In this document: positions 1-64,000 of the stretch, piece by piece
Layout of the letters: each line of letters opens with the position of its first letter
How positions within the stretch are numbered: position 1 is the stretch's first letter
Assembly (NCBI RefSeq): GCF_030065545.1
Contig: NZ_JASJNC010000005.1
Coordinates: 124,001 to 188,000, forward strand
Reading direction: 5' to 3'
Origin: Marinicella marina
GTDB lineage: Bacteria > Pseudomonadota > Gammaproteobacteria > Xanthomonadales > Marinicellaceae
Length of the DNA stretch: 64,000 bases
Program-made: the position numbers and the translations under genes
Notes under the pieces: generated by a model
What the model was told of the DNA's origin: nothing
The model's database searches: none
What the model saw: the letters and a program-made list of their open reading frames with translations, nothing else

Positions 1-1
1 C

Positions 2-1102
2 GATGGTCAAACCATCAAAGTGGATACTGGCTTCATTGTATTTAACCAAGACGTCTACACCAACTTTTGTCGAGTTATCGATAAGTATGGCGTCGAATCA
101 ATTAAATCTGACATGAGTTTTGCGGTTGCCAATCGCGAGAGTGGCCTGGAATACAATGCAACCAGCTTAAGGACTTTATTTTGCCAAAAACGAAATTTGT
201 TTAATCCAAAATTTTACCGCATGATTTGGGACATAAAACGTTTTTATACTGCAGCTGAAGGTTTGCTCAATACCTCATCGGATGTCAGTGTGTACGAGTA
301 TTTGGTTGAAAATAATTACAGTGACTATTTTATCAATGAGCACATCATACCAATGGTCAGTGCATTGTGGTCGGGCGATTTTAATTCGGTCAAAGATTAC
401 CCCTTGGTTTACATGCTGCAGTTTATGAAAAACCATCAAATGCTGCAAATCAATCAAAGGCCGGAATGGCGAACCATCAAAGGCGGATCTGAGCAATACG
501 TAAAAGCGATTGCCGAAAACATGCAAGGACAACATGTTACAGGTGTAGCAGTTGATAAAGTCAGCAGAAAAGCTAATCAAGTTACCGTTCACGCAGCGGG
601 TACTGAACAGATATTTGATGCGGTTGTTTTTGCAACTCACACCGATACAGTTTTAAAGATTCTAGAGGGACCCACCGAACAGGAACGTCAGTCAATGGCA
701 GCCATTGAATACGTAGAGAATCAAATGGACTTACACACAGATGCCAGTTTATTACCAACCAACAAACATGCCTGGGCGAGCTGGAGTGTTAACAAGCACA
801 GGGAGCCAAAAGCGGCATGTACAGTTAATTATTACATGAATTTATTGCAATCACTGCCATGTAAAACCCCCGTGATTGTCAGTCTTAATCAAAGCGAGTA
901 CATCAAGTCAGAAAAAAAACTGTTAAACAAAACCTACCACCACCCAGTTTACAACCGAAAAACTTTAACAGCACAACAAAGCATCAGTCAAATACAAGGC
1001 AATAACAACAGTTATTACTGTGGCGCTTATTTGGGTTGGGGATTTCATGAAGATGGCGCAAGAAGCGGTGTTGAAGTGGCTGATTTGATTAAGCAATTAT
1101 GA
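2..1102 (+). CDS. FAD/NAD(P)-binding amine-oxidase-type oxidoreductase (5' partial)
   Basis: The reading frame is open from position 2, before the first ATG at 20, so the gene enters from outside the window and the FAD-binding Rossmann N-terminus is missing. The visible part begins with a VDTGFIVFN motif typical of flavin amine-oxidase/NAD(P)-binding proteins and ends with a GWGFHEDGARSG segment that in this family closes the FAD site before the last helix. It overlaps the next gene (DUF1365) by ATGA. Flavoproteins of this type sit with DUF1365 and cfa-like genes in many proteobacteria, including RpoE-ChrR-controlled operons, where they are linked to unsaturated or branched fatty-acid modification. 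The exact substrate cannot be read from sequence. A role in desaturating or oxidising a methylated acyl chain is inference. Confidence 0.85.
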   Translation, partial: DGQTIKVDTGFIVFNQDVYTNFCRVIDKYGVESIKSDMSFAVANRESGLEYNATSLRTLFCQKRNLFNPKFYRMIWDIKRFYTAAEGLLNTSSDVSVYEYLVENNYSDYFINEHIIPMVSALWSGDFNSVKDYPLVYMLQFMKNHQMLQINQRPEWRTIKGGSEQYVKAIAENMQGQHVTGVAVDKVSRKANQVTVHAAGTEQIFDAVVFATHTDTVLKILEGPTEQERQSMAAIEYVENQMDLHTDASLLPTNKHAWASWSVNKHREPKAACTVNYYMNLLQSLPCKTPVIVSLNQSEYIKSEKKLLNKTYHHPVYNRKTLTAQQSISQIQGNNNSYYCGAYLGWGFHEDGARSGVEVADLIKQL

Positions 1103-1911
1103 CTAAGCCGGCACCCTCGAACAGTCACTGTCAGGTCTATACAAAATTGTCAAAAGCCGACGGATTTGTGATACATAGCCGCAGAACACCAAAAAATCAC
1201 CGTTTCAAATACCGCATGTGCTGGTTTTTTTTGGATTTGAAACACCTCGATGATTTAGCAGGCCAGTCCAAACTATTTGCCCACAACAAATGGGGCATCA
1301 CGGCAATTCATGATAAAGACTACATCAACCCATCATCACAACCAATCATAACCAAGCTCAGTGCTTTTATAAAACAAAAGACAGGCAAGGATTATGAAGG
1401 TGATGCTTGGCTTTTTACCCATCCTAGGTTTCTGGGTTACGGCTTTAATTCTGTCAATTTTTATTTTTGTTACCAAGACCGACAGTTACTTTATATTGTA
1501 TCTGAGATTAACAACACGCCTTGGGGTGAAAAACACTTGTATCTGCACGATTTTTTGGATCATAAAACCATTTTGGATGCTGCAGATAATCACCATGTTT
1601 TTGAATTTGATAAACAGTTTCACATTTCACCCTTTGTGCCAATGGATGTGCATTATTGTTGGAAGTTTAGGGTGGAAAAAGAGCATTTATCAATTAAGAT
1701 GTCTTTGAATAAAAATGACGTGAATGTTATGAATGTGGTTTTAGACACTAATATCACACCCATTATGGAAAATGAGGTGAATAGGGTGGTATTTAGTAGG
1801 CCGTTTCAATGTTGGAAAATGTCCCTAGGTATTTATTGGCAAGCCTTCAAACTGTGGATTAAAAAAGTACCCATTTTTGACCATCCAGCCACCAAGAAAC
1901 CTGAAAAATAA
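1099..1911 (+). CDS. DUF1365 family protein
   Basis: A 270-residue protein of the DUF1365 family, recognised by the early block HSRRTPKNHRFKYR and the central RFLGYGFNSVNFYFCY segment followed by EINNTPWGEKH. The family has no proven biochemical activity but is almost always found between an amine-oxidase-type flavoprotein and a cyclopropane-synthase-like methyltransferase, as here. The start overlaps the preceding stop by ATGA and the next gene begins 3 nt after the stop, indicating translational coupling. No signal peptide is seen, so it probably acts at the cytoplasmic side of the membrane together with its neighbours. Family assignment is firm; function is unknown. Confidence 0.85.
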   Translation: MTKPAPSNSHCQVYTKLSKADGFVIHSRRTPKNHRFKYRMCWFFLDLKHLDDLAGQSKLFAHNKWGITAIHDKDYINPSSQPIITKLSAFIKQKTGKDYEGDAWLFTHPRFLGYGFNSVNFYFCYQDRQLLYIVSEINNTPWGEKHLYLHDFLDHKTILDAADNHHVFEFDKQFHISPFVPMDVHYCWKFRVEKEHLSIKMSLNKNDVNVMNVVLDTNITPIMENEVNRVVFSRPFQCWKMSLGIYWQAFKLWIKKVPIFDHPATKKPEK

Positions 1912-1914
1912 CAG

Positions 1915-3219
1915 ATGAGCCAGTGTTCATCGGAGAAAGAAATGATGAACCAAGTCGACACCATAACCAGCAAATCCGCTAACAAAATCAACGCGAAAAC
2001 AGGTATTGTGAAATCTTTCATTAAAAAACAAGTCCTTAAACAATTAAAGTCCTTATCTCATGCACAGCTGACCATTACTGAAAACGGCCGCGATATGGTT
2101 TTTGGCGATGCAGCATCAGACTGTCATGCGCAGATCCAGCTAAACAACCAAAACTTTTACTCTGAAGTGGCTTTTCAAGGCAGCATTGGTGCTGCGGAAT
2201 CATACATAGCCGGCGATTGGGATTGTCCTGATTTGACCAAATTGATTCAAGTTTTTGTTCGCAACCGTGATCTATTAGATGACATGGAAGGTGGCAGTGC
2301 CAAATTCAAAAACGCTTTATTAAAAATAGGCCACTTTTTTAATAAGAATACCCTTGAAGGTAGTCGTAAAAACATCGCTGGTCATTATGATCTGGGTAAT
2401 GATTTGTTCGAGCAATTTTTAGATTCGCGCATGATGTACTCATCGGCAATATATGCAAGACCAGATGAAGAATTGGAAATAGCCAGTGAGAGGAAGCTCC
2501 GGGTGATTTGCGAAAAGTTGGACTTACAGGCAAGTGATCATTTGGTTGAGATTGGTACCGGTTGGGGAGGTTTTGCTATTTATGCAGCACAAAATTATGG
2601 CTGTAAAGTGACCACCACAACCATTTCTAACGAACAACATGCTTATGCAGCGGCCAAGATCAAGGCTTTGGGCCTGGAAAACAAAATCACACTGTTGAAA
2701 AAAGATTACCGTTTACTTGAAGGTGAATTTGATAAATTGGTATCCATTGAGATGATTGAAGCGGTGGGCCATCATTATCTTGAAACCTACCTTAAGAAAT
2801 GCGCACAATTACTCAAGCCCGAGGGTTTGGGGTTGATACAGGCGATTACCATTGAAGATCATCGTTACGAACAGGCGCTTCATGCCGTAGATTTCATAAA
2901 AAAATATATTTTTCCGGGCAGTTTCATTCCGTCTGTAGGGGCCATCTTATCGGCCAATGCCAACAGCACCGACATGAAACTGGTCAATGCCGAGGACTTC
3001 GGTGAAAGTTATGCTTACACCCTGCGAGACTGGCAACATAAATTTAATCAAAATGTGGCACAGATTGAAGCGGCTGGATACGCTGATGATTTCCAGCGCA
3101 TGTGGCGATTTTACCTCAGTTATTGCGAAGGTGGCTTCATTGAGCGTGCCATCAGCGATGTTCACTTGGTTTTTGCCAAACCAATGAACCGCAGATCCTC
3201 TATTCAGGCGTTTTCATAA
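1915..3219 (+). CDS. Cyclopropane-fatty-acid-synthase-like SAM methyltransferase
   Basis: A 434-residue class I methyltransferase of the CFA synthase family: N-terminal lipid-binding region, HYDLGNDLF block, SAM site EIGTGWGGF, and a C-terminal KYIFPGSFIPS block. ATGs at 1942/1945 are possible alternative starts, which would give the usual length of about 420. In the E. coli enzyme Cys139, Glu239, His266 and Tyr317 surround the active-site bicarbonate. Aligned by eye, this protein has Ser177 in place of the Cys (MMYSSAI) and Gln309 in place of the His (LIQAIT), while the Glu (about 282) and the Tyr are kept. It may therefore perform a different alkene methylation, for example methyl-branch formation as described for UfaM of Rhodobacter; this is inference. 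The stop overlaps the next ATG by 1 nt. Confidence 0.85.
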   Translation: MSQCSSEKEMMNQVDTITSKSANKINAKTGIVKSFIKKQVLKQLKSLSHAQLTITENGRDMVFGDAASDCHAQIQLNNQNFYSEVAFQGSIGAAESYIAGDWDCPDLTKLIQVFVRNRDLLDDMEGGSAKFKNALLKIGHFFNKNTLEGSRKNIAGHYDLGNDLFEQFLDSRMMYSSAIYARPDEELEIASERKLRVICEKLDLQASDHLVEIGTGWGGFAIYAAQNYGCKVTTTTISNEQHAYAAAKIKALGLENKITLLKKDYRLLEGEFDKLVSIEMIEAVGHHYLETYLKKCAQLLKPEGLGLIQAITIEDHRYEQALHAVDFIKKYIFPGSFIPSVGAILSANANSTDMKLVNAEDFGESYAYTLRDWQHKFNQNVAQIEAAGYADDFQRMWRFYLSYCEGGFIERAISDVHLVFAKPMNRRSSIQAFS

Positions 3220-3743
3220 TGACTTTGATTAATGTCATTTTATTGAATGTTCTCTGGTTCACCTGCGTGCTGGGTGCAGCCAATGATTTGTTGTGGCCTG
3301 GTTTTGTGGTTTTATTGGTGTTGATTGGAATTAATATCTATAAAAAATCGTTGAATAAAATTGATGTTAAGATTGTTTTATTCAGTATCATCTTTGGCCT
3401 CGTCATCGATGGGATATTACACGCAAGGGGTATGGTTAATTACGAATTGAAAATACTAGATGCGGCATTCCTGCCACCCATATGGATTATGATTTTATGG
3501 GTGGGTTTTGGAGCGACGGTAAGAACCGGCATGCAATGGCTGCTTAATCACCCCAAAATAGGCGCCATGTTCATGTTAATTGGTGCGCCGTTGAGTTATG
3601 TATCAGCGGCAAAATTAGGTGCCGCGCAAATTCCAGTGCTGTGGCATGCCATGTCATTTATTGGTATCAGCTGGCTGGTATATTTTGTTTTTATTGTCTG
3701 GTTCACCCAGCAGGATAAGGATTCTTCTGATGCAATTGTTTAA
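3219..3743 (+). CDS. DUF2878 family membrane protein
   Basis: A 174-residue polytopic membrane protein with five or so hydrophobic helices and the DUF2878 hallmarks: an N-terminal NVLWFTCVLGA helix, a central FGLVIDGILHARGM loop and a PPIWIMILWVGFGAT helix. The family is uncharacterised and is seen mainly inside cfa/DUF1365/DUF1295 operons. It starts on the last base of the upstream stop codon (taatg), and the following gene starts within its 3' end, so the cluster is transcribed and translated as one unit. A helper role in membrane lipid modification is inferred from context only. Confidence 0.8.
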   Translation: MTLINVILLNVLWFTCVLGAANDLLWPGFVVLLVLIGINIYKKSLNKIDVKIVLFSIIFGLVIDGILHARGMVNYELKILDAAFLPPIWIMILWVGFGATVRTGMQWLLNHPKIGAMFMLIGAPLSYVSAAKLGAAQIPVLWHAMSFIGISWLVYFVFIVWFTQQDKDSSDAIV

Positions 3744-4506
3744 TCACCCTGTTTTCTATGGTTTTTTGTTGTGTGTGACCATACAACTGATCGCTTGGTA
3801 CCAACAAAAAAGAACCAGCAATGCTGACAGCGTGGATATCGCTTGGACATTTGGTATTCTTATTTGTGCTGTCACCTATGTGTTGTTGGTCGATGCGCCT
3901 TTGAACAACGTCATCATGGTCATGATTTTCCCGCTGACCTGGTACGGGCGATTGCTGTATCATTTGCTGTTGCGCTACGATGTTAACCACGAAGACAGCC
4001 GCTACCAAAACTTACGCGAGCATTGGTCTGAGCACACGCAGCTGAAATTCCTCACGTTTTTTCAATTCCAAGCCATGCTCTCAGTGATATTCTCACTGAC
4101 AGCCTACTGGGTTTTGACCTCGCCAGAGGTGTCATCGACGCAAATGGTATTTGCTGCACTGTTAGGTTTGAGTGCTTTGGTCGGAGTGAGCATTTCAGAT
4201 CACCAACTACACAAATTTAAAAAGAACAACGACTCCAGCCAAGTTTGTGACATTGGCCTGTGGCGTTATTCAAGACACCCAAATTACTTTTTCGAATGGC
4301 TGCACTGGTTTGTCTACCCCATTTTGCTGTGGCACTCTGAGTATTTTTGGTGGTCATTCTTAGTGGTTGCTGTGATGCTGCTGTTTTTACTGAAGCTCAC
4401 TGGCATTCCCTTCTCGGAACAACAGGCTCTAAAAAAACGGGGTCAAGCCTATCGTGACTACATGGAAAAAACCAGTCCATTCATTCCCTGGATACCTAAA
4501 CAATGA
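3730..4506 (+). CDS. DUF1295 (steroid 5-alpha-reductase-like) membrane protein
   Basis: A 258-residue integral membrane protein of the DUF1295/steroid 5-alpha-reductase-like superfamily, shown by the C-terminal RYSRHPNYFFEW motif and the final KRGQAYRDYMEKTSPFIPW segment. The frame is open further upstream, but ATG 3730 is chosen because it starts an MQLFNHPVFYG helix as in homologues and overlaps the DUF2878 stop by only 14 nt. Members are thought to be NAD(P)H-dependent reductases acting on lipids within the bilayer; no substrate is established for this branch. It sits between DUF2878 and a methyltransferase, overlapping the latter by ATGA. Confidence 0.85.
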   Translation: MQLFNHPVFYGFLLCVTIQLIAWYQQKRTSNADSVDIAWTFGILICAVTYVLLVDAPLNNVIMVMIFPLTWYGRLLYHLLLRYDVNHEDSRYQNLREHWSEHTQLKFLTFFQFQAMLSVIFSLTAYWVLTSPEVSSTQMVFAALLGLSALVGVSISDHQLHKFKKNNDSSQVCDIGLWRYSRHPNYFFEWLHWFVYPILLWHSEYFWWSFLVVAVMLLFLLKLTGIPFSEQQALKKRGQAYRDYMEKTSPFIPWIPKQ

Positions 4507-5534
4507 TTAAAACACTGATTAATATGATTGAACGGGGCTATTTACCCGATTCACTGGTTCGTGCAGGCATCAGAAAGCTATGCCGACAGCGCCTGATAGA
4601 GGAAAAAGCCAATGATGTTGAATTGGCCAGCCAGCGATATACGGATTTCTTAGAGGAGCTCAAACAATCACCTTTGGCCATTGATACAGACAAAGCCAAT
4701 GAACAACATTACGAGGTGGACGCTGATTTTTACCACCATGCCTTGGGTGCCAGACGTAAATATTCATCTTGTTATTATCACGGCAATGAGTCATTGGATG
4801 AAGCCGAAGAAAACATGTTGGCACTGTATTTAGAGCGCGGTCAATTCACCGATGGTCAAGACATCCTCGAGTTAGGTTGTGGCTGGGGCTCAATCACCCT
4901 TTACATGGCTGAAAAATTGCCGCAGTCAAAAATAATTGGGGTTTCTAATTCTAACTCACAACGTCGATACATCATGGCAAAAGCCAAAGAAAAAGGTTTC
5001 GATAATGTTGAAATCATCACTTGTGATATCAACGAGTTGAGTTTGGAACAAAAATTTGACCGGGTTATTTCTATCGAAATGTTTGAACATGTCAGAAACT
5101 ACCAAAACCTCTTCAATAACATTTCAGGCTGGTTAAAAGATGAAGGGAAATTGTTTGTACACGTATTTTGTCACAGGTATCTGATGTATCCATTCATTGC
5201 AGAGGGTGACGATAATTGGATGGCCAAATATTTCTTCAGTGGTGGGCAGATGCCTGCAGCTGATACATTTCTGAATTTTCAACAACACTTGAAAATTGAA
5301 CAGCGCTGGATCAATTCTGGACAACATTACGAAAAAACATCCAACCATTGGTTAGCAAACATGGATAAAAATAAGCAAAAAATCATGCCTATTTTTGAAC
5401 GTGTCTATGGGTCAGATGCCAAACTTTGGTTCCAGCGGTGGCGTATTTTCTTTATGTCCTGCGCTGAATTGTTTGGGTACGATGAAGGGCGTGAGTGGCT
5501 TGTTGCCCACTATCTGTTTAATAAAAGTCAATGA
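4503..5534 (+). CDS. CFA/coclaurine-N-methyltransferase-like SAM methyltransferase
   Basis: A 343-residue class I methyltransferase related to CFA synthases but closest by motif to the branch that includes plant coclaurine N-methyltransferases: KYSSCYYHG, SAM site ELGCGWGSITLYMAE, EMFEHVRNYQ (the Glu/His pair used by the plant enzymes), LFVHVFCHR and MAKYFFSGGQMP. Bacterial members of this branch are common next to DUF1295 and cfa-like genes and their substrate is unknown. It overlaps the DUF1295 gene upstream and the sensor-kinase gene downstream by ATGA in both cases, so it is the junction between the lipid enzymes and the two-component system. Lipid carbon methylation is more likely than alkaloid N-methylation; that is inference from context. 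Confidence 0.85.
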   Translation: MIKTLINMIERGYLPDSLVRAGIRKLCRQRLIEEKANDVELASQRYTDFLEELKQSPLAIDTDKANEQHYEVDADFYHHALGARRKYSSCYYHGNESLDEAEENMLALYLERGQFTDGQDILELGCGWGSITLYMAEKLPQSKIIGVSNSNSQRRYIMAKAKEKGFDNVEIITCDINELSLEQKFDRVISIEMFEHVRNYQNLFNNISGWLKDEGKLFVHVFCHRYLMYPFIAEGDDNWMAKYFFSGGQMPAADTFLNFQQHLKIEQRWINSGQHYEKTSNHWLANMDKNKQKIMPIFERVYGSDAKLWFQRWRIFFMSCAELFGYDEGREWLVAHYLFNKSQ

Positions 5535-6880
5535 GCACCCCGATTCCTAAAACAACCAAACGCAGTAAGCCTGCCAAAGGCACCATGCACAGGCGTTTAA
5601 ATAAAGTTTTTTTTGTGCAGTTGGTGTTTATCAGCATTGCCACAGTGGGTGGTGTCATCGGTGCGGCAAAAGTGGTTGAAGACGTTCTGATTAAAGAGGC
5701 CTTGATTGGCGAGGCTAAATTCTTTTGGGAACACCGCAATAAGTATGAAGATTTTCCGCTGCCGAAAACCATGAACCTCACTGGTTACCTGGTTTATGAC
5801 GATGATTATTCCATGGTGCCGGAAGTTTTAACAGAAGTGACTGAACAATACCAACGGATTGATTTGAATGAAAAAAGACCGATTGTTTATATCACGGAAA
5901 AAAACAATCAAAAATTATTTCTGATCTTTGAAGAAGCACAGGTTTCCAAACTGGCTTTGTACTTTGGCATAACACCTTTAATCATTGTGTTATTAATTGT
6001 CTATGTGCCTGCCTTTGTGTCTTATTTGTTTTCGAAAAGGGCATTTTCTCCGGTACTTAAGCTGGTTGATCGATTGGAAAAGGCCAACATTTCAAAATCA
6101 GGTCTGGATGATCTTAAATTTGACGACATCAAAAAAATGGGACATGTGGATGTCAACACCCTAATTGATAGTTTTGATGCGTTTTCTCATCGCATATCGA
6201 CCATGATCACCCGTGAACGTAATTTTTCAAGGTATGCATCACACGAGCTGCGAACACCTTTGACTGTGTTACGGGGGTCGATGGACTTGTTGCGAAAACA
6301 AAATTTGCCAGAAAAAAGTCAAAGGTTAATCAACCGCATGCAGCCAATGATTGAAGAGATGCAGGCATTGATTGAAGCCTTGCTGATGCTTTCAAGAGAT
6401 GAGGTGATAGAAATTTCTGATCATCCGATTTTGGTTAATGACATCTTGAAAACCACGGTTGAAGACACCATTAGAATGTTTGAGCCACGAAGTATTCAAC
6501 TGTCTTGGCAACCAACACATTTGGTTCAGGCTTACCTTTCCGAACAGCTGTTTGCGATTGTGGTCAGCAACTTGGTCAGGAATGCATGTATTTATTCACA
6601 AGACCCTGCCACTTTATCGGTTAAAATTGAAGGTGCAAACATCATCATTGAAGATCAGGGCAAAGGCATGAATCAAGAACAGTTGAACCGCATCATGGAA
6701 CCGTTTTATCGGGTTGATGAGCACGGTGCTGAAAAAGGTTTTGGTTTGGGCTTATCAATTGTCGATATGATTTGTAGACAATGTGGATGGACAATCAAAT
6801 TTGAGAGTGAGCTTGGCCATGGCACCAAGGCCATATTAACCTTAGACAACGCAGAAATTTTAGCAAGTAACGAACAGTAG
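5531..6880 (+). CDS. Sensor histidine kinase
   Basis: A 449-residue membrane sensor kinase. Two transmembrane helices (about residues 26-48 and 143-167) bracket a roughly 95-residue periplasmic domain with no recognisable fold. A linker follows, then the HisKA box with phospho-acceptor His238 (SRYASHELRTPL), the N box (SNLVRNACIYS), G1 (IEDQGKGM) and G2 (GFGLGLSIV). It overlaps the preceding methyltransferase by ATGA and is followed 7 nt later by its response regulator. The coupling to lipid-modification genes suggests that it senses membrane or envelope state and adjusts expression of the same operon; this is inference. Confidence 0.92.
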   Translation: MSTPIPKTTKRSKPAKGTMHRRLNKVFFVQLVFISIATVGGVIGAAKVVEDVLIKEALIGEAKFFWEHRNKYEDFPLPKTMNLTGYLVYDDDYSMVPEVLTEVTEQYQRIDLNEKRPIVYITEKNNQKLFLIFEEAQVSKLALYFGITPLIIVLLIVYVPAFVSYLFSKRAFSPVLKLVDRLEKANISKSGLDDLKFDDIKKMGHVDVNTLIDSFDAFSHRISTMITRERNFSRYASHELRTPLTVLRGSMDLLRKQNLPEKSQRLINRMQPMIEEMQALIEALLMLSRDEVIEISDHPILVNDILKTTVEDTIRMFEPRSIQLSWQPTHLVQAYLSEQLFAIVVSNLVRNACIYSQDPATLSVKIEGANIIIEDQGKGMNQEQLNRIMEPFYRVDEHGAEKGFGLGLSIVDMICRQCGWTIKFESELGHGTKAILTLDNAEILASNEQ

Positions 6881-6887
6881 AAAAACC

Positions 6888-7571
6888 ATGACCAGTAAAA
6901 ATGTATTAATTGTAGAAGATCACACGGCTTTGGCTGAAACCATCGCAGACCACCTTGAAATGGCCGAGTTTACTGTCGACTTTGCCGCAGATGGCATCAC
7001 CGGCTTGCATTTGGCAGTTACCAATCCTTATGATGCGATTATCTTAGATGTGATGCTGCCAGGCATGGATGGTTTTGATATTTGTGAAAAAATACGCAAA
7101 GAAGCCAAATCGGATGTGCCTATCATTATGTTAACAGCCAGAGACCAGATTGGTGACAAGTTGAAAGGTTTTGATAATGGTGCTGATGACTACCTAGCCA
7201 AACCATTCAACCCCGACGAGTTGATTGCACGTCTTGAATCCATGATCAGGCGCCACAGAGGAGAATTCGATAGTAAAGCATTGAAGGTGGGGGATCTGGT
7301 GTTTGACTTGGGTACCATGGAAGTAACACGAGATAAGCAAAAGCTCAAAGTTTCACCCACAGGGTTGCAAATTTTAAAGATATTGATGAAAAAATCACCT
7401 GAAATCGTGACAAAAGACCAACTGGCACAACAATTATGGGGTGATTTGATTCCTGATTCAGATGTGTTGAGAAGTCATCTCTACATCTTGCGAAAAACCA
7501 TTGATAAGCCTTTCGAAACTCAGCTGTTGCATACCATTCCTGGTGTTGGCCTTAAAATATCTGAAGCTTAA
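6888..7571 (+). CDS. OmpR/PhoB-type response regulator
   Basis: A 227-residue response regulator: receiver domain with acidic pocket near residues 10-11, phospho-acceptor Asp54 (ILDVMLPGMDG), the conserved Thr (MLTARD) and Lys (YLAKPFNPDEL), then a winged-helix OmpR DNA-binding domain ending VGLKISEA. It lies 7 nt after the kinase gene and is certainly its partner. The gene ends only 6 nt from the convergent darP stop. Binding sites cannot be identified because the operon promoter lies outside the window. Confidence 0.93.
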   Translation: MTSKNVLIVEDHTALAETIADHLEMAEFTVDFAADGITGLHLAVTNPYDAIILDVMLPGMDGFDICEKIRKEAKSDVPIIMLTARDQIGDKLKGFDNGADDYLAKPFNPDELIARLESMIRRHRGEFDSKALKVGDLVFDLGTMEVTRDKQKLKVSPTGLQILKILMKKSPEIVTKDQLAQQLWGDLIPDSDVLRSHLYILRKTIDKPFETQLLHTIPGVGLKISEA

Positions 7572-7577
7572 AAGCAT

Positions 7578-8132
7578 TTAAGCCAAGGTTTGAGGGTTGG
7601 GTAATTCCGTTTGCTGATCCAATTGGCGTAAAGCTTGGAATAATTTTTTGCGTTTGACACTGTCTTCTGGTTTTTTCATGTGGGCCCTGACATGTTGGCG
7701 CAGATGTCCCAACTGTTCGTGATCAAAATGTTGATACAGAAAGTCAAACAAAGGTTTGTCATCAACACCCATTTGCTCGATCCACAAATTAATCACTGCA
7801 TCACGGATTTGGTAATGTCCATCAAGATTTTCAATCTGCATGATTTGTGTTCTGATGGCCTCATGATCGGCTTTTAATAACAGTTTGGCCATGTATTGAA
7901 AATGTCGTTTTCTGGCAATGTGACTGGTGATCCGCTTAGATTCAATGATGGCATCGGTGAAAGCAGAGGGCAAATCAATTTGCTTGAGTTTATTTTTTGG
8001 CATGGCGGTGATTTCTTTGGCCAGTTGTTGCAAGTCATGCACCACTTGTTTCTTTTGAGTTTTACTCAATACTTCTTCTTCGACATCATAGGGGTGTGGT
8101 TGTTGGTCTTTGTTGCTCATGGAATCACTCAA
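7578..8132 (-). CDS. darP: Ribosome-associated protein DarP (YjgA, DUF615)
   Basis: A 184-residue, all-alpha charged protein of the DUF615/YjgA family, identified by SKTQKKQVVHDLQQLAKEI near the N-terminus and the LRQLDQQ region at the end. E. coli DarP (YjgA) binds late 50S precursors and promotes peptidyl-transferase-centre maturation. As in E. coli it lies beside and divergent from pmbA, which supports orthology. ATG at 8132 is used; a second Met four codons later (MSNKDQQ) is an equally possible start. Confidence 0.92.
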   Translation of the reverse strand: MSDSMSNKDQQPHPYDVEEEVLSKTQKKQVVHDLQQLAKEITAMPKNKLKQIDLPSAFTDAIIESKRITSHIARKRHFQYMAKLLLKADHEAIRTQIMQIENLDGHYQIRDAVINLWIEQMGVDDKPLFDFLYQHFDHEQLGHLRQHVRAHMKKPEDSVKRKKLFQALRQLDQQTELPNPQTLA

Positions 8133-8217
8133 TTTAATAGCAGCGTATATCTTAACAAAATCATAAGTAAGGCTGTTGTAAAACCTGTTTTCAGTTGATT
8201 GATAAGGCTTGATGATT

Positions 8218-8248
8218 TTGACAAAATTGTCAGTAAATCAAGTAAAAT
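8218..8248 (+). promoter_or_regulatory. Probable sigma-70 promoter of pmbA, with small palindrome
   Basis: TTGACA (8218-8223) and TAAAAT (8243-8248) lie upstream of pmbA with a rather long 19-nt spacer. The -35 overlaps a small palindrome TGACAAAATTGTCA (8219-8232) that could be a regulator site. The call rests on consensus match only. Confidence 0.4.
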
Positions 8249-8283
8249 GGCTGCTCCAAAATAACATGCCTGGAATAATAAAT

Positions 8284-9600
8284 ATGTCTGTAACATTGAT
8301 TGAACAAGTCTTAACTGAGCTGAAGAAGCAAGGAGCAACAGAAGCAGAGGTGGTTTACTCAGAGGGCTCTGGTGTGTCAATAAGTTGTCGTGAGGGTGAG
8401 GTTGATACCATTGAGAACAACGTCGACAAATCAATGATCATAACGGCTTATAAAAACCAAGCCAAAGGCTCAGCCTCGACCGCAGTGGTCGACGATGAGA
8501 ATGTACAATTGACGATTCAGAAGGCACTGACGATTGCTGGGTTGACTGAAGCCGATGAGGCGGCAGGTCTGGCTGATAAAAGCTTATTGGCGACTGATTT
8601 TAAAGACCTGGGTACTTATTTTGACAATGAGGTTGAAGGTGAAGCGCTGGTTGATATGGCATTGGCAGCCCATCAAGGTGCAATCGACTATGCACAATCT
8701 GTCGGTCAATCCATCACCATAGATGAGGCCAATGTGCAACTCGGAGAAGGCCACAGCATTTATGCCAACAGCAATGACTTTCTGGGTGAAAAGCATGGCA
8801 GCAATGCCTCAGCCAGTGTGGTTGGTATTGCTGAGAAAGATGGCATGATGGAGCGTGAATACTGGTGGGATGCCGAGCGTGATTTATCTCGGTTTCCTGC
8901 ACTTGAGGACATCGGTCAGATTGCTGCACAAAGAACGCTTGAGCGGCTTGGATCAAGAAAAATAAAATCTTGTAAAGCACCGGTATTATTTGATCCAGCG
9001 ATGGCCAAGTCGCTGATTGGTCATATGCTCTCAGCCATCAGTGGCAGTGCTTTGTACCAGGAAGCCAGTTTCCTTAAAAACGATTTGAATGAACAAATTC
9101 TGCCAGAATGGTTGAGTCTGTTTGAAGATCCGTTTGTTCTGGGCGGATTTGCCAGTCGCAACTTCGATAGCAATGGTGTGCAGACCAAACAAAGATTAAT
9201 CATAGAGTCCGGTACATTAACCGGTTTTTTACTCTCAGTTTATTCAGCCAGAAGGTTGGGGTTGGAAACCACCGGTAATGCAGGTGGCGCGCACAACATC
9301 ATGGTGCAAAGTAACAACGAATTTGATGATAACTTAATCAAAACCATGGACCGTGGCTTATTTGTAACCTCAATGATGGGCCAGGGTGTGAATGCAGTAA
9401 CCGGCGACTACTCTCGCGGTGCCTCAGGTTTCTGGGTTGAAAACGGTGAAATTCAGTTTCCAGTCAGTGAATTAACCATAGCTGGTAACCTCAAAGACAT
9501 GTTCAGTAATTTAGCAGGGGTTGGCGCTGATTTTGATTTGCGCAGTAAAATCCATACAGGTTCTTGGTTGATTGAAGAAATGACCATAGCAGGTGATTGA
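8284..9600 (+). CDS. pmbA: Metalloprotease-related protein TldE/PmbA
   Basis: A 438-residue member of the TldD/PmbA (U62) family, close in length to E. coli PmbA (TldE). ATG 8284 is chosen over upstream in-frame starts because it gives the family N-terminus (ALIEQVL-like helix then AEVVYSEGSGVSISCREGEV). The C-terminal half carries SRGASGFWVENGEI and the ending LIEEMTIAG, typical of the family. TldD and TldE form a heterodimeric protease that processes peptides such as microcin B17 precursor and CcdA; TldD supplies the zinc site, and no tldD is in this window. The stop overlaps the murL start by one base. Confidence 0.93.
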   Translation: MSVTLIEQVLTELKKQGATEAEVVYSEGSGVSISCREGEVDTIENNVDKSMIITAYKNQAKGSASTAVVDDENVQLTIQKALTIAGLTEADEAAGLADKSLLATDFKDLGTYFDNEVEGEALVDMALAAHQGAIDYAQSVGQSITIDEANVQLGEGHSIYANSNDFLGEKHGSNASASVVGIAEKDGMMEREYWWDAERDLSRFPALEDIGQIAAQRTLERLGSRKIKSCKAPVLFDPAMAKSLIGHMLSAISGSALYQEASFLKNDLNEQILPEWLSLFEDPFVLGGFASRNFDSNGVQTKQRLIIESGTLTGFLLSVYSARRLGLETTGNAGGAHNIMVQSNNEFDDNLIKTMDRGLFVTSMMGQGVNAVTGDYSRGASGFWVENGEIQFPVSELTIAGNLKDMFSNLAGVGADFDLRSKIHTGSWLIEEMTIAGD

Positions 9601-10952
9601 TGTCAGTGCAGCCTGAGCAAAATTCAAAAAAAGGGTTTTTATTCAAATCCTGGCATTTTAATCAACAATCAGGTCAATTGACTTGTCACTACTTTGACGC
9701 GCAATTTGGTGACTTTACTGAAACTTTTACCTTTGCAAATATCGATCAGGCGCGTTATTTAAAACAGCAAAAAAACATCGATGCGGCCATCGATTGTTTG
9801 TTTTGGATGGCAGGGGTCAGTTACTACAAAACCGCTCTGGCCAAATCCATTTCTTTTCAGCACAAAGCACCCACTAAACAACAGGCGCAATGGTTAACAG
9901 CAACCTGGCAAGCTGGTTTGGCTGAATTGGGTCATGAAAACAACTTAGGCTGGTTGGATTGGGTGAAGATTGAGGGTCACTCGCCAGCACCCATGCCAGA
10001 ACCTTGCGAGCTGCGCCAAAGATCGTTGGTAGCCATTGGTGGTGGCAAAGATTCATTGGTCTGCATAGAGGCCATCAAGCAGTTGCAAGAGGAGGCCTGT
10101 TTGTTTCTCGTGGGCCAATCAGAATTTATTATGTCTGTGGCTGAAAAAACCAACCTTCCATTAATATCAATCCAGCGCCAAGTTGATAAAAAATTGGCAC
10201 AAGTCAACCAACAGGGCGCTTACAACGGACACATTCCAATCACTGCCATCAATGCCTGTGTGGCGGTTGTAGCGGCTTTGTTGTACGACTTTGACAGTGT
10301 GGTGTTTTCTAATGAACGTTCCGCTGATGTGGGTAACTTACAAACTGACAGCGGCCAGTGGATCAACCACCAATATTCCAAGTCATTGGCTTATGAACGC
10401 AACTGGCAGTTAATCATTCATACTCATATCACTGAGGCTTTGGATTGTTTTTCATTGTTGCGGCCCTTTTCAGAACTGGCTATCATCAAGCGTTTTGCGT
10501 CAGCAGAAAAATACTTTGCTTACTTTTCTAGTTGTAACCGTAACTTTCACCTCACAGGCAGTCAAAACACCAGCCACCATTGGTGTGGTGTGTGTCCGAA
10601 GTGCGCTTTTGTTTTTCTGTGCCTGGCACCCTTTATTACAAGGCAGCAACTGCTTGATATATTCAAACAAAATCTATTTGATAACCAAGCACTCGATGTG
10701 CTGTTCGACTCTTTGTTGGGAATCGAGGGTATCAAACCTTTTGAATGTGTGGGAGAACAACAAGAATGTCGATTGGCTGTTATGCTATTGACTCAACATG
10801 CTGATTGGCAAAACCACCCAAAAATCATCGCTTGGAGCAGGGTCTTACCACCAACCACTGAGCAGGATAAAATGTCAATAATGCAGCCAAGTAATGACCA
10901 TAACATACCAGCGAAACGAAATTTCAGTCAGGCCATTCAATATGAAGCTTGA
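9600..10952 (+). CDS. murL: UDP-MurNAc-L-Ala-L-Glu epimerase MurL
   Basis: A 450-residue cytoplasmic protein with an ATP-pyrophosphatase-type loop GGGKDS (residues 147-152), a downstream NERSADVGN motif and a cysteine-bearing HHWCGVCPKCAFVF block. These features match MurL of Xanthomonas, which epimerises the terminal L-Glu of UDP-MurNAc-L-Ala-L-Glu to D-Glu in an ATP-dependent reaction. The assignment is strengthened by the directly overlapping gene, which has the form of MurD2, the ligase that makes the MurL substrate. ATG 9600 (TGATG overlap with pmbA) is preferred to the TTG one codon earlier. No glutamate racemase gene is seen here, which fits but does not prove dependence on this route. 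Confidence 0.88.
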   Translation: MSVQPEQNSKKGFLFKSWHFNQQSGQLTCHYFDAQFGDFTETFTFANIDQARYLKQQKNIDAAIDCLFWMAGVSYYKTALAKSISFQHKAPTKQQAQWLTATWQAGLAELGHENNLGWLDWVKIEGHSPAPMPEPCELRQRSLVAIGGGKDSLVCIEAIKQLQEEACLFLVGQSEFIMSVAEKTNLPLISIQRQVDKKLAQVNQQGAYNGHIPITAINACVAVVAALLYDFDSVVFSNERSADVGNLQTDSGQWINHQYSKSLAYERNWQLIIHTHITEALDCFSLLRPFSELAIIKRFASAEKYFAYFSSCNRNFHLTGSQNTSHHWCGVCPKCAFVFLCLAPFITRQQLLDIFKQNLFDNQALDVLFDSLLGIEGIKPFECVGEQQECRLAVMLLTQHADWQNHPKIIAWSRVLPPTTEQDKMSIMQPSNDHNIPAKRNFSQAIQYEA

Positions 10953-12252
10953 GACACTGAAAAATAAAACCACAGCCATTTGGGGATTTGGCATCGAGGG
11001 CAAGGCCACCTTGGCGTATTTGTTGGCACGGTGTCCGAATATGGAGATTGCTGTGTTGTGTGGCGCAGATGAGGTGCCTGATGAGCACACAAAGGGTGTT
11101 AGCTTCATCACTGTGCCAGTCTCAGTTGAGGTTTTGAATCAATTTGAGGTGGTGGTAAAATCACCCGGTATCAGCCCTTACCAAGCGCCTGCAAAGCAGG
11201 CCAAATGCCAGCTCATCAGCAGTGCTGCACTGTGGTTTGATAATGAGAAATCCGGGCAAGTCATAGCCATCACTGGCACCAAAGGAAAAAGCACCACAGC
11301 CGCCATGTTAACCGCCGTTTTAGAGGCGATGGATTTCAAGGTGGTGTTGGCGGGAAATTTTGGTTTGCCATTGATTCAGTGTACCGGGAGTTTCGATTAC
11401 GTGGTGTTAGAAACATCCAGTTATCAGGCCTATGATGGCAGCATCAAGGCTGATATTGGGGTGTTGTTGAATTTGTATTCAGAACATTTGAATTGGCATT
11501 TAACTGAGCAACAATACCACCACGATAAATGGCGGCTACTGCGTCAAAGTAAACGCGTTTTGCTCAATGCTGCCGATGAGAACAGCACCAAAATGCTACA
11601 GATTGAACCACTGCGAAAGCGGCCTGATTATTATGGCAATCAGCATGGATTTTATGAGCTCAATGGCGTATTGATGTACCAAGACAAGGCCTTGGTTTCA
11701 GCCTATGGGTGGCAACTTAAAGGCCAGCATAATTTACACAATGCAGCAGCTGTCTGTGCCATTGTATTGATGTTGGGTCTGGACATTAAAATGGCCATCA
11801 ACGCCATCAAACAATTTCAACCATTGCCTCATAGATTACAACTCGTGGCTGAGTCTAACGGTGTTAAATTCATCAATGACAGCATTTCATCGACGCCACA
11901 TTCAACCTTTGCAGCCATGGGCACAGTCGATCCGTCGCGAACTATTTTATTGGTTGGTGGCTTTGACCGAGGGGTGGATTGGCAGTGGTGGGTAGAGGCG
12001 ATTGAGGTGCATCCTCCTAAAATGATTATTTGCAGTGGGGAAAACAGCAAAAAAATACATCAACTTGTCTTGAATCAGCAGATAAAAACACAATGTATTA
12101 AGCAACCAAATCTCAAACAGGCGGTCGAATATGCCAAAGACCAAGCAAAACCAGGGGATACAGTGTTACTCTCTCCTGGAGCGCCGAGTTTCGATGCATT
12201 TGACGATTACCAACAACGAGGTCAGAAGTTTAGCCAATGGATACAACAATGA
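10942..12252 (+). CDS. murD2: UDP-MurNAc-L-Ala--L-Glu ligase MurD2
   Basis: A 436-residue Mur ligase. Residues 12-20 form a Rossmann-like start (TAIWGFGIEGKA), the ATP loop is TGTKGKST (111-118), followed by SEHLNWH, HNLHNAAAV, FINDSISSTPHST and LLVGGFDRGVDW. The last two, together with the MurL neighbour, place it in the MurD2 branch, which adds L-Glu rather than D-Glu to UDP-MurNAc-L-Ala. ATG 10942 is chosen over a start at 10894 because it begins the conserved fold and overlaps murL by only 11 nt. The gene ends with an ATGA overlap to a Sel1-like gene. Confidence 0.87.
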   Translation: MKLETLKNKTTAIWGFGIEGKATLAYLLARCPNMEIAVLCGADEVPDEHTKGVSFITVPVSVEVLNQFEVVVKSPGISPYQAPAKQAKCQLISSAALWFDNEKSGQVIAITGTKGKSTTAAMLTAVLEAMDFKVVLAGNFGLPLIQCTGSFDYVVLETSSYQAYDGSIKADIGVLLNLYSEHLNWHLTEQQYHHDKWRLLRQSKRVLLNAADENSTKMLQIEPLRKRPDYYGNQHGFYELNGVLMYQDKALVSAYGWQLKGQHNLHNAAAVCAIVLMLGLDIKMAINAIKQFQPLPHRLQLVAESNGVKFINDSISSTPHSTFAAMGTVDPSRTILLVGGFDRGVDWQWWVEAIEVHPPKMIICSGENSKKIHQLVLNQQIKTQCIKQPNLKQAVEYAKDQAKPGDTVLLSPGAPSFDAFDDYQQRGQKFSQWIQQ

Positions 12253-13091
12253 AAAACATACTGCTGGTAATGTTGCTGGCAGCCGCAGCAGCCACAGCTG
12301 AGCAAGCCACTGAAGTGGTTGATGACAGTGAGGTAACAGTGATTCCTGATTCGTTGTTGCAGCAAGTTGAGTCAGGCCATGCGGAAAGTGCTTTTTTCAT
12401 TGGTTCGGCATTTGCACAAGGTACCATGGGCATTGATCAAAACCTCGAAAAAGCCCAAGAGTGGTTTCTTAAATCTGCTGAAATGGGCTACGTCCACGGC
12501 ATGTTTGAAACAGCCCAATTGTTATTCAGAGATAAAGTCTACGACGAAGCCAAAACCTGGTTCACCAAAGCAGCTGGAGCGGGCCATGGTGAGTCCATGT
12601 ATCGACTTTCGTTGTTTAATTTATATGAAATAAACGGTGAAACATTCAATTGTGATGCAGCTTATGAATTGTTAGACAAGGCTCAAAGTAGGGATGTCAA
12701 ACCAGCATTCAACGACCATGCTTGGATGTTATCCACTTTGCCTGATAAAGCTTGTCGCAATGGACAAAAAGCATGGAAGGTTTATGCTGAACTACAAAAT
12801 TTGTATGCCCCAAGTGAGCCCATACCATGGGCATACCTGGACACCAAAGCCGCGGTGTTGGCAGAAATTTCTGACTTCAATGAGGCCATTGAAGTGCAAT
12901 CGTGGATTGTAGAAGATTTTTGTGATGTTGACTTCCCCAAAACTGATGAAGCATTCAAACAGTCTTTACAGCAATTGCTTTTGAGCTATGAAGCCAAAGA
13001 TGACCGCCTTTGTTATGGAGCCATCCAACGTTTACAAAGTTATGTTGACAGAAAACCTTGGCGTGAAGCCCCAGAATTTATTACGGAATAA
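12249..13091 (+). CDS. Periplasmic Sel1/TPR-repeat protein
   Basis: A 280-residue protein with a cleavable signal peptide (hydrophobic AAAAATA, cleavage expected before EQATE). It then has Sel1-like repeats, for example AQEWFLKSAEMGY and AKTWFTKAAGAGHGESMYRL, and a cysteine-containing C-terminal half. Sel1 repeats act as protein-interaction scaffolds, often in the envelope. It starts at an ATGA overlap with murD2, so it may be part of the peptidoglycan operon, but no direct functional link is shown. The DUF2288 gene begins 1 nt after its stop. Confidence 0.75.
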   Translation: MKNILLVMLLAAAAATAEQATEVVDDSEVTVIPDSLLQQVESGHAESAFFIGSAFAQGTMGIDQNLEKAQEWFLKSAEMGYVHGMFETAQLLFRDKVYDEAKTWFTKAAGAGHGESMYRLSLFNLYEINGETFNCDAAYELLDKAQSRDVKPAFNDHAWMLSTLPDKACRNGQKAWKVYAELQNLYAPSEPIPWAYLDTKAAVLAEISDFNEAIEVQSWIVEDFCDVDFPKTDEAFKQSLQQLLLSYEAKDDRLCYGAIQRLQSYVDRKPWREAPEFITE

Positions 13092-13092
13092 C

Positions 13093-13431
13093 ATGGAAAT
13101 CGATCCAACAAATAACCAATCACTGGAGTCATCTCGTACTCGTTTTGCCGAACAAATGGCACCCATCAGTTTCCAAGAACTACAGAAACATTTTGCCAAG
13201 GGTATTCTCATTAAGGTCACAGAAAACATGGATTTATTGGATGTCGCTGTGGCCATTCACCAAGATAATGCGGAACAAATTCAAAACTGGATGGAAAACG
13301 GTTCATTAGAGCGAGCACATGATGAACATGCTAAGGATTGGATAGCTCGGCGCAGTGTGCTGATGGCTGTGACTGTTGCGCCATGGGTTCTGGTACAAGA
13401 CTTAATTGATGATATTGAAGTGAGGAATTGA
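13093..13431 (+). CDS. DUF2288 family protein
   Basis: A 112-residue soluble protein. ATG 13093 is used, just after the preceding stop; the open frame continues upstream inside the previous gene but that part is a shadow. The sequence FQELQKHFAKGILIKV followed by DVAVAIHQDN and a WIARRSVLMAVTVAPWVLVQ tail matches DUF2288, a small uncharacterised family of proteobacteria and cyanobacteria. Its neighbours (a Sel1 protein and zapG) hint at cell-envelope or division biology, but no function is established. Confidence 0.75.
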   Translation: MEIDPTNNQSLESSRTRFAEQMAPISFQELQKHFAKGILIKVTENMDLLDVAVAIHQDNAEQIQNWMENGSLERAHDEHAKDWIARRSVLMAVTVAPWVLVQDLIDDIEVRN

Positions 13432-13432
13432 T

Positions 13433-13786
13433 ATGGAGCAGATTTTAAATATGGTTATGGCGGGTGCATTGGGATTGATTATTGGTGCATTATTTATGTA
13501 TTTTGCCAGTAAAAAAACTTCATCAGAGCAATCAGTCAAAGCGGTTCAGGAAAAATTAGACAGTTATCAAAGCGAAGTAGAAGATCATTTTGCTAAGACC
13601 GCTGATCTGATAGACAACCTGACCGAAAGTTACAAAGAAGTCTTTAATCATTTATCAGACTCGGCCGAAAAATTATTGACTGAGGAACAAATTCAAAACC
13701 AACTGATCAATCGCCGCTCTCGTGAGGTGACTATCAAATATTTGAAAGGCTCAGATACAGACGAGAATAAAGACCCAACTGAATAA
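13433..13786 (+). CDS. zapG: ZapG/YhcB (DUF1043) membrane protein
   Basis: A 117-residue protein with one N-terminal transmembrane helix (about residues 6-25, MVMAGALGLIIGALFMYF). A long coiled coil follows, with the family core FAKTADLIDNLTESYKEVFNHL. YhcB/ZapG of gammaproteobacteria is an inner-membrane protein linked to cell division and coordination of envelope growth. The order murD2, Sel1, DUF2288, zapG on one strand suggests an envelope-growth operon. A hairpin overlapping the stop codon probably ends it. Confidence 0.85.
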   Translation: MEQILNMVMAGALGLIIGALFMYFASKKTSSEQSVKAVQEKLDSYQSEVEDHFAKTADLIDNLTESYKEVFNHLSDSAEKLLTEEQIQNQLINRRSREVTIKYLKGSDTDENKDPTE

Positions 13787-13800
13787 TCAGACAGTTGGGT
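13773..13800 (+). terminator. Hairpin at the end of zapG
   Basis: ACCCAACTG (13773-13781) and CAGTTGGGT (13792-13800) form a perfect 9-bp stem with a 10-nt loop that contains the zapG stop codon. It is followed by a short T-rich stretch (ttcattt). It lies between convergent genes and is a weak intrinsic terminator by its tail. Confidence 0.55.
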
Positions 13801-13820
13801 TTCATTTATCGATTATTCAA

Positions 13821-14075
13821 TCATTTCAAAAGAATTTCGCTGCGGTTCTTTTCCACAGTTTTCAAGCCGATGCCTTTGACTTCTGTCAGTTGCTCAACTG
13901 TTTTAAAAGGCCCGTTCTGGGTTCTGTAAGCCACAATGGCAGTGGCCTTTGACAAGCCAATGCCTTTGAGTTCCTCGGCAATTTGTGCAGCGTCTGCTTT
14001 GTTGACGTTGACGGCGGCCATGGCAGATTGTGCGAATAAAAACACAGCGATTAATAAAGCTTTTAAATAGTTCAT
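13821..14075 (-). CDS. Secreted helix-hairpin-helix protein, ComEA-like
   Basis: An 84-residue protein: signal peptide (cleavage expected at AMA-AVNVN), then the ComEA signature VNVNKADAAQIAEELKGIGL with two helix-hairpin-helix motifs (GIGLSKATAIVAYR and VKGIGLKTVEKN). Single-domain proteins of this type (YbaV-like) bind DNA in the periplasm and serve natural transformation in some gammaproteobacteria. No other competence gene lies nearby, so a role in DNA uptake is only suggested. Confidence 0.88.
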   Translation of the reverse strand: MNYLKALLIAVFLFAQSAMAAVNVNKADAAQIAEELKGIGLSKATAIVAYRTQNGPFKTVEQLTEVKGIGLKTVEKNRSEILLK

Positions 14076-14250
14076 TTTTTTCTCCTTATGATTAATTTAA
14101 ATAAGTGACCTAAATCAATTTCTGATCACTTGCTGTCCATGTTAAGTACGCCAGCACATTGTACCAATCATCAGTTTCTGAGTACTGTGTCAATTATTTG
14201 GTAGAGATTGACAATAAATGCGACACATTGGTAGGAATTTATTGATGGGG

Positions 14251-14261
14251 TGCTATATAAT
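14251..14261 (+). promoter_or_regulatory. Possible extended -10 promoter of the cytochrome operon
   Basis: TGCTATATAAT (14251-14261) resembles an extended -10 element (TGn followed by TATATA) about 36 nt before the cytochrome start codon. No good -35 is at normal distance; a TTGACA at 14208-14213 is too far upstream to pair with it. Confidence 0.35.
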
Positions 14262-14296
14262 GAAAAGATAATATTAAATATTCACTTTCCACTCAC

Positions 14297-16174
14297 ATGT
14301 CATACAAATTAATTCTTAAATACTTGGTGCTGCTACTTGCCAGTGTCCAAGTTCATGCAGGCAGTCAAATTGATTTCACGCCACATGGCACACAACCAGG
14401 TCTTAACTTTTCATTAGAACCCTCTTCGAACTGTCAAGGATGCCACAAAGGAGGCAATGTAGCAGATGACAGTATTAATATGCCTAACAGAACATGGATG
14501 GGGTCAATGAAAGCCCATGCTACCCGCGACCCGTTATTTTGGGCTGCACTAGATGTAGCCAATAATGACCTTCCTGGTGTGGGTGATTTTTGCCTGCGGT
14601 GCCATACTCCAGATGGTTGGTTCAGAGGCAATGTTAAGCCAACTAAAGCCAGCCAATCCTTTATAGATGGGCCTAATGGATGTGAATTAACAGGTAACTA
14701 TATACTGCCTGAAAGTAAGCTGAATGATTATGGTGGAGTAAGTTGTCATTATTGTCACAGAATTGAGCCGATAGGCCCCGGTGGTGAAGCCGGTTTTTTA
14801 CAAAATGGTGACAATTGGATTGATGATGTGGCTTGTGAATCAGGCGGATTCGGTCCTTGCAGAAACGGACCATACAACGAACAGGATTATATGGATGGTG
14901 GCTCAACTCCACCCCATGCATGGGAAGGGTCCAATCATATTCAGTCTTCTGAATTTTGCGGGTCGTGTCATGATATTTCTTCCCCTGAAATTTTACAAAA
15001 TGGAATGTTGAGTATTGCCAGAAAATTTTGGAACGATGGTGTCGAAACAGACTTGCCTATGCCTATTGAGAGAACTTACAGTGAATGGAAGAACTCTTTA
15101 TTTGCTGATCTCATTTACAGAGACAGTATGGAAGTTGGGTTATCAGATGAGTTTCCTCTATTATTGGAAGGAGAAACTTGTCAAAGTTGTCACATGCCAC
15201 AATCAGAGAGTGAGGCTGCAAGGGCTTGTATTTTTGATGCTTTAGATGTTGATGGGAATGGTCGCAGGAAAGGTAATCTGCGCACACATCAGTTTGCTGG
15301 TGCCAATACTTGGATTCCTCAAGTTATTAAAACAATATACGGCGATCAACTTGAATCAATCAATGAAGGTATAAAAGAGTCGCTGGATTTATCCACCGAC
15401 TATGCCTTAAATAAGCTTCAAAATGAAAGTGCATTGATTGAAGCTACACTCACCAATCAAACCTCAGATGAGCTAAATATCAATGTTAAAGTAACTAACC
15501 TATCGGGTCATAAATTACCCACCAGTTATGCAGAAGGTCGCAGGATGTGGCTGCATATTGTGGCAAAAGATGGTGCCAATAATGCTTTTTGGGAAAGCGG
15601 TGCGTATGATGAAAACACTGGTATTTTAACAGAAGATACACAGTTGAAAGTTTATGAAGCTCTACAAGGTATTTGGAATCCTGACCCTGATGGAAATTCA
15701 AGCACAGAAGATGGTAATTGTGAAGTAAGTGATGAAAATGGAGACAAGATGTTTCATTTTGTCTTGAATAATTGTGTAGCTAAAGATAACAGGATTCCAC
15801 CATTAGGGTTTAGAGCTGCTGATAACATTGAGATGAAGCCAGTGGGGATTATATACACTCCTCGACCAGGCCACCCAGGCCAAGTGGTGAATTTTGATGT
15901 AACCAATTATCAAATTCCGGTCACCGGTGTTACTGGACCGTTCGTAATTGAAGCAACCTTAAAGTATCAAACTGCGAGCAAGGATTATATTGACTTTTTA
16001 GCGCGTGAGGCAACCGTCAATAATTTTGCAACAGAGAATGAGATGTGTGACAGAGATTGGGATATTGGTCCTGCCAATCAAAGTAGGGGGGCATTTATGA
16101 AGGAATTATGGGAAGAAAATGGACGTTCCGCTCCGGTTGATATGGTGATGGATTTTTTACAGGTGAATGAATGA
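14297..16174 (+). CDS. Secreted pentaheme c-type cytochrome
   Basis: A 625-residue protein with a signal peptide (cleavage near VHAG, residue 21) and five CXXCH haem sites at about residues 46-50, 99-103, 150-154, 221-225 and 295-299. After the last site (CQSCHMPQ) comes HQFAGAN, whose histidine is a likely distal haem ligand. The C-terminal 230 residues lack haem sites and form a beta-rich domain with SGHKLPTSYAEGRRMW, a segment I associate with large secreted multihaem cytochromes. It probably works as a periplasmic or surface electron carrier or oxidoreductase. It has too few haems for octahaem hydroxylamine-oxidoreductase-type enzymes. It overlaps the next gene by ATGA and heads a three-gene operon. 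Confidence 0.82.
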   Translation: MSYKLILKYLVLLLASVQVHAGSQIDFTPHGTQPGLNFSLEPSSNCQGCHKGGNVADDSINMPNRTWMGSMKAHATRDPLFWAALDVANNDLPGVGDFCLRCHTPDGWFRGNVKPTKASQSFIDGPNGCELTGNYILPESKLNDYGGVSCHYCHRIEPIGPGGEAGFLQNGDNWIDDVACESGGFGPCRNGPYNEQDYMDGGSTPPHAWEGSNHIQSSEFCGSCHDISSPEILQNGMLSIARKFWNDGVETDLPMPIERTYSEWKNSLFADLIYRDSMEVGLSDEFPLLLEGETCQSCHMPQSESEAARACIFDALDVDGNGRRKGNLRTHQFAGANTWIPQVIKTIYGDQLESINEGIKESLDLSTDYALNKLQNESALIEATLTNQTSDELNINVKVTNLSGHKLPTSYAEGRRMWLHIVAKDGANNAFWESGAYDENTGILTEDTQLKVYEALQGIWNPDPDGNSSTEDGNCEVSDENGDKMFHFVLNNCVAKDNRIPPLGFRAADNIEMKPVGIIYTPRPGHPGQVVNFDVTNYQIPVTGVTGPFVIEATLKYQTASKDYIDFLAREATVNNFATENEMCDRDWDIGPANQSRGAFMKELWEENGRSAPVDMVMDFLQVNE

Positions 16175-16797
16175 AGTATATATACATTCTATTGTTAACG
16201 TCTTTAACTTTTAATCCAGCACTCGCATTGGAAATATTGCCTTTTTACGAATCCGATTTGCCACCTTGGGCGATTGCGATAAAAAAAAATGAATCAGGCG
16301 AGTTTCTTGAGGTAACGACAAATCAATGGCATGACAAGGTGATGACTGATGAGGGGGAAAAAAGGTTCATCTATCGACAAGGTCATGATTATATTAAAAG
16401 ACAGGGTTTCTTGCGGACATACACTCACGACGAACAACTGGTCAATGAAGTGTATGATGTTGAAAATGACGCCAGTGTTATCAGAGAAGAAATATTCATT
16501 GCATTCGAGTTGTTTAAGATGCATCCAGAAATCAGGAAATTATTGATTGATGAAGGCCAGCCCATTATTTTGAACGGTGGTTTTAATTATCTGGATAAAG
16601 AGCCAACACAGCCTTGCTATTTTGGGAATAGATGCGTCCATGTGATGGCATCATCTGCAAACACAGCTATGGTTGCGCATGCAGTGGTAAGGTTATCTGA
16701 TAAAAGCATACCTTATCCACATTTTGATACTGATAAGGCTACTGAACAGGGCATTAAAAACAGAATAAAAAAAGTTTTAAAGCGGAAAATACAATGA
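16171..16797 (+). CDS. Secreted protein of unknown function
   Basis: A 208-residue protein with a clear signal peptide (ILLLTSLTFNPALA-LEIL). I do not recognise a family. The mature part has two cysteines (PCYFGNRC, possibly a disulphide) and a basic C-terminus (KNRIKKVLKRKIQ). It is sandwiched by ATGA overlaps between the pentaheme cytochrome and the CuAO-like protein, so the three products are likely made in fixed ratio and may form a complex or pathway in the periplasm. Function unknown. Confidence 0.6.
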   Translation: MKYIYILLLTSLTFNPALALEILPFYESDLPPWAIAIKKNESGEFLEVTTNQWHDKVMTDEGEKRFIYRQGHDYIKRQGFLRTYTHDEQLVNEVYDVENDASVIREEIFIAFELFKMHPEIRKLLIDEGQPIILNGGFNYLDKEPTQPCYFGNRCVHVMASSANTAMVAHAVVRLSDKSIPYPHFDTDKATEQGIKNRIKKVLKRKIQ

Positions 16798-18287
16798 AAA
16801 CAATAATACATAATGCAGTGGTTGCATTTTTCATGCTGTCCTACACGTTTTTTGTTCAAGCTGGATCTCCTAACTGTGATGGTTTTGGCGAAAATTATGT
16901 AGGCTGGCCTACACTGGAGCCTGTGTGGGAAATGTGCTATTTATCACCAGAAAACAGTTCAGCATCAAGGGGGTCGAGTTTAGAAGTCAGGAACGTGCAT
17001 TTGAATGGATTTTTGGTCTTGGAACGAGCACATATACCTATGTTGTTTGCTAATTATAGTAGTGGCACTTGCTACCGAGATTGGAAAGATACTTCGTCCA
17101 ATTTTTTACGAGCTGATGCCATTGAAAATCCTACAAGGCCTGCAATCACAACATGCGATATTTCAGTGGATGAAGATCTTCCTGTCGGTAACTGTCCTTT
17201 TCAGGATGTCAGTCCTGGGGGCAGCGGCACGGTAGGAAATGCAAATGACTGTACTTCTCAGGTACAAGTTGAGAAATACGATGACCGAATGGTGATAACA
17301 ACTAATCATTCTGCTGATTGGTATAAATACTCTGCAAGATATGTTTTTCATGAAGATGGTCGTATAGAACCTAGGTTTGGTTTTGGCAACAGCGATGGTA
17401 CATTCAGTGGCACAACCCATTGGCACCATGCTTATTGGCGATTTAACTTTGATATTGAAGGTGGTGATAATGACCTGGTATACATTGTTGATCAAAATGG
17501 AGAAAATTTACAAACCACTGAGTTTACAGATTTAAGGGAAATTACCAGTGGAAAAGCCAATGATCCTAATACCTTTGATGATGAAGTTACATGGTTGGTT
17601 AAGGACAGTGTTAGTGGTCGTGGATATCGAATGGTACCTGGTTTTGACGGTGATTCCCAGTTGGGTTTTATCGATGATTACAGCGTTCCTGCTGATCCCA
17701 GCCTGGATAATTACCACGAAGTAGACGTGATGGTTTCACGATACAAGCTGATCAACGGTAGCTTAACAGAATACTCAGATACACCAGGTCAGAATAGTTT
17801 GGGTAACTGTTCTATGGATGAAACAAGAATAGTCGATAATGAGACACTGGTCAATGAAGACCCTGTGTTGTGGTACCGCGCAGCTGTGAATGACATTGCT
17901 AATCAAGGTATGTTATGTAAAACAGCAGGTCCTACATTGTATCCAGTGGGTGACTGGGGTATTGATCAAGCACCGGTTGCGGTCGCAGATGCCGCTCAAG
18001 TTGAGGAAAACAGCGTTGATAACGTACTTGACCTGTTGTCCAATGACACTGACACGGATGGTGGAGAACAGTTCATTGCATCAGTGACTCAGCCAGTAAA
18101 TGGAGCGGTGGTCATTGGTGTTGATGGTGCCGATGTCAGTTACACTCCAGACGTTGATTACTGTAATGATGGCAGCCCAACTGATGATTTCAATTATACT
18201 TTGAACGGTGGTTCATCAGCCACAGCCGCGGTTACCGTAACTTGTTTCATCGATTTGGATTTAATTTTTGAGGATGGTTTCGAATAA
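16794..18287 (+). CDS. Secreted protein, remote copper-amine-oxidase-like, Ig-like C-terminus and GFE tail
   Basis: A 497-residue protein with a signal peptide (cleavage at VQA-GSPN). The middle part has a weak resemblance to the catalytic beta-sandwich of copper amine oxidases: RYVFHEDGRIEPRFGFG followed by a histidine-rich strand THWHHAYWRFNFDI, comparable to the HQHFF copper motif. However, the N-Y-D/E topaquinone site is not visible, so enzymatic amine oxidation is doubtful. Residues about 390-480 form a cadherin/Ig-like bacterial repeat (NSVDNVLDLLSNDTDTDGG). The protein ends LIFEDGFE, a tail also seen in the glycine-rich protein at 43970-46159. It is the third gene of the pentaheme operon and is followed by a strong terminator. 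Confidence 0.55.
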   Translation: MKTIIHNAVVAFFMLSYTFFVQAGSPNCDGFGENYVGWPTLEPVWEMCYLSPENSSASRGSSLEVRNVHLNGFLVLERAHIPMLFANYSSGTCYRDWKDTSSNFLRADAIENPTRPAITTCDISVDEDLPVGNCPFQDVSPGGSGTVGNANDCTSQVQVEKYDDRMVITTNHSADWYKYSARYVFHEDGRIEPRFGFGNSDGTFSGTTHWHHAYWRFNFDIEGGDNDLVYIVDQNGENLQTTEFTDLREITSGKANDPNTFDDEVTWLVKDSVSGRGYRMVPGFDGDSQLGFIDDYSVPADPSLDNYHEVDVMVSRYKLINGSLTEYSDTPGQNSLGNCSMDETRIVDNETLVNEDPVLWYRAAVNDIANQGMLCKTAGPTLYPVGDWGIDQAPVAVADAAQVEENSVDNVLDLLSNDTDTDGGEQFIASVTQPVNGAVVIGVDGADVSYTPDVDYCNDGSPTDDFNYTLNGGSSATAAVTVTCFIDLDLIFEDGFE

Positions 18288-18314
18288 CCAAGAACCTAAT
18301 CCTATTAAATGTAT

Positions 18315-18345
18315 AAAAAAAGGCCCGTTTGTAGGGCCTTTTTTT
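18315..18345 (+). terminator. Rho-independent terminator of the cytochrome operon
   Basis: An A-run, AGGCCC (18321-18326), a 7-nt loop, GGGCCT (18334-18339) and a run of seven T make a classic intrinsic terminator 28 nt after the stop codon at 18287. The flanking A and T runs make it potentially bidirectional. Confidence 0.9.
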
Positions 18346-18385
18346 ATTGGGTTATACTATTGATTTGTTGCGGAAGGTTGAAACG

Positions 18386-18916
18386 ATGGAAGCAGGTTTA
18401 GAAAAACAAACAGGTCATTCACTTGCTCATTGGGTTGATGTGGTGAAAAAATCTGGTATTGAAAAGCACAAAGCCGTGATTGATTTCCTTAAAAGTGAGC
18501 ACGGTTTTACTTATGGCTTTGCCAACTTTGTGGCGCACAAAGCCAATGAGTCAGATGCTGCTTCGCAGGATGCAAGTGATTTGGTTGTCGCTCAATACCA
18601 AGGCAAGGAGTCTTTGAGACCAATCTTTGATCAACTACATAAGAAAATTTTGGCTTTGGGTGAGGATGTGACTGTCACACCGAAAAAAACCACTGTCAGT
18701 TTTATTCGAAAGTTTCAGTTTGTCTTAGTGAAACCGGCAACCAAGAAAAGAATCGATTTGGGGTTAAAGCTTAACAACAAGAAAATCACAGATCGTTTAG
18801 AGGCATCAGGGCCATTTGGAAGCATGTGCACGCACCGAGTTCAAATCACCAGTTTGAAAGATGTGGATGATGAACTGCTGGGCTGGATCAAAGCGGCTTA
18901 TGAACAATCGGTTTAA
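18386..18916 (+). CDS. DUF4287 / DUF5655 domain protein
   Basis: A 176-residue soluble protein. ATG 18386 has a GGAAGG ribosome-binding site nearby and gives the usual DUF4287 N-terminus; the open frame starts further upstream inside the terminator and is not used. Residues 1-60 are DUF4287 (KQTGHSLAHWVDVVKKSG, then HGFTYGFANFVAHKA) and residues about 75-175 match DUF5655 (SFIRKFQFVLVKPATKKRIDLGLKL). Both are uncharacterised small domains often joined like this. A TATACT at 18353-18358 may be its -10. It is convergent with the GGDEF gene. Confidence 0.8.
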   Translation: MEAGLEKQTGHSLAHWVDVVKKSGIEKHKAVIDFLKSEHGFTYGFANFVAHKANESDAASQDASDLVVAQYQGKESLRPIFDQLHKKILALGEDVTVTPKKTTVSFIRKFQFVLVKPATKKRIDLGLKLNNKKITDRLEASGPFGSMCTHRVQITSLKDVDDELLGWIKAAYEQSV

Positions 18917-18929
18917 TTGGTAATTGTTT

Positions 18930-20078
18930 TCAGGCCACAGACAATTGGCCGGAACATATCTCAGCATCTTTAAACATGCTTTCATCAGCAAATTGGTATC
19001 CGTTTTTGCCATTTTTCTTAACCTCATACAAGGCCCTGTCAGCAATGTTTATCAATGCTTTGATGCCATACTTATCATCCTTGTGGTTGAAAGCAATGCC
19101 AATAGAAACCCCCAGTTTGCTGTTGGCTTGTTGATCGTTTAATTGAGCTGAAATGACTTCAACTTGTTGGATGATGTCTTGGCAGAGGAATTGTATGTAC
19201 GCTTCATCGGTGTCATAAAAAAGTAACACAAATTCATCACCACCAAAACGCGCAACCATGTCCAATGGCCGTTTACAGTGTGACTGTAGCACATGGGCCA
19301 CATGTGTCAGCACCTGGTCGCCTTGCTCATGCCCCATGACATCATTGATTTGTTTGAAATAATCCAAATCAACCAACAAAATGGCGAAAGATTTAGATTC
19401 ACGCTTGGCGCTGTCATGAATGTATGAAGATTTTTCAAAAAAGTACCGGCGATTGCTGAGTTTGGTTAAGTTGTCGGTGTTGGCTTGTTGATTCATTTGT
19501 TTGATTAATTTGAAATTTTGTACCAACATCTTGGTGCTGATCATGTTCATGAATAAACAACATGCTGAGAAAGCCAAATAAAAAACAGTTATCGATAATA
19601 CCTCTTCTTGTGCTAAGCCCGCTGCAGAATATGAGTAAGTGGCATACAGAATTATGGCAGCTGAGGATGTGATTGAATACAGCAAGGGCATGGATAAAAT
19701 AATCCCTGCATAATATAAGATGATTACCAAACCTACTTTCGGGAAATAACTGTTATTTTCAAAAGCTGCTACTAAAATTTCAGCATGACCCACGCCGACT
19801 GTGGTTACTGCGACAGCCAATAATCCATTGACCAAGTGCTTATGTTTGGGGGTGCACAATTGAAAAAATGACAACGATATCATCAACAGGATTGGAATGA
19901 TCTGAAAGGTGACTCTGATTAACAATACGGTTCTGAGCAATTCCCCAGAAAATCGTTGGGTGTCCAAATAAATGAAACATAGCAGACAAAACATAGCAAA
20001 ATACAATGCCAATTGTCGAATATGATATATTTGGTTCAGGAAATAACCTGACTCGATTTCAGCCTTCATCCCACACAC
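18930..20078 (-). CDS. Membrane diguanylate cyclase (GGDEF)
   Basis: A 382-residue protein: six or so hydrophobic helices in residues about 20-195 form an integral-membrane sensor part, then a linker (KLIKQMNQQANTDNLTKLSNRRYF) and a GGDEF domain. The active-site motif is intact (ARFGGDEF), and an RPLD inhibitory I-site lies five residues before it, so it should be an active, product-inhibited diguanylate cyclase making c-di-GMP. The start is a GTG at 20078 with GGAG 12 nt upstream; ATG at 20069 is an alternative. Confidence 0.92.
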   Translation of the reverse strand: MCGMKAEIESGYFLNQIYHIRQLALYFAMFCLLCFIYLDTQRFSGELLRTVLLIRVTFQIIPILLMISLSFFQLCTPKHKHLVNGLLAVAVTTVGVGHAEILVAAFENNSYFPKVGLVIILYYAGIILSMPLLYSITSSAAIILYATYSYSAAGLAQEEVLSITVFYLAFSACCLFMNMISTKMLVQNFKLIKQMNQQANTDNLTKLSNRRYFFEKSSYIHDSAKRESKSFAILLVDLDYFKQINDVMGHEQGDQVLTHVAHVLQSHCKRPLDMVARFGGDEFVLLFYDTDEAYIQFLCQDIIQQVEVISAQLNDQQANSKLGVSIGIAFNHKDDKYGIKALINIADRALYEVKKNGKNGYQFADESMFKDAEICSGQLSVA

Positions 20079-20240
20079 TTATGTTACACACTCCAGTTAA
20101 CATAGCATATATTGATGGTGAGCAGGCTTTATATTAGCTGTGTTTGATATTTAGGACTTTTGGGTACATTTGGTGATCGGTTGTAGATTCAACAAGCACC
20201 AGCGCAAATGAGATCAGAGGGTGGGGGTTATAGTAGGATG

Positions 20241-20315
20241 TGGTGGACACGACTGGGATTGAACCAGTGACCCCTTCGATGTCAACGAAGTGCTCTCCCG
20301 CTGAGCTACGCGTCC
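20241..20315 (-). tRNA. tRNA-Val (anticodon GAC)
   Basis: The minus strand folds into a cloverleaf of 75 nt including an encoded CCA. The acceptor stem GGACGCG pairs with CGTGTCC (one G-T pair), the D arm is GCTC/GAGC, and the anticodon stem CTTCG/CGAAG carries loop TTGACAT with anticodon GAC. The T arm ACTGG/CCAGT has TTCAATC in the loop. It stands alone between the GGDEF gene and the PDZ gene. Apart from the tRNA, the roughly 336-nt gap around it shows no gene. Confidence 0.96.
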
Positions 20316-20414
20316 ACAATGGTATGTTTTACTTGAGACAAACAAAGACCTGAAAAGGACTTTGTTCATCAAAGAGCGCGTATTCTATCAAAACTCAGAA
20401 GACAATAGCAATGA

Positions 20415-21707
20415 TTAAGACTCTAAATAAATGGTTTCTTTATCACGCATGATTTCAACTTCAAATGATTCGCCAGACTTGAATGATGACATGATTCTGA
20501 CCACATCCTTTGGTGAGTTGACGTCCTCACCATTGATGGCTTGAATCACATCGCCGTCTTTGAGCCCCAGTTTATTGTCAGCATCAACCTCGAGCACCAA
20601 AACGCCTTTATCGGTGCCAAAATATTTGCCCAAGTTTTCAGTGATGGTTGAAAAATGGTGATTTTTCCCCAGCCATTGATTCATTTTGCTGCCGGAGAAA
20701 AAGTAGGCATCGGCATCGGCTGTGGTTACCACGTGTATTTCGCGATTTCCTAAACCTTCAATCAGTTTATCCAAATGCTCAACGTCCACATTCAAGCCTG
20801 CAAATAGGCCATCCATGTCACCGGAACTGAAAGTGAATTCTTGGCCGGAAGAGGACAGCCAATTTTTATTGCCATTTAAGGTCATGAGTACATCGGGCGA
20901 GTCAATCACTCGAGCGGTGATGCCCAAAACCAATTCATTGCCATTGCGCAAGACTTGCACATCGCTGACCGCGCCTTCTTGGTGGTCATTGGCGATGAAT
21001 TCAGTTAAACCCAAACCGTCTTTGGCGGTACTCTGGCCATCGATGGCAGTGATCAGGTCGCCTGACAACAAGCCCGCTTCATCAGCACCGCTGCCGGGCA
21101 CCACAGAGACCACTTCCCAGCCACTGTCCTTGACGTTGGCCATAAAACCCAATCGTGGTTTGTTGCTATCAACCTGGGTGAATTTTCGATCCAATTTAAT
21201 GACTTTGCGGTGCACCTCAGCATCGCCAGCTTCAATGCCATGAGCCCTCATTAAGTCATCAATCAACACATTGATGTCTTGTCCCGCTGTGAGATCAAAA
21301 GATTCTTCAATGACTTCTACCTCACCATTGCGGTCTTTTCTGATGATGACTTTGGCTTGCCCGTCTAATAAGTCCACGGACACATCATCATTTTTTTGCA
21401 GCCACACCATGTCTTTGTTGCCTTCATGGACCATTTTAATGATTTCTTTGTGGTGTTTTTCGCCTTGATGTTCAATGCCATGTTCTGCCAAGAGTTCATC
21501 GACCAAAGCGTCAATGTCTGCGTTTTTATCTGCCACGAATGTATCTTCAATGGTTTGGGTTTCTCCATCAACGACTCGAAGGATGGTGATTTTGCCCTCG
21601 CCATTGTCAATGTTGACATTGACATTCACTTGGTCATCGGCTGCCTCAGCAAAAGCCATTGAACATAAGCCAAACAGGCTGGTTAGTAGTGCGGTTTTAA
21701 ATTTCAT
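20415..21707 (-). CDS. Periplasmic protein with duplicated N-terminal domain and two PDZ domains
   Basis: A 430-residue protein with a signal peptide (cleavage at AFA-EAADD). Residues about 35-170 contain two copies of a 60-residue unit (RVVDGETQTIEDTFV...AEHGIE and RKDRNGEVEVIEESFD...AHGIE). Then comes a PDZ domain at about 185-275 (PRLGFMANV, GLLSGDLITAIDGQS) and a second near the C-terminus (LGLKDGDVIQAINGEDVNSP). There is no protease domain, so it is not a DegP/HtrA enzyme. It is the last gene of an ECF sigma operon, suggesting an envelope sensor, chaperone or adaptor that controls or answers to the sigma pathway; that role is inference. Confidence 0.8.
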   Translation of the reverse strand: MKFKTALLTSLFGLCSMAFAEAADDQVNVNVNIDNGEGKITILRVVDGETQTIEDTFVADKNADIDALVDELLAEHGIEHQGEKHHKEIIKMVHEGNKDMVWLQKNDDVSVDLLDGQAKVIIRKDRNGEVEVIEESFDLTAGQDINVLIDDLMRAHGIEAGDAEVHRKVIKLDRKFTQVDSNKPRLGFMANVKDSGWEVVSVVPGSGADEAGLLSGDLITAIDGQSTAKDGLGLTEFIANDHQEGAVSDVQVLRNGNELVLGITARVIDSPDVLMTLNGNKNWLSSSGQEFTFSSGDMDGLFAGLNVDVEHLDKLIEGLGNREIHVVTTADADAYFFSGSKMNQWLGKNHHFSTITENLGKYFGTDKGVLVLEVDADNKLGLKDGDVIQAINGEDVNSPKDVVRIMSSFKSGESFEVEIMRDKETIYLES

Positions 21708-21727
21708 GTTTTCACCTTTTTATTGGT

Positions 21728-22213
21728 TTAAATTACTTGTTGGTTGACTGGTGACTGCATTTTTCTCTGCAAAGCCACCAAGTCATCGAGGATTTCAAGC
21801 TTGGCATGCATCAGCTCGAGTTTGTGGTTGGGGTCATCAGTTTGCGCAATGTTCTGATTCAATTGATCCAACCAGTTTTCCATGGAAATCATTTTCTCTA
21901 AAATATGTGAACCAGGGGAGGAGTGCTGAATCACAGCACCTCGAACCACTGATTCAATCTGAGTTATTTTCGTGTTCAGCAGTGCCAGTTGTTGAAACTG
22001 CTCACTGTGGTTTAATTCTGTTGTTAGCTTGGGTAATTGGCTCAACAAAATCACCGCAAATATAGCTGCGGCAACTGCTGGAATGCGAAAGCTTCGGCGT
22101 CTTTTTTGACTGTGTACCTGGTCCATGATGGCGTCAAACCCATCTCTGGCGGGTAACATTTGTGGCTGTTCTTGCAGCCATTGAGACAGGTGTTTATCAG
22201 TGTTGTTGTTCAT
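21728..22213 (-). CDS. Membrane-anchored anti-sigma-like protein
   Basis: A 161-residue protein. The start at ATG 22213 is chosen because the longer frame lies entirely within the sigma gene; it overlaps the sigma 3' end by 17 nt. About 43 cytoplasmic residues precede a single transmembrane helix (RIPAVAAAIFAVILLSQ), followed by a roughly 100-residue periplasmic coiled region. Position, topology and coupling to the ECF gene mark it as the probable anti-sigma factor, but it has no zinc-binding HxxxCxxC motif and no clear family match. Confidence 0.7.
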   Translation of the reverse strand: MNNNTDKHLSQWLQEQPQMLPARDGFDAIMDQVHSQKRRRSFRIPAVAAAIFAVILLSQLPKLTTELNHSEQFQQLALLNTKITQIESVVRGAVIQHSSPGSHILEKMISMENWLDQLNQNIAQTDDPNHKLELMHAKLEILDDLVALQRKMQSPVNQQVI

Positions 22214-22769
22214 GTTTTTTCTCTTGGTTTTGCAACCATTTGCTGAGCAATTGTTTGCTTCTGGCCAATTGTGATTTAGAAAAGCTGGTTGACATTTCAT
22301 ATACCTCAGCAATTTCTTTGTGGGTCAACCCTTCCACCTCATACAGCCACAACACCGACCTAGAAAGTGGTGGCAGTTTAGCTAATAAAATATTCAAATC
22401 ATGTTGGTAATTGTAGGCAATTTGATCGTTTTCAGTTGCCAGGGCTTGAGCATCCAAAGTAAGTTGGTGGTGGTTTTTTTTGATTTCATTCAAGCATTGA
22501 TTGATGACAATCTTCCGCAACCAAAACCCAAATGCCACTTGACCAGACCATTGAGAAATTTTTTGGAATGCCAGAACAAAACTGTTCTGCATGGCATCTT
22601 GAGCATCGTCTTTATTTTGTAGCATGCGGTATGCCAAGTTGTATACCGATGATGAAAACTGATCATATACTTGACGACAAGCAGCCTGTCGGCCTTTTGA
22701 TACCTGGGCCTTGGTGATGTCATCTATGGTCTGATTAAAATAGCTCAAAATTTCATTTTTTGTTTTCAA
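22197..22769 (-). CDS. ECF-type RNA polymerase sigma factor
   Basis: A 190-residue sigma-70-family ECF factor: region 2 (YDQFSSSVYNLAYRMLQNKDDAQDAMQ... FGFWLRKIVINQCLNE) and region 4 (LPPLSRSVLWLYEVEGLTHKEIAEVYEMS, then SKSQLARSK). The start codon is TTG at 22769 with AGGG 4 nt upstream; no ATG lies nearby in frame. The upstream 32 nt contain a dyad ACCCTATA/TAAAGGGT (22773-22804) whose proximal arm includes that Shine-Dalgarno sequence. It leads an operon with an anti-sigma-like gene and a PDZ protein, and follows the GT4 gene on the same strand after 42 nt. Confidence 0.9.
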   Translation of the reverse strand: MKTKNEILSYFNQTIDDITKAQVSKGRQAACRQVYDQFSSSVYNLAYRMLQNKDDAQDAMQNSFVLAFQKISQWSGQVAFGFWLRKIVINQCLNEIKKNHHQLTLDAQALATENDQIAYNYQHDLNILLAKLPPLSRSVLWLYEVEGLTHKEIAEVYEMSTSFSKSQLARSKQLLSKWLQNQEKKHEQQH

Positions 22770-22811
22770 TATACCCTATAAGACTGTCTCAGCGCCTAAA
22801 GGGTCGCATAT

Positions 22812-23900
22812 TCATAAAAACTTTTTGAAATTTTTCATAAATCGTTGGGTATCAAATGATGCTGCACGTTGTTCACAGGCGGGCCGCATGACCAATGCCT
22901 GATTGCGGTCGAACTGTTTGACATGCTCAGTCAGAGATGTTTTGAGGTTATTGTTGTCTATGTGAAAACCGGTCTCTCCATGGATAACAGATTCCAATAA
23001 GCCGCCATGATCGGAACAAAGAACGGCTTTACCTGCTGACATGGACTCAACTGGCGACATACCGAAATCTTCATCCTCGGGAATATAAATGGTGGCCAGA
23101 CATTCGCCTAATAACTTCAATAAGTTAGCTTCGGTGAGCCAGCCAGTGAATACAATGTTGTCATGCCCGGCTGCAGCTTGTTTGAGTTCGGCAGTCATTT
23201 CACCACCAGAGGCAACCACCAGCTTCTTATCTGGCATGGCCTTGAATGCCTCAATGATGACATCAATGCGTTTCAGTGAGTCGTGTCTGGCCAGTGACAA
23301 AAAGTAATCGCCATCGCTGCGCCATTTGAATGATTGGGTTTCACAGGGTGGGTAAATGACTGTTGACTCAATACCCAAATGTTTTTTGATGCGGTTTTGT
23401 ACGTATTTGGAATTAGTCAACACATGATCCATCTGCGAGACGGCCTGTTCGTACTGTGGTCGAAACCAATTAATCAATGCCTTGAACAAGGGTTTTTTAA
23501 TTATGTTCAGCTGGCTTTGGTAATAGCTTTTTTTGTCATAAACGAAACGTGGTGGGGTATGACAATAAAATATATTTCGTGACTCTAGGTGGTGTTTAAC
23601 CGCCAGCGGGGCCGCAACGCCGCTGTATATCACATTTTGATGATTGTTTTGAGGTGGGTGGTTTTTAAAGGCCCGTGCCAAACGCCATGTTTTGATGCCG
23701 TTGATGTTACCCAGGGCGTTCAAGTCAGTGATTTTGCCTGGCAATTGATCTAGTTGAAAAGTATGTTGGCCGATGTGGCCGGTCAGCAAGTCAGCTTGCA
23801 ACTGTTCGCATAGTATTGAAACCAAACGTTCACCACCACCTTTGATTTGAAACAAATCATGGATAACAAGGGTGTTGTTTTGCTTGGCTGATTTTGGCAT
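22812..23900 (-). CDS. Glycosyltransferase family 4
   Basis: A 362-residue GT-B-fold glycosyltransferase. The N-terminal donor/acceptor half begins LVIHDLFQIKGGGERL; the C-terminal half carries the GT4 motifs YFLSLARHDSLKRID and the nucleotide-sugar EX7E motif EDEDFGMSPVE, followed by GGLLESVIHGETGF. It should transfer a hexose or related sugar from a nucleotide donor, probably in cell-surface glycan assembly. It is divergent from the GT2-DUF2304-GT4 genes across an 86-nt gap and upstream of the sigma operon. The substrate cannot be predicted. Confidence 0.88.
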   Translation of the reverse strand: MPKSAKQNNTLVIHDLFQIKGGGERLVSILCEQLQADLLTGHIGQHTFQLDQLPGKITDLNALGNINGIKTWRLARAFKNHPPQNNHQNVIYSGVAAPLAVKHHLESRNIFYCHTPPRFVYDKKSYYQSQLNIIKKPLFKALINWFRPQYEQAVSQMDHVLTNSKYVQNRIKKHLGIESTVIYPPCETQSFKWRSDGDYFLSLARHDSLKRIDVIIEAFKAMPDKKLVVASGGEMTAELKQAAAGHDNIVFTGWLTEANLLKLLGECLATIYIPEDEDFGMSPVESMSAGKAVLCSDHGGLLESVIHGETGFHIDNNNLKTSLTEHVKQFDRNQALVMRPACEQRAASFDTQRFMKNFKKFL

Positions 23901-23986
23901 TGGCTTTTAAAAAAGTGAAAAAAAACACCATAAATTGGTGCGCTTGATATATAACTTGCTGACTATTTTAAAACATTAATCTTGTC

Positions 23987-24667
23987 ATGAAGACACTTAT
24001 TGTGATTCCAGCTTTCAATGAAGCAATCAATCTGGCTCGCTTGTTACCAGATTTGGTTGCAACTGTATCGTATGATGTGGTCATTATCAACGATGCCAGC
24101 ACCGATGACACAGCTCGGGTTGTTAAAGCACACGACGTCGACTGTTTTACTTTACCAATCCAGTTAGGCGCCTGGGGAGCCACACAAACAGGCATTCGAT
24201 ATGCCGCCAAAGCGGGTTATTCTGAAGTCATCACCATGGATGCAGATGGGCAGCACTTACCGGTTGAGTTGAATGCTTTGATGCAAGTGTATCGCAACAC
24301 CAATGCCAATGTGGTTATTGGGACTTTTCCTTCGCGCTTGAGCCGGCTTAAGAAATTGGCATGGAAATTCTTTAAAATGCTGACACACATTAAAATAGAA
24401 GACCTTACATCTGGCTTCCGACTCTATGACAAACAAGCCATTGAAGTACTGTCATCCAAACAGGCCAGCATGCTGGATTATCAGGATGTTGGTGTGTTGT
24501 TGTTACTTTTGCGTGCGGGTTTAACTATTAATGAAGTTCCTGTTAAAATGGAGGATCGAAATGATGGTAAATCACGTGTATTCAGTTCCTGGCTGGTGGT
24601 TTTGAAGTACATGGTGCAAACCACCACATTATGTGTTGCAAACATAGGCAAAAGACCAACCCAATGA
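23987..24667 (+). CDS. Glycosyltransferase family 2 (polyprenyl-phosphate sugar transferase-like)
   Basis: A 226-residue GT-A-fold enzyme with the nucleotide-binding start LIVIPAFNEA, the DAS motif (NDASTDDT) and the catalytic DADGQH motif (residues 85-90). The form, without C-terminal transmembrane helices, is that of dolichyl/undecaprenyl-phosphate mannosyl- or glucosyltransferases (DPM1-like). It overlaps a DUF2304 membrane protein by ATGA; GT2-DUF2304 pairs are a recurrent arrangement in which the DUF2304 protein may supply the membrane part. It would provide a lipid-linked sugar for the GT-C-like protein at 27938-29335; that link is inference. Confidence 0.88.
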   Translation: MKTLIVIPAFNEAINLARLLPDLVATVSYDVVIINDASTDDTARVVKAHDVDCFTLPIQLGAWGATQTGIRYAAKAGYSEVITMDADGQHLPVELNALMQVYRNTNANVVIGTFPSRLSRLKKLAWKFFKMLTHIKIEDLTSGFRLYDKQAIEVLSSKQASMLDYQDVGVLLLLLRAGLTINEVPVKMEDRNDGKSRVFSSWLVVLKYMVQTTTLCVANIGKRPTQ

Positions 24668-25056
24668 CAAACTTAACTATCCTAATTATAGGTTCTATTC
24701 TCTCAATCAGTATTCTTTACCTGGTGCGCAAAGGCAAAATGCATGGACCATATGCCACCTGGTGGCTGTTGGTTGCTTTATCTGCCATTGTTTTATCTAT
24801 TTTTCCGCAAATCATAGATTGGGTTGCGGCGCGTTTAGGTATCACCTATCCACCCACACTGTTGTTGGTGCTTTCAGTCAGTATGATTTTAATCAGAATG
24901 CTCACCATGGATATGGCATTGACCAGAAAAGAAAGAAAAATCAGGCGGTTGACCCAAAAAATGGCCATATTAGAAGCAGCCATTAATCAACCTGAAACCA
25001 CCAATGAAAAACCTGCAGACTCCGTTGAGCCCATCCAAAAAAGCCAAATTGGTTAA
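24664..25056 (+). CDS. DUF2304 membrane protein
   Basis: A 130-residue protein starting at ATG 24664 (ATGA overlap with the GT2 gene). It has three hydrophobic helices in the first 85 residues, with the family segments YLVRKGKMHGPYATWWLL and TYPPTLLLVLSVSMILI, then a charged coiled C-terminus (RKERKIRRLTQKMAILEAAI). DUF2304 proteins accompany GT2 enzymes in surface polysaccharide clusters and have no proven function. The last base of its stop is the first base of the following GT4 start. Confidence 0.85.
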   Translation: MTNLTILIIGSILSISILYLVRKGKMHGPYATWWLLVALSAIVLSIFPQIIDWVAARLGITYPPTLLLVLSVSMILIRMLTMDMALTRKERKIRRLTQKMAILEAAINQPETTNEKPADSVEPIQKSQIG

Positions 25057-26201
25057 TGAAGATTCTTCACATAGGTAAGTTCTATCCACCTTTTCATGGT
25101 GGCATGGAAAATTATTTATGTGATTTGGCAGAAGCCCAAGTGTCGCAGGGCAATGAGGTCACTGTATGGGTCCACAACCATGACTGGTCTTGGGTTAAAT
25201 CCAAAACCACAACCACTGAGCTCAATGGTGTTCGTGTGATTCGCCAAAGTACCCTCAAACCCTTTTTATTTACCCCAATCATGCTCGGCTTCAGGCGTCA
25301 ATTGAAACACCTGATGGCCACTGATAAGCCTGACATCATCCACCTCCATTGGCCGAACCCCAGTTTGTTTTTTTTATTAAGCCACAAGTTGGTTAAAAGC
25401 ATACCTTGGTTGATGAGTTGGCACTCAGATATGGTGACTGAGCACAGCCGCTGGTTGATGCGTTGTATTTACCGTTGTATCAAACCCCTGGAAAATAGTC
25501 TGATTAATGAAACTGATCGGATTTTGGTTTCAACCCAAGCTTACGCCAACCACTCGTCTCAGTTGGCTAAGAATAAGAAGAAAACCGAAGTGCTGCCATT
25601 GGGTATTGATGTCAGTAAAATCCAAGCTTTGCATGCCAAACCTGCCAAAGAGCGGTGGCCTGAGAATAAATTCCGTTTATTCCACTTGGGGCGCCTGACT
25701 TTTTATAAAAACCAAGCCATGTTGGTAGATGCCATGTCGTTATTGAACGATGCACACCTGCTGATAGCTGGTTCAGGCCAGTTGGCCAGCCAATTGGCAG
25801 ATCAAATAAAAACCGTTGAAGCAGACAATGTTGAGTTGCTCGGCTCTCAATCATGGCAGCAAGTACATGAACTGTATGCAGGCTGTGATGTTTTTTGTAT
25901 GGCTTCAAATGATCGAGCTGAATCATTTGGGGTGGTCTTACTCGAGGCCATGTTACATGAAAAAATTATTTTGGTGCCTGATACCCAAGGCTCAGGCATG
26001 CAGCACTTGGCTGAAAAATACCCCAAAGGATTTGTTTATCAAGCCAATAACCCAGCTGACTTTTTAGACAAAATTAAATTCATTCAAACAAATTTTGATG
26101 AAATCAGTCAAAAGCCACATGATTTTGATTACCACATAGATCAAGTGGCAGAACAAATTCAAAACCAATACCACCATTTAATTTCCGGAGAATTAAGATG
26201 A
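25056..26201 (+). CDS. Glycosyltransferase family 4
   Basis: A 381-residue GT-B enzyme: N-terminal HIGKFYPPFHGGMENYL (the usual glycine-rich loop), IIHLHWPNPS, and in the C-terminal half LFHLGRLTFYKNQAMLVDA and the EX7E motif ESFGVVLLEAM. The set is typical of polysaccharide or lipopolysaccharide glycosyltransferases. It is translationally coupled to the DUF2304 gene before it and by ATGA to the lipoprotein peptidase after it, so five functions (GT2, DUF2304, GT4, peptidase, and nearby GT-C) appear linked. Confidence 0.9.
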   Translation: MKILHIGKFYPPFHGGMENYLCDLAEAQVSQGNEVTVWVHNHDWSWVKSKTTTTELNGVRVIRQSTLKPFLFTPIMLGFRRQLKHLMATDKPDIIHLHWPNPSLFFLLSHKLVKSIPWLMSWHSDMVTEHSRWLMRCIYRCIKPLENSLINETDRILVSTQAYANHSSQLAKNKKKTEVLPLGIDVSKIQALHAKPAKERWPENKFRLFHLGRLTFYKNQAMLVDAMSLLNDAHLLIAGSGQLASQLADQIKTVEADNVELLGSQSWQQVHELYAGCDVFCMASNDRAESFGVVLLEAMLHEKIILVPDTQGSGMQHLAEKYPKGFVYQANNPADFLDKIKFIQTNFDEISQKPHDFDYHIDQVAEQIQNQYHHLISGELR

Positions 26202-27913
26202 AAAAACCAATGAAATCGATGCTTGTTGTTTTAACCCTCTTGGCATTGACAGCCTGTCAGACAGAGACTGAACATGTCGATTCACAGGCGCCGGAGCAAA
26301 CAGCGGCTGTACAAGAGCCAGACCCGGTGGCTTATCAACAAGACCCAGTTAAGCCAGCAGTTAAAAAAGCCCATGCCGAGCTGCTTAATAAATATGCCAC
26401 TTTCAGGTTGTCCAGCGATGTTTCACACCTATCTGGTGAACAACAAAAAATATTGGCTATTTTGATTGAAGCTGCCAAGATCATGGATGAATTATTTTGG
26501 CTGCAAAGTTATGGTCCCAAGCAACCTTTTTTAGCCGGCATAGAAAACCAACGTTTGCGTAAATTTGCTGAAATTAATTATGGGCCTTGGGACCGTTTGG
26601 ATGGTGACAAAGCATTCATTCCAGGGGTTGAAGATAAATACATCGGCGCAAACTTTTACCCCAAAGATTTAGACAAAGCTGCGTTTGAAGCCAATGCCAC
26701 TGCAGCGATGAAAGGACTTTATACCATGGTTGAACGTGATGTTGATGGTAACTTGGTGGCAGTGCCTTACCATGAAAAATATAATGAACAATTGGCTGCA
26801 GCAGCTGATTTGTTGTTGCGTGCCTCTGAATTGGCCGAAGATGAAGGCTTCAAAAATTATTTAAAACTGCGGGCTGCAGCTTTAACCAGCGATGACTTCA
26901 GGGCATCTGATTTGGCCTGGATGGATATGAAAACCAACAAAATTGAGGTGGTCATTGGTCCCATTGAGAATTATGAAGATCAATTGTTTGGTTACAAAAC
27001 AGCCTATGAGGCTTATGTTTTGATTAAGGATTTGGCTTGGAGTGAACGCTTGTCTAAGTTCGCCGCTTTTTTGCCACAGTTACAGGCCGAACTGCCAGTG
27101 GCAGAACAATTCAAACAAGAAACGCCAGGCACTGACTCAGATTTGAATGCCTATGATGCCATTTATTATGCCGGCCATTCCAATGCCGGTAGCAAAACCA
27201 TCGCCATCAACTTACCCAATGATGAAAGCGTGCAATTAGAGAAAGGCACGCGCCGTTTACAATTGAAAAATGTCATGCAAGCCAAGTTTGAAAAAATATT
27301 GGTGCCAATCGCTGAACAGCTGGTAACCCCGGAACAAAGAAAGCATGTCACTTTCAATGCTTTCTTTGCCAACACCATGTTCCATGAGGTGGCACATGGT
27401 TTGGGTATCAAAAACACCATCAACGATCAAGGCCCGGTGAGAACTGCTTTGAAAGAACTGGCCTCACCCATGGAAGAAGGTAAAGCCGACATATTGGGGC
27501 TGTATATGGTTGAAAAATTGCATCAAATGGGTGAGTTAGAAGAAGGCGAAATCATGGATTATTACACCACATTCATGGCAGGTATTTTCCGTTCAGTGCG
27601 TTTTGGTTCAAGTTCAGCACACGGTGTTGCCAATTTACTCAGGTTCAATTACTTTGCAGAACAAGGTGCATTCAGTTTCGATGAGTCCAGCGGTCATTAT
27701 GCGGTCAATGCTGAAAAGATGTCTGCAGCCATTGCCAGCTTATCAGAGAAGATATTGACCCATCAGGGCATGGGTGACTATGCCGCGGTGAAGGCGTGGT
27801 TTGATGAAAAAGGTCATATCAATGATCAGTTAGCCAGGTCACTGAAGAAAATTAATCAAGCCGGAATTCCGGTTGATGTGGTTTTTGAACAAGGCCTGAA
27901 ATACCTCAAGTAG
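26198..27913 (+). CDS. Zinc-peptidase lipoprotein, M49-like (dipeptidyl peptidase III-related)
   Basis: A 571-residue lipoprotein with lipobox LTAC (Cys about residue 20). The mature protein carries a zinc site HEVAHG (His396, Glu397, His400) and a downstream MEEGKADILGLY segment whose Glu would be the third ligand. Layout and length suit the bacterial Zn-dependent hydrolases related to peptidase M49, although classical DPP III has HExxxGH rather than HExxH. Membership in M49 is therefore probable, not certain. Its start overlaps the GT4 stop by ATGA, an unusual pairing of a peptidase with glycan genes. It ends 24 nt from a convergent membrane gene. Confidence 0.72.
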   Translation: MKKPMKSMLVVLTLLALTACQTETEHVDSQAPEQTAAVQEPDPVAYQQDPVKPAVKKAHAELLNKYATFRLSSDVSHLSGEQQKILAILIEAAKIMDELFWLQSYGPKQPFLAGIENQRLRKFAEINYGPWDRLDGDKAFIPGVEDKYIGANFYPKDLDKAAFEANATAAMKGLYTMVERDVDGNLVAVPYHEKYNEQLAAAADLLLRASELAEDEGFKNYLKLRAAALTSDDFRASDLAWMDMKTNKIEVVIGPIENYEDQLFGYKTAYEAYVLIKDLAWSERLSKFAAFLPQLQAELPVAEQFKQETPGTDSDLNAYDAIYYAGHSNAGSKTIAINLPNDESVQLEKGTRRLQLKNVMQAKFEKILVPIAEQLVTPEQRKHVTFNAFFANTMFHEVAHGLGIKNTINDQGPVRTALKELASPMEEGKADILGLYMVEKLHQMGELEEGEIMDYYTTFMAGIFRSVRFGSSSAHGVANLLRFNYFAEQGAFSFDESSGHYAVNAEKMSAAIASLSEKILTHQGMGDYAAVKAWFDEKGHINDQLARSLKKINQAGIPVDVVFEQGLKYLK

Positions 27914-27924
27914 TCCAAAATCAC

Positions 27925-27954
27925 CACCAGCAGCGCCTCAAGGCGTTGCTGGTG
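27925..27954. terminator. 13-bp hairpin between convergent genes
   Basis: CACCAGCAGCGCC (27925-27937) pairs with GGCGTTGCTGGTG (27942-27954) through 13 bp with one G-T pair. The 4-nt loop holds the first bases of the minus-strand gene's stop codon. No T-run follows on either side, so it may act as a mRNA 3'-end stabiliser or Rho-assisted terminator for both convergent transcripts. Confidence 0.55.
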
Positions 27955-29335
27955 TCTCACTCCCATTTTTACCTTGCCAGCCGGTCAACATCTTAAATAA
28001 CAGAAAAACATAACAAGGGGTCAACTGCAGAATGACCCTGTTAACTGCAGTAAAATCCACAGCCCATTTACTGGCCTCGGTAAAATAAAACAAAAATAAG
28101 AAACTCAAAATGGCCGATACAAAAAACACATGCACCACTCGTTCAGCCGTGCTGTGACTGTTGATGAGGTATGAGCATATCAAGAAGGGTAAGCCCAACC
28201 AAATCAGCGACCAGTTGTTCTGCCAAAAGAAACCGCTCATCAATAAATCAGTTACATCAGTGAATGAAAGTTCTGAGTCAATCAGGGTGAAAACAGTAAG
28301 GCCCTCACTGCTGAGTTTGAACTGTCCAAACGGCGTGTCAATGTTGATGCCAAACAATACGATGATCAACAGCAAACCCACGGCGAAAACCCCTAAAGCT
28401 ATTCTGCTGGTTTTGTTTTTGTATAAATAAAGCAGGGCGTGCGACAGTAAGAGCAAAATCAACCAAACCCAACCTTCCAGCTTAAACATGGGTAATAAGG
28501 TCAAATAACCTACCAGAGTAATGAGCGCGCCCTTGGTTTTGAATTTGTAACAGTCCAGATAAGCAATCATTGCCATGGCCAAAATCATCCCAATCCAAAT
28601 ATCGGCATAACCAATGATCATCAAGTGGTTGCTGATTAAGGGCGTGGTATAGAGCACCAAAACCAAAAATACTTGCATGAATAGTGAGCCTTCCCAGTCC
28701 CTGATGCGATTGGCCAACAATAAGGTGGTTGCGGTAAAAGCAAATAAATACAAAACATGAATGGCGCTGAAGGCATTGGTTGTGGCCAGTTTAGCGGTAA
28801 AAAACAACAGCGATAAACCATCTGGGTAGTTGGCAGATTGGTTGTAAAGCAGGTTTTGCCCATTGATCCAGTTTTCCCATGTTTCAATTGGGCTCGATAA
28901 ACCATGATAAAACCATTGGTCCGCTTTGCCTTCCCATACGGCCCAGGAGTCCCAAGCCATATTGGGTAAGGAGTGACTGGCTATGAATATCAAAATGGAA
29001 CAACTGATGGTCAAAGCCGTAACAATCAAAGTGGGTGGATCTGGTCGTTCAATCTTGAACGGCAGTTTCAAACCGCCAATAAGCACCACCATGCAGCTGA
29101 TGAGAGCCATGAGTAACAGCAGCATTGTTATGGCCTGGTTGGATAGCGTAAAGAACTGCACGAAATTGAGCATCAGGATCAACACCAAGATGCCCTGGAA
29201 GAAAGCGTGTATGACGAAATCAATGTCTAACTGTAATGGTTGTTTGTGCTGAGCCAGCAATGAGAAGCCAAATCTGAATGCGCATCCCAGCATCAACAGA
29301 AAAAACACCAAACACAAGCCGATGAAAAAACTCAT
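27938..29335 (-). CDS. GT-C-like polytopic membrane glycosyltransferase
   Basis: A 465-residue protein with about eleven hydrophobic helices. ATG 29335 is chosen because it begins a hydrophobic helix (MSFFIGLCLVFFLL) and overlaps the upstream gene's stop by ATGA. The first large loop contains AWDSWAVWEGKADQWF and NYPDGLSLL, the pattern of ArnT/PMT-type GT-C enzymes that use a polyprenyl-phosphate sugar in the periplasm. A lipid-linked donor could come from the GT2 enzyme at 23987. Family assignment is by motif and topology only. The partner gene upstream encodes an unknown membrane protein. Confidence 0.65.
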   Translation of the reverse strand: MSFFIGLCLVFFLLMLGCAFRFGFSLLAQHKQPLQLDIDFVIHAFFQGILVLILMLNFVQFFTLSNQAITMLLLLMALISCMVVLIGGLKLPFKIERPDPPTLIVTALTISCSILIFIASHSLPNMAWDSWAVWEGKADQWFYHGLSSPIETWENWINGQNLLYNQSANYPDGLSLLFFTAKLATTNAFSAIHVLYLFAFTATTLLLANRIRDWEGSLFMQVFLVLVLYTTPLISNHLMIIGYADIWIGMILAMAMIAYLDCYKFKTKGALITLVGYLTLLPMFKLEGWVWLILLLLSHALLYLYKNKTSRIALGVFAVGLLLIIVLFGINIDTPFGQFKLSSEGLTVFTLIDSELSFTDVTDLLMSGFFWQNNWSLIWLGLPFLICSYLINSHSTAERVVHVFFVSAILSFLFLFYFTEASKWAVDFTAVNRVILQLTPCYVFLLFKMLTGWQGKNGSETPATP

Positions 29336-30450
29336 AATGGCCTCATCACACAGAAACTTGGGTCGACGTAGACTTTGTTTAAACCTTTGGCCAGTATCGT
29401 ATCGGCTTGTTCGCAAATGGCGTGTGATTGATTGAGGAAAACCAAAGTGGTTGACTGTTGCTGCAATTGCTCAGGTAAATCATTGAAATGGCTTCTGATA
29501 CTGGTGTTGAATTCATTCAAGTGTGTGACCAGCCGTTGGTTGGTAAAGTCATTGCTGCCAACGATGATGATTTTTTGTTCAATTTCAGGAAATATATTGA
29601 TTGTGGCCAATGCTGATTTGAGCTGTTGGGCCAATTCGAAGGTGGTTTGATCTGTTTTATTTAAAAAAGCAGAATTGCTTGGAAACAAGTCTTGAATTTG
29701 CTGCTGCTGATTGGCGCGGTTATTTAGGTGAAACACAGCCGGTATCAACCAAGCCACCATTAAACTATACATCAAATGCTTCTTGGCTGGCCTGATCAGG
29801 ATGAAAATCAGCAATGAGGCCAAGAGCCACATGGATATTCTTTTGATCAATGACTCATAGACTTGGTTGTCGATGGACGTGTAGCCATTGATGGCACTGA
29901 AGCTCAGTGGGTTGAATGCCAGCCAACTGTTTAGGTTTAAGCGAAAAGCAGTGAAATTTGACTGGTGGTCTAACAACATCCTTTTGAATTTAATCTCATC
30001 TTGAAAGCTGTGCTCGGTGCCAAATGTTTGGTCTTGGATGATGTTAACTCTTAAGTTTTTAATGGCTTGTTTTTCAGATGTATTGAAATCAATGGCTGTG
30101 TGCGAATGGTTGTTCAACTGTAAAGGGACCTCGTGCGACTGTGCACTGGTTTCCCAGCTTAGCGTGGCCCTGGTATCCGCTTTGTATGTCAAACCTTCAA
30201 TGCTGAAAAGGTTGTATTGAGTTAAGTCTTGGTTCAGGTTGTCTGTATCAAAGCCAATTTGTAGCTCTCCAACTACCAAGGCTGAATAGGCATCTTTTTC
30301 GCGGTATAAAAATTTAGGTTCAACCTTGATGTGATTGGTCAGGTTCAATGGTTCAACGCCAGCAGTTTCATTGCGGTCGAAACTCAGGGTCAGAGACAGC
30401 AGTAATAACAGCGCTACTATCAGCCAATATAATGACGCCTTATTTAACAC
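29332..30450 (-). CDS. Membrane protein of unknown function
   Basis: A 372-residue protein I do not recognise. An N-terminal transmembrane helix (WLIVALLLLLSLTL) is followed by a roughly 190-residue periplasmic domain. Two helices lie at about residues 210-250 (WLLASLLIFILI, YSLMVAWLIPAVF), and the C-terminal 120-residue domain includes QKIIIVGSNDFTNQRLV, looking like a Rossmann-type or hydrolase-like fold. Translational coupling to the GT-C-like gene suggests a dedicated partner, for example in sugar acceptor handling. An ATTATAAT sequence about 45 nt upstream on the minus strand may be its -10. Confidence 0.55.
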   Translation of the reverse strand: MLNKASLYWLIVALLLLLSLTLSFDRNETAGVEPLNLTNHIKVEPKFLYREKDAYSALVVGELQIGFDTDNLNQDLTQYNLFSIEGLTYKADTRATLSWETSAQSHEVPLQLNNHSHTAIDFNTSEKQAIKNLRVNIIQDQTFGTEHSFQDEIKFKRMLLDHQSNFTAFRLNLNSWLAFNPLSFSAINGYTSIDNQVYESLIKRISMWLLASLLIFILIRPAKKHLMYSLMVAWLIPAVFHLNNRANQQQQIQDLFPSNSAFLNKTDQTTFELAQQLKSALATINIFPEIEQKIIIVGSNDFTNQRLVTHLNEFNTSIRSHFNDLPEQLQQQSTTLVFLNQSHAICEQADTILAKGLNKVYVDPSFCVMRPL

Positions 30451-30703
30451 CCTGTTGTATCTCCATTTTCAAATCGCATGCTGCAGTATTATAATCTATT
30501 TGTGGTTATCAACAAGATGACTGTTTGAATTCATTATGTTATGTGTGAAGGCAAATTAATGATATGATGCTCTGATGATTCGAGCTTACAGGGTAAACTT
30601 TTGGTGGGGGTAAAAGTGTGACGCACTGCATTAATTCAATCATTCTCGTTGATATTTCTTTGGCATTGCAGCTACAATCTTTTGGTTGTACCAAGTAAAC
30701 CAC

Positions 30704-31474
30704 ATGTATTTAGTTCTTGAAAACACCAAACAAACCTTTGAGTTTCCTGCCAACAGAGAGCTGGTGCTGGGTAATGATGCTGATTGTGATGTGCAAATCA
30801 ATCACCCCAAAATTTGGGGCAGGCACTTCTCAATTGCGCATAAAAGTTACGGCTGTGTTCTCAATGTTTTCAATGAAAGCGTTAAAGTTAATGATACTGA
30901 AATTGGTGAAACCTGCCTGTTAGATACCGGTGACCTGATCACCATAGATGATTTGGGTTTTCGATTGCTCGATGATGGTTATATTCCTAAAGATTCCCAG
31001 TTAAATCACACCAATGCATCCATACACAAACCTGCCAATGTTTCATCAGTGTTTGGAATCAGGAGTTATGCAACAGATGATACGGGTCTATTCATCATAG
31101 ATAACTTCCACCATCCAGATGGATGGCATGTGATCAGAGAAGACAATGAATTGCACCTGTTAGACAGTAAAAATATTACTTTACTGAATGGCATGAGGAT
31201 TGCCCAAGCTCGATTGAGCAATGGAGATATCATTTCGAATGATGATTACAAATTTAAGGTGGAGTTGCCGGGCACTTCAGGTTTTTCAAAGTTCAGTCCA
31301 TCCCATCCACGCAATGTGCAGCTCAGTGAGTCATTCACAGCAGCCAATGACAAAGGTCAAAAACCTTCTGCAAAATCAAAACAAGCCTTTCTTAAAAATA
31401 ATTTGTGGTGGATGACTTTGTTGGTAGGTTTAGCGGTGTTGGTTTTGGTTATCATGAATAACCCGAGTGGTTAA
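30704..31474 (+). CDS. FHA-domain membrane protein
   Basis: A 256-residue protein starting at ATG 30704 (a TTG at 30686 is in frame but less likely). Residues about 10-85 form an FHA phosphothreonine-binding domain: ELVLGNDADCDVQI, the GRHFSI core and NESVKVNDTEIG. A second, weaker FHA-like unit follows (FIIDNFHHPDGWHVI, ITLLNGMRIAQARLSNGDII). A single transmembrane helix near the C-terminus (WWMTLLVGLAVLVLVI) leaves only a few residues beyond. Such tail-anchored FHA proteins read Ser/Thr phosphorylation, but no Ser/Thr kinase gene is in this window. Confidence 0.82.
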   Translation: MYLVLENTKQTFEFPANRELVLGNDADCDVQINHPKIWGRHFSIAHKSYGCVLNVFNESVKVNDTEIGETCLLDTGDLITIDDLGFRLLDDGYIPKDSQLNHTNASIHKPANVSSVFGIRSYATDDTGLFIIDNFHHPDGWHVIREDNELHLLDSKNITLLNGMRIAQARLSNGDIISNDDYKFKVELPGTSGFSKFSPSHPRNVQLSESFTAANDKGQKPSAKSKQAFLKNNLWWMTLLVGLAVLVLVIMNNPSG

Positions 31475-31563
31475 TTTTAAGCTAAAATAACCAGGCTTCA
31501 GCCCAGCCCAAAGGCGCATTTGCTAGGTATTGAGAAGAATTGACAAATCTAAACAGATTTAGG

Positions 31564-31592
31564 TTGACCGACAGATTTAATTTAAGTAAAAT
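31564..31592 (+). promoter_or_regulatory. Sigma-70 promoter of rplU-rpmA
   Basis: TTGACC (31564-31569), a 17-nt spacer and TAAAAT (31587-31592) form a near-consensus promoter 40 nt before the rplU start. A second TTGACA lies at 31540-31545, and between the two is a small hairpin sequence AAATCT-AAAC-AGATTT (31546-31561). Confidence 0.75.
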
Positions 31593-31631
31593 CCCCGCTC
31601 TTTTTAAGAACAACCAAATTGGAGTAGTTTC

Positions 31632-31940
31632 ATGCACGCAGTTGTAGCTACAGGTGGCAAACAGTACAGAATCAAAGAAGGCGACGTCATTAAAGTTGAG
31701 TCGTTGAAAGTTGAAGCCGGTGATAAAATAGAATTAGACCAGGTTTTGATGGTTTCAGATGGTGAAAACATCGAAATCGGCAAACCCTTATTAGAAGGCA
31801 AAAGCGTATCAGCTGAAGTGTTGTCAAACGGCCGCCACAAAAAAGTAAGAATCATTAAATTCAAAAGACGTAAGCACCACATGAAACAAATGGGTCATCG
31901 TCAGAATTTTACTGAATTGAAAATCACTAAAATCGGATAA
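31632..31940 (+). CDS. rplU: 50S ribosomal protein L21
   Basis: A 102-residue protein with the L21 start [18 protein letters not shown] and the C-terminal [16 protein letters not shown] signature; length is normal. L21 binds 23S rRNA near L20. As in most bacteria it is followed by rpmA (L27) 13 nt later, and then obgE. Confidence 0.98.
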
Positions 31941-31953
31941 GAGGTAAAACGTC

Positions 31954-32214
31954 ATGGCTCATAAGAAAGCAGCAGGTAGTACTAATAACGGTCGCGATTC
32001 AAATCCTAATTATTTAGGCGTCAAAATGTATGGTGGTCAACAAGCATTGGCTGGTAATATTTTGGTTCGTCAACGCGGAACAAAGTTTCACGCAGGTGAT
32101 AACGTTGGCATGGGTAAAGACCACACGCTTTTTGCATTGAAAGATGGCGTGGTTAAATTTGTCAAGAAAGGCAAAAATTACCGTCAGTACGTTACTGTAG
32201 AAGCACAAAATTAA
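31954..32214 (+). CDS. rpmA: 50S ribosomal protein L27
   Basis: An 86-residue L27 with the start [16 protein letters not shown] and the conserved [15 protein letters not shown]. The N-terminal arm, which reaches the peptidyl-transferase centre, begins directly at Ala2 as in gammaproteobacteria, with no cleavable extension. A strong GAGG ribosome-binding site precedes it. A terminator separates it from obgE. Confidence 0.98.
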
Positions 32215-32238
32215 ACAAACATTCTTGTTTGTGAAGAG

Positions 32239-32267
32239 AAAGCTCACTTTATGGTGGGCTTTTTTTA
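32239..32267 (+). terminator. Intrinsic terminator between rpmA and obgE
   Basis: AAAGCTCAC (32239-32247) pairs with GTGGGCTTT (32254-32262), with one G-T pair, followed by a T-run to 32266. It lies just upstream of obgE, so obgE is either expressed by read-through or from its own promoter. Confidence 0.75.
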
Positions 32268-32291
32268 TTGTCATCATTTATAGTCAATACC

Positions 32292-33323
32292 ATGAAATTC
32301 GTCGATGAAGTTAAGATAACAGTTAAGGCCGGAAATGGTGGCAGTGGATCTGCCAGTTTCAGACGAGAGAAATTTGTCGCCTTTGGAGGACCTGATGGCG
32401 GTGATGGTGGTCACGGAGGTAACATCATTCTCGAGGGTGACCAAGGGCTGAACACCTTGGTTGATTTTCGTCACAAGCGCCGTTTCGACGCGCAGAATGG
32501 TGAATCCGGTAAAGGCCGCCAGATGTATGGCAAAGGTGGCAACGATTTAATCATAAAAGTTCCTACTGGTACCGAGGTTTATGATTTAGAAACTGATCAG
32601 AAGCTTGGTGACATCACCACCCACCAGCAACAACTGGTAATCGCCCAAGGCGGTAAAGGTGGGTTAGGTAACATGCACTTCAAAAGTTCGGTTAACCGTG
32701 CGCCCAAACAATTCACTTCGGGAGAACAGGGTGAGCTGCGAGAGATCAAACTTGAGTTGAAAGTGCTGGCAGATGTAGGGTTATTGGGTTTTCCAAATGC
32801 TGGTAAGTCAACATTTGTGAATGCGATTTCCAAAGCACGCCCTAAAATTGCAGGTTATCCTTTCACCACACTTTATCCAGCTTTGGGAGTGGTGCCAGTG
32901 GATGCAGATACCAGTTTCGTGGTGGCTGATATTCCAGGTATCATCGAGGGAGCGGCTGAAGGTGCTGGATTAGGCATTCAGTTTTTAAAACACTTGCAAA
33001 GAACAGGGTTGTTGTTGCATTTGATAGAGCTCCCAGCTTTTGAGGGCATGTCAGATCCAGTAGAACAGTTCCATCAATTATCAGAAGAATTGGTTAAATT
33101 TTCAGAACACTTGAGAGAAAAGCAACGTTGGTTGGTGTTTACCAAGGCTGATGTAACCACTGCAGCAGATGCTGAGGAACTGGCGGCAGCTTATGCCAAA
33201 GCAATCGGTTGGCAAGGGAAGTATTATTTGATTTCATCAATCAATAAGACTGGTCTGAAAGAATTAATCAATGACATTGCTGCACACTTGTTTTCAGAGC
33301 AAGATGAGTGGCTTAAACCTTAA
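32292..33323 (+). CDS. obgE: GTPase ObgE/CgtA
   Basis: A 343-residue GTPase. ATG 32292 begins the Obg fold (MKFVDEVKITVKAGNGGSGS, then FGGPDGGDGGHGGN). The G domain follows with P-loop GFPNAGKST, switch region YPFTTLYP, DIPG and TKAD. The acidic C-terminal tail found in longer homologues (about 390 residues in E. coli) is shortened to EQDEWLKP. ObgE acts in 50S assembly and growth control. Its 3' end overlaps the convergent LysR-type gene by 11 nt. Confidence 0.97.
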   Translation: MKFVDEVKITVKAGNGGSGSASFRREKFVAFGGPDGGDGGHGGNIILEGDQGLNTLVDFRHKRRFDAQNGESGKGRQMYGKGGNDLIIKVPTGTEVYDLETDQKLGDITTHQQQLVIAQGGKGGLGNMHFKSSVNRAPKQFTSGEQGELREIKLELKVLADVGLLGFPNAGKSTFVNAISKARPKIAGYPFTTLYPALGVVPVDADTSFVVADIPGIIEGAAEGAGLGIQFLKHLQRTGLLLHLIELPAFEGMSDPVEQFHQLSEELVKFSEHLREKQRWLVFTKADVTTAADAEELAAAYAKAIGWQGKYYLISSINKTGLKELINDIAAHLFSEQDEWLKP

Positions 33324-34230
33324 CTTGTTTAAAAGTTTCTGCTTCCTCAAACAGCCATTGTCTGATCATTTGTAACTTATGGTCATCCTCCGTGTGCTCA
33401 GGGTAAACCAAATAATAAGACATTTTACCTTTCAATTTGATGTCAAAAGGTGCCACCAACAAGCCGCGAGCAATGTCATCCTGCACCAACGGTGTTCTAC
33501 CTAAAGAGAAGCCTTGGTGGTTCTCTACTGCCTCCAGCATGGTTACCATGTGGCTGAATCTAGTGCCACGTAACTTGGGCTTGGCTTCTATGTGAGCGGC
33601 TTCAAACCAATCATGCCAATCCTCAGTGGTAAAATCTTCGTGACATAAATTGGCATCCAATAACATTTCTGGCGTCAGATCACCTTGGAATGAATCAAAT
33701 AAATTTTTTGAGCAAATTGGGAACACCTCTTCTTCCAAGAAAAGCTCGCTTTTAAGGCCTGGGTAGTTGGGGTTGGCGGAATACCTGATGGCAATATCAC
33801 AGTCATCTTTCTTAAAATCAGTGAGCCACTCAAAAGCAGAAATTCTGACATCCAGTGTTTTGTGGTGCTGCTGAAACTTCCAGATTCTCTTGGACAGCCA
33901 TTTGGTTGCAAAAGAGGGCAAGACGGAAATGTTTAAGGTGCCAGAGGTGTCTCGGTCTTTCAGTTGTCTGGTGGCATTTTCCAGACTTTGTAAGGTGTTG
34001 CGGATGGTGATGAGGTAGAGTCTGCCCTCAAAAGTGAGTTTCAATGATCGATTGAAGCGCTCAAATAATTGTACCCCCACCAAAGCCTCTAAGTTTTTGA
34101 TTTGGTGGCTTACTGCAGCTTGTGTGACATGCAACTCTTGTGCTGCTTGGGTGAAGCTTAATAGGCGTGCCGAGGCCTCAAAGGCTTTGATGGCTCTGAG
34201 TGGTGGGATGTTTTTGTATTTGTTTGCCAT
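33313..34230 (-). CDS. LysR-family regulator, GcvA type
   Basis: A 305-residue LysR-type regulator. Its N-terminus (PPLRAIKAFEASARLLSFT, then QAAVSHQIKNLEALVGVQLF) and length put it in the GcvA/AmpR branch, whose E. coli member controls glycine cleavage and the divergent sRNA gcvB. The C-terminal effector domain is complete. A perfect inverted repeat sits 7 nt upstream of the ATG, a likely autoregulatory site, and a structured RNA gene is transcribed away from it. Whether it senses glycine cannot be read; no gcvTHP genes are in the window. Confidence 0.88.
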   Translation of the reverse strand: MANKYKNIPPLRAIKAFEASARLLSFTQAAQELHVTQAAVSHQIKNLEALVGVQLFERFNRSLKLTFEGRLYLITIRNTLQSLENATRQLKDRDTSGTLNISVLPSFATKWLSKRIWKFQQHHKTLDVRISAFEWLTDFKKDDCDIAIRYSANPNYPGLKSELFLEEEVFPICSKNLFDSFQGDLTPEMLLDANLCHEDFTTEDWHDWFEAAHIEAKPKLRGTRFSHMVTMLEAVENHQGFSLGRTPLVQDDIARGLLVAPFDIKLKGKMSYYLVYPEHTEDDHKLQMIRQWLFEEAETFKQVKV

Positions 34231-34236
34231 AATCTT

Positions 34237-34261
34237 TTCGGATTAGTATAACTTATCCGAA
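34237..34261. promoter_or_regulatory. Inverted repeat, probable LysR-type operator
   Basis: TTCGGAT (34237-34243) and ATCCGAA (34255-34261) form a perfect 7-bp dyad with an 11-nt AT-rich spacer, just upstream of the LysR-type gene start. Dyads of this size, with T-N11-A inside, are the usual LysR recognition form. It may control both the regulator and the divergent RNA gene. Confidence 0.6.
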
Positions 34262-34455
34262 GCATTAAAACAATTAGCTTGTCATCACCACTTTCCTAAG
34301 TAAAATAACGCTCTAACTTGTTATTCAAACGATTGTTTAATTTTGATTTAAGTTAATTAAAATTATTTGAACTTTCTTAATAACAGGTGTTCAAAGTAAC
34401 AAAGCAGATACATTTTAACTCCATTTGCTTTCACGTTATGTTCATCTTTGATGGA

Positions 34456-34461
34456 TATAAT
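34456..34461 (+). promoter_or_regulatory. -10 element of the small RNA candidate
   Basis: A perfect TATAAT at 34456-34461 places a transcription start near 34468. No good -35 is found at 16-18 nt, which would fit an activator-dependent promoter such as one driven by the divergent LysR-type protein. Confidence 0.55.
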
Positions 34462-34467
34462 AGGATT

Positions 34468-34597
34468 TAACAATTTTCATTGTTCCCCGAAATCGCAAGA
34501 TTTCACGCATGTTTCTTTAACATGCAAATATAGCTGAGGTTTTCCTCCCTCTTCCTCAGCAATACACTTAAGGCGTCAGTTTGACGCCTTTTTTTTT
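34468..34597 (+). ncRNA. Structured small RNA candidate divergent from the gcvA-like gene
   Basis: In a 538-nt gene-free region (34231-34768), four perfect hairpins follow one another. GAAATC-GCAA-GATTTC (34489-34504) has a GNRA tetraloop. GCATGTT-TCTTT-AACATGC is at 34507-34525. GCTGAGG/CCTCAGC (34533-34560) has a 14-nt pyrimidine loop containing CCTCC, complementary to Shine-Dalgarno sequences. The last is an intrinsic terminator (34570-34597). With the TATAAT at 34456 this predicts an RNA of about 130 nt. E. coli gcvB also lies divergent from gcvA, but the GU-rich R1 linker of GcvB is not seen. The rest of the region (34262-34455 and 34600-34768) shows only AT-rich DNA. Confidence 0.72.
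34570..34597 (+). terminator. Intrinsic terminator of the small RNA candidate
   Basis: AAGGCGTCA (34570-34578), loop GTT, TGACGCCTT (34582-34590) and a run of nine T (34589-34597) form a very strong intrinsic terminator. No protein-coding gene lies upstream on this strand for more than 1 kb, which is itself evidence for a non-coding transcript. Confidence 0.93.
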
Positions 34598-34768
34598 GGC
34601 TTTTTTCTTTCTTGTGCCACTTTAGTGGGCAGTTTAGCTTAAGATGGTTAACGTGTGTTTTTAACTGTCTTAGTAAATGAGACCAGATACTGTGTGCAAT
34701 TGCTGTAATATTCGAATAATAAATAGAGTCATCACGCCTTGATCAGTTTATATTAAATAGTTTTATTA

Positions 34769-35608
34769 TTGGTTACCGCTGTGGTATTCACAGTCTATGA
34801 CTTGTTGTATCTTGAGCCCATACTCGATATTAGGGTATTTAATTTGGTAATTGAGATGTCATTTGCAGTGATGAGTTTGACCTTGTTTTTATCTATTGAC
34901 TCGCTGAAGGGTAAAACATTTTATTATTTTCTCAGTGCAGGGTTTTATTTGATATATTTATCCATGCTGGTTGATGGCTTGGATCAGTTGCATTTGCATA
35001 ATGAGTTCTACACTGCGGTTTGGGAAAAAACCACTTTATTGTTTGGTTTCACTTTTGTTTTTATTGGGGTCAAAAACTGGATCGTTGATCATGCCAAATT
35101 AAACAAGGAGCTGGAATTACAAGCCATTACTGATGAATTAACTGGTTTGTATAATCGCCGTGGTATCCTGAAAAAATTTGAAATTTTGAATGAATTAGCC
35201 ATACAACGCCATAAGACTTTGTCTTTCATCATTACCGATTTGGATGATTTCAAAATATATAATGACGCCATGGGACACCTTAGTGGTGATGAATTCCTTG
35301 CTGAATTGGGAAATACGTTGTATCAAATGGTTGGCGATGATCAGGTTATTGGTCGCTGGGGTGGTGAAGAATTTGCTGTGGGAATGCTCGGTAGTGACCT
35401 CAATGAAGCGCTCTTATTTGCCGAACAAATAAGGGCTGCGGTGGTTAATATCCCCATACCTGATGCCATCGATAAGCAGTCTGTGACAGCCAGTTTGGGT
35501 GTGGCTCAAAAAATGCCTCAAGAACCCTTCATGCTGGCCTTAAAACGAGCGGATCGGTCATTGTATGTGGCGAAACAGAAAGGTAAAAACCAATCCATTG
35601 CGAATTGA
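34769..35608 (+). CDS. Membrane GGDEF diguanylate cyclase
   Basis: A protein of up to 279 residues with three or four N-terminal hydrophobic helices (residues about 20-110), a short linker (ELELQAITDELTGLYNRRGIL) and a GGDEF domain with active motif RWGGEEF. The inhibitory RxxD site is absent (DQVI occupies the position). The start is uncertain: the frame opens at 34757 and offers TTG 34769 or GTG 34781, with no ATG until 34858. It should synthesise c-di-GMP. It is separated from the RNA candidate by about 170 nt and probably has its own promoter. Confidence 0.88.
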   Translation: MVTAVVFTVYDLLYLEPILDIRVFNLVIEMSFAVMSLTLFLSIDSLKGKTFYYFLSAGFYLIYLSMLVDGLDQLHLHNEFYTAVWEKTTLLFGFTFVFIGVKNWIVDHAKLNKELELQAITDELTGLYNRRGILKKFEILNELAIQRHKTLSFIITDLDDFKIYNDAMGHLSGDEFLAELGNTLYQMVGDDQVIGRWGGEEFAVGMLGSDLNEALLFAEQIRAAVVNIPIPDAIDKQSVTASLGVAQKMPQEPFMLALKRADRSLYVAKQKGKNQSIAN

Positions 35609-35654
35609 CCGTTGTTGCTTCTATAATGTTTGTTTTTTCTAACAGGACAGGTCA

Positions 35655-36362
35655 TTGAATCAGTTTATTGAAATCTATGAAAATGCATTAGACAGAGATT
35701 TTTGTGAGCGCTGCATCAAAAAGTTCGGCAGCAGTGCAGAACAGCACAAAGGCCAAACAGGGCATGGCGTTGATCCCATCAAAAAAAACAGCACAGACAT
35801 CACCATTACCCAATCACAACAGTGGCAGGAAGAAGTCGCTCACCTGCAAGGGGTTGTTCTGGGTGGTTTGATACAATACGTCAGAAAATATCCTTTTGCT
35901 TTGGTCGGTTCTATTGCCTTGCAGGTGCAAACACCAGATGGTGTGGAGCAAATTTCATATGTTGATATTCCAAAACTGAATGATGAATCACTGGCCCGGT
36001 TGATACAAACGGTGTTTCGTCTGGGTTCTATTAACATTCAAAAATATGATCAAAATGAAGGCGGTTATTTTTACTACCATTCAGAGATTTATCCGCATCC
36101 CAGTGATCCTCAGAATGACGCTTTGCATCGAAAGTTGTTGTGGATGTTCTATTTGAATGACGTTGATGAGGGCGGTGAAACAGAATTTTTTCACCAAAAA
36201 GTTGTGGCAAAACCTAAGCTAGGCAGCTTGGTTATTGCTCCCGCTGGTTTCACCCACACCCACAGAGGCAATATGCCAGTGTCCAATGACAAATATATTT
36301 TCACCTCCTGGGTGTTGTATCAGCGCTCAGAACACTTGTATGGCGAGCACGGTGGCCAGTGA
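35655..36362 (+). CDS. 2-oxoglutarate/Fe(II)-dependent dioxygenase
   Basis: A 235-residue protein of the prolyl-4-hydroxylase-like 2OG-Fe(II) superfamily. The iron ligands are His and Glu of YHSEIYP and the distal His of FTHTHRG; EGGETEFF and the KYIFTSWV strand complete the fold. The start is a TTG at 35655 preceded by AGGACAGG; no ATG is near. Hydroxylation of a protein or small molecule is expected, with no indication of the target. It follows the GGDEF gene by 46 nt on the same strand. Confidence 0.82.
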   Translation: MNQFIEIYENALDRDFCERCIKKFGSSAEQHKGQTGHGVDPIKKNSTDITITQSQQWQEEVAHLQGVVLGGLIQYVRKYPFALVGSIALQVQTPDGVEQISYVDIPKLNDESLARLIQTVFRLGSINIQKYDQNEGGYFYYHSEIYPHPSDPQNDALHRKLLWMFYLNDVDEGGETEFFHQKVVAKPKLGSLVIAPAGFTHTHRGNMPVSNDKYIFTSWVLYQRSEHLYGEHGGQ

Positions 36363-36454
36363 CAACCTCAATCAGGTGAAATAATTGCCATAAAGAGTTG
36401 CAGTTTGATACTGGATGGGTATAATTTCCACTCTTTTTAAACCAGCGGTAAATT

Positions 36455-36580
36455 ATGAAAGTTTTATCATCTTTGAAATCAGCCAAGACTCGTTCAAGAG
36501 ACTGCAAAGTGGTTCGCCGCCGTGGTAAAGTTTTTGTGATTTGTAAATCAAATCCAAAATTGAAAGCACGTCAAAGATAA
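36455..36580 (+). CDS. rpmJ: 50S ribosomal protein L36, zinc-independent (YkgO) type
   Basis: A 41-residue protein beginning [18 protein letters not shown] and ending [11 protein letters not shown]. This is the B-type (C-minus, YkgO-like) L36: the first cysteine of the zinc ribbon is replaced (SRDC instead of CxxC) and the closing His is absent, so it should not bind zinc. It lies alone rather than in the spc ribosomal operon, as expected for this type, and is followed by a strong terminator. Confidence 0.93.
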
Positions 36581-36602
36581 ACCGCTTAAAACTGAATCAT
36601 TA

Positions 36603-36631
36603 AAATGCCCTCATATGAGGGCATTTTTTTT
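36603..36631. terminator. Intrinsic terminator after rpmJ
   Basis: The perfect palindrome AAATGCCCTCAT/ATGAGGGCATTT (36603-36626) is followed by T to 36631. It lies between rpmJ and the convergent Mth938-like gene and can serve both. Confidence 0.92.
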
Positions 36632-36662
36632 GTCTACTTAACAATACCTGACTGATTTTAAA

Positions 36663-37031
36663 TTACATCAACATCAAACAAACGGCTTGACGATCTTCAC
36701 TCAGCAGCACATTAAAAGTTCTGGCTGCAGCTTGATTGGTTAATACCTCCAAGCCAATATTTTTTTCAATCAATGGTGTCAGCATATCTGGATCAGGAAA
36801 GTCAATTTGCGAACCAGTAGCCAAGATGATTACCTCAGGTTCGAATTGACACAATTGTTCAATGGTAGATGCTTCTAACTCTGTCACCGTTTTAACATCT
36901 ATTGCAGTGACTTCACCGTTGGACGGAATGATGATGCTGTTGGTGTGTTCAATCTGACCAATGATGCAAGCGTTGTCGGCAACAGATTGAATCAGGTTGC
37001 GATGATTGGTGCGGTTTTCTGATAAATCCAT
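36663..37031 (-). CDS. Mth938-like domain protein (DUF498/NDUFAF3 family)
   Basis: A 122-residue protein matching the Mth938-like domain: PEVIILATGSQIDFPD, then GLEVLTNQAAARTFNVLLSE. Mitochondrial relatives (NDUFAF3) assist complex I assembly; bacterial members have no defined role. It lies 6 nt after yhbY on the same strand, so the two are probably cotranscribed. Confidence 0.85.
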   Translation of the reverse strand: MDLSENRTNHRNLIQSVADNACIIGQIEHTNSIIIPSNGEVTAIDVKTVTELEASTIEQLCQFEPEVIILATGSQIDFPDPDMLTPLIEKNIGLEVLTNQAAARTFNVLLSEDRQAVCLMLM

Positions 37032-37037
37032 GGTGCT

Positions 37038-37364
37038 TTATTTGGGTAATTCGTAGACAGGTTTTTTAGGATTGGCTCGAAACAGAGTTAAGGTTTGGCC
37101 AATCGCTTGTATTTTATGTGCGCCAGTTGCTGCCAAGATGTCTTTGATGTGTTGTTGGCGGGTTTCTCGATCAGTGCGCAGTTTGACTTTGATCAGCTCG
37201 TGTTGATTCAAGCAAATATCTAATTCGTTAAGGATGTTTTCAGTGATTCCTTTGTCTGCGATGGTTACCACAGGCTTGGTGTCATGACCGATGCCTCGAA
37301 GAAATTTTTGGGCATTCTTACTGAGGTTTTTATTGTGGGATTTATTTACAGCTTTGTTTGACAT
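37038..37364 (-). CDS. yhbY: CRM-domain RNA-binding protein YhbY
   Basis: A 108-residue protein whose body is a single CRM domain (NAQKFLRGIGHDTKPVVTI, ELIKVKLR, then AIGQTLTLFRANPKK). YhbY associates with pre-50S particles. It is divergent from rlmE across 85 nt, the same neighbourhood as in E. coli (yhbY next to rlmE-ftsH). The N-terminus is slightly extended and basic. Confidence 0.93.
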   Translation of the reverse strand: MSNKAVNKSHNKNLSKNAQKFLRGIGHDTKPVVTIADKGITENILNELDICLNQHELIKVKLRTDRETRQQHIKDILAATGAHKIQAIGQTLTLFRANPKKPVYELPK

Positions 37365-37449
37365 TCAATGATAAAATTTTAAATAAGCACCATTTTACCA
37401 GTTAAACAGGCACCTTAACACCACAGCAGCACATTTATGGCAAATCAAT

Positions 37450-38067
37450 ATGGCAAGAAGTAAAAGTTCGAATAGTTGGCTCAAAGAACATTTTGATGAT
37501 GAATTTGTGAAGAAGTCGCAGGATTCAGGCTATCGCGCACGTTCCGCATTTAAGTTAGAAGAAATCATCGATAAATATAATGTACTTGATGGTATCAGTG
37601 CGGTGGTTGATTTGGGGGCGGCGCCGGGTGGTTGGTGTCAGGTCATACAAAAAAAATCACCCAGTACTGAGTTCATCATTGGGTTGGATTTATTACCGAT
37701 TGAGCCGATTGATGGCGTTGAATTTATTCAGGGAGATTTTACTTCGGATGAAGTTTATGAGGTGCTTTTACAGCGCCTTGGGAGTCGAAAAATAGACCTT
37801 GTTTTATCTGACATGGCCCCCAACTTAAGTGGTATGAATGCCATGGACCAACCACGTTGTATGTTGTTGGCCGAAATGGCTTTGGAGTTTTGTCAACAAG
37901 CACTGCAACCTGGTGGCGCTCATGTTGTCAAACTTTTTCAGGGCGAAGGTTTTGATCAACACATTCAAAACATGCGTCAATTATTTAACAAAGTAGTGAT
38001 ATACAAACCCAAATCATCGCGCCCACGATCAAGAGAAGTTTTTGCGGTGGCCACCGGGTTCAAGTAA
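37450..38067 (+). CDS. rlmE: 23S rRNA 2'-O-methyltransferase RlmE (FtsJ)
   Basis: A 205-residue methyltransferase with SAM site DLGAAPGGWCQV and the K-D-K-E catalytic set visible as the Lys in RSAFKLEEI, the Asp in LSDMAPN, HVVKLFQGEG and a late Glu. It methylates U2552 of 23S rRNA in 50S maturation. It lies 15 nt upstream of ftsH, as in E. coli. Confidence 0.96.
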   Translation: MARSKSSNSWLKEHFDDEFVKKSQDSGYRARSAFKLEEIIDKYNVLDGISAVVDLGAAPGGWCQVIQKKSPSTEFIIGLDLLPIEPIDGVEFIQGDFTSDEVYEVLLQRLGSRKIDLVLSDMAPNLSGMNAMDQPRCMLLAEMALEFCQQALQPGGAHVVKLFQGEGFDQHIQNMRQLFNKVVIYKPKSSRPRSREVFAVATGFK

Positions 38068-38082
38068 TAGCAGAGGCTGATT

Positions 38083-40014
38083 TTGAATAACATAGCTAAG
38101 AATATATTATTATGGGTCGTTGTACTGATGGTGCTGATGAGCGTTTTCGGTAGCATGGTTCAACCACCACAAAAACAAGGCGAAGTCGTCTATTCGCAAT
38201 TTATCAATATGGTTCAAGGCGGCCAGATTGAATCGGTGGTTATCGACCCCGAAACATCGGTACACCGTAAAATCACTGCCACCACCACTGGCGGAGAGAC
38301 CTTAACTGTACAGGCGGGTGATGACCCACATCTTGAGGACGACTTACTGCTGAATAATGTCACTTATTCAGTCAAAGCACCTACCAAAGAAAGTTTTGGC
38401 TGGCGCATGTTTGAAATTGTCTTTCCGATACTGCTGTTCATTGGCCTGTTTTTCCTGATTATGCGCCAAATGCAAGGCGGTGGCGGTAAAGGTGGCGCCA
38501 TGAGTTTTGGTCGCTCGAAAGCCAAACTGATGACAGAGGAGCAAAATAAAGTAACCTTCGCTGATATGGCTGGTGCCGAGGAGGCCAAGGAAGAAGTCTC
38601 TGAAGTGGTTGATTTTTTGCGTGACCCCACTAAATTCCAGAAATTAGGCGGTCATATACCGCGTGGTATCTTGATGGTAGGATCACCGGGTACAGGTAAA
38701 ACATTATTAGCCAGAGCCATTGCTGGTGAGGCTAAAGTACCGTTTTTTACCATTTCGGGTTCTGACTTTGTAGAAATGTTCGTAGGTGTCGGCGCCTCTC
38801 GTGTGCGTGACATGTTTGAACAAGCCAAAAAGAATTCACCCTGCATCATTTTTATCGATGAAATCGATGCTGTCGGTCGCCAACGTGGAGCTGGCTTGGG
38901 TGGTGGACACGACGAACGCGAACAAACCTTGAATCAGTTATTGGTTGAAATGGATGGATTTGAGGGCAATGAAGGCGTGATTGTCATTGCAGCAACCAAC
39001 CGTCCCGATGTGTTAGATCCAGCCTTGTTGAGACCGGGCCGATTTGACCGTCAAGTGGTGGTGCCATTGCCTGATATTCTGGGCCGTGAAGCGATATTGA
39101 AAGTGCACATGAAAAAAGTACCATTGGCAGATGATGTCATACCCTCATTAATAGCGCGAGGCACTCCAGGATTTTCCGGTGCAGATTTGGCCAATCTAGT
39201 CAATGAAGCTGCCTTGTTCGCAGCGCGCCAAAACAAAACAGAAATCAACATGGAGATGTTCGATAAAGCCCGCGATAAAATCATGATGGGTGCCGAACGT
39301 AAATCGATGGTGATGAAAGATGAAGAAAAAAGAAACACCGCTTATCATGAAGCAGGTCATGCCATTGTGGGTCTGAAAGTACCTGAACATGATCCGGTTT
39401 ATAAAGTCACCATCATCCCACGTGGTAGGGCGTTGGGTGTGACCATGTTTTTACCTGAAGAAGACCGGTATTCTTACAGCAAAACAGCGCTTGAAAGTCA
39501 AATTGCCAGTTTGTATGGTGGGCGCATTGCGGAAGAAATTATCGGTGGTCCCGAGTCGGTGACCACGGGTGCTTCAAATGACATTGAGCGAGCCACTGAA
39601 ATTGCCAAAAACATGGTGACCAAGTGGGGTTTATCTGACATGGGTCCCTTGTCTTATTCTGAGGACGAAGGTGAGGTGTTCTTGGGCCGTCAAGTGACTC
39701 AACATAAGAACATGTCGGATACCACGGCGGAAAAAATCGATAAAGAAATCAGACAAATCATCGACCGCAATTATGACAAAGCTGAAACTATACTCAAAGA
39801 AAACATGAATATATTGCATTTGATGGCAGATGCTTTGATGAAGTATGAGACCATCGATGCCAAACAAATTGCTGAAATCATGCAGGGCAATGAGCCCACA
39901 CCTCCTGAAGGTTGGGATATTGACATGCCTGAAGATGATAACGATGACAAACCAAAAGGCAAAAGTTCAGGTGAGGGAGAAACCACCATCGGCGGGCCTG
40001 CTGAACAAGTCTGA
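38083..40014 (+). CDS. ftsH: ATP-dependent zinc metalloprotease FtsH
   Basis: A 643-residue membrane AAA+ protease. Two transmembrane helices (residues about 7-25 and 110-128) flank the periplasmic domain, followed by Walker A GSPGTGKT (200-207), Walker [12 protein letters not shown] and the zinc site HEAGH (422-426). It degrades membrane proteins and regulators such as LpxC and sigma-32. The start codon is TTG at 38083 (ttgaataac). The order rlmE-ftsH-folP-glmM is the standard gammaproteobacterial one. Confidence 0.98.
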
Positions 40015-40025
40015 AACGGCTGATT

Positions 40026-40847
40026 ATGAAAGATTTTAAAGTGATGGGGGTCCTGAATGTGACCCCCGATTCATTTTCTGACGGTGGAGATTTCAACCAA
40101 ATTGATGCTGCCATGGCACAAGTTGAGCGCATGGTTGAGGCACAAGCTGACATCATTGATGTCGGAGGCGAATCCACCAGGCCAGGTGCAACCACCGTTT
40201 CAGTGGATGAGGAAATTGCTCGGGTTGTTCCAGTGATTAAGGCCATTCGGCAAAAATATCCCCAAATAACCATTTCAATCGACTCCAGTAAAGCTGAAGT
40301 GATGGAAGCTGCCATCATGGCAGGTGCCAATTTCATCAATGATGTTAATGCATTGGAAGCTGATGGTGCCATTGAAGTGGCTGTTAAGCATGATGTGAAG
40401 GTTTGTTTGATGCACAAAAAAGGCACGCCCAAAGACATGCAAGATAACCCTGAATACGATGATGTTGTGCAACAGGTACTGGATTATTTTGATGAGCGGA
40501 TAGAGACATGTTTGTCATGGGGCATGGACGCCGATAACATCATTTTGGACCCAGGCATCGGTTTTGGAAAAAAACTAGAACATAATTTACAATTAATCAA
40601 ACACACCTCAACCTTGAAACAAATGGGTTTTCCAGTTTTGCTTGGGGTGTCAAGAAAATCGATGTTTGGTGAATTATTGGATCGTCCGGTTGATCAGCGA
40701 TTGGCCGGTTCCTTAGCGGTGGTTCAGTTTGCTTACCTGCAAGGCGCTGATTATTTTCGGGTTCATGATGTCGCTGAAACCGTAGATGTTTTGCAAGTGT
40801 CGCAGTCGTTATTACAGCAGCAGGACGATACAGCAGAGGAGGTGTGA
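40026..40847 (+). CDS. folP: Dihydropteroate synthase
   Basis: A 273-residue enzyme with the DHPS signature MGVLNVTPDSFSDGG and downstream DVGGESTRPG and LDPGIGFGK. It joins 7,8-dihydropterin pyrophosphate and p-aminobenzoate in folate synthesis and is the sulfonamide target. It lies 11 nt after ftsH and 1 nt before glmM. Confidence 0.98.
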   Translation: MKDFKVMGVLNVTPDSFSDGGDFNQIDAAMAQVERMVEAQADIIDVGGESTRPGATTVSVDEEIARVVPVIKAIRQKYPQITISIDSSKAEVMEAAIMAGANFINDVNALEADGAIEVAVKHDVKVCLMHKKGTPKDMQDNPEYDDVVQQVLDYFDERIETCLSWGMDADNIILDPGIGFGKKLEHNLQLIKHTSTLKQMGFPVLLGVSRKSMFGELLDRPVDQRLAGSLAVVQFAYLQGADYFRVHDVAETVDVLQVSQSLLQQQDDTAEEV

Positions 40848-40848
40848 G

Positions 40849-42189
40849 GTGAGTAAACAGTATTTTGGAACCGACGGTATACGCGGCAAAGTGGGCGGTG
40901 AATTGATCACTGCTGAATTTGCCTTGCGACTGGGTTATGCTGCGGGAAAAGTCTTGGGTGAGTCGATGCCCAATAAAACCATTGTGATTGGTAAAGACAC
41001 CCGCGTCTCAGGATACATGTTGGAATCGGCCTTGGAGGCTGGGCTGTCTTCAGCGGGTGTCAACATCATCTTATTTGGGCCAATGCCCACTCCGGCGGTG
41101 GCTTGGTTGACTAAAACCTTACACGCCAGTGCTGGCATTGTGATCAGCGCATCGCATAATCCCTATTACGACAATGGCATCAAGTTTTTTAATCAAAATG
41201 GCAACAAACTCAATGACGAACAAGAGCTGGCCATAGAAGCTTTGTTGGACCAACCCATGAGCATGGTTGAGTCAGCTGAACTGGGCAAAGCCAAACGCCT
41301 TACTGATGTGGCGGGGCGCTACATTGAGTTTTGTAAAAGGGCTGCCAATCGCCAATTACTGGCAGGTAAAAAGATTGTTTTGGATTGCGCCAATGGTGCC
41401 ACTTACCACATTGCGCCCCAGGTGTTCCAAGAACTCGGCGCAGACATCACTGTCATAGCCAACCAACCCAATGGCTTTAACATCAATCAAGATTGCGGCT
41501 CGACTGAGGTATCAGTGCTCAGTGAGAAAGTGTTAGAAACCAAAGCCGATCTCGGCATCGCGCTCGATGGCGATGGTGACCGGGTGGTTATGGTTGATCA
41601 CACCGGTAACGAGGTCAATGGTGATCAGTTGATCTTCATGGTGGCCAAGCATTTACAGCAGAAAAACCAACTCAAAGGCGGGGTGGTTGGCACCTTGATG
41701 TCAAACCAAGGCATGGAGGCTGGTTTGAAACAACTGGGCATTGCCTTTGAACGTGCTGATGTCGGTGACCGTTATGTGCATCAAAAACTGACCAAAAGAA
41801 AGTGGATTTTAGGCGGTGAGTCTTCTGGACATATATTGAACCTGGATTTGGCTGGCACCGGTGATGGCATCATCAGTGCTTTGATGGTGTTGGAAGTGAT
41901 CATGGAATCTGGCAAATCACTGAAAGACTTGGCAGCAGAAATGGAACTGTTTCCACAGGTTATGATCAATGTGATGAATGAAAACCCCAAGCAATTGAGC
42001 CGAAACATCAAGCTCATAGAAGCAGCAAATTTGGTTGATGAGTCCATGGGCGATGATGGCCGGGTGTTGATCAGGGCCTCAGGTACAGAACCCAAATTAC
42101 GCGTGATGGTCGAAGCCAAAGATGCTGATGCCGCCAAGCGACAAGCCCAAAACTTAGCAAAACTGGCTGAAACTCTGGGCGCCAATTAA
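40849..42189 (+). CDS. glmM: Phosphoglucosamine mutase
   Basis: A 446-residue enzyme starting at GTG 40849 with a GAGGAGG-type ribosome-binding site; the open frame extends upstream within folP but VSKQYFGTDGIRGKVG is the standard start and the length equals E. coli GlmM (445). Active-site serine loop ISASHNPYYDNGIKFF, metal loop DGDGDRV and phosphate loop RASGTEPKLRVM are all present. It makes glucosamine-1-phosphate for UDP-GlcNAc synthesis. Confidence 0.98.
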   Translation: MSKQYFGTDGIRGKVGGELITAEFALRLGYAAGKVLGESMPNKTIVIGKDTRVSGYMLESALEAGLSSAGVNIILFGPMPTPAVAWLTKTLHASAGIVISASHNPYYDNGIKFFNQNGNKLNDEQELAIEALLDQPMSMVESAELGKAKRLTDVAGRYIEFCKRAANRQLLAGKKIVLDCANGATYHIAPQVFQELGADITVIANQPNGFNINQDCGSTEVSVLSEKVLETKADLGIALDGDGDRVVMVDHTGNEVNGDQLIFMVAKHLQQKNQLKGGVVGTLMSNQGMEAGLKQLGIAFERADVGDRYVHQKLTKRKWILGGESSGHILNLDLAGTGDGIISALMVLEVIMESGKSLKDLAAEMELFPQVMINVMNENPKQLSRNIKLIEAANLVDESMGDDGRVLIRASGTEPKLRVMVEAKDADAAKRQAQNLAKLAETLGAN

Positions 42190-42233
42190 TAAATTTACCC
42201 ACAATAATTACCCATAAAAACTGAGAAAAAACC

Positions 42234-42695
42234 ATGAAAAATATTTTGATTTTGTTATTCATAATGTTTAATTTCAGCGCCTATGCTGAACAGCAAACAA
42301 GACCCGCTGAAACCAGTATCGAGTTTCCCACAACCAGTGACTTGTGGTTGCGGGCTGCACCGCCTTCAGCGAGGATGTTAGCAGCCTATGTCTCGATTGA
42401 TAACCAAACCGATCAAGCACTGACCCTGGTGGGCGCTTATGCACCGGATTTTGGTATGACTGAAATTCATAAAACCATCGAAGTGGATGGCATGCTTAAA
42501 ATGCGTGAACAAGAATCCATTGCACTGCCACAACAGTCACAAATCACCATGCAACCAGGTGGTTTACATATCATGTTAATGATGCCGAAAACATCATTCA
42601 AAGAAGGCGATGAGGCTCGGATTTGTTTGATTTATCAGGATGAAGCGGGTAATGAGCATGTGCAACACCTGGATTTTCCGGTAAAGAAAAAATAG
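42234..42695 (+). CDS. Periplasmic copper chaperone PCu(A)C
   Basis: A 153-residue protein with a signal peptide (cleavage near AYA-EQQT). The PCu(A)C copper-binding pattern is present: His of EIHKTIEVDG, Met of MLKMRE, then His and Met of GGLHIMLM. Such proteins bind Cu(I) and deliver it to the CuA site of cytochrome c oxidase. No oxidase gene is adjacent here; queA follows 16 nt later. Confidence 0.9.
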   Translation: MKNILILLFIMFNFSAYAEQQTRPAETSIEFPTTSDLWLRAAPPSARMLAAYVSIDNQTDQALTLVGAYAPDFGMTEIHKTIEVDGMLKMREQESIALPQQSQITMQPGGLHIMLMMPKTSFKEGDEARICLIYQDEAGNEHVQHLDFPVKKK

Positions 42696-42711
42696 CAAGA
42701 TTTAGGCTCTC

Positions 42712-43737
42712 ATGAAAAAAGCTGATTTTAATTTCGAGTTGCCCAGTGAATTGATAGCCCAACAACCGCTGGCTCAACGCAGCCGCTCGCGTTTATTGAA
42801 GCTGGATAAACAAAGTGGTCAAACCACTGATTTGATGTTCACTGATATCCTGAATGAACTGAATGATAATGACCTGCTGGTATTCAACAACACCAAGGTG
42901 ATTCCAGCGCGGTTATTGGCACAAAAAGCCACTGGTGGTAAGGTTGAAGTGTTCATTGAACGTGTGCTCAATTCCGGTCAAGCCAAAGCCATGCTCAAAA
43001 CCAATAAAGCGGTTAAGTTAGGCACTGAAATTTACTTTGATGAGGTGCCCAAGCTGGTTGTGACTGCCAGGCAAGGCATGTTTTATCTGGTTGAGACAGT
43101 GGGCGACATGGCACTGAGTGAGTTGATGGAAAGCCATGGGCACATGCCGCTTCCACCTTACATTTCCAGGGCCGCTGATGAGACTGATGACGAACGTTAT
43201 CAAACCGTTTATGCTGATGATAATGAGGCAGGCGCTGTGGCAGCACCCACCGCAGGTCTGCATTTTGATGATGAACTTTTGGCCGAGATTCAAGCCAAGG
43301 GGGTTCAATCTGCTTTTGTCACCTTGCATGTCGGTGCGGGTACCTTTCAGCCGGTTAAGACCGATGACATCGAAGCCCACCAAATGCACAAAGAATGGCT
43401 CAAAGTCGATCAGTCTGTTTGCACAGCTGTGCAAAAAACCCAAGCCAAAGGCGGCCGGGTGATTGCTGTGGGTACTACGGCGGTGCGTTGTTTAGAGACA
43501 GCCACTGTAGATGGTGTTATCCAGCCATTTGAGGGTGATACAGAAATATTTATTTATCCAGGTTATGACTTCAAAACCATTGATGGTTTGATCACCAATT
43601 TTCACCTGCCAGAATCCACTTTAGTCATGCTGGTCTCGGCCATGGCGGGACGTGAAAACATCCTCAATGCCTACCAACACGCTGTCGATGAGCATTATCG
43701 TTTTTTCAGCTACGGCGATGCCATGTTGATTGTTTAA
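42712..43737 (+). CDS. queA: S-adenosylmethionine:tRNA ribosyltransferase-isomerase
   Basis: A 341-residue enzyme with the QueA start (FNFELPSELIAQQPL, then SRSRLLKLD) and the conserved YQTVYADDNEAGAVAAPTAG and GTFQPVKTDD blocks. It transfers the ribosyl moiety of SAM to preQ1 in tRNA to form epoxyqueuosine. No tgt gene follows; the downstream DNA is a repeat-bearing gap. Confidence 0.97.
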   Translation: MKKADFNFELPSELIAQQPLAQRSRSRLLKLDKQSGQTTDLMFTDILNELNDNDLLVFNNTKVIPARLLAQKATGGKVEVFIERVLNSGQAKAMLKTNKAVKLGTEIYFDEVPKLVVTARQGMFYLVETVGDMALSELMESHGHMPLPPYISRAADETDDERYQTVYADDNEAGAVAAPTAGLHFDDELLAEIQAKGVQSAFVTLHVGAGTFQPVKTDDIEAHQMHKEWLKVDQSVCTAVQKTQAKGGRVIAVGTTAVRCLETATVDGVIQPFEGDTEIFIYPGYDFKTIDGLITNFHLPESTLVMLVSAMAGRENILNAYQHAVDEHYRFFSYGDAMLIV

Positions 43738-43768
43738 GGATCTTATACAGCAGGCCTCATCATAAAGT

Positions 43769-43781
43769 GTCATTCTGAGCG
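43769..43781 (+). repeat. Inverted 13-mer, left copy
   Basis: GTCATTCTGAGCG at 43769-43781 recurs exactly in inverted orientation at 46425-46437, so the pair brackets the glycine-rich protein gene. The surrounding gap (43738-43969) also has a degenerate TCGTTCACTGAGC segment, typical of dispersed intergenic repeats. No other feature is visible in the gap. Confidence 0.6.
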
Positions 43782-43969
43782 CAATCGTGGTACTCAGTTA
43801 ACGGCCTATTCTTTGAAAAAAGTCATTCTATCGTTCACTGAGCTGAACCGAAGTGCGAATGAAAATACCTAAGTAATTATTTTTTTAACCCATATTTTCA
43901 ATAATTTTGATGTTATTGTCTTTGAATTACGCTTTATAGACTACGAGTCAAATAAATGTGCAATTCACC

Positions 43970-46159
43970 ATGATTAAAGAACCAAAACATTCACTAAAAC
44001 AATTCAAAAGAAACCTATTGTGCAGCGCCATATCGATCTGCCTTCCATTAAGCATTCAAGCGGCTGATTTTCCGGTGACTGTATCGAATGATGATGGCAC
44101 TGGAAATACAGTTGGTACTTTAAGCCACGCCATCAGAGAAGCCAACGTCACACTTGGTATCGAACATAACATCATCTTACAAACTGATGTGACTGTTCAA
44201 GGTGTTATGAAGCGCTTAATCGACTCAAATGTTACCATTCAGAGTGATGGCACGCGAAGAACCATAGACGGTAACAGTCAATTCAGACCCTTGTTTGTTA
44301 AATCTGGTAATGTCACCATTCAAGGTGTAGATATCATTAACGGATATGCGAGCGGTGGTGATGGTCTAGGTGGTGGAGCGGGCATGGGCGGTAGCCTATT
44401 TGTTTACGATGGCAATGTGACACTTAATGAAACCGTCTTTTCTGGTTCAATAGCAAAAGGTGGCTTGTCCGATAACAGCCTTTCAGGCGGCGGTGGCATG
44501 TTTGGCCAAGCAGAGAATGGGGGTGGCGGTCTGTTTGCCTCCGCAGCAGGTGGTTATGGTGGAACTGGTGGATATTATAGCGGCTTTGGTCATGGCGGTG
44601 ATACTGCTGAGAACGGCCAAGGTGGTTATTTTGGTGGCGGTGGTGGTTTAGGGTTTAGTGGCGCAGCAGGCCCAGGTGGTTTTGGCGGTGGTGGTGCTTT
44701 AGGTATTGAATTAACTTTTCCAGGTCCAGTGATAACAAATACCTATGGAGCAGGTGGGTTTGGCGGGGGAAGCATTGACGACCCTGGCTACGGCGCATCA
44801 GCCAACGGTGCCGGTATGGGTGGTGCCGTGTTCATACGCAGTGGAAATATTGACATAAAAAACAGTAGCTTTGAATACAGTGAAACCACAGCATCTTCAG
44901 GAGCCAGGGGTTTAGGTGGCGGAATATTCGTCATGCACACAATGACCAACAGCAACGGCAATAACCAAGGCATGCCAGCACAACTCGCAACTGTAACAGG
45001 ATGTGGCAATGAATTTTTTGCTAATATTGCCTCAGGCGCATCTGGCGTTCCTGGTGATAACAATGATATTTTCGATGTAGGTGGCTTGGCTGAAGATTTA
45101 ACCCAGCTTTGCCCACAGGAACAAAATTTAATAGTGACTGTCGCTGAAGATGATGGCACCGGATCGACAGAGAACACCCTCAGTTGGGCCATCAAAGAAT
45201 CTAATGCCCTATCAGGTGATGACACCATCACATTGGCCACCGATGTGACTATAACTGGTGTGATGAAACGCTTGATTGACTCCAATGTAACCATCCAAAG
45301 TGATGACACCCGAAGAAGCATCAGTGGTAACGGACAATACAGACCTTTGTTCGTTAAATCAGGCACTGTATCCATTCAAGGTGTGGACATGATTAACGGC
45401 TATGCCAAAGGTGGTGATGGCTATTCCGGTGGTGCTGGCATGGGTGGTGGTTTATTTATTTATGATGGTGTCGTTACGATTGCAGACACCCATTTCAGTT
45501 ATTCCTCTGCCATCGGTGGATCAGGAGAAGTTTACTTAGGTGGCGGTGGTGGTATGTTTGGTCATGGAGATGCCGCTGGCGGTGGACTGTTTGCCTCAGC
45601 AGCTGGCTCATACAATGGAGATGGCGGATATTATGGCGCTTTTGGTCGTGGTGGTAACCTTGACGGTGGCAATGGTCAGTTTGGTGGAGGGGGTGGTGTA
45701 TCTTATATAGGTTCCGGTGGTAATGGTGGTTTTGGTGGCGGTGGTGGTGATAAAAGTGCGCTCTCCGGCGATGTGGGAAGTGGCGGTTTTGGCGGAGGCA
45801 GTGAAGATAACCCTGGTTTTGGCGCCACTGATGACGGTGCCGGCATGGGCGGCGCTGTTTTTATCAGAAGTGGTCAGGTAACCATCAAAGGTTCAAGTTT
45901 TAGCAACAATGCAGCCGATGGTGGTCAGGCAGCTGGATTTGGGGGCGCTATTTTTGTTGTACACACGACAAGTAACAGCAACTCAAATAACCAAGGTATG
46001 CCTGCTAATCTTGCAGATGTAGAGATTTGCGATGTTCAATTCAGCAACAATTTGGCCTCAACATCAGCAGGCACATCGAATAACAACAATGATTGGTTCG
46101 ATCAGGGTGGTCAAATATCTTTAACTGAATGTCCGATATTCAAAAGTGGTTTTGAGTGA
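43970..46159 (+). CDS. Secreted glycine-rich protein with tandem duplication and GFE tail
   Basis: A 729-residue protein from ATG 43970 (a GTG at 43958 is also in frame). A signal peptide (AISICLPLSIQAA) precedes two tandem copies of a roughly 350-residue unit. Each unit has a DDGTG-TL-AI-E-N segment like the start of bacterial right-handed beta-helix proteins, a 16-residue block identical in both copies (GVMKRLIDSNVTIQSD), an IQGVD-INGYA strand, and a long glycine-rich stretch full of GGGGMFG and GGFGGG runs. It ends CPIFKSGFE, like the protein at 16794-18287. It is probably a surface or extracellular structural/adhesive protein; function is unknown. Confidence 0.75.
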   Translation: MIKEPKHSLKQFKRNLLCSAISICLPLSIQAADFPVTVSNDDGTGNTVGTLSHAIREANVTLGIEHNIILQTDVTVQGVMKRLIDSNVTIQSDGTRRTIDGNSQFRPLFVKSGNVTIQGVDIINGYASGGDGLGGGAGMGGSLFVYDGNVTLNETVFSGSIAKGGLSDNSLSGGGGMFGQAENGGGGLFASAAGGYGGTGGYYSGFGHGGDTAENGQGGYFGGGGGLGFSGAAGPGGFGGGGALGIELTFPGPVITNTYGAGGFGGGSIDDPGYGASANGAGMGGAVFIRSGNIDIKNSSFEYSETTASSGARGLGGGIFVMHTMTNSNGNNQGMPAQLATVTGCGNEFFANIASGASGVPGDNNDIFDVGGLAEDLTQLCPQEQNLIVTVAEDDGTGSTENTLSWAIKESNALSGDDTITLATDVTITGVMKRLIDSNVTIQSDDTRRSISGNGQYRPLFVKSGTVSIQGVDMINGYAKGGDGYSGGAGMGGGLFIYDGVVTIADTHFSYSSAIGGSGEVYLGGGGGMFGHGDAAGGGLFASAAGSYNGDGGYYGAFGRGGNLDGGNGQFGGGGGVSYIGSGGNGGFGGGGGDKSALSGDVGSGGFGGGSEDNPGFGATDDGAGMGGAVFIRSGQVTIKGSSFSNNAADGGQAAGFGGAIFVVHTTSNSNSNNQGMPANLADVEICDVQFSNNLASTSAGTSNNNNDWFDQGGQISLTECPIFKSGFE

Positions 46160-46424
46160 CTTTTAGAAAATTAAATCAGTTTTTAAGGGTCACTTGGGCA
46201 CCGCTCAGTCAGCGTATCGCCCACTGAAGACTTCCAGTTCGCTCAACACAAACTGAGCCAAAAAGCTTTTAAACTATATGGAAAGCTAAAATTATCTCAA
46301 AATCTAAGGTGAGGATAGAGTAACTATTTCGTGTGCTTTATGAGTTTCTTCGGCTCACTGCATTCGAATCAGGCTTTATGTGCTTCGCACAAATCTCTTT
46401 ATTTATATGGACTCGCCTTGAGCT

Positions 46425-46437
46425 CGCTCAGAATGAC
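46425..46437 (-). repeat. Inverted 13-mer, right copy
   Basis: CGCTCAGAATGAC at 46425-46437 is the exact reverse complement of 43769-43781. It lies in the gap between the glycine-rich gene and the M14 peptidase gene (46160-46447), which otherwise holds only short, imperfect repeat-like sequence and no clear gene. Confidence 0.6.
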
Positions 46438-46447
46438 CATTGAGAAT

Positions 46448-49138
46448 TTAACGCAACTTGCCGGAGTGTGCCACACTTCTAAACAGGGTGTTGGTCAACA
46501 TCAATTGCAACCCATCCATGAAAGCCCGCAATGTGGGTTCTTGGGTGTAAGCGATGACCATGCCTTTACCGCTGGGTTGGTGAATCAGAAACGGTTTGTA
46601 AGCCAGTTGTTGGCGGTTTTCTTGCCACAGGTAACCACTGGCTAAGAGTTCATCGGCTGCTTTGAACCATGCCATATTCTTACCTTGGTCCAGCTTGATG
46701 GGCGTCAGAATGCGATCACCGGTGACCATACCAATCACCTCAGGCTTGATACCAGCGGTCAACCAATGGTCTTGATCCACCGCCACACGTGCCAACACAC
46801 CAGCGACTGAATCAGGTGGGCTATCTGTTGCCTTGATGGCATCCATGTAGGTTGCTTTGGAGGGGATGATTTGACCCTCGGTGGTGCTTTCAGTTTCATC
46901 AATGGGTTGGTCGTTTGAGAGGTCATTTGGTTCATCTTCATATGCCAGTTCTTTTTGTACGGCCAGCCAACCGGTTGATGGTTCCAGGGCGAAATCAGTG
47001 GCAGCGCCCAGTGTGATCAGCACGCCGCCTTGTTCAACCCAGCTGGAAATTTTTTCAATAGCGGGTTCTGCAAGGTGGCTTTGGTAATTGCCTGATGGCA
47101 GGATCAGCACGTCGTATCGAGATAATTGTGCTTGTATTAAATGTTGGGTTCTGATGGCTGTGACAGGGTATTGTAATTGTTGTTCAATCACAAAGCGGGT
47201 GTTACCGGCACTTAAGCTGCTGGTGGGTTCATCCCATGCCATGGCAATGCGAGGCACCGGCATTTCGACCACTTGGGTGCTGCCAAAATTAGGGCCTTTG
47301 GTGACCCAGCTGCTGTCCACACCATCCACAATCGCACCTGTTTCTTTGGCCAACGTTTGTATATGTGCTGCTAATTCATCTGTGTTTTGTTTCACTTCAA
47401 TGATTAAGGTTCCAGCAGGGTATTTTTTACCTCCAAGGGTAAATGACATATCAGATGATTTCATTTTCAGACCTTTTCGTAAACCTTGGGTCAGAAAGCG
47501 CCCAGCGGCCATGTCATTCCAAGGCACCAAATAAGCCACCTCAGGTTCAGGGTTATTGATGATGGCGGGCATCCAGCCACTGGCATTGAAAGCCATCAGG
47601 TCTTTGCTTTTGATGGAACCACAGCGGGTCACATCCAAATTGAACATCAGTGGCAAAGACCAAGCGGTTAAATCATATATTTCGTCATTAAGGTTGCGGG
47701 CGCGACGCGCTTCTTGGGTTTTAATGAAAGCCTCATCCATGTCGATTTGTTGACGCAACATGACTTCGACCATGCGGCCTTTGGGTTGGGCTGGATCCAC
47801 CACGAAACTGCCAGATTTGAGGTTGTTACCACAAGCCTTTATGTCTTGTTTGAGTTGTTTGACTTCAATGCCATGGGCATCCAACAGTTGTGCCAGCTTG
47901 TGGGCGCCAGCGCGGTCTTTTTGTGCGGGAATAATAAAGGCCTGGCTTTTCTTTCCAGCAGCGATAGCGCTGACTTGGTACTGGTAAAAGTCTTTTAGCA
48001 GTTTCTCGCGGTTGGCTGCAGTGGCTTCAATGGTCGAGATTGATGCGATGAAATGTTTTTGTACCGAATCGGCATACGTGTAGCGCTCGCCGTTGCGTTT
48101 GATAAATACCTCGCCACGGGCAGAACCCACTTCATATGTAGAGGCTGAAGCGCCATAAAAGGTTGGCCAAGAGTCTCCATATCCCGGATAGAACGCATCG
48201 AAAATTTCGCGGGTGAAATAGTCATAACCCATGGCATCAAAATGCTTGGCGTGGTTTTTACCGATCAAGGCCATGTTGTCTATTTGCTCAGCAGTCATCA
48301 ATGGATTCAAGGGTTGAGCTGCTGGGGCAAAATAATACGACATATCGCCGCCCATCTCGTGCAAATCAATCACCACCAATGGCAAGTAGCGATTCATATC
48401 AAAGATGCGCCCTTGGGTTTCGGGTTGGGTCATGGCCAACCAATCTCGATTCATATCGAACAGGTAGTGGTTGCTGCGACCTCGGGGCCATGGTTCGTTC
48501 TGCTCGGCGCTGTAACGATCACCACTGTGTTCCAATCCAACGGTGGCGTAATAGCGGCTGGTGAACCGCTCACGCCCATCTGGATTCTGTAATGGGTCAA
48601 TGAACACCAAGGCATTGGCCAGTATGTTTTGCGTCATTGGCTGATCTTTGCTGGCCAATAAATGATAGGCCGTCATCATGGCGGCATCGGTGCTGCTGAT
48701 TTCATTGCCATGTACGCCGTAACCCAGCCACACGGCTGCCGGCATGTTGTTGATTAACTGATCGGCTGCCGCTCGATCAGTGACTCTGGGGTCTGCCAGT
48801 TTTTGAATGTTTTGTTCAAACTCATCCAGTGCCGCGATGTTTTCAGCAGAGCCAATCACCGCATACATCAGGTCTCGCCCTTGCCAAGTTTGGCTGTATT
48901 TAACCAGTTTGATGTGTTCAGGTGCACTGCGCTTTAGGGCTTTGAAATAGTCCATCATGTCAGCGTGGTTGGTGATTCTTTGACCGGCAGCATAATCCAA
49001 AGCATCAACATGCCTGGGGATGTTTTCATCGTAAGTCATCTCAGGCCAATACATGTTGGTGGCATGCGCAGGGCAGGTGATTAACAGTATGAGGGTGGTC
49101 AGTGTGAGCAGCATTTTGTAGATAAACATGAAAAGCAT
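46448..49138 (-). CDS. Secreted M14-family zinc carboxypeptidase
   Basis: An 896-residue protein with a signal peptide (cleavage near AHA-TNMY; Met at positions 4 and 9 are alternative starts). Residues about 45-360 form an M14 carboxypeptidase domain: zinc ligands His143 and Glu146 in GVHGNEISS, the third His in VVIDLHEMGGD, and the catalytic Glu in STYEVGSARG. The long C-terminal part includes YDVLILPSGNYQSHL and a GGVLITLGAA segment resembling a glutamine-amidotransferase-like fold. This large secreted form is common in marine gammaproteobacteria and probably degrades extracellular peptides. Confidence 0.88.
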   Translation of the reverse strand: MLFMFIYKMLLTLTTLILLITCPAHATNMYWPEMTYDENIPRHVDALDYAAGQRITNHADMMDYFKALKRSAPEHIKLVKYSQTWQGRDLMYAVIGSAENIAALDEFEQNIQKLADPRVTDRAAADQLINNMPAAVWLGYGVHGNEISSTDAAMMTAYHLLASKDQPMTQNILANALVFIDPLQNPDGRERFTSRYYATVGLEHSGDRYSAEQNEPWPRGRSNHYLFDMNRDWLAMTQPETQGRIFDMNRYLPLVVIDLHEMGGDMSYYFAPAAQPLNPLMTAEQIDNMALIGKNHAKHFDAMGYDYFTREIFDAFYPGYGDSWPTFYGASASTYEVGSARGEVFIKRNGERYTYADSVQKHFIASISTIEATAANREKLLKDFYQYQVSAIAAGKKSQAFIIPAQKDRAGAHKLAQLLDAHGIEVKQLKQDIKACGNNLKSGSFVVDPAQPKGRMVEVMLRQQIDMDEAFIKTQEARRARNLNDEIYDLTAWSLPLMFNLDVTRCGSIKSKDLMAFNASGWMPAIINNPEPEVAYLVPWNDMAAGRFLTQGLRKGLKMKSSDMSFTLGGKKYPAGTLIIEVKQNTDELAAHIQTLAKETGAIVDGVDSSWVTKGPNFGSTQVVEMPVPRIAMAWDEPTSSLSAGNTRFVIEQQLQYPVTAIRTQHLIQAQLSRYDVLILPSGNYQSHLAEPAIEKISSWVEQGGVLITLGAATDFALEPSTGWLAVQKELAYEDEPNDLSNDQPIDETESTTEGQIIPSKATYMDAIKATDSPPDSVAGVLARVAVDQDHWLTAGIKPEVIGMVTGDRILTPIKLDQGKNMAWFKAADELLASGYLWQENRQQLAYKPFLIHQPSGKGMVIAYTQEPTLRAFMDGLQLMLTNTLFRSVAHSGKLR

Positions 49139-49199
49139 CTGATGTTAAAGAAGCTGTTCAGTATAACTTAAAATCAGGGGAAAATAATCAGGCAAAGAA

Positions 49200-49226
49200 A
49201 AAGCCAACCCTGATGGGGTTGGCTTT
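49200..49226 (-). terminator. Intrinsic terminator of fadI-fadJ
   Basis: AAAGCCAACCC (49200-49210) and GGGTTGGCTTT (49216-49226) form an 11-bp stem. Read on the minus strand it is followed by TTTTTCTTT and lies 30 nt after the fadJ stop. Confidence 0.88.
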
Positions 49227-49255
49227 GGTTAATGACCGCTCAATATGCAGAGGTA

Positions 49256-51355
49256 TCAAACGAAAGGTTTGTTGTCCTTGGCATGTTCAACCAATAAGTC
49301 TGCCGGTGTGAAGCGGTTACCGTGTTTTGCTTCCAGTGCTTGCAGCGTTGCCAGGATATCTGCGGCACCAGTGGCATCAATGTAACTGAAGGGTCCACCG
49401 GTAAAAGGAGGGAAGCCTAAGCCCAGAATGGCGGCTAAATCACCGTCTTTGGCGTGGAATAAAATGCCTTCTTGCAAACACAACACACATTCATTGACGA
49501 ACACCAAACCAATTCGATTCTGTATTTCAGTCTTATCCATTTCTTTGCGCTCTTCGCCACCAAAGAATTGGTAAATGTTGGTGTTAACGGTTTTGCGACC
49601 TTTTTTCGGGTAGCTGTAAAAGCCTTTACCGACTTTGCGACCGAATAACTTGGCATCAGCTAATTTTTGCACGGTGTCATCTTGTTCAACACCCCGGGCC
49701 ACAAACATGTCACCCAAAGCACCGCGAGCGATGTGTGCCCCGACATCAATACCTACCTCATCCATCAAAGCCAAAGGACCAACAGGGAAACCCCAATCTT
49801 TCATCGCCGCATCAACGTCTTCAATCTTGGCGCCATCATGCAACACCTTGATGGCCTCGTGGGTCAGTGCTGATAATACGCGGGTGGTGTAGAAACCTGG
49901 GCCGTCTTTGACCGCCACCACCGTTTTACCTTGTTTGATGCCAACATTGGTGGCCATTTGGCGCGCTCGTTTGGAAGTTTTGTCAGTAACAATCAACTCC
50001 AACAAGGGCATTTTGGGTACTGGAGAGAAGTAATGCATGCCCACCACGTTTTGTGGGTTGGCTGCTTTTTCTGCAATGTTAGCCAGTGGCAGTGATGATG
50101 TATTGGTGGCAAAGACCGTAGATTTTTTACAGCGCGCCTCAACGTCAGCGAGGATTTTTTGTTTCAGGCCAATGTCTTCGAACACTGCCTCAATGATGAG
50201 ATCAGAGTGATTCAGGTCATTGTCATCGGTGGTGGTTTTGATTTTCGACATCAAGCGATCTCGTTCAACCCGGCCCATGGCTTTTTTCTTCACCATTTGA
50301 CTGAAATCTGACCAAATGGTTTTCAACGCACTGGCCAAGCCTTCTTCAGAGATGTCTTTGAGGATGACATCATAGCCATTCTTGATTGAAACTTCGGTGA
50401 TACCGGCACCCATAAAACCAGCGCCAATCATAGACAGGGTATCCACGTTCTCGGTTTTGTTGTTGTTTTTCAGCTTTTTGTTTTCTTGCATGGCCAAGAA
50501 CAAGCCAATCAAACTTTTTGAAGCTTGGGTGGCGTGTAATTCACCAAAACCAATGGCCTCAGCTTCAAGTCCTGCTGCCATGCCGTGTTCTAAACCAGTT
50601 TCAACACAATCCAGAATCTTTAATGGCGCCGGGTAATTACCACGGGTTTTGCGCATCACTGTTTCGCGGGCTTTTTTCAATACGAAATTACGCCCAGCAG
50701 ATGTTTTCAAGGCTTTGTCCACCAAGCCCACTTTCTTGGCTTTGCGTTTGATCGGGTTGGCGGCCACTTTCAAAGCCGCTTGATACAGACCTTCTTTGTG
50801 TACCAGTGAATCAACCAAGCCTGATTTCTTGGCGCTGTGAGGGTAGATGTTTTTACCAGTTAACAAGGCATCTAAGCCATAACGGAGGTTAGTTAATCTG
50901 ATCAATCTTTGGGTACCGCCGCCGCCAGGCAAAAGGCCTAATTTCATTTCAGGTAAACCAAAAACGGTTTTTTTGTCGGTGGTGGCCACGCGGTAATGAC
51001 AAGCCATGGCGACTTCCAAACCACCGCCCAAGCAAGCACCGTTGATGGCAGCGATGACTGGTTTTTTTAATTTTGACAGGCGTGTGAGGATTTTGTTGCC
51101 CTCGCGAGAAAGGTTCTCAACTTCTTTTGAATCTTCAATGGCCATCAAATCCTTAATGTCAGCACCCGCTATAAAGCAGTTGTCTTTTTTCGAGATAAGT
51201 ACTGCGGCTTTGATGTCGCTGTCGTTTTCTATTTTGTCCAACAGTCCGCTGAAATCATCCAGCATTTTGACTGACAAAGTATTGACTTCGGCGCCAGCTT
51301 GATCCATCCAGATGGTGGCGATTTCGTTGTCTTTGGTGAGTTTAAAATTTGCCAT
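49256..51355 (-). CDS. fadJ: Fatty-acid oxidation multifunctional enzyme, alpha subunit (FadJ type)
   Basis: A 699-residue fusion. The N-terminal enoyl-CoA hydratase domain has AINGACLGGGLEVAMA and GLPEMKLGLLPGGGGT, both with active-site glutamates. The 3-hydroxyacyl-CoA dehydrogenase half starts at about residue 305 with the NAD loop IGAGFMGAGI and contains GMHYFSPVPKMPLLE. It hydrates enoyl-CoA and oxidises 3-hydroxyacyl-CoA in beta-oxidation. It lies 4 nt downstream of the thiolase, the fadI-fadJ order. The FadJ label rests on that pairing; FadB would normally pair with fadA in the opposite order. Confidence 0.92.
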   Translation of the reverse strand: MANFKLTKDNEIATIWMDQAGAEVNTLSVKMLDDFSGLLDKIENDSDIKAAVLISKKDNCFIAGADIKDLMAIEDSKEVENLSREGNKILTRLSKLKKPVIAAINGACLGGGLEVAMACHYRVATTDKKTVFGLPEMKLGLLPGGGGTQRLIRLTNLRYGLDALLTGKNIYPHSAKKSGLVDSLVHKEGLYQAALKVAANPIKRKAKKVGLVDKALKTSAGRNFVLKKARETVMRKTRGNYPAPLKILDCVETGLEHGMAAGLEAEAIGFGELHATQASKSLIGLFLAMQENKKLKNNNKTENVDTLSMIGAGFMGAGITEVSIKNGYDVILKDISEEGLASALKTIWSDFSQMVKKKAMGRVERDRLMSKIKTTTDDNDLNHSDLIIEAVFEDIGLKQKILADVEARCKKSTVFATNTSSLPLANIAEKAANPQNVVGMHYFSPVPKMPLLELIVTDKTSKRARQMATNVGIKQGKTVVAVKDGPGFYTTRVLSALTHEAIKVLHDGAKIEDVDAAMKDWGFPVGPLALMDEVGIDVGAHIARGALGDMFVARGVEQDDTVQKLADAKLFGRKVGKGFYSYPKKGRKTVNTNIYQFFGGEERKEMDKTEIQNRIGLVFVNECVLCLQEGILFHAKDGDLAAILGLGFPPFTGGPFSYIDATGAADILATLQALEAKHGNRFTPADLLVEHAKDNKPFV

Positions 51356-51359
51356 AACC

Positions 51360-52655
51360 TTATCCTATTTTCTTCAGAAGAATTGCTGAACCCAAGCCGC
51401 CTGCCGCACAGGCGCTGATCAGGGCGTACTTGCCTTTGCTCTCAATCAACCGTCTGGTGGCTGAGGTCAGCAGCCGCGAACCGGTGGCACCGAAGGGGTG
51501 TCCCAGTGACAGCGAACCGCCTTGTAAGTTGACTCGATCCATGGGAATCTCACCAAACGCACCATCCAGCCCTAAGCTTTCTTTGCAGAAAGTCTCGTCT
51601 TGTAATGCTGCCAGATTAGCCAGTACCTGACCAGCAAAAGCCTCATGAATTTCATACACATCAATGTCATCAATGCTCAATCCAGCTTCATTCAGTAATT
51701 TCGGCATGGTGTAAGCGGGGCCCAATAACAATTCACCCTGTGGATTTTGGCCAGAGAACACATAACCTTCAATCACCACTTGGGGTTTCAATTTGCGGCT
51801 TTTGGCTTCATCTACATCCATCAACAGACTGACTGCAGCGCCATCGGTGATGGGTGAAGCGTTACCGGCTGTGATGGTGCCGTGTGGGCGCACAAAGGCA
51901 GGCCTTAATTTACCCAGTTTATCCATCGAGGAGTTGGCGTAGAACGTATCGTCTTCGGTAATCACCTCAAACTTGGGTGGGATGGACAAGCTGCACACTT
52001 CATCTTTGAATACACCAGCTTCCCAAGCTTTGGCTGCCAGGTTGTGTGAGCGCAAAGCAAATTCATCTTGTTGTTCACGACTGACACCAAATTTGGCTGC
52101 CAATTGATCGGCATCTGCGCCCATGGTCAGACCAGTAGAAAATTCCGCAATCGCTGGCGCTTCAGGTGCCAATGAGTTGAATTTGAAATCTTTGAAGACT
52201 TGCCAGAAGCCTTTGAAACCTTTGGCTTTTTGTGCCTGTAATAAGGTTTTCTTCAATTTATGCGTGATTCTGACCGGTGCATCGGATGATGACTCGACAC
52301 CACCGGCGATGGCCACTTTGGCCGCGCCAGACTGAATGGCGTTGGCGGTGTTGGTGATGGCGACATTGGCCGAAATACAAGCCATGGTCACCGAGTAAGC
52401 TGGCGTGTCCAGATTCAAGCCTGCACCTATCATCGCTTCTCTGGCAATGTTCGAGGTCGACGCATTTTGAATCACACTGCCCATGGTCACCAGGTCACAG
52501 TCATCTTGTAAAAAAGGATGGCGGTGTTTGAGGTTATTGATGGCTTCGCGAGCCAAGTCATAAGCTTTCAGGTCCATGGCTTTGCCACCTGGCGCTTTCA
52601 TGAACGGCGTTCTTAATCCGTCAATCACAGCGACTTTGGAGTCTTTGAATATCAT
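51360..52655 (-). CDS. fadI: Acetyl-CoA C-acyltransferase FadI
   Basis: A 431-residue thiolase with nucleophilic Cys in SVTMACISANVAI, active His in DVYEIHEAFAGQ, GGSLSLGHPFGATG and the second Cys in LISACAAGGLGS. Length matches FadI (436 in E. coli) rather than FadA (about 390). It releases acetyl-CoA in beta-oxidation and probably forms a complex with FadJ. A sigma-70 promoter containing a perfect 14-bp palindrome lies 32-60 nt upstream. Confidence 0.93.
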   Translation of the reverse strand: MIFKDSKVAVIDGLRTPFMKAPGGKAMDLKAYDLAREAINNLKHRHPFLQDDCDLVTMGSVIQNASTSNIAREAMIGAGLNLDTPAYSVTMACISANVAITNTANAIQSGAAKVAIAGGVESSSDAPVRITHKLKKTLLQAQKAKGFKGFWQVFKDFKFNSLAPEAPAIAEFSTGLTMGADADQLAAKFGVSREQQDEFALRSHNLAAKAWEAGVFKDEVCSLSIPPKFEVITEDDTFYANSSMDKLGKLRPAFVRPHGTITAGNASPITDGAAVSLLMDVDEAKSRKLKPQVVIEGYVFSGQNPQGELLLGPAYTMPKLLNEAGLSIDDIDVYEIHEAFAGQVLANLAALQDETFCKESLGLDGAFGEIPMDRVNLQGGSLSLGHPFGATGSRLLTSATRRLIESKGKYALISACAAGGLGSAILLKKIG

Positions 52656-52686
52656 AAATAGTTCTGGCTAATATTAGAATTGAATT

Positions 52687-52715
52687 ATTTTCACCATACG
52701 CATGCGTATTGTCAA
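52687..52715 (-). promoter_or_regulatory. fadI-fadJ promoter with palindromic operator in the spacer
   Basis: On the minus strand TTGACA (52715-52710), a 17-nt spacer and GAAAAT (52692-52687) form a good sigma-70 promoter. The spacer begins with the perfect 14-bp palindrome ATACGCATGCGTAT (52696-52709). A repressor bound there would block polymerase directly; TetR-type fatty-acid regulators use such sites, but the regulator is not identified. Confidence 0.72.
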
Positions 52716-52786
52716 GTGAAATACCACTCTCTTATATCTATAGCCAAATCAAGTGGTTTCAATGCTGAAAGGGGTTTGAGGTGTTA

Positions 52787-53536
52787 TTAAGCTGGCCGCT
52801 CTTTATAATCCGTGGACTGATAATCATGTGATTGTTCTGGCGAATAGTAGTAAATCGCGATGGATTTTCTGATGCGACCCTCAGGACAACGCAAGGGTTC
52901 CGGGTGTCCGTGGTAGGAAGTGCTGGTGGAATTAAAAATGACCATGCGGTTGATGATGGGTTCGACGCTGCGCACACATTCAGACATGTTGTGGTCCCAT
53001 AACTCCAAGTTACCGCCGTAGGATGCCTCCCAATCATCATTTAAATACAGCAGGAGGTTCACTTTGCGGGTGAAGTGAGTTTGTGGGTGGGAGTTGAAAT
53101 CCGCATGCACTTCTAAGCTGCCGCCAGGTAATACGGCATGTAAGCCGCCACCTTCCATGTACGGATCAGGCACCAAGCATTGTATGCCAGTGAGTTCTTG
53201 CAGAAAATTAATGAACGGCTGCGAGTTCAATTCGTAAATCAAATGACGGGTGAAATAGGGAATCATGAAATCATTGGTGGTGGTGTTTTTATTCCACTCC
53301 AATGGGTGTCTGAAAGTCATCCAATTTTCTTGTTGGTCGGGCGGAATGAATTCCTTGTTAACCTTATTAATGATGGCAGGGTTAAAAAAATCATCCAAGA
53401 CTATGTGGGGAAAAGGCTCTGCAGTGGTGTACTGGCTGTGCCACTGGTTTTTGTTGGCTTCCATTTTCTCTAATGGCATCATGGAATTGTTGCCGCGGAT
53501 GTAGCGCCAAACTTTAAAGTCGTTGATCAGTCTCAT
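52787..53536 (-). CDS. 2-oxoglutarate/Fe(II)-dependent dioxygenase
   Basis: A 249-residue 2OG-Fe(II) enzyme of the prolyl-hydroxylase type: iron ligands His and Asp in LEVHADFN, distal His in TSYHGHPEPL, and Arg in GRIRKSIAIYYYS for 2-oxoglutarate. The double-strand RKVNLLLYLNDDWEASYGGNL is typical of enzymes that hydroxylate proteins or peptides. An internal start at the MMPLEKM pair is possible. It is unrelated in sequence to the other 2OG enzyme at 35655. It is on the same strand as fadI but upstream of the fadI promoter. Confidence 0.85.
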   Translation of the reverse strand: MRLINDFKVWRYIRGNNSMMPLEKMEANKNQWHSQYTTAEPFPHIVLDDFFNPAIINKVNKEFIPPDQQENWMTFRHPLEWNKNTTTNDFMIPYFTRHLIYELNSQPFINFLQELTGIQCLVPDPYMEGGGLHAVLPGGSLEVHADFNSHPQTHFTRKVNLLLYLNDDWEASYGGNLELWDHNMSECVRSVEPIINRMVIFNSTSTSYHGHPEPLRCPEGRIRKSIAIYYYSPEQSHDYQSTDYKERPA

Positions 53537-53736
53537 GGTTAATCATTGCGTCAATTGAAGCGGCTATTCTAATTGAGTTTGGGCTTTGATACCAATTGAT
53601 AAAAGTCAATATTAAATGGAATAAGACTATTCAGCGGTCATGCTATGAAGTGGATAGCTTGGTTGATTTCTTGACTGATGCTTGGCAATTCAACTAACAT
53701 GTCTGACAAAATTTTAACAATTAAGGTGAGGCAGGT

Positions 53737-54384
53737 ATGATGAGTAATGTTTGGGTAGATATATTGGCACGATGGGGCCACGGGTTGTTTGGTATCACGT
53801 GGATTGGCATGTTGTATTATTTTAACTTTGTCCAAGGTGAGTATTTTAAGGAGGCATCGAAAGAGGCCTTACCTGATGTCAAAGCCAAATTAGCCACGCG
53901 TGCTTTGTGGTGGTTCCGTTGGGGAGCGATGATGACGTTCATCACTGGCGTGGTGCTGTTAGGTGGCTTGGCTGCAGCGGTTAATGCCTGGATTTTATTG
54001 GGTGCCTTAATGGGTACTTTCATGTTCTTGAATGTGTGGTTGATCATCTGGCCCAACCAAAAAGTGGTGTTGGGACTGAAATCGGGTGATGTGGCTTCAA
54101 GTGCGGGTAAAGCCGGCTTGGCTTCAAGAACCAATGTGTTGTTCTCTGCGCCGATGCTGTTTTGCATGTTTGCATCGAAACACGGTGCAGCAGTGTCGAC
54201 TGGCATGATTCCATTGAAAACCAGTGGTTTAACCACTGGCTTGATTGCGGCTTTGGCTTTGACTGTGATACTTGAGTTGAACGCTTTGTTCGGCAAAATG
54301 GGCCCCATGGCCAGTGTCAAAGGCGTGATTCATTTGTCATTGGCTTTAACGGCTGCATTGGTCGCTATGGTGGTTTATCTCTGA
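53737..54384 (+). CDS. PuuD-like membrane protein (urate oxidase N-terminal family)
   Basis: A 215-residue membrane protein with about six hydrophobic helices. RWGHGLFGITWIGMLYYFNFVQG near the start and IIWPNQKVVLG in the middle match the membrane domain of bacterial urate hydroxylase PuuD. Full PuuD also carries a C-terminal cytochrome c domain, which is absent here; short versions are common in marine bacteria and their activity is not proven. ATG 53737 or 53740 may start it, with an AGGTGAGG-type site upstream. Confidence 0.75.
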   Translation: MMSNVWVDILARWGHGLFGITWIGMLYYFNFVQGEYFKEASKEALPDVKAKLATRALWWFRWGAMMTFITGVVLLGGLAAAVNAWILLGALMGTFMFLNVWLIIWPNQKVVLGLKSGDVASSAGKAGLASRTNVLFSAPMLFCMFASKHGAAVSTGMIPLKTSGLTTGLIAALALTVILELNALFGKMGPMASVKGVIHLSLALTAALVAMVVYL

Positions 54385-54715
54385 TTCAATTGGCTGGCTT
54401 CAATATGTCAGTCAATAAGTAAGTATCACAATTCGCATAAATTCAATGTTCGATACATTGGATTTATGCGCCCTTGAATTTCAAAAAAATACCTCAATAT
54501 CTCACGAATTCCTTAACCTTGGGGCGCTTTTATAGTATGATGCGCGCTCTTTATGGCCTATAAAGATTTTAAGAGACTTTTGTCTGATTTGTTGAACGTA
54601 ATAAATGGCATGAAAAAACCATTTTATTCAGCAACTTAGCCAAAGGTCTTTTTATCAAAAACTGGGCCAATTTTTTAACTTTACCTGATTGGGTAAATGA
54701 CGCAAGAAGAATGAC
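54385..54715. other. Intergenic region before the EF-G gene
   Basis: A 331-nt gap without a gene. It contains a large inverted repeat (54434-54470), and a TATAGT at 54531-54536 that may be a -10 for the EF-G gene, giving a leader of about 170 nt. No clear riboswitch or attenuator fold was recognised in that leader. Confidence 0.5.
54434..54470. repeat. 16-bp inverted repeat (hairpin)
   Basis: CGCATAAATTCAATGT (54434-54449) pairs with ACATTGGATTTATGCG (54455-54470) at 15 of 16 positions with a 5-nt loop. No T-run follows, so it is not a classical terminator. It may protect the 3' end of the PuuD-like transcript or be a small dispersed element. Confidence 0.7.
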
Positions 54716-56800
54716 ATGACAGATTTAGCAAAATACAGAAATATTGGTATCTTTGCTCACGTGGATGCTGGAAAAACCACAACCACCGAGCGAATCCTTA
54801 AGTTAACCGGTAAAATCCACAAGTTGGGTGAGGTTCACGATGGTGAGTCAACCATGGATTTCATGGATCAAGAAGCAGAGCGTGGTATTACCATTCAGTC
54901 TGCTGCGACCACATGTTTCTGGAAAGACCACCGTTTCAACATCATTGATACCCCTGGACACGTTGATTTCACTGTTGAAGTTTACCGTTCATTGAAAGTA
55001 TTGGATGGTGGTGTCGGTGTATTCTGTGGCTCTGGTGGTGTAGAGCCTCAATCAGAGACTAACTGGCGTTATGCCAATGAATCTGAAGTGGCACGAATCA
55101 TTTTCGTCAACAAACTAGATCGTATGGGTGCTGATTTCTACAGGGTTGTTAAGCAAACAAAAGACGTTCTGGGTGCAACACCTTTGGTTATGACGTTACC
55201 GATAGGTATTGAGGATGATTTTGTTGGTGTGGTTGACGTGTTATCCAAGAAAGCTTACGTTTGGGATGATTCAGGTCAGCCTGAGAATTTTGAAGTTCAA
55301 GACGTGCCAGCTGATATGGTAGACAAAGTTGAGGAATACTACGAGCAATTAGTTGAAACTGCCGTGGAACAAGACGATGACCTGATGATGGCTTACATGG
55401 AAGGTGAAGAAGTTTCTATGGATGACATCAAGCGTTGTATCCGCAAAGGTACCCGTGACTTGGCATTCTTCCCAACTTACTGTGGTTCAGCATTTAAAAA
55501 CAAAGGCATGCAATTAATCTTGGATGCTGTTGTTGATTACTTGCCGAGCCCAGTAGAAGTTGATCCACAAGATTTAACCGATCCTGAAACTGGTGAGCCC
55601 ACTGGCGAAAAAGCCATCGTTTCTATTGATGAGCCATTCCGTGCTTTGGCCTTTAAAATCATGGATGACCGTTTTGGTGCTTTGACCTTTATTCGAGTTT
55701 ACTCCGGTAAAATCAACAAAGGTGATACGGTATTGAATTCAGCCACGGGTAAAACCGAAAGGATTGGTCGTATGGTTGAAATGCATGCCGATGACCGCAA
55801 CGAATTAGAATCTGCACAAGCCGGTGATATTTTGGCTGTGGTTGGAATGAAAAACGTACAAACTGGTCATACCTTGTGTGATCAGAAGCACGAATGTACT
55901 TTGGAACCAATGATTTTCCCTGATCCAGTGATCTCGATTGCTGTGGCACCTAAAGACAAAGGCGGTTCTGAAAAAATGGGTAACGCACTGGGTAAAATGG
56001 TTGCAGAGGATCCATCTTTCCAAGTTGAAACTGATGAAGATTCAGGTGAGACCATTTTGAAAGGCATGGGTGAATTGCACTTGGACATCAAAGTTGATAT
56101 TTTGATGCGTACTTTCGGTGTTGAGCTGGAAGTAGGTGCGCCTCAGGTGGCCTATCGTGAATCTATCACCAGTAAGGTGGAAGATTCCTACACCCACAAG
56201 AAACAATCAGGTGGTTCAGGTCAGTTTGGTAAAATTGATTACACCATTGAGCCAGGTGAAGTGGGTTCAGGCTATGAGTTTGAATCAACAGTTACAGGTG
56301 GTAATGTACCTAAGGAATACTGGTCTGCGATTGAGAAAGGTTTTCACATGATGATGGAAGAAGGCCCACTGGCCGGTTATCCATTACAAGACCTGAAATT
56401 CACTTTAGAAGACGGTGCTTATCACGCGGTTGATTCATCAACCATGGCGTTTGAAGCAGCTGCCAAAGGTGCTTACAGACAATCTGTGAAGAAATGTTCA
56501 CCACAAATCATGGAGCCCATCATGAAAGTTGACGTGTTCACGCCAGACGATCACGTGGGTGATGTGATTGGTGATTTGAACAGACGCCGAGGCATGATCA
56601 AGTCGCAAGACCCAACTGCCACAGCAGTTCGCATCAAAGCCGATGTGCCATTGTCAGAAATGTTTGGTTACATTGGTTCATTGCGTACCATGACTTCTGG
56701 ACGTGGTCAGTTCTCTATGGAGTTCTCGCACTACAGTGCTTGTCCAAACAACATTTCAGAAGAAGTGATTGCAGCGGCCAAAGCCAGAAAAGAAGCTTAA
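54716..56800 (+). CDS. fusA: Translation elongation factor G, EF-G2 type
   Basis: A 694-residue EF-G. G domain motifs are [25 protein letters not shown] and NKLDRMG. The N-terminal [15 protein letters not shown], with [12 protein letters not shown], matches the second EF-G (FusA2/FusB) of gammaproteobacteria rather than the str-operon copy, and rpsL, rpsG and tuf are not adjacent. Second EF-Gs may work in translocation under special conditions or in ribosome recycling. Whether this genome also has the str-operon fusA cannot be seen here. A strong terminator follows. Confidence 0.92.
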
Positions 56801-56823
56801 TTAGCTGCTTTAAAAAACCGAAG

Positions 56824-56854
56824 AAAAGGCTGCCCATTGGGCGGCCTTTTTTTT
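56824..56854 (+). terminator. Intrinsic terminator after EF-G
   Basis: GGCTGCCC (56828-56835) pairs with GGGCGGCC (56839-56846), with one T-G pair, flanked by AAAA and a run of eight T. Confidence 0.93.
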
Positions 56855-56958
56855 GGATATAAAAAAACGAATGTGATTGAGTCTTGGTGTTGAATTTTAT
56901 TGGTTTGATTTTTTGATTTACACTCACGGAATGCAGCCACTAAGTGTTTTAGGTGTAG

Positions 56959-57420
56959 TTAACTGTTCTGTGATTCATGATTCAGCAACCATTCTTTCCG
57001 TCGCAGTCCGCCAGCATAACCAGTCAGGGTGCCGTTGGCTCCTATGACGCGATGGCATGGAACGATGATTGAGATGGGGTTTTTACCATTGGCAGCTCCA
57101 ACAGCACGAACCGCTTTGGGATTATTAATCCGCTCAGCAATGTCGGCATACGAGGCAACCTCTCCATAGGGGATGGTATGTAGGGCTTTCCATACTTGCG
57201 TTTGGAAATCAGTGCCACAATCAGGCAACAGAGGTAAATCAAACGTTTGTCGTTGACCTAAAAAGTATTGTTGTAATTGCTGCTTACAAGACGCAGTCAT
57301 CTGATTGGATTGCGGCTTATGTTCTTGAGTATCAATGAAATAAACACTGCTGAGGCCATGTTCAGTCGCTGAAATTTCTATTGTGCCTATCGCAGTGCTT
57401 AAGTATTCGGTGTAAATCAT
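56959..57420 (-). CDS. ogt: Methylated-DNA--protein-cysteine S-methyltransferase
   Basis: A 153-residue O6-alkylguanine-DNA alkyltransferase. ATG 57420 (ATGA overlap with the gene upstream) gives the usual [17 protein letters not shown] start. The helix-turn-helix [19 protein letters not shown] and the acceptor-cysteine motif IVPCHRVIG are intact, followed by [13 protein letters not shown]. It removes methyl groups from O6-methylguanine. It is translationally coupled to the Ada-AlkA fusion, so the adaptive response is gathered in two genes. Confidence 0.95.
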
Positions 57421-58814
57421 AATTGGTTCCACAATTGAAAAGTCAGGTAACTGCGCCAAGGTGCTACCGCTGCTGCATCAAAGGTTTTTTTGGGGCATTG
57501 TTCTATCGCCCTGATGACTCCCAAATCACTGCCTAAAAAAATGTCTGGGTCATTCAGACCTCGCATTTTGGCATAATTGACGGTCCAAGGACCAATGCCT
57601 TTTATCGCCAGCCATGAATCCGGATCTTCTGCCTCAGTTGAGGTTAGAAAATGTTCAGCCAAAGATTTAAGTGATTGTTTTCTTGCCGCTGGCATGCGGA
57701 AAAAACCAAGGGTACTGTCGCAGATGGATTGAGGTGTTGGAAAAAAACATTTTTGGTCATTGTGTTTTCCCAGTTCAGCCACCAGCTGTGACACCAGGTT
57801 TTTGGCTGCTTGTACCGATACTTGTTGTCCTAAGATGGCACGCACGCCGGCTTCAAAAACAGACCAAATACCAGGAAGCCTTAGTCCATGTTTCAAGGGG
57901 AAACCTTGCGGTAACTGTGCAGCCAGGTGTGATTCTACAGTCGATATGTCGGTATCTAGGTCCAGTATGCGGCGAATTTTTTGAATCACTGCTCGCAGTT
58001 GGCTCAAATCAGTCAAGCTGATTTTAACTGCAAAAGCATTTTTATCAGCCAGGTGAGTGGCCAAAAAAGAGCCTGATACGCCGTTAATTTGAAAACTCCT
58101 GCCATAACTGTCTTTGCTGATTTGTTCCAGTGATGCAATGGCACGAGTTTCAAGAAATTGTTGCATACTGGGCCAATCAAAAGGTGGTCTGTAGCTTAAT
58201 TTCAAAGACAAATCATTGGCAGGCTGAGGTGCTTCATTGTTTCTCACCTGGCTGGGGGACAGTGATATGGCTTTGAGAAAACAGTCGTTGAAACGTCGCA
58301 CGCTGTTGAAACCACAACTCAAGGCAATGTCCTTGATGGGGAGCCTGGTTTGGTGCAGTAGTTGTTTTGCCGTCAGGCATTGATGATACAAAGCATAAGC
58401 TTTGGGTGCTGTGCCTATGTGCTTAACAAACAGTTTTCTCAAATACCTGTCACTGACACCTAAATAATCAGCAAAATCAGTCAATGATTGATGGTCCAAG
58501 GCACCGGCTTCAATCTGTCTAATCGCCCGATTAAGCAAAGCTTGATTACCGAGCCATGCCGCAGAATGTGGTGCGCTGTCAGGTCGACAACGCAAACAGG
58601 GTCGATAACCAGCTTGTGCTGCTTGGTGGGCATGCATGAAGTACTCGACATTTTCTTCTTTGGGCGGTGTCGCTGGGCAAATACTGCGACAGTATATGCC
58701 TGTGGTTTTTACCGCGGTAAAGAATTGACCGTCAAACCTGGCATCTCTGGACAGTCTGGCTTTGTGACAAACGGCAGCTGATAACAATGGATATATAATC
58801 TGATGAAAAACCAT
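57417..58814 (-). CDS. AdaA-AlkA fusion: methylation-responsive regulator and 3-methyladenine glycosylase
   Basis: A 465-residue two-part protein. Residues about 15-85 are the Ada zinc/methyl-acceptor domain with four cysteines (GIYCRSIC and CLRC), and residues about 90-185 an AraC-type helix-turn-helix ([36 protein letters not shown]). The C-terminal 270 residues are AlkA: an N-terminal beta domain, then the HhH-GPD glycosylase with [26 protein letters not shown] and the catalytic Asp in FLGSDLG. It should sense methyl phosphotriesters, activate transcription and excise alkylated bases. With ogt it reproduces the functions of E. coli Ada plus AlkA. Confidence 0.92.
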
Positions 58815-58851
58815 ATTCTAGTGCTTATGAATTAACAAGCCAGCCATTTTC

Positions 58852-58872
58852 GGAACTTTAGCAAAATAGTTC
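58852..58872 (+). promoter_or_regulatory. Dyad with ECF-type GGAACTT upstream of the sigma gene
   Basis: GGAACTT (58852-58858) is the typical ECF sigma -35 sequence and lies 110-140 nt before the sigma gene. It is also part of a dyad GAACT (58853-58857)/AGTTC (58868-58872). No convincing -10 follows at the normal distance, so this is only a candidate autoregulated site. Confidence 0.3.
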
Positions 58873-58988
58873 ATAAATTCCGTTACTTTTATCACGCAAG
58901 TGCGTTTTCGTGCATAAGATGGTAATGATAGCTATTTATTGAATCACAATTGGGCGGGAGTTGAATTATTTTTAACGACAATCAAATC

Positions 58989-59528
58989 ATGTTACAAGTC
59001 AAAGCAGGTGAAGTGCAGATGCTGGGTTTGTTGTATGAGCGGCACAAAAAAGCGCTGTTTGGTTTTTACTACAAAATGACTCGATCAACCCAATTAAGTG
59101 AGGATTTGGTACAAACGGTATTTATCAAAATACTTAAATCAAAACACACCTTCGTGGGTGATGGCAAATTCATTACATGGATGTTTCATATTGCCAGGAA
59201 TGCCTTGCATGATCATTACCGGAAAAACAAACATGCTCACATGCATGTGGTGGAAGACCAAGTCAATGAATTGGTCTCAGATGAAAATTTAGCGGCACAA
59301 CATGAAGCTGATGAAAACATCGAACGCTTATTTACAGCGATTGATTTACTGGCCACTGAGAAAAAAGAGTTATTAATCATGAGTCGATTTGAACAATTAA
59401 AATACAAAGAAATAGGTGAAATTCTGGGTTGTTCTGAGGGTGCAGTGAAAATGAAAATTCGCCGCACATTGATTGAATTAAGGGACAGTTACCAAAAACT
59501 GCAAACTGGAGATGAACATGTCGCCTAA
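58989..59528 (+). CDS. ECF-type RNA polymerase sigma factor
   Basis: A 179-residue sigma factor from ATG 58989: region 2 (YERHKKALFGFYYKMTR, LSEDLVQTVFIKIL, FITWMFHIARNALHDHYR) and region 4 (EKKELLIMSRFEQLKYKEIGEIL, GAVKMKIRRTL). The ATG has no ribosome-binding site. The frame is open upstream to 58965, and homologues usually begin with about ten more residues (an acidic N-D segment before the LQVKAGEV-like helix), which an AUU start at 58968 would supply. It overlaps its HEAT-repeat anti-sigma gene by 11 nt and heads a four-gene envelope operon. Confidence 0.9.
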   Translation: MLQVKAGEVQMLGLLYERHKKALFGFYYKMTRSTQLSEDLVQTVFIKILKSKHTFVGDGKFITWMFHIARNALHDHYRKNKHAHMHVVEDQVNELVSDENLAAQHEADENIERLFTAIDLLATEKKELLIMSRFEQLKYKEIGEILGCSEGAVKMKIRRTLIELRDSYQKLQTGDEHVA

Positions 59529-60342
59529 TGACGACCAACACCAGCCCCAGTCAGATTGGGTTATGGATTATTTGAATGGTGAATTAGACCACAGTCAAAG
59601 CAGGACTTTCAAAGAAATTTTGGCAGCTGACCCTGATTTGAAAAAAGAGGTTGAAGCGTTGCAACAGGTGATGCAGCAATTAACCCGCGCTGAACAACTT
59701 GACCAAGCCGAACCGTCAACTGACATGGATAAAAATTTTTATCAGATGTTGAATGCTGAAGTTAAGTTATCAAAACAAACAAAGACAACAACCATACAAC
59801 GTTTATCGCAGTTGTTCTCACTGCCGGTTTTGCGGCGTTTTGGTATGGCTTTTGGGTTCGTGGCCTTTGGCGTTTTTGTTGGGCACTATTGGCATTTACT
59901 CAACCAACAAACAACCTTGCAAGCCCAGCAAGTAGCGATGAAAGACCAACAAATTCAAGCGCTGACTGTGTTGTCATTATTGGACATGCCTTCTGCCAAT
60001 AAACGCATGTTGGCAGTGAGTCTGGCCAACACCACGAATCAACCTGATGCGGTGGTGGTCGATGCTTTATTAAACACCTTAAGACAAGATCAAAACATCA
60101 ACGTACGCTTAGAGGCTTTGGATGTGTTGGCACAACTCAGTGGTCAAGACAAAGTCCGTCAAGGCCTGATTCAGGCAATAGCTTACCAACAATCACCCAT
60201 GCTACAGATTGCCATAGCAAACTTGATGTTGCAGTTGAATGAAAAACAAGCCATTGAACCATTACAAAACCTACTTAAACAGCCTGATTTGATGCAACCA
60301 GTAAGAACGCAATTGGAAACCACGGTCGAAGGTTTGATTTGA
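59518..60342 (+). CDS. Membrane anti-sigma-like protein with HEAT repeats
   Basis: A 274-residue protein. ATG 59518 is preferred to 59512 because the GGAG site directly abuts the latter and is 6 nt from the former. The cytoplasmic N-terminus (WVMDYLNGELDHSQSRTFKEI) resembles the helical anti-sigma domain of zinc-less RskA/zf-HC2-type proteins. One transmembrane helix (GMAFGFVAFGVFVGHY, about residue 108-125) follows. The periplasmic part has HEAT-type repeats (DALLNTLRQDQNINVRLEALDVLAQL, ...). It is the probable regulator of the ECF factor encoded just before, sensing an envelope signal through the repeats. Confidence 0.78.
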   Translation: MSPNDDQHQPQSDWVMDYLNGELDHSQSRTFKEILAADPDLKKEVEALQQVMQQLTRAEQLDQAEPSTDMDKNFYQMLNAEVKLSKQTKTTTIQRLSQLFSLPVLRRFGMAFGFVAFGVFVGHYWHLLNQQTTLQAQQVAMKDQQIQALTVLSLLDMPSANKRMLAVSLANTTNQPDAVVVDALLNTLRQDQNINVRLEALDVLAQLSGQDKVRQGLIQAIAYQQSPMLQIAIANLMLQLNEKQAIEPLQNLLKQPDLMQPVRTQLETTVEGLI

Positions 60343-60362
60343 TCAATATTTTGGAGATGAAC

Positions 60363-61256
60363 ATGCAAAAAATTAAAAGTACTTTACTGCTGTTATTTTT
60401 GGCGTTATCTGCCCATGCAGCCAATCAAGTGACTGACAGTGAAAACATTACCAAGCAATTTAAATTTTCGTCGCAATCGACAGCTAATTTGATCAGGGTA
60501 TTCAACGTCTATGGTTCAATTGATGTGGCTGGTCATGACGGCGATGAGATTGAGGTAGAGGCATACAAAGAGGTACGTGCCTCGGACGCCAAAACCCTGG
60601 CTGAGGGTAAGGATGAGATTAATCTGGCTTTTGTTGAAAAAGGCCATGAACTTTGGGTTTACCTGGAATCACCCTTCACTTACATCGATGAGGACAGCGG
60701 CAAAATTTGGCACAGCGATACCTGTTGGCGTCACGACGATTGTTCAAAGAAGGTGGCTCGTAAACACTATCGATACCATATGGACATCAAGATTAAAGTG
60801 CCACACCAGACCAATATAGCCCTTTCAACCATCAACGACGGTGACATCTCAGTCAGTGGTATTGCGGCGCAGGAAATCAAAGTTAATAACATCAATGGTG
60901 CGATTGATATGGTTGATGTGGCTGGGGCCGAAACTCATGTCAATGCCATCAATAAAGACATCAACATTGCTTATGCTAACAATCCCACAGCTGATTCTAG
61001 TTACGAGTCAATTAACGGTGACATCAATATATCTTATGCTGATGAACCGGACGCTGAAGTGGTTTATCAGACCCTGCATGGTGACATGTACACCAGCTAT
61101 CAGGTGGCCTTTTTACCACCAGCCATAGCTCACAAACGCAAACAAAAAGAGAATGGCATTCGCTATCAACTCAATGCCAACAGCCGATTAAAGCTGGGTC
61201 AAGGCGGACCCGAATACCGTTTCAAAACCCTTAATGGCGACATCAAATTACAATAA
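60363..61256 (+). CDS. Secreted DUF4097-like beta-repeat protein
   Basis: A 297-residue protein with a signal peptide (LLLLFLALSAHAA-NQ). ATG 60363 is 6 nt from a GGAG site; ATG 60357 abuts it. The body is a DUF4097/adhesin-type beta solenoid with short repeats of the form NxxNGxIxxxDV, for example VNNINGAIDMVDVAG, INGDINISYADEP and LNGDIKLQ at the end. Two cysteines (CWRHDDC) may form a disulphide. It is the first of two paralogues downstream of the ECF sigma/anti-sigma pair, so likely a target or co-sensor. Molecular function is unknown. Confidence 0.75.
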   Translation: MQKIKSTLLLLFLALSAHAANQVTDSENITKQFKFSSQSTANLIRVFNVYGSIDVAGHDGDEIEVEAYKEVRASDAKTLAEGKDEINLAFVEKGHELWVYLESPFTYIDEDSGKIWHSDTCWRHDDCSKKVARKHYRYHMDIKIKVPHQTNIALSTINDGDISVSGIAAQEIKVNNINGAIDMVDVAGAETHVNAINKDINIAYANNPTADSSYESINGDINISYADEPDAEVVYQTLHGDMYTSYQVAFLPPAIAHKRKQKENGIRYQLNANSRLKLGQGGPEYRFKTLNGDIKLQ

Positions 61257-61272
61257 TACCCGGAGATATTGA

Positions 61273-62109
61273 ATGAATATTAAGACAAAAAAACTATTTT
61301 TACATGGCAGCTTTATGTTGTTTGTAACAGGTCTGGCTTGGGCCCAAAAAGAAGATGTATTCACTGAAGAAATCGTCATTCCTTTGAGTCAACCGGATGC
61401 CATAGGCACCTTGGAAGTTAATCAAATTTATGGTGGTATGACAATCACTGGTTACGAAGGTAGAGAGGTGATTATTGTGGCGCAACAAAAAAAGATGCAA
61501 ACCACACAAACCATGAAAAACGGTTTAAGAAGAATCAATAACAGCTCATTGGCCTTACAAGCAGAGGAGAGCAACAATTACATTGAGGTCGAATCACATA
61601 ATTACAGTGGTGGTAAAAACCAATCAATGAACCTTGAAATTAAAGTGCCGCATGAATTCAACCTTAAATTGAACAGCATCAATGACGGCGCCATTACAAT
61701 CAGCCAAGTTTCTGGAGATATGGAGGTGAGTAATGTGAATGATGACATCACCTTGAATCAAGTTTCAGGCTCAGCCGTGATTGACAGCGTCAATGGCGAA
61801 ATCAAAGCCACATTCGATGCCATCACAGCAGGCAGTCTGATGGCTTTCACCAGTTTCAATGGCGATGTCGATTTAAGCCTACCGGCTGCAGTGAAAGCAG
61901 ACTTTAAAATGCGCACCATGCAAGGTGAAATATTCACTGGTTTTGATATAGATTTTGACACTTCTGCACCAGTGGTTGATAAAGAAACATCTGGCAAGTC
62001 TTATAAAGTGAAATTAGAAAAATGGGTGACAGGAACCGCCAACGGTGGCGGCACCGAAATTATTTTAAAAAGTCACATGGGGGATTTGATTCTTCGCTCG
62101 CAAGATTGA
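61273..62109 (+). CDS. Secreted DUF4097-like beta-repeat protein, paralogue
   Basis: A 278-residue relative of the preceding protein: signal peptide (FVTGLAWA-QKED), then VNQIYGGMTITGYEG, KVPHEFNLKLNSINDGAITI, SVNGEIKATFDA and FNGDVDLSLPAAV repeats. The motif KVPH preceding the first repeat strand is shared with its paralogue (IKVPHQTNIALSTINDG), so the pair arose by duplication. GGAG is 7 nt before the start codon. It is the last gene of the ECF operon; a terminator follows. Confidence 0.75.
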   Translation: MNIKTKKLFLHGSFMLFVTGLAWAQKEDVFTEEIVIPLSQPDAIGTLEVNQIYGGMTITGYEGREVIIVAQQKKMQTTQTMKNGLRRINNSSLALQAEESNNYIEVESHNYSGGKNQSMNLEIKVPHEFNLKLNSINDGAITISQVSGDMEVSNVNDDITLNQVSGSAVIDSVNGEIKATFDAITAGSLMAFTSFNGDVDLSLPAAVKADFKMRTMQGEIFTGFDIDFDTSAPVVDKETSGKSYKVKLEKWVTGTANGGGTEIILKSHMGDLILRSQD

Positions 62110-62130
62110 TTGCCACGATTATTTTTCAAT

Positions 62131-62164
62131 AAAAAGCGGCCATCTGTTGATGAGCCGTTTTTTT
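62131..62164 (+). terminator. Intrinsic terminator of the ECF sigma operon
   Basis: AAAAAGCGGC (62131-62140) and GCCGTTTTTTT (62154-62164) form a stem with a G-T pair and a 13-nt loop ending in a T-run, 22 nt after the last stop of the operon. Confidence 0.82.
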
Positions 62165-62237
62165 ATGGCAGTGAAGAAAAGTTTCATCTGGCGTACTGTA
62201 TAATCATGGCGGTTTTCTTTTGACACTTGGAATGTAT

Positions 62238-64000
62238 ATGTACAAATTAATTATTTTCGCCATGATGACTTTTGGTCCATTCGCAATGGCAAATCCTGGT
62301 TATTTTCGTTCTGCTGACTTGCATGATAATCAATTGGTGTTTACCGCTGAAGGTGACTTGTGGTTAACTGACCTCAATCAAGGTATGGCTAAAAGATTAA
62401 CCACGCATGCAGCAGAAGAAAAAGGTGCGGCGTTTTCAGCAGATGGATCGATGATTGCATATGCAGCTAATTATGAGGGCGCAACAGAAGTTTATGTGAT
62501 TCCAAGTAAAGGTGGCGTGGCCAAAAGAGTCAGTTTTGAGCATGCCAGAGTCGCTGTTCAAGGCTGGACCCCTGAGGGCGAAGTTTTGTACAGCAGTAAC
62601 TCACGTTTGGGTGTGCCGGGCAGCTGGTCACTACTGAAGGTTAACCCAGTTACTTTGCAGACCCAACAGCTGCCCTTGGCAGATGCCATTGAGGGCACTG
62701 TGGATGAGTCAGGTGAAAACTTATATTTTGTGCGTTTTGGGCTGCAAGTTTCTACCGACAATGTGCGCTCTTATCGTGGTGGCGCGCAAGGTAAGTTGTG
62801 GCATTATGTGCTGGGTTCTGAGCAGGAAGCAACGCAGTTATTGCCTGAGCACTCAGGCTCAATCAGAGCGCCTATGGTAGCTGCTGGACAAATATATTTC
62901 ATCAGTGATGCCAGTGGCACTGATAACATTTGGATGCTTTCAGCCGCCGATGGTTCTGCCAAACAATTGACATCGTTCGATGACTTTGAAGTCAGAGATG
63001 CTCAATTGTCAGGTGATCAAATTGTTTTTCAACACGGTGCAGACATCAAACGTTTGTCATTGAAATCAGGTGAGGTTGATGCGATACAAATTGATTTGGT
63101 GTCTGATTACCCACACATCAGAAGTCACTGGGAAAATAAACCTTTGAAGTTCCTGAACAGTGCCAAATTGGCAGCCAACGACAAAAAAGTTGTTTTGACT
63201 GCGCGTGGACGGGTGGCTGTGGCTGGTATCAACGAGTCAAGATTGGTAGAAGTTGACACGGGCGATAAGAACCGATCAAGGTCTGCCATTTTGAGCAAAG
63301 ACGGTCAGTCAGTTTATGCCATCAGTGACCGCAGTGGCGAGTATGAAATTTGGCGTTTTGCTGCCGATGGCAGTGATGATGCCGAACAGTTAACCGATGA
63401 TGGAGAGGCTTTGAGGTGGCGTTTGAATTTATCACCTGATGGTCAATGGATTGCGCATGATGACAATCAAGGGCGGTTGTTTTTGCTTGATTTGTCCAGT
63501 GGTAAGAACAAAGAAATTCTCAGTAACAATGTGGGTTTAGGTCCTTTTGCGGACATCGCTTGGTCACCTGATAGTGCCTATTTAGCGGTCACCAGAAATC
63601 ACGTTGATGATCTCAGGCGTCGGGTCATGTTGTATGCTGTTAAATCAGGTCAATCACAGGTATTAACTTCAGATAAATACGAATCTTACGCACCAACCTT
63701 CAGTCATGATGGTGATTGGCTGTACTTTCTGTCTGACAGGAATTTTGTTGCCTCTCCGGGCAACCCTTGGGGCGACAGAAACACTGGCAGTAACTTTGAT
63801 CGTCGCACTGAGGTCTTTGCATATGCTTTGAACAGCGACGCCAATTTTCCTTTTCAAGTGCCAGATGAGTTACAAGCCGCCAAGCAAAGTGACAGCAAAG
63901 ATGACAATGAAGAAAAGGGTGTGAAAACTGAGGTTGAGTGGAAGAACTTAACTCAACGTTTGTGGCAAGTACCCATTGAGTCTGGTAACTACGGTCAATT
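62238..64000 (+). CDS. Tricorn-protease-like S41 peptidase with PD40 beta-propeller (3' partial)
   Basis: The frame is open from ATG 62238 (or 62232) to the window end, at least 587 codons, so the gene continues outside. A signal peptide (IIFAMMTFGPFAMA-NPGYF) is followed by the tricorn-type beta-propeller. PD40/TolB-like repeats are visible, for example LVFTAEGDLWLTDL, SADGSMIAYAANYEG, IYFISDASGTDNIWML, SKDGQSVYAISDRSGEYEIW and SHDGDWLYFLSDRNF. In complete homologues this is followed by a second propeller, a PDZ domain and an S41 serine peptidase domain, all outside the window. It degrades peptides in the periplasm or outside the cell. TTGGA lies 7 nt before 62238. Confidence 0.85.
   Translation, partial: MYKLIIFAMMTFGPFAMANPGYFRSADLHDNQLVFTAEGDLWLTDLNQGMAKRLTTHAAEEKGAAFSADGSMIAYAANYEGATEVYVIPSKGGVAKRVSFEHARVAVQGWTPEGEVLYSSNSRLGVPGSWSLLKVNPVTLQTQQLPLADAIEGTVDESGENLYFVRFGLQVSTDNVRSYRGGAQGKLWHYVLGSEQEATQLLPEHSGSIRAPMVAAGQIYFISDASGTDNIWMLSAADGSAKQLTSFDDFEVRDAQLSGDQIVFQHGADIKRLSLKSGEVDAIQIDLVSDYPHIRSHWENKPLKFLNSAKLAANDKKVVLTARGRVAVAGINESRLVEVDTGDKNRSRSAILSKDGQSVYAISDRSGEYEIWRFAADGSDDAEQLTDDGEALRWRLNLSPDGQWIAHDDNQGRLFLLDLSSGKNKEILSNNVGLGPFADIAWSPDSAYLAVTRNHVDDLRRRVMLYAVKSGQSQVLTSDKYESYAPTFSHDGDWLYFLSDRNFVASPGNPWGDRNTGSNFDRRTEVFAYALNSDANFPFQVPDELQAAKQSDSKDDNEEKGVKTEVEWKNLTQRLWQVPIESGNYGQ

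Follow-up and report, generated by a model that had tools for sequence, protein, structure and literature searches.

An exported pentahaem cytochrome and a probable split copper amine oxidase-like enzyme share an operon in Marinicella marina

What might a multihaem cytochrome, a small protein of no recognised family and a remote relative of the copper amine oxidases (CuAOs) do together, when all three are exported and encoded in overlapping reading frames? The question is raised by three genes in a 64,000-nucleotide stretch of Marinicella marina DNA (GCF_030065545.1 NZ_JASJNC010000005.1:124001-188000; the window, whose positions are used throughout), which the initial annotation had described as a secreted redox operon. 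All lie on the plus strand: gene 1 (14297-16174, 625 aa) encodes an exported pentahaem c-type cytochrome; gene 2 (16171-16797, 208 aa) encodes an exported protein whose predicted fold makes it equivalent to part of CuAO domain D2 plus D3; and gene 3 (16794-18287, 497 aa) encodes an exported homologue of the CuAO catalytic domain, D4. The ORF coordinates bear out the ATGA overlaps already described, which fall at 16171-16174 (genes 1/2) and 16794-16797 (genes 2/3), and the signal peptides claimed for all three products are visible by eye as Sec-type N-termini (..VHA^GS, ..ALA^LE, and ..VQA^GS for genes 1, 2, and 3). These signals point to export to the periplasm or beyond; an extracellular site would be a further step. 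The strong terminator reported after gene 3 is a hairpin at 18300-18347 on the plus strand, AAAAAAAGGCCC-loop-GGGCCTTTTTTT, with 13-14 bp and a T-run; the segment 18285-18352 folds at -21.6 kcal/mol (z -3.7). A simple terminator scanner missed it, probably because the stem takes in the T-run.

Gene 1 contains five CxxCH motifs (CQGCH, CLRCH, CHYCH, CGSCH, and CQSCH), as does every full-length homologue counted, and its description as a five-haem cytochrome therefore stands. The protein matches PF14522 (Cytochrome_C7, E 1.2e-6); a haem domain at residues ~40-310 is followed by a C-terminal beta domain with the NLSGHKLPTSYAEGRR motif, and four His residues besides those of the haem motifs (207, 331, 405, and 487) are conserved. 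The nearest solved structure is the cytochrome c552 5ze8, which we take to be the pentahaem c552 of T. tepidum; the match is weak (E 0.0097), with its best stretch only in the beta domain, and that to ExtKL (E 0.001) is far below the cut-off, so the sequence link between gene 1 and this group is weak. Five haems are nevertheless common to gene 1, T. tepidum c552, which has been described as a pentahaem protein, and ExtKL (PMC11976967). Like gene 1, whose beta domain bears a GHKLPT motif, the pentahaem group formed by T. tepidum c552 (5ze8), Geobacter ExtKL, and MccSep has a C-terminal beta domain with an N-x-x-GH-x-x-P-x-G stretch; the roles of its members are proposed to lie in extracellular electron transfer, or are unknown (PMC11976967). 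Direct sequence searches of PDB entries, run with each of the three genes or with profile A1, gave no useful matches.

Gene 3 lies just under the Pfam cut-off for CuAOs: PF01179 matches it with E 8.9e-6, scoring 25.3 bits at full length and 26.8 for the core against a gathering score of 27, and 14 of the 24 gene 3 homologues are matched at E 0.01 or better. A genome search found no canonical CuAO here, which leaves gene 3 as the only protein of the superfamily in this genome to which the Pfam model could have led. An AlphaFold (AF2) model of the core (pLDDT 82) was matched to CuAOs by Foldseek with E 1e-13, and VIA aligned 286 of its residues with D4 of the Arthrobacter globiformis enzyme AGAO (Z 26.6, rmsd 3.3). 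D2 and D3 are absent from the gene 3 chain; a fold resembling them is found in the separate gene 2. Beyond the catalytic domain, gene 3 carries a Big_9/cadherin-like bacterial Ig domain (17964-18242, plus strand; residues 391-483, PF17963 E 1.3e-11), which is missing from many homologues, and ends in the tail I-F-E-D-G-F-E (18264-18287, plus strand). The tail pattern recurs at 21 ORF ends of the genome, against 0 for the reversed pattern. A neighbouring protein family, CL19, was considered as a further CuAO relative and rejected, its hhalign match consisting of the shared tail and nothing else.

Active-site residues were mapped by three routes, namely profile-profile comparison with canonical CuAOs, a MAFFT alignment (A4) that includes intermediate sequences, and single-chain relatives described below; AGAO numbering and residue roles follow PMC3382800 and PMC9491219. 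The three routes agree on the tyrosine, HxH, and third-ligand positions. The codons for Trp176-Tyr177-Lys178-Tyr179 (17319-17330, plus strand) align without gaps both in the profile-profile alignment and in A4, placing Tyr177 on Tyr382, the topaquinone precursor of AGAO, Tyr179 on Tyr384, and Trp176 where AGAO has Asn381; all three residues are invariant in 24 of 24 homologues. The same holds for His209-Trp-His211 (17418-17426, plus strand), the counterpart of the copper ligands His431 and His433, and for Tyr88, Tyr94, and Asp96 (17055-17081, plus strand), aligned with Tyr284, Tyr296, and the catalytic base Asp298. Tyr88 is placed by both A4 and the single-chain bridge, whereas Tyr94 and Asp96 are placed tentatively, by A4 only, and hhalign with the single-chain relatives puts the Asp96 stretch elsewhere; Asp96 is probably the counterpart of Asp298, with alignments that are not unanimous. 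At the position of the third ligand, His592, gene 3 has Asp367 (17892-17894, plus strand), and Asp is found there in 24/24 homologues.

Two hallmarks of CuAOs, three strictly conserved copper His residues and a precursor Tyr within T-X-X-N-Y-D/E (PMC3382800), are accordingly kept in part. Two of the His residues are invariant and the third is Asp throughout, so that the metal site appears to consist of two His and one Asp; the Tyr is invariant, and Trp stands for Asn and Lys or another residue for Asp/Glu. Because neither the third His nor the consensus is retained, it would be unsafe to presume that topaquinone forms or that copper is bound. The Tyr and His residues are kept, along with most of the remaining active-site positions, and the Asp and Trp replacements are equally invariant, which sets gene 3 apart from canonical and from decayed CuAOs alike; the invariant active-site columns, together with the dN/dS values given below, rule out a decayed remnant.

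Gene 2 was described initially as an unrecognised protein, and no Pfam family matches it, but its predicted fold is that of CuAO D2-D3. A model built with AlphaFold (AF2) from 22 homologues (pLDDT 92) was searched with Foldseek against solved structures, of which ranks 1-15 were all CuAOs (best E 3.8e-5). VIA-align ranked AGAO residues 32-192, the D2-D3 region, first, with 142 residues aligned and Z 7.9, a score that would be middling if taken alone; unrelated folds lower down cover just ~50-65 residues. By hhalign, gene 2 gave a weak match to the D2/D3 junction of canonical CuAOs (P 0.005) and another to the N-termini of the single-chain relatives (P 0.016). The predicted fold thus suggests that gene 2 is the D2-D3 equivalent, with weak support from sequence, and provides a structural assignment for a family outside the reach of Pfam models. 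That gene 2 is an unrelated orphan is ruled out by this fold and by its exact co-occurrence with gene 3. Homologues in other families of the order carry what looks by eye like a lipoprotein signal (for example L046, LLASAC; L047, LVLPGC; L050, LLLHGC; L051, LLLAAC), although only L046 and L051 passed a strict regular expression.

Support for a division of one enzyme between two genes comes from proteins in which both halves are joined. Single-chain proteins of 518-555 aa were found in Variovorax sp. WDL1 (WP_162487223.1), Nonomuraea gerenzanensis, and genome G232, and their C-terminal part is the closest gene 3 relative found outside the order (hhalign E 6e-41). They align with canonical CuAOs over 444 columns, from D2 to D4 (E 1.3e-14), and the Variovorax protein is 28-31% identical to gene 3 homologues, with which the single-chain proteins have in common a GWYRY motif and an HxHHxYWR block. 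They differ from the trio in having both halves in one chain and no signal peptide by eye, in retaining the third His (HFTHD) where gene 3 has Asp, and in having no recorded cytochrome neighbour. Next to the Variovorax gene is a galactose-oxidase-like gene. Since single-chain relatives hold both halves, a protein that is continuous elsewhere is represented in the trio by two exported ones; and since gene 2 has the predicted fold of D2-D3 and gene 3 that of D4, in the canonical order, genes 2 and 3 very probably form one split CuAO-like enzyme.

With the CuAOs of PF01179, such as AGAO and the E. coli enzyme ECAO, the pair shares both folds, D2-D3 ahead of D4, and gene 3 keeps the Tyr at the topaquinone position, the equivalents of Tyr384 and Tyr284, and the HxH copper pair. 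The CuAOs covered by a review of the family (PMC3382800) are homodimers of a single chain that have three His ligands and pass electrons to O2; here, by contrast, there are two polypeptides, an Asp at His592, a Trp at Asn381, and a shorter D4, the enzyme is exported together with a pentahaem cytochrome, and gene 3 does not reach the family threshold. By these membership criteria the trio is set apart from canonical CuAOs and is a variant within the CuAO fold superfamily. A literature search that reached few subscription journals turned up neither a split CuAO nor one sharing an operon with a multihaem cytochrome.

A search with gene 3 recovered close homologues from the same genus and, within the order, from several further families, with named matches in Marinicella, Dokdonella, Tahibacter, Pseudofulvimonas, and Lysobacterales metagenome-assembled genomes, and at nearly every locus that could be inspected a gene 2 homologue and a pentahaem cytochrome precede the gene 3 homologue on the same strand. 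A profile search of 190 genomes of the order found gene 2 in 30 and gene 3 in an identical set of 30, with neither gene on its own among the other 160; most of the genomes with the pair had fed rows into the profiles, so this agreement is partly built in. In six genomes new to the profiles (G433, G445, G448, G451, G457, and G490), genes 2 and 3 are adjacent and in the same order. The cytochrome (profile A3) is present in 48 of the 190 genomes, including 29 of the 30 with genes 2 and 3, which firmly contradicts the possibility, raised in the initial annotation, that the trio is not conserved together in any relative. Outside the order, profile A1 found distant relatives only, in G232 and G133, among 369 genomes of the class, none beyond the order among 398 genomes of the phylum, and three records in a plasmid collection. 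Each of the three genes has a dN/dS of 0.05-0.17, and this, with conservation of the trio across several families, indicates that the operon is more than a chance arrangement.

The same values bear on whether the complex might be a pseudoenzyme, binding a metal or a substrate on a CuAO fold, for example as a copper- or amine-scavenging surface complex. The canonical motifs deviate, the Big_9 domain and C-terminal tail of gene 3 suggest a surface location, and genome G133 holds degenerate D4 copies; against this, the active-site positions, catalytic rather than merely structural residues among them, are invariant across several families under strong purifying selection, and we regard a pseudoenzyme as distinctly unlikely. 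G133 also has a split CuAO set adjoining a CCP/MauG-type dihaem protein. Its paralogues were rejected as the same system, the gene 2 match being faint (E 9e-5) and the haem partner different.

Is the cytochrome devoted to the enzyme? It occurs without genes 2 and 3 in 19 genomes of the 190-genome sample, none of the inspected ones having lost a haem motif; several congeneric genomes keep the same flanking genes at the syntenic locus, with nothing but the cytochrome between them. On a tree of 40 cytochromes the state "with pair" or "alone" needs 8 changes, at least 5 of them forced by well-supported branches, and in G056 (L195:7823-8140) a deletion relic lies behind the cytochrome, made up of what appear to be the opening codons of gene 2 and some 80 codons from the end of gene 3. 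The changes on the tree and this relic indicate that the gene 2-3 pair comes and goes as one unit and, as the cytochrome is kept alone, that it has a use of its own. In cytochromes without the pair, 5 of 152 conserved columns relax, against an average of 2.4 (maximum 9) in random splits. Its retention at the same locus, its intact haem motifs, and the unspecific column relaxation rule out a cytochrome devoted to the enzyme.

These results weigh on the proposal that the cytochrome is a maturase, oxidising Tyr177 (and perhaps Trp176) into the cofactor by analogy with the action of MauG on methylamine dehydrogenase. Such a role would suit a self-processing site in which Asp has replaced His and Trp has replaced Asn around a retained tyrosine, as well as the MauG/CCP-like neighbour of the related split CuAO in G133; a dedicated maturase would not, however, be expected to keep all five haem motifs and the conserved His intact in genomes without the pair, and no cytochrome gene is annotated beside the Variovorax single-chain relative. 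We consider a maturase quite improbable, and the evidence favours a general electron carrier coupled to the enzyme.

The reading that we prefer, with a probability of about 0.5, is that genes 2 and 3 form a split CuAO-type enzyme that oxidises amines outside the cytoplasm and passes electrons to the pentahaem cytochrome. D2-D3 (gene 2) and D4 (gene 3) would assemble after export, at a membrane wherever gene 2 is a lipoprotein; a putative tyrosine-derived cofactor at a candidate metal site would oxidise an amine, or a similar substrate, outside the cytoplasm; and electrons would pass to the co-translated cytochrome instead of, or besides, O2. That the enzyme belongs to a class of cytochrome-coupled amine dehydrogenases is something we infer from the genomic association of the pair with the cytochrome. 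The secreted redox module of the initial annotation is upheld in so far as an exported pentahaem cytochrome accompanies a CuAO-like protein, and revised in that genes 2 and 3 would be one split enzyme and not two unrelated proteins; as to its suggested extracellular oxidation or electron transfer, the redox module is supported, while export at least as far as the periplasm is what the signal peptides indicate, and the transfer of electrons is a proposal. A parallel, by analogy only, is provided by NicA2/Pnao-CycN, in which enzymes of an "amine oxidase" family, encoded in an operon with a cytochrome c acceptor, are cytochrome-dependent dehydrogenases (PMC9396064); those are flavin enzymes with another cytochrome c and no homology to the trio.

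An ordinary oxidase that uses O2 and makes H2O2, with a cytochrome that removes the peroxide or serves some unrelated purpose, would agree with the use of O2 in the CuAO superfamily (PMC3382800), with the CCP/MauG-type protein beside the split set of G133, and with the independent job implied by the cytochromes kept alone in many relatives. The near-constant company of pair and cytochrome, with reading frames that overlap in the window, and the change in the third copper ligand of the canonical O2-using enzymes speak against it, and we judge it unlikely. Carried further, the cytochrome-coupled reading would make the pair a CuAO-fold quinoprotein of two secreted subunits with a 2-His-1-Asp site, an amine (or related) dehydrogenase wired to the pentahaem cytochrome, in a lineage that traded O2 for an electron acceptor of respiration or outside the cell; we put this forward tentatively. 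If true, a CuAO split in nature, with an invariant Asp for one ligand and a multihaem cytochrome as partner, would illustrate how the fold can be rewired from oxidase to dehydrogenase and offer a natural test of the residues that topaquinone formation needs. In the window, the operon has as its upstream neighbour, on the opposite strand, a gene for a small helix-hairpin-helix protein, and a DUF4287/DUF5655 gene lies downstream.

The C-terminal tail IFxxGFE closes the CuAO D4-like gene 3 (window 18264-18287) and recurs in the window at 46139-46159. A pattern search identified 21 ORFs of the source genome that end in this tail (loci L158 to L178), whereas the reversed pattern gave no matches in the same search of ORF ends. 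Export signals are present on many of the 21 ORFs, and homologues from Lysobacterales carry the tail as well. It resembles a tag for sorting or processing by an as yet unnamed export system.

A family of exported proteins, about 600 to 700 residues long, adjoins the trio or the cytochrome alone in other families of the order (L046:14645-16456, L047:12534-14486, L048:679-3183, L050:10270-12243, L051:3086-5143, L194:3733-5865, and L200:7890-11804; coordinates within each locus). The family, which had no match in Pfam or NCBIfam, shares the motifs DQHPxLxW and KHAxxT, frequently has an FE tail, and may be an alternative partner of the pentahaem cytochrome. The cytochromes themselves are tandem or paired at some of the order's loci (L046:11058-14635, L053:5049-8917, L048:5060-13211, and L200), with two gene-3 copies also present at L048. 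In genome G056, the apparent start of gene 2 is joined to the end of gene 3 downstream of an intact cytochrome (L195:7823-8140); this is a deletion relic of the two genes.

G133, a genome from another order, encodes D4-only CuAOs in tandem (L138:5362-11323, L154:6321-11706, and L155:6040-7419). One copy of each pair has the canonical His/Tyr residues and the other is degenerate, possibly forming a heterodimeric CuAO; one cluster also contains a faint homologue of gene 2, together with a YtkA-like protein and a dihaem protein of the MauG/CCP type. On plasmid 3 of Variovorax sp. WDL1, a single-chain variant CuAO, without an obvious signal peptide, adjoins a galactose/glyoxal-oxidase-like gene (L203:5341-9122).

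Follow-up and report, generated by a model that had tools for sequence, protein, structure and literature searches.

The window analyzed here, a 64,000-nucleotide stretch of the Marinicella marina genome (contig NZ_JASJNC010000005.1, positions 124,001 to 188,000), contains two genes for exported proteins that end in copies of the same short peptide tag:

16794..18287, plus strand: tagged exported protein 1, 497 aa (ORF list and Pfam)
18258..18287, plus strand: tag copy 1, DLIFEDGFE and stop, from the sequence (genome position G000:C19:142267-142287)
43958..46159, plus strand: tagged exported protein 2, 733 aa, glycine-rich (ORF list)
46133..46159, plus strand: tag copy 2, PIFKSGFE and stop, from the sequence (genome position G000:C19:170139-170159)

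Protein 1 consists of a Sec signal peptide, a copper-amine-oxidase-like region (Cu_amine_oxid, 25.3 bits, under the Pfam cut-off of 27), a Big_9 Ig-like domain (residues 391-483 of 497, E = 1.3e-11 in Pfam), and the terminal tag. Its C-terminus, ...DLDLIFEDGFE-stop, lies immediately past Big_9, with the motif DLIFEDGFE at 18258-18284 and the stop codon at 18285-18287. Protein 2 has a Sec signal peptide, two similar glycine-rich halves, and a terminal tag (PIFKSGFE at 46133-46156, in the protein end ...TECPIFKSGFE-stop), and matches no Pfam family above the cut-off. No Pfam or NCBIfam family is shared between them. The original prediction had pointed to exactly these tails, LIFEDGFE after an Ig-like domain and PIFKSGFE on an unrelated glycine-rich protein, and both were found in place.

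Three other features of the window are noted here. Protein 1 is the last gene in an operon-like run of overlapping or touching genes (14297-18287), preceded by a 625-aa multihaem cytochrome c-like protein and a 208-aa exported protein that belongs to none of the known families. Each half of protein 2 opens with a segment of the form (D)DGTG...TLSxAIxExN. An exported protein with apparent PDZ-like repeats (20415-21707) adjoins a short membrane protein on the minus strand.

A search for FxxGFE followed by a stop in the same genome (G000; 3.46 Mb, 99.75% complete) gave 21 matches, compared with 0 for the reversed pattern. On translation, all 21 matches give protein ends of this form; the only match with a TAG stop in this genome lies outside any ORF. 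The sites differ in their codons but agree in the encoded peptide, which rules out a DNA repeat that codes for the tail and indicates that selection acts on the peptide. The tail profile from related genomes that had been suggested with the original prediction was built from 165 distinct tails. It gave a sharp nine-residue block, D-[LVI]-I-F-x-[DN]-G-F-E, and no clear conservation upstream of it. Some of the tails had been retrieved by a pattern in which several of the motif positions are preset; the tails of M. marina, retrieved without that pattern, agree.

Judged by a strict signal-peptide heuristic, 29 of the 30 tagged ORFs in this genome carry a Sec signal and the 30th carries a Tat-type (twin-arginine) signal. 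Among the other ORFs of the same stretches, 84 of 206 have a signal peptide by the heuristic, a significantly lower share than the 29/30 (p = 1.6e-9). The carriers belong to unrelated families. These include a subtilase, endonuclease I, an ExeM-like DNase, matrixin-like, DUF11, FG-GAP, and glycine-rich proteins, a sugar-dehydrogenase-like protein, a golvesin-domain amidase, and one Tat-exported DUF1501 protein. A few carriers are lipoproteins. The protease and the DNases are typical cargo of type II secretion systems (T2SSs). Weak matches of tagged families to models for M36 proteins that depend on T9SS, myxosortase, or rhombosortase were also observed, and these arise through a shared domain.

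The position of the tag within proteins is not fixed. Where the next codon is not a stop, IFxxGFE gave 12 further matches in the M. marina genome (control: 0) and was present in 42 of 42 genomes tested. Such non-terminal tags usually lie 1-28 residues before the stop. Some tags are doubled in tandem (DLIFRNGFEDEFIFANGFE...), and some lie directly behind the signal peptide (...VSA-QPIFNNGFE, ...LSA-QPIFADGFE, and ...VSA-ELIFKSGFE, with cleavage sites judged by eye). A strictly C-terminal signal is ruled out by the tags that precede the stop, by the tandem copies, and by those that open the mature protein. The expected shared tail therefore holds up as a tag common to unrelated exported proteins, but its restriction to the C-terminus does not. 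Because the tag also occurs away from the stop, a free carboxylate is not needed. In this it differs from C-terminal PDZ ligands, in which the motif ends the chain; internal or hairpin binding of the tag by a PDZ domain is possible. What all tag positions have in common is an exposed and probably flexible end.

Among 10 genomes of the same genus that are at least 97% complete, each has 10-24 matches to FxxGFE-stop. In the order as a whole (200 genomes), the tag has a patchy distribution. Most Marinicella-like genomes have 10-48 copies, several other families also have many copies, and most genomes of families f2 and f12 (probably Xanthomonadaceae and Rhodanobacteraceae) have none or about one. 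Named records with the motif belong to Marinicella, Dokdonella, Rudaea, Pseudofulvimonas, and Lysobacterales MAGs. Outside the order, IFxxGFE-stop was found in 9 of about 270 gammaproteobacterial genomes, with a maximum of one match each. The tag is confined to one order and is at chance level elsewhere, which agrees with the original remark that proteins of Xanthomonadales-like bacteria often end this way, as this order holds those bacteria. A random frequency and an occurrence on cytoplasmic proteins had been named as observations that would speak against a sorting signal. What we found was 21 matches compared with 0 for the reversed pattern, at most one per genome outside the order, and 30 of 30 tagged ORFs in M. 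marina that look exported.

Two main T2SS types exist in the order. Type A is the canonical system with gspC-D-E-F in one cluster and gspG-K elsewhere, and type B is an Xps-like cluster. Their secretins form separate clades (100/100 support), and the secretin tree broadly follows the families, which fits vertical inheritance with several co-losses. The M. marina genome has a type-A set composed of GspC-D-E-F and pseudopilins, encoded at two loci:

G000:C19:102775-108258: type-A gspC(PDZ)-D-E-F, approximately 16 kb to the left of the window
G000:C21:297.7-300.7 kb: type-A gspG-K

GspD, GspE, and GspF scored above the NCBIfam cut-offs, GspC matched Pfam T2SSC above the cut-off and has a PDZ domain, and T2SSG and T2SSK are present; gspL, gspM, and gspN were not located in this genome. 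The PDZ domain was found in the GspC of all 10 type-A systems examined, and no PDZ domain was seen in the type-B GspC-like protein.

The tag and the type-A system co-occur strongly. With tag-positive defined as at least four copies and type A scored by GspD (checked with GspG on 15 genomes), the 200 genomes include 61 with both, 40 with type A only, three with the tag only, and 96 with neither (p = 2.5e-20). The three tag-only genomes are all incomplete MAGs that have congeners with type A. When the comparison was limited to the 139 genomes with completeness of at least 95%, the corresponding numbers were 37, 23, 0, and 79. Kinship was handled by tallies at the levels of genus and family. There were 23 genera with both, 12 with type A only, 0 with the tag only, and 33 with neither, and within families that hold both states the tally was 9/2/0/33 (p = 8e-8). 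Type-A gspG was found in all type-A genomes tested, and the genomes without type A that were tested had only type-B gspG. The only tag-free genome in the family of M. marina (G019; 4.7 Mb in two contigs, rated 100% complete) has neither a secretin nor gspG.

T2SS in general was ruled out as the correlate, since type B is common in tag-free genomes and only type A fits; genomes with type B only are without the tag at the threshold of four copies. Among the approximately 270 gammaproteobacterial genomes, canonical T2SSs elsewhere in the class are not accompanied by the tag, so the reader of the tag would have to be specific to this order, or another, unseen factor is involved. A dedicated sorting gene next to the tagged genes was ruled out as well, since clustering of neighbors gave substrate families, a pair of ECF sigma factor and kinase genes, and housekeeping genes. 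Of the co-occurring processing or secretion gene that had been anticipated, the part that stands is thus a type-A T2SS that co-varies with the tag across genomes; no sorting or receptor gene recurred beside the tags.

The sigma/kinase pair (an ECF sigma factor of the Sig-70_X6 type and a Ser/Thr kinase) adjoins one tagged DUF11 family at approximately seven loci (around L165). In the M. marina genome, a comparable pair is found next to type-A gspC (L250, 2441-5909), and the protein to the left of that gspC (L250, 452-2407) ends in DLIFSDNFE, a variant outside the 21 matches.

If the tag serves type A, tag-poor genomes with type A should carry variants of it. We searched such genomes, together with controls that lack type A, with the relaxed pattern IFx[DN]-polar-FE. 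Family f9 had 4-40 matches per genome, mostly IFxDRFE followed by 1-6 residues in genus g12; family f10 had 11 (e.g., IFVDDFE), and genus g27 of family f11 had 15 (e.g., IFADQFE). Reversed controls were near 0, and no match was found in ten genomes without type A (f1, f2, f12, and genus g11 of f8). Family f7 had only two matches per genome; here IFVDEFESL occurs on a DUF1501 protein, and M. marina also has a tagged member of this family. Most type-A genomes that looked tag-poor thus carry variants near the C-terminus (IFxDRFE and IFxDDFE).

Exceptions exist in both directions. Two genomes (G082 and G127) have type A and almost no tags. Genomes of family f8 without type A have 0-7 motif matches, several of which are genuine tags and may be leftovers after the loss of type A. 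In the same family, two MAGs of different genera (G156, locus L273, and G176, locus L274) share a type-A GspD whose branch is long and outlying. Their type-A genes may be foreign, resulting from horizontal transfer or contamination. Among the DUF1501 paralogues of type-A genomes, most are without the tag; three tagged copies were found in f8 genomes without type A. If the untagged paralogues are secreted, the tag is not the sole secretion cue. One DUF1501 protein of a genome without type A (G097, L469) ends in EIILKHGME, which looks like a decayed tag, and L456, in a type-A genome, has DLIYKGGFE.

Based on these patterns, we consider the tag to be a short signal, tolerant of position, that recruits proteins to the type-A T2SS of this order, with a probability of roughly 0.55. 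The link between tag and T2SS rests on co-occurrence. In the proposed sequence of events, the tagged protein would first be exported by Sec or Tat and fold. It would then expose the tag at a flexible end, usually as its last nine residues and sometimes at the mature N-terminus, and the type-A T2SS would recruit proteins that expose the tag. Binding would be by the T2SS itself, and the likely readers are the PDZ domain of GspC, the periplasmic part (N-domains) of GspD, or both. Precedents for such readers exist. Secretion of VesB in Vibrio depends on the EpsC PDZ domain (PMC12369372), and an exposed nine-residue loop of PelI (loop 3) is recognized by GspC and GspD in Dickeya (PMC7949064). The tag resembles the VesB Ig-fold and PelI loop 3 in the proposed recognition by GspC PDZ/GspD, and PelI loop 3 also in being exposed and nine residues long. 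However, the VesB and PelI determinants each belong to a folded domain of one particular protein, whereas the tag is one linear motif on dozens of unrelated proteins.

The main rival explanation, which we regard as unlikely, is surface retention. Type A would export these proteins by other cues, and the tag would then bind a lineage-specific surface receptor or matrix. The same co-occurrence with type A would be expected, and this scenario also explains why other canonical T2SSs manage without the tag and why a few type-A genomes lack it. A model is available in the GlyGly-CTERM/rhombosortase system of Vibrio and Shewanella. Its C-terminal signal, like the tag, occurs in a many-to-one manner on diverse exported proteins, carriers such as VesB are T2SS cargo (PMC12369372), and once exported by the T2SS the carriers stay on the cell surface. 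Moreover, several tagged families have relatives with surface-anchoring tags elsewhere, namely the ExeM-type DNases and those with the weak matches to M36 models. However, GlyGly-CTERM combines a motif with a transmembrane helix and is served by a rhomboid protease, whereas the tag has no helix, also occurs N-terminally, and has no enzyme implicated. Some tagged proteins are already lipoproteins, for which a transport signal fits better than an anchor, and no receptor or sorting gene recurs beside the tags, although a receptor need not be linked. The original prediction of a sorting or attachment signal is favored in its first half, given the many-to-one tag and the link to type A. Attachment is not favored, given the lipoprotein carriers and a machine that is a secretion system and not a sortase. 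Where no described machinery could be named before, there is now a correlated candidate in the type-A T2SS.

A purely structural role, in which a beta-hairpin or terminal strand caps, dimerizes, or stabilizes periplasmic proteins (e.g., for a periplasmic chaperone) with no part in trafficking, appears improbable. The [DN]-G between two hydrophobic stretches would suit a beta-turn, and some unrelated secreted proteins (L351 and L338) have a tag-like IFxDxFE...W or IFxDxFES...W near what is possibly the start of a beta-sandwich domain. Against this, the tag occurs on unrelated folds and at either end, and is absent from Xanthomonadaceae with type B only, which export proteins too.

Other lineage-specific C-terminal signals with tens of copies per genome, as the tag has, are MYXO-CTERM/myxosortase and PEP-CTERM/exosortase. 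PEP-CTERM is tripartite, with a transmembrane helix, and has a dedicated membrane protease. The same architecture and a dedicated membrane protease are described for MYXO-CTERM (PMC11980579). The tag does not have this tripartite architecture, as GFE is followed by the stop or by just a few more residues, with no hydrophobic helix and no basic end, and no curated CTERM model was found among the NCBIfam matches for the 12 tagged proteins scanned. The C-terminal domains of type IX secretion are likewise secretion/sorting signals on diverse exported proteins. They are folded domains of Bacteroidota that use the Por machinery, and are not comparable with the tag in size or lineage. The sharp nine-residue border and the many-to-one pattern resemble those of sorting tags, but it is very improbable that the motif serves as the cleavage or ligation site of some sortase- or protease-like enzyme, given the lack of a membrane helix or basic end, the occurrence at both ends and in tandem, which does not suit one cleavage geometry, and the absence of a recurrent neighboring enzyme.

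It has long been an open question how T2SSs select their cargo. A linear universal signal was reported to be lacking in 2025 (PMC12369372), and neither the motif nor a linear T2SS signal was found in the literature that we searched. We class the tag as a sorting tag, and it would represent a new kind only if direct recognition by the T2SS holds. In that stronger form, to which we give slightly less than even odds, it would be the first linear, transferable, and family-independent T2SS recruitment signal, effective at either end, with the GspC PDZ domain and/or GspD as its reader throughout the order. The presence of one tag on dozens of unrelated proteins, in species that are harmless and in culture, makes recognition by the T2SS testable with one graft and one deletion. 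If true, the tag would be the short send-out signal that T2SSs have been thought to lack, sequence would suffice to predict T2SS cargo in the whole order, and exported orphan proteins would gain an annotation by the hundreds.

Follow-up and report, generated by a model that had tools for sequence, protein, structure and literature searches.

Within a 64,000-nucleotide stretch of the Marinicella marina genome (the window, in which all positions are counted), the sequence and its relatives identify positions 34468-34597 as a genuine, conserved small regulatory RNA gene, which represents a new sRNA family of a well-known kind, without counterpart in Rfam or the papers searched. We favor, with moderate confidence, the explanation that its product is a trans-acting, probably Hfq-dependent envelope-stress sRNA that has two promoters and represses translation initiation. 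According to this model, transcription of the sRNA would begin at two promoters in tandem, the first of sigma-E type and the second of a kind activated by OmpR-family response regulators, and would end at one shared terminator. The sRNA, probably turned on under cell-envelope stress, would silence mRNAs by pairing across the translation start region. Its single-stranded 5' portion UUUUCAUUGUUCCC would pair over the Shine-Dalgarno (SD) sequence and AUG-AAA, favoring messages for exported and outer-membrane proteins, and the loop of its third hairpin would pair over purine-rich SD sequences. The features of the locus are collected in Table 1.

Table 1. Features of the sRNA locus and the adjacent regulator gene (window positions).
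Feature	Positions	Strand	Description
sRNA gene	34468-34597	+	About 130 nt counted from the proximal promoter; fold, conservation, compensatory changes
Putative distal promoter P1, sigma-E type	34369-34395	+	GAACTT-N16-TCAAA; 16 of 17 genus loci
Putative proximal promoter P2	34430-34461	+	Direct repeat TTCAC-N6-TTCAT (34430-34445), 10 bp, -10 box TATAAT (34456-34461)
5' element UUUUCAUUGUUCCCC, invariant core UUCAUUGUUC	34474-34488	+	Probable seed complementary to SD and AUGAAAA
Stem-loop 1, GCAA-type tetraloop	34489-34504	+	Double compensatory changes in 2 of 6 pairs, 100% paired
Stem-loop 2, stem sequence-variable	34507-34525	+	Double compensatory changes in 3 of 6 pairs, 100% paired
Stem-loop 3, anti-SD loop UUUUCCUCCCUCUU (34540-34553, 14 nt)	34533-34560	+	Loop and stem invariant in genus
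Intrinsic terminator and U tail	34570-34597	+	Stem 34570-34590, T run to 34597; terminator scan; double changes in 4 of 9 pairs
LysR-type regulator, GcvA subfamily, divergent from sRNA	33313-34230	-	NF008352, 322 bits (cut-off 288)
Putative GcvA-type operator ATTAG-N5-CTTAT, over the LysR gene's own promoter	34242-34256		Same place in LysR-bearing loci

The locus encodes a conserved, structured RNA

The 130-nt strand folds with an energy of -40.6 kcal/mol, compared with -16.0 +/- 2.7 for shuffled sequences (z = -9.07), and none of 200 shuffles folded as well. An earlier note on this DNA had described four stems, including one with a GCAA loop, one with a 14-nt loop and a terminator, all of which are present, and had reported no ORF, which agrees with our finding none of at least 60 codons at the locus. 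A fifth hairpin near the 5' end (34469-34484) appears in the minimum-energy fold; it is absent from the conserved structure of the relatives, which indicates that four is the correct stem count.

DNA searches located the region in 17 of 18 Marinicella genomes, at 72-84% identity when the genome of the window is left aside, and the single genome without it is 81% complete. The covariance search that the earlier note had proposed was run with a model built from 10 genus loci, which recovered the remaining genus loci and also matched all three sister-genus genomes; the same model gave no further matches over 399 genomes of the order. An exact-pattern hairpin scan of approximately 85,000 species, with one genome per species, returned 18 contigs, which belong only to Marinicella or to MAGs of the same group. 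Rfam assigned no family at gathering or relaxed thresholds, and five homologues were likewise without a match at gathering. So far, the family has been found only in the marine family Marinicellaceae.

The stems are preserved by compensatory change. In the 17-sequence genus alignment, which had been fitted to the covariance model and thereby favors the structure, 98.6% of stem cells are paired (slid controls, 36-55%) and 10 base pairs carry double-sided compensatory changes, and none of 500 shuffles equaled the real alignment in pairing percentage, number of double-change pairs or covariation score. The changes are nonetheless plain in the raw alignment, where one stem varies from GAAATC/GATTTC to GAAGTC/GACTTC to GAAGCC/GGCTTC and the terminator stem from GGCGTCA to GGCGCCA to GGGCCTC. 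The covariation that the earlier note had called for is thus seen in these 10 pairs but not, within the genus, in the stem of the anti-SD hairpin, which never varies there; its covariation becomes visible only by comparison with the sister genus, in which the stem is replaced by CCGGTGAGG/CCTCACCGG and is still paired, and the loop core UCCUCCCUCUUCC is kept.

The RNA is longer in the sister genus (L019, L020 and L050), at approximately 180-200 nt, and carries an additional G-rich arm there; this arm, which reads GGGGAAGGAGG in two of the loci, may be a competitor of the anti-SD loop. Some species have a GGDEF diguanylate cyclase gene (34769-35608) downstream of the sRNA. It is missing beside the sRNA in L009 and L012-L015, which keep the sRNA and the next gene, encoding a 2OG-Fe(II) oxygenase.

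Two promoter motifs at fixed spacing precede the RNA

Upstream of the RNA, 16 of the 17 genus loci carry the P1 motif GAACTT-N15/16-TC[AT]AA, and spacers of other lengths were not observed; the probability of this by chance is 0.0004 per locus. The P2 motif, TTCA[CT]-N6-TTCAT, is found in all 17, always with a period of 11 and a distance of exactly 10 bp from the -10 box, for which the probability by chance is 0.00003 per locus. Given that the loci are related and not independent, these values cannot simply be multiplied. Neither motif was seen in the sister genus, although the RNA is kept there. The -10 box of P2 is the TATAAT that had been noticed at 34456, and P1 had been overlooked.

Promoters that OmpR-family response regulators activate are arranged in this way, with a repeat at a fixed distance before the -10 box, which suggests that P2 may be used by such a regulator. 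The P2 repeat resembles TTCACN6TTCAC, the tag of CreB (PMC4689548); CreB itself was rejected as the regulator because CreD is absent from the genome. P1 matches the sigma-E consensus for rybB and micA, GGAACTTTT / GTCAAA (PMC1804206), with TTTGAACTT in place of GGAACTT, which suggests that sigma-E transcribes the sRNA from P1. The genome encodes RpoE (271.8 bits, over the family cut-off) followed by RseA (RseA_N, 43.9 bits), and a DegP-like serine protease, read from the sequence, lies just downstream of these genes. A search upstream of rpoE itself for G[AG]ACTT-N14/18-TC[AT][AG]A did not reveal this motif; this result and the absence of both promoter motifs from the sister genus count against our model.

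The divergent LysR gene and the relation to GcvB

The divergent LysR-type regulator had been called gcvA-like, and it proved to be the genome's only protein above the GcvA-subfamily cut-off (next best, 136 bits). The gene and the sRNA are arranged divergently in 16 of the 17 genus loci and in all three sister-genus loci, such that the proposal of a positional counterpart of GcvB holds as adjacency, in a genome where GcvB is absent. The sRNA is not GcvB: the GcvB model RF00022 has no match at the locus, and its best score in the genome, 18.1 bits (gathering, 42), lies elsewhere. Like GcvB, the Marinicella RNA is divergent from a GcvA-type LysR gene and ends in an intrinsic terminator; unlike GcvB, to which it has neither a sequence nor a model match, it is shorter, carries an anti-SD loop and an anti-start seed, and has promoters of sigma-E and response-regulator type instead of clear GcvA sites.

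The strongest alternative to our model, which we nonetheless consider unlikely, is that the RNA is a functional counterpart of GcvB, activated by the GcvA-type LysR with glycine or another amino acid as the signal, that represses mRNAs for uptake and amino-acid metabolism. The LysR is the only GcvA-subfamily protein available for such a role, and it remains divergent from the RNA even in the sister genus, where the other neighbors are gone. Near the sRNA promoters, the only candidate site is a weak ATTA-N7-TAAT repeat, which abuts the -35 box of P1 in many loci, though L011 and L016 retain LysR and P1 without it. Of the sister-genus genomes, one has a GcvA-like repeat, ATTAACTCTGCTAAT, approximately 60 nt ahead of the RNA, and another has a similar repeat. 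One genus locus, L017 (G010:C45), can be read both ways: it is the only one without a LysR gene in the fetched 3 kb and has also lost P1, as the alternative would have it, yet it keeps the sRNA and P2, which speaks against the earlier suggestion that LysR drives the sRNA.

In the case of GcvB, GcvA activates from sites near -65 and -43 of the sRNA start. The clear operator at the Marinicella locus is instead separated from the P2 start by approximately 220 bp, well beyond the normal activation distance, and lies 12-26 bases from the LysR start codon in the window. There it overlaps a -35/-10 pair of the minus strand (TTGTTT-N17-TATACT), an arrangement suggesting that LysR may regulate its own gene. 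Across LysR-bearing loci the operator varies as ATTAG/ATAAG-N5-CTTAT/TTTAT/CTAAT, and the published GcvA motif is ATTAG-N5-CTAAT (PMC5002191). The RNA also shares nothing with GcvB in its sequence or targeting elements. With the operator on the LysR promoter and promoters of sigma-E and response-regulator type before the sRNA, activation by LysR is unsupported, and control of the sRNA by LysR is possible.

Two invariant elements could pair with translation start regions

Our model places target recognition in two elements. The first, which the earlier note had overlooked, is the 5' element: it is as invariant as the loop, its core being unchanged in 17 genus loci and retained in three sister-genus loci, and no conserved stem holds it. 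In most genus loci this single strand reads UUUUCAUUGUUCCC, and it is complementary to GGGGAACAAUGAAAA, which corresponds to an SD sequence followed by AUG-AAA. The second is the loop of stem-loop 3, complementary to GGGAGG-type SDs. The earlier interpretation of its CCTCC as an anti-SD sequence is supported, and the loop is invariant across all genus relatives, apart from an additional U that some loci have. The RNA has the features of Hfq-dependent sRNAs, namely an intrinsic terminator with a long U tail, an exposed seed and Hfq in the genome (105 bits), which suggests that it probably binds Hfq.

Predicted targets were evaluated over approximately 43% of the genome, using 379 pairs of orthologs that the window genome shares with a second Marinicella genome. 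With signal peptides and gene starts assigned by crude rules, the starts of predicted exported proteins paired better with the seed than other starts (p = 0.005), and one of 60 full shuffles gave a bias as strong. When UUUUCAU was held fixed and the rest of the seed was shuffled, 15 of 60 controls matched the exported-protein bias, which indicates that the bias comes mostly from complementarity to AUGAAAA. The best candidates that are conserved between the two species include a TonB-dependent receptor, a surface lipase-like lipoprotein and a protein resembling OmpA/OprF. An exact search of the genome for seed complements (GGAACAATGAAAA, one mismatch) returned 15 sites, few of which lie at real gene starts. 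Target prediction with the loop, which had also been proposed, gave no signal above shuffled loops among the conserved target sites of the 379 pairs (23 of 40 shuffles). Taken together, the target evidence, which comes from predicted pairing, is only suggestive. As a separate observation, the gene for a TonB-dependent receptor (G000:C17:211680 and G001:C1:93413, both minus strand; proteins 58% identical) has an unusually conserved 5' untranslated region, CTCATGGATAAC.ATTTGGAGAACA.

The loop result bears on an alternative to which we assign a low probability, below that of a GcvB counterpart: the invariant C/U-rich loop may serve mainly to bind a protein or as a decoy, and not as an antisense element. 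Every loop base is invariant, beyond what pairing to varied SDs would need, the loop pairs with targets no better than shuffles do, and a second, unrelated RNA of the genus shows the same CUCCCUCU in a loop. However, no protein known to bind the loop motif was identified, and similar anti-SD loop motifs, CCUCCUCCC, occur in the known antisense families RFMSmelA075/A099 (PMC3927594).

A second RNA element with the same loop motif

The other conserved RNA element, present in 15 of 18 Marinicella genomes, occupies the space between rluD and pgeF-like genes (L165-L179, among them L167 at G000:C12:483487-483510, minus strand). It comprises a hairpin whose loop, GUGGCUUUACUCCCUCU, is invariant and whose closing stem covaries, and in many species its T run abuts the pgeF start codon. 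In 1.5 Mb of genome, hairpins with CUCCCUCU were limited to that of the sRNA and one other, which is without a U tail. Although the rluD-pgeF element resembles the sRNA in presenting this motif in a hairpin loop, it differs in locus and flanking structure and has no matching promoter or 5' element.

Comparison with known sRNA families

The enteric sigma-E-dependent sRNAs RybB and MicA share with the Marinicella RNA a 5' seed and a conserved upstream promoter of the form GAACTT / TCAAA (consensus from PMC1804206), and outer-membrane protein mRNAs are among the candidate targets of the Marinicella RNA. In contrast to RybB and MicA, it has a different sequence, a second promoter and an extra anti-SD hairpin loop, and its dependence on sigma-E is a prediction.

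A hairpin loop that presents anti-SD CCUCC is also found in RFMSmelA075/A099, CcsR and mmgR/suhB. We consider it very improbable that the Marinicella RNA belongs, in diverged form, to a known anti-SD family, such as RF00519 (suhB/mmgR) or CcsR, both of which are alphaproteobacterial. A sub-threshold match to RF00519 (21.6 bits; gathering, 41; E = 0.37) points in that direction, but none of five homologues matches at the gathering score, and the Marinicella RNA has one CU-rich loop, not a repeated module. In the alphaproteobacterial RFMSmelA075/A099, by comparison, the CCUCCUCCC loop module is repeated three or four times and the genes are multicopy (PMC3927594), whereas the Marinicella RNA carries the single loop CCUCCCUCU, is single copy, belongs to a different bacterial class and has no model match above threshold. 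Weakest of all is the idea that the locus is not an RNA gene and combines chance hairpins with the terminator of something else, which no observation favors and which is already refuted by covariation, with compensatory changes in 17 relatives, and further opposed by the folding z-score of -9.07, the conserved promoters ahead and the lack of an ORF of at least 60 codons.

Implications

In the literature searched, with subscription journals outside its scope, we found no earlier descriptions of sRNAs for this bacterial group. The new family offers a complete, testable design: its two putative promoters have a fixed geometry, both of its proposed pairing elements are invariant, and it is linked to a GcvA-type regulator. 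More speculatively, and with little confidence, we propose that the sRNA position adjacent to gcvA has been taken over by an RNA unrelated to GcvB, which would replace amino-acid control with envelope-stress control, and that this RNA and the rluD-pgeF element may belong to a lineage-specific RNA set that shares the invariant CUCCCUCU loop and a common partner. The locus thereby allows one to test whether the sRNA neighbor of gcvA is exchangeable in evolution, and whether envelope-stress sRNAs with the same logic have originated independently outside the enterics.
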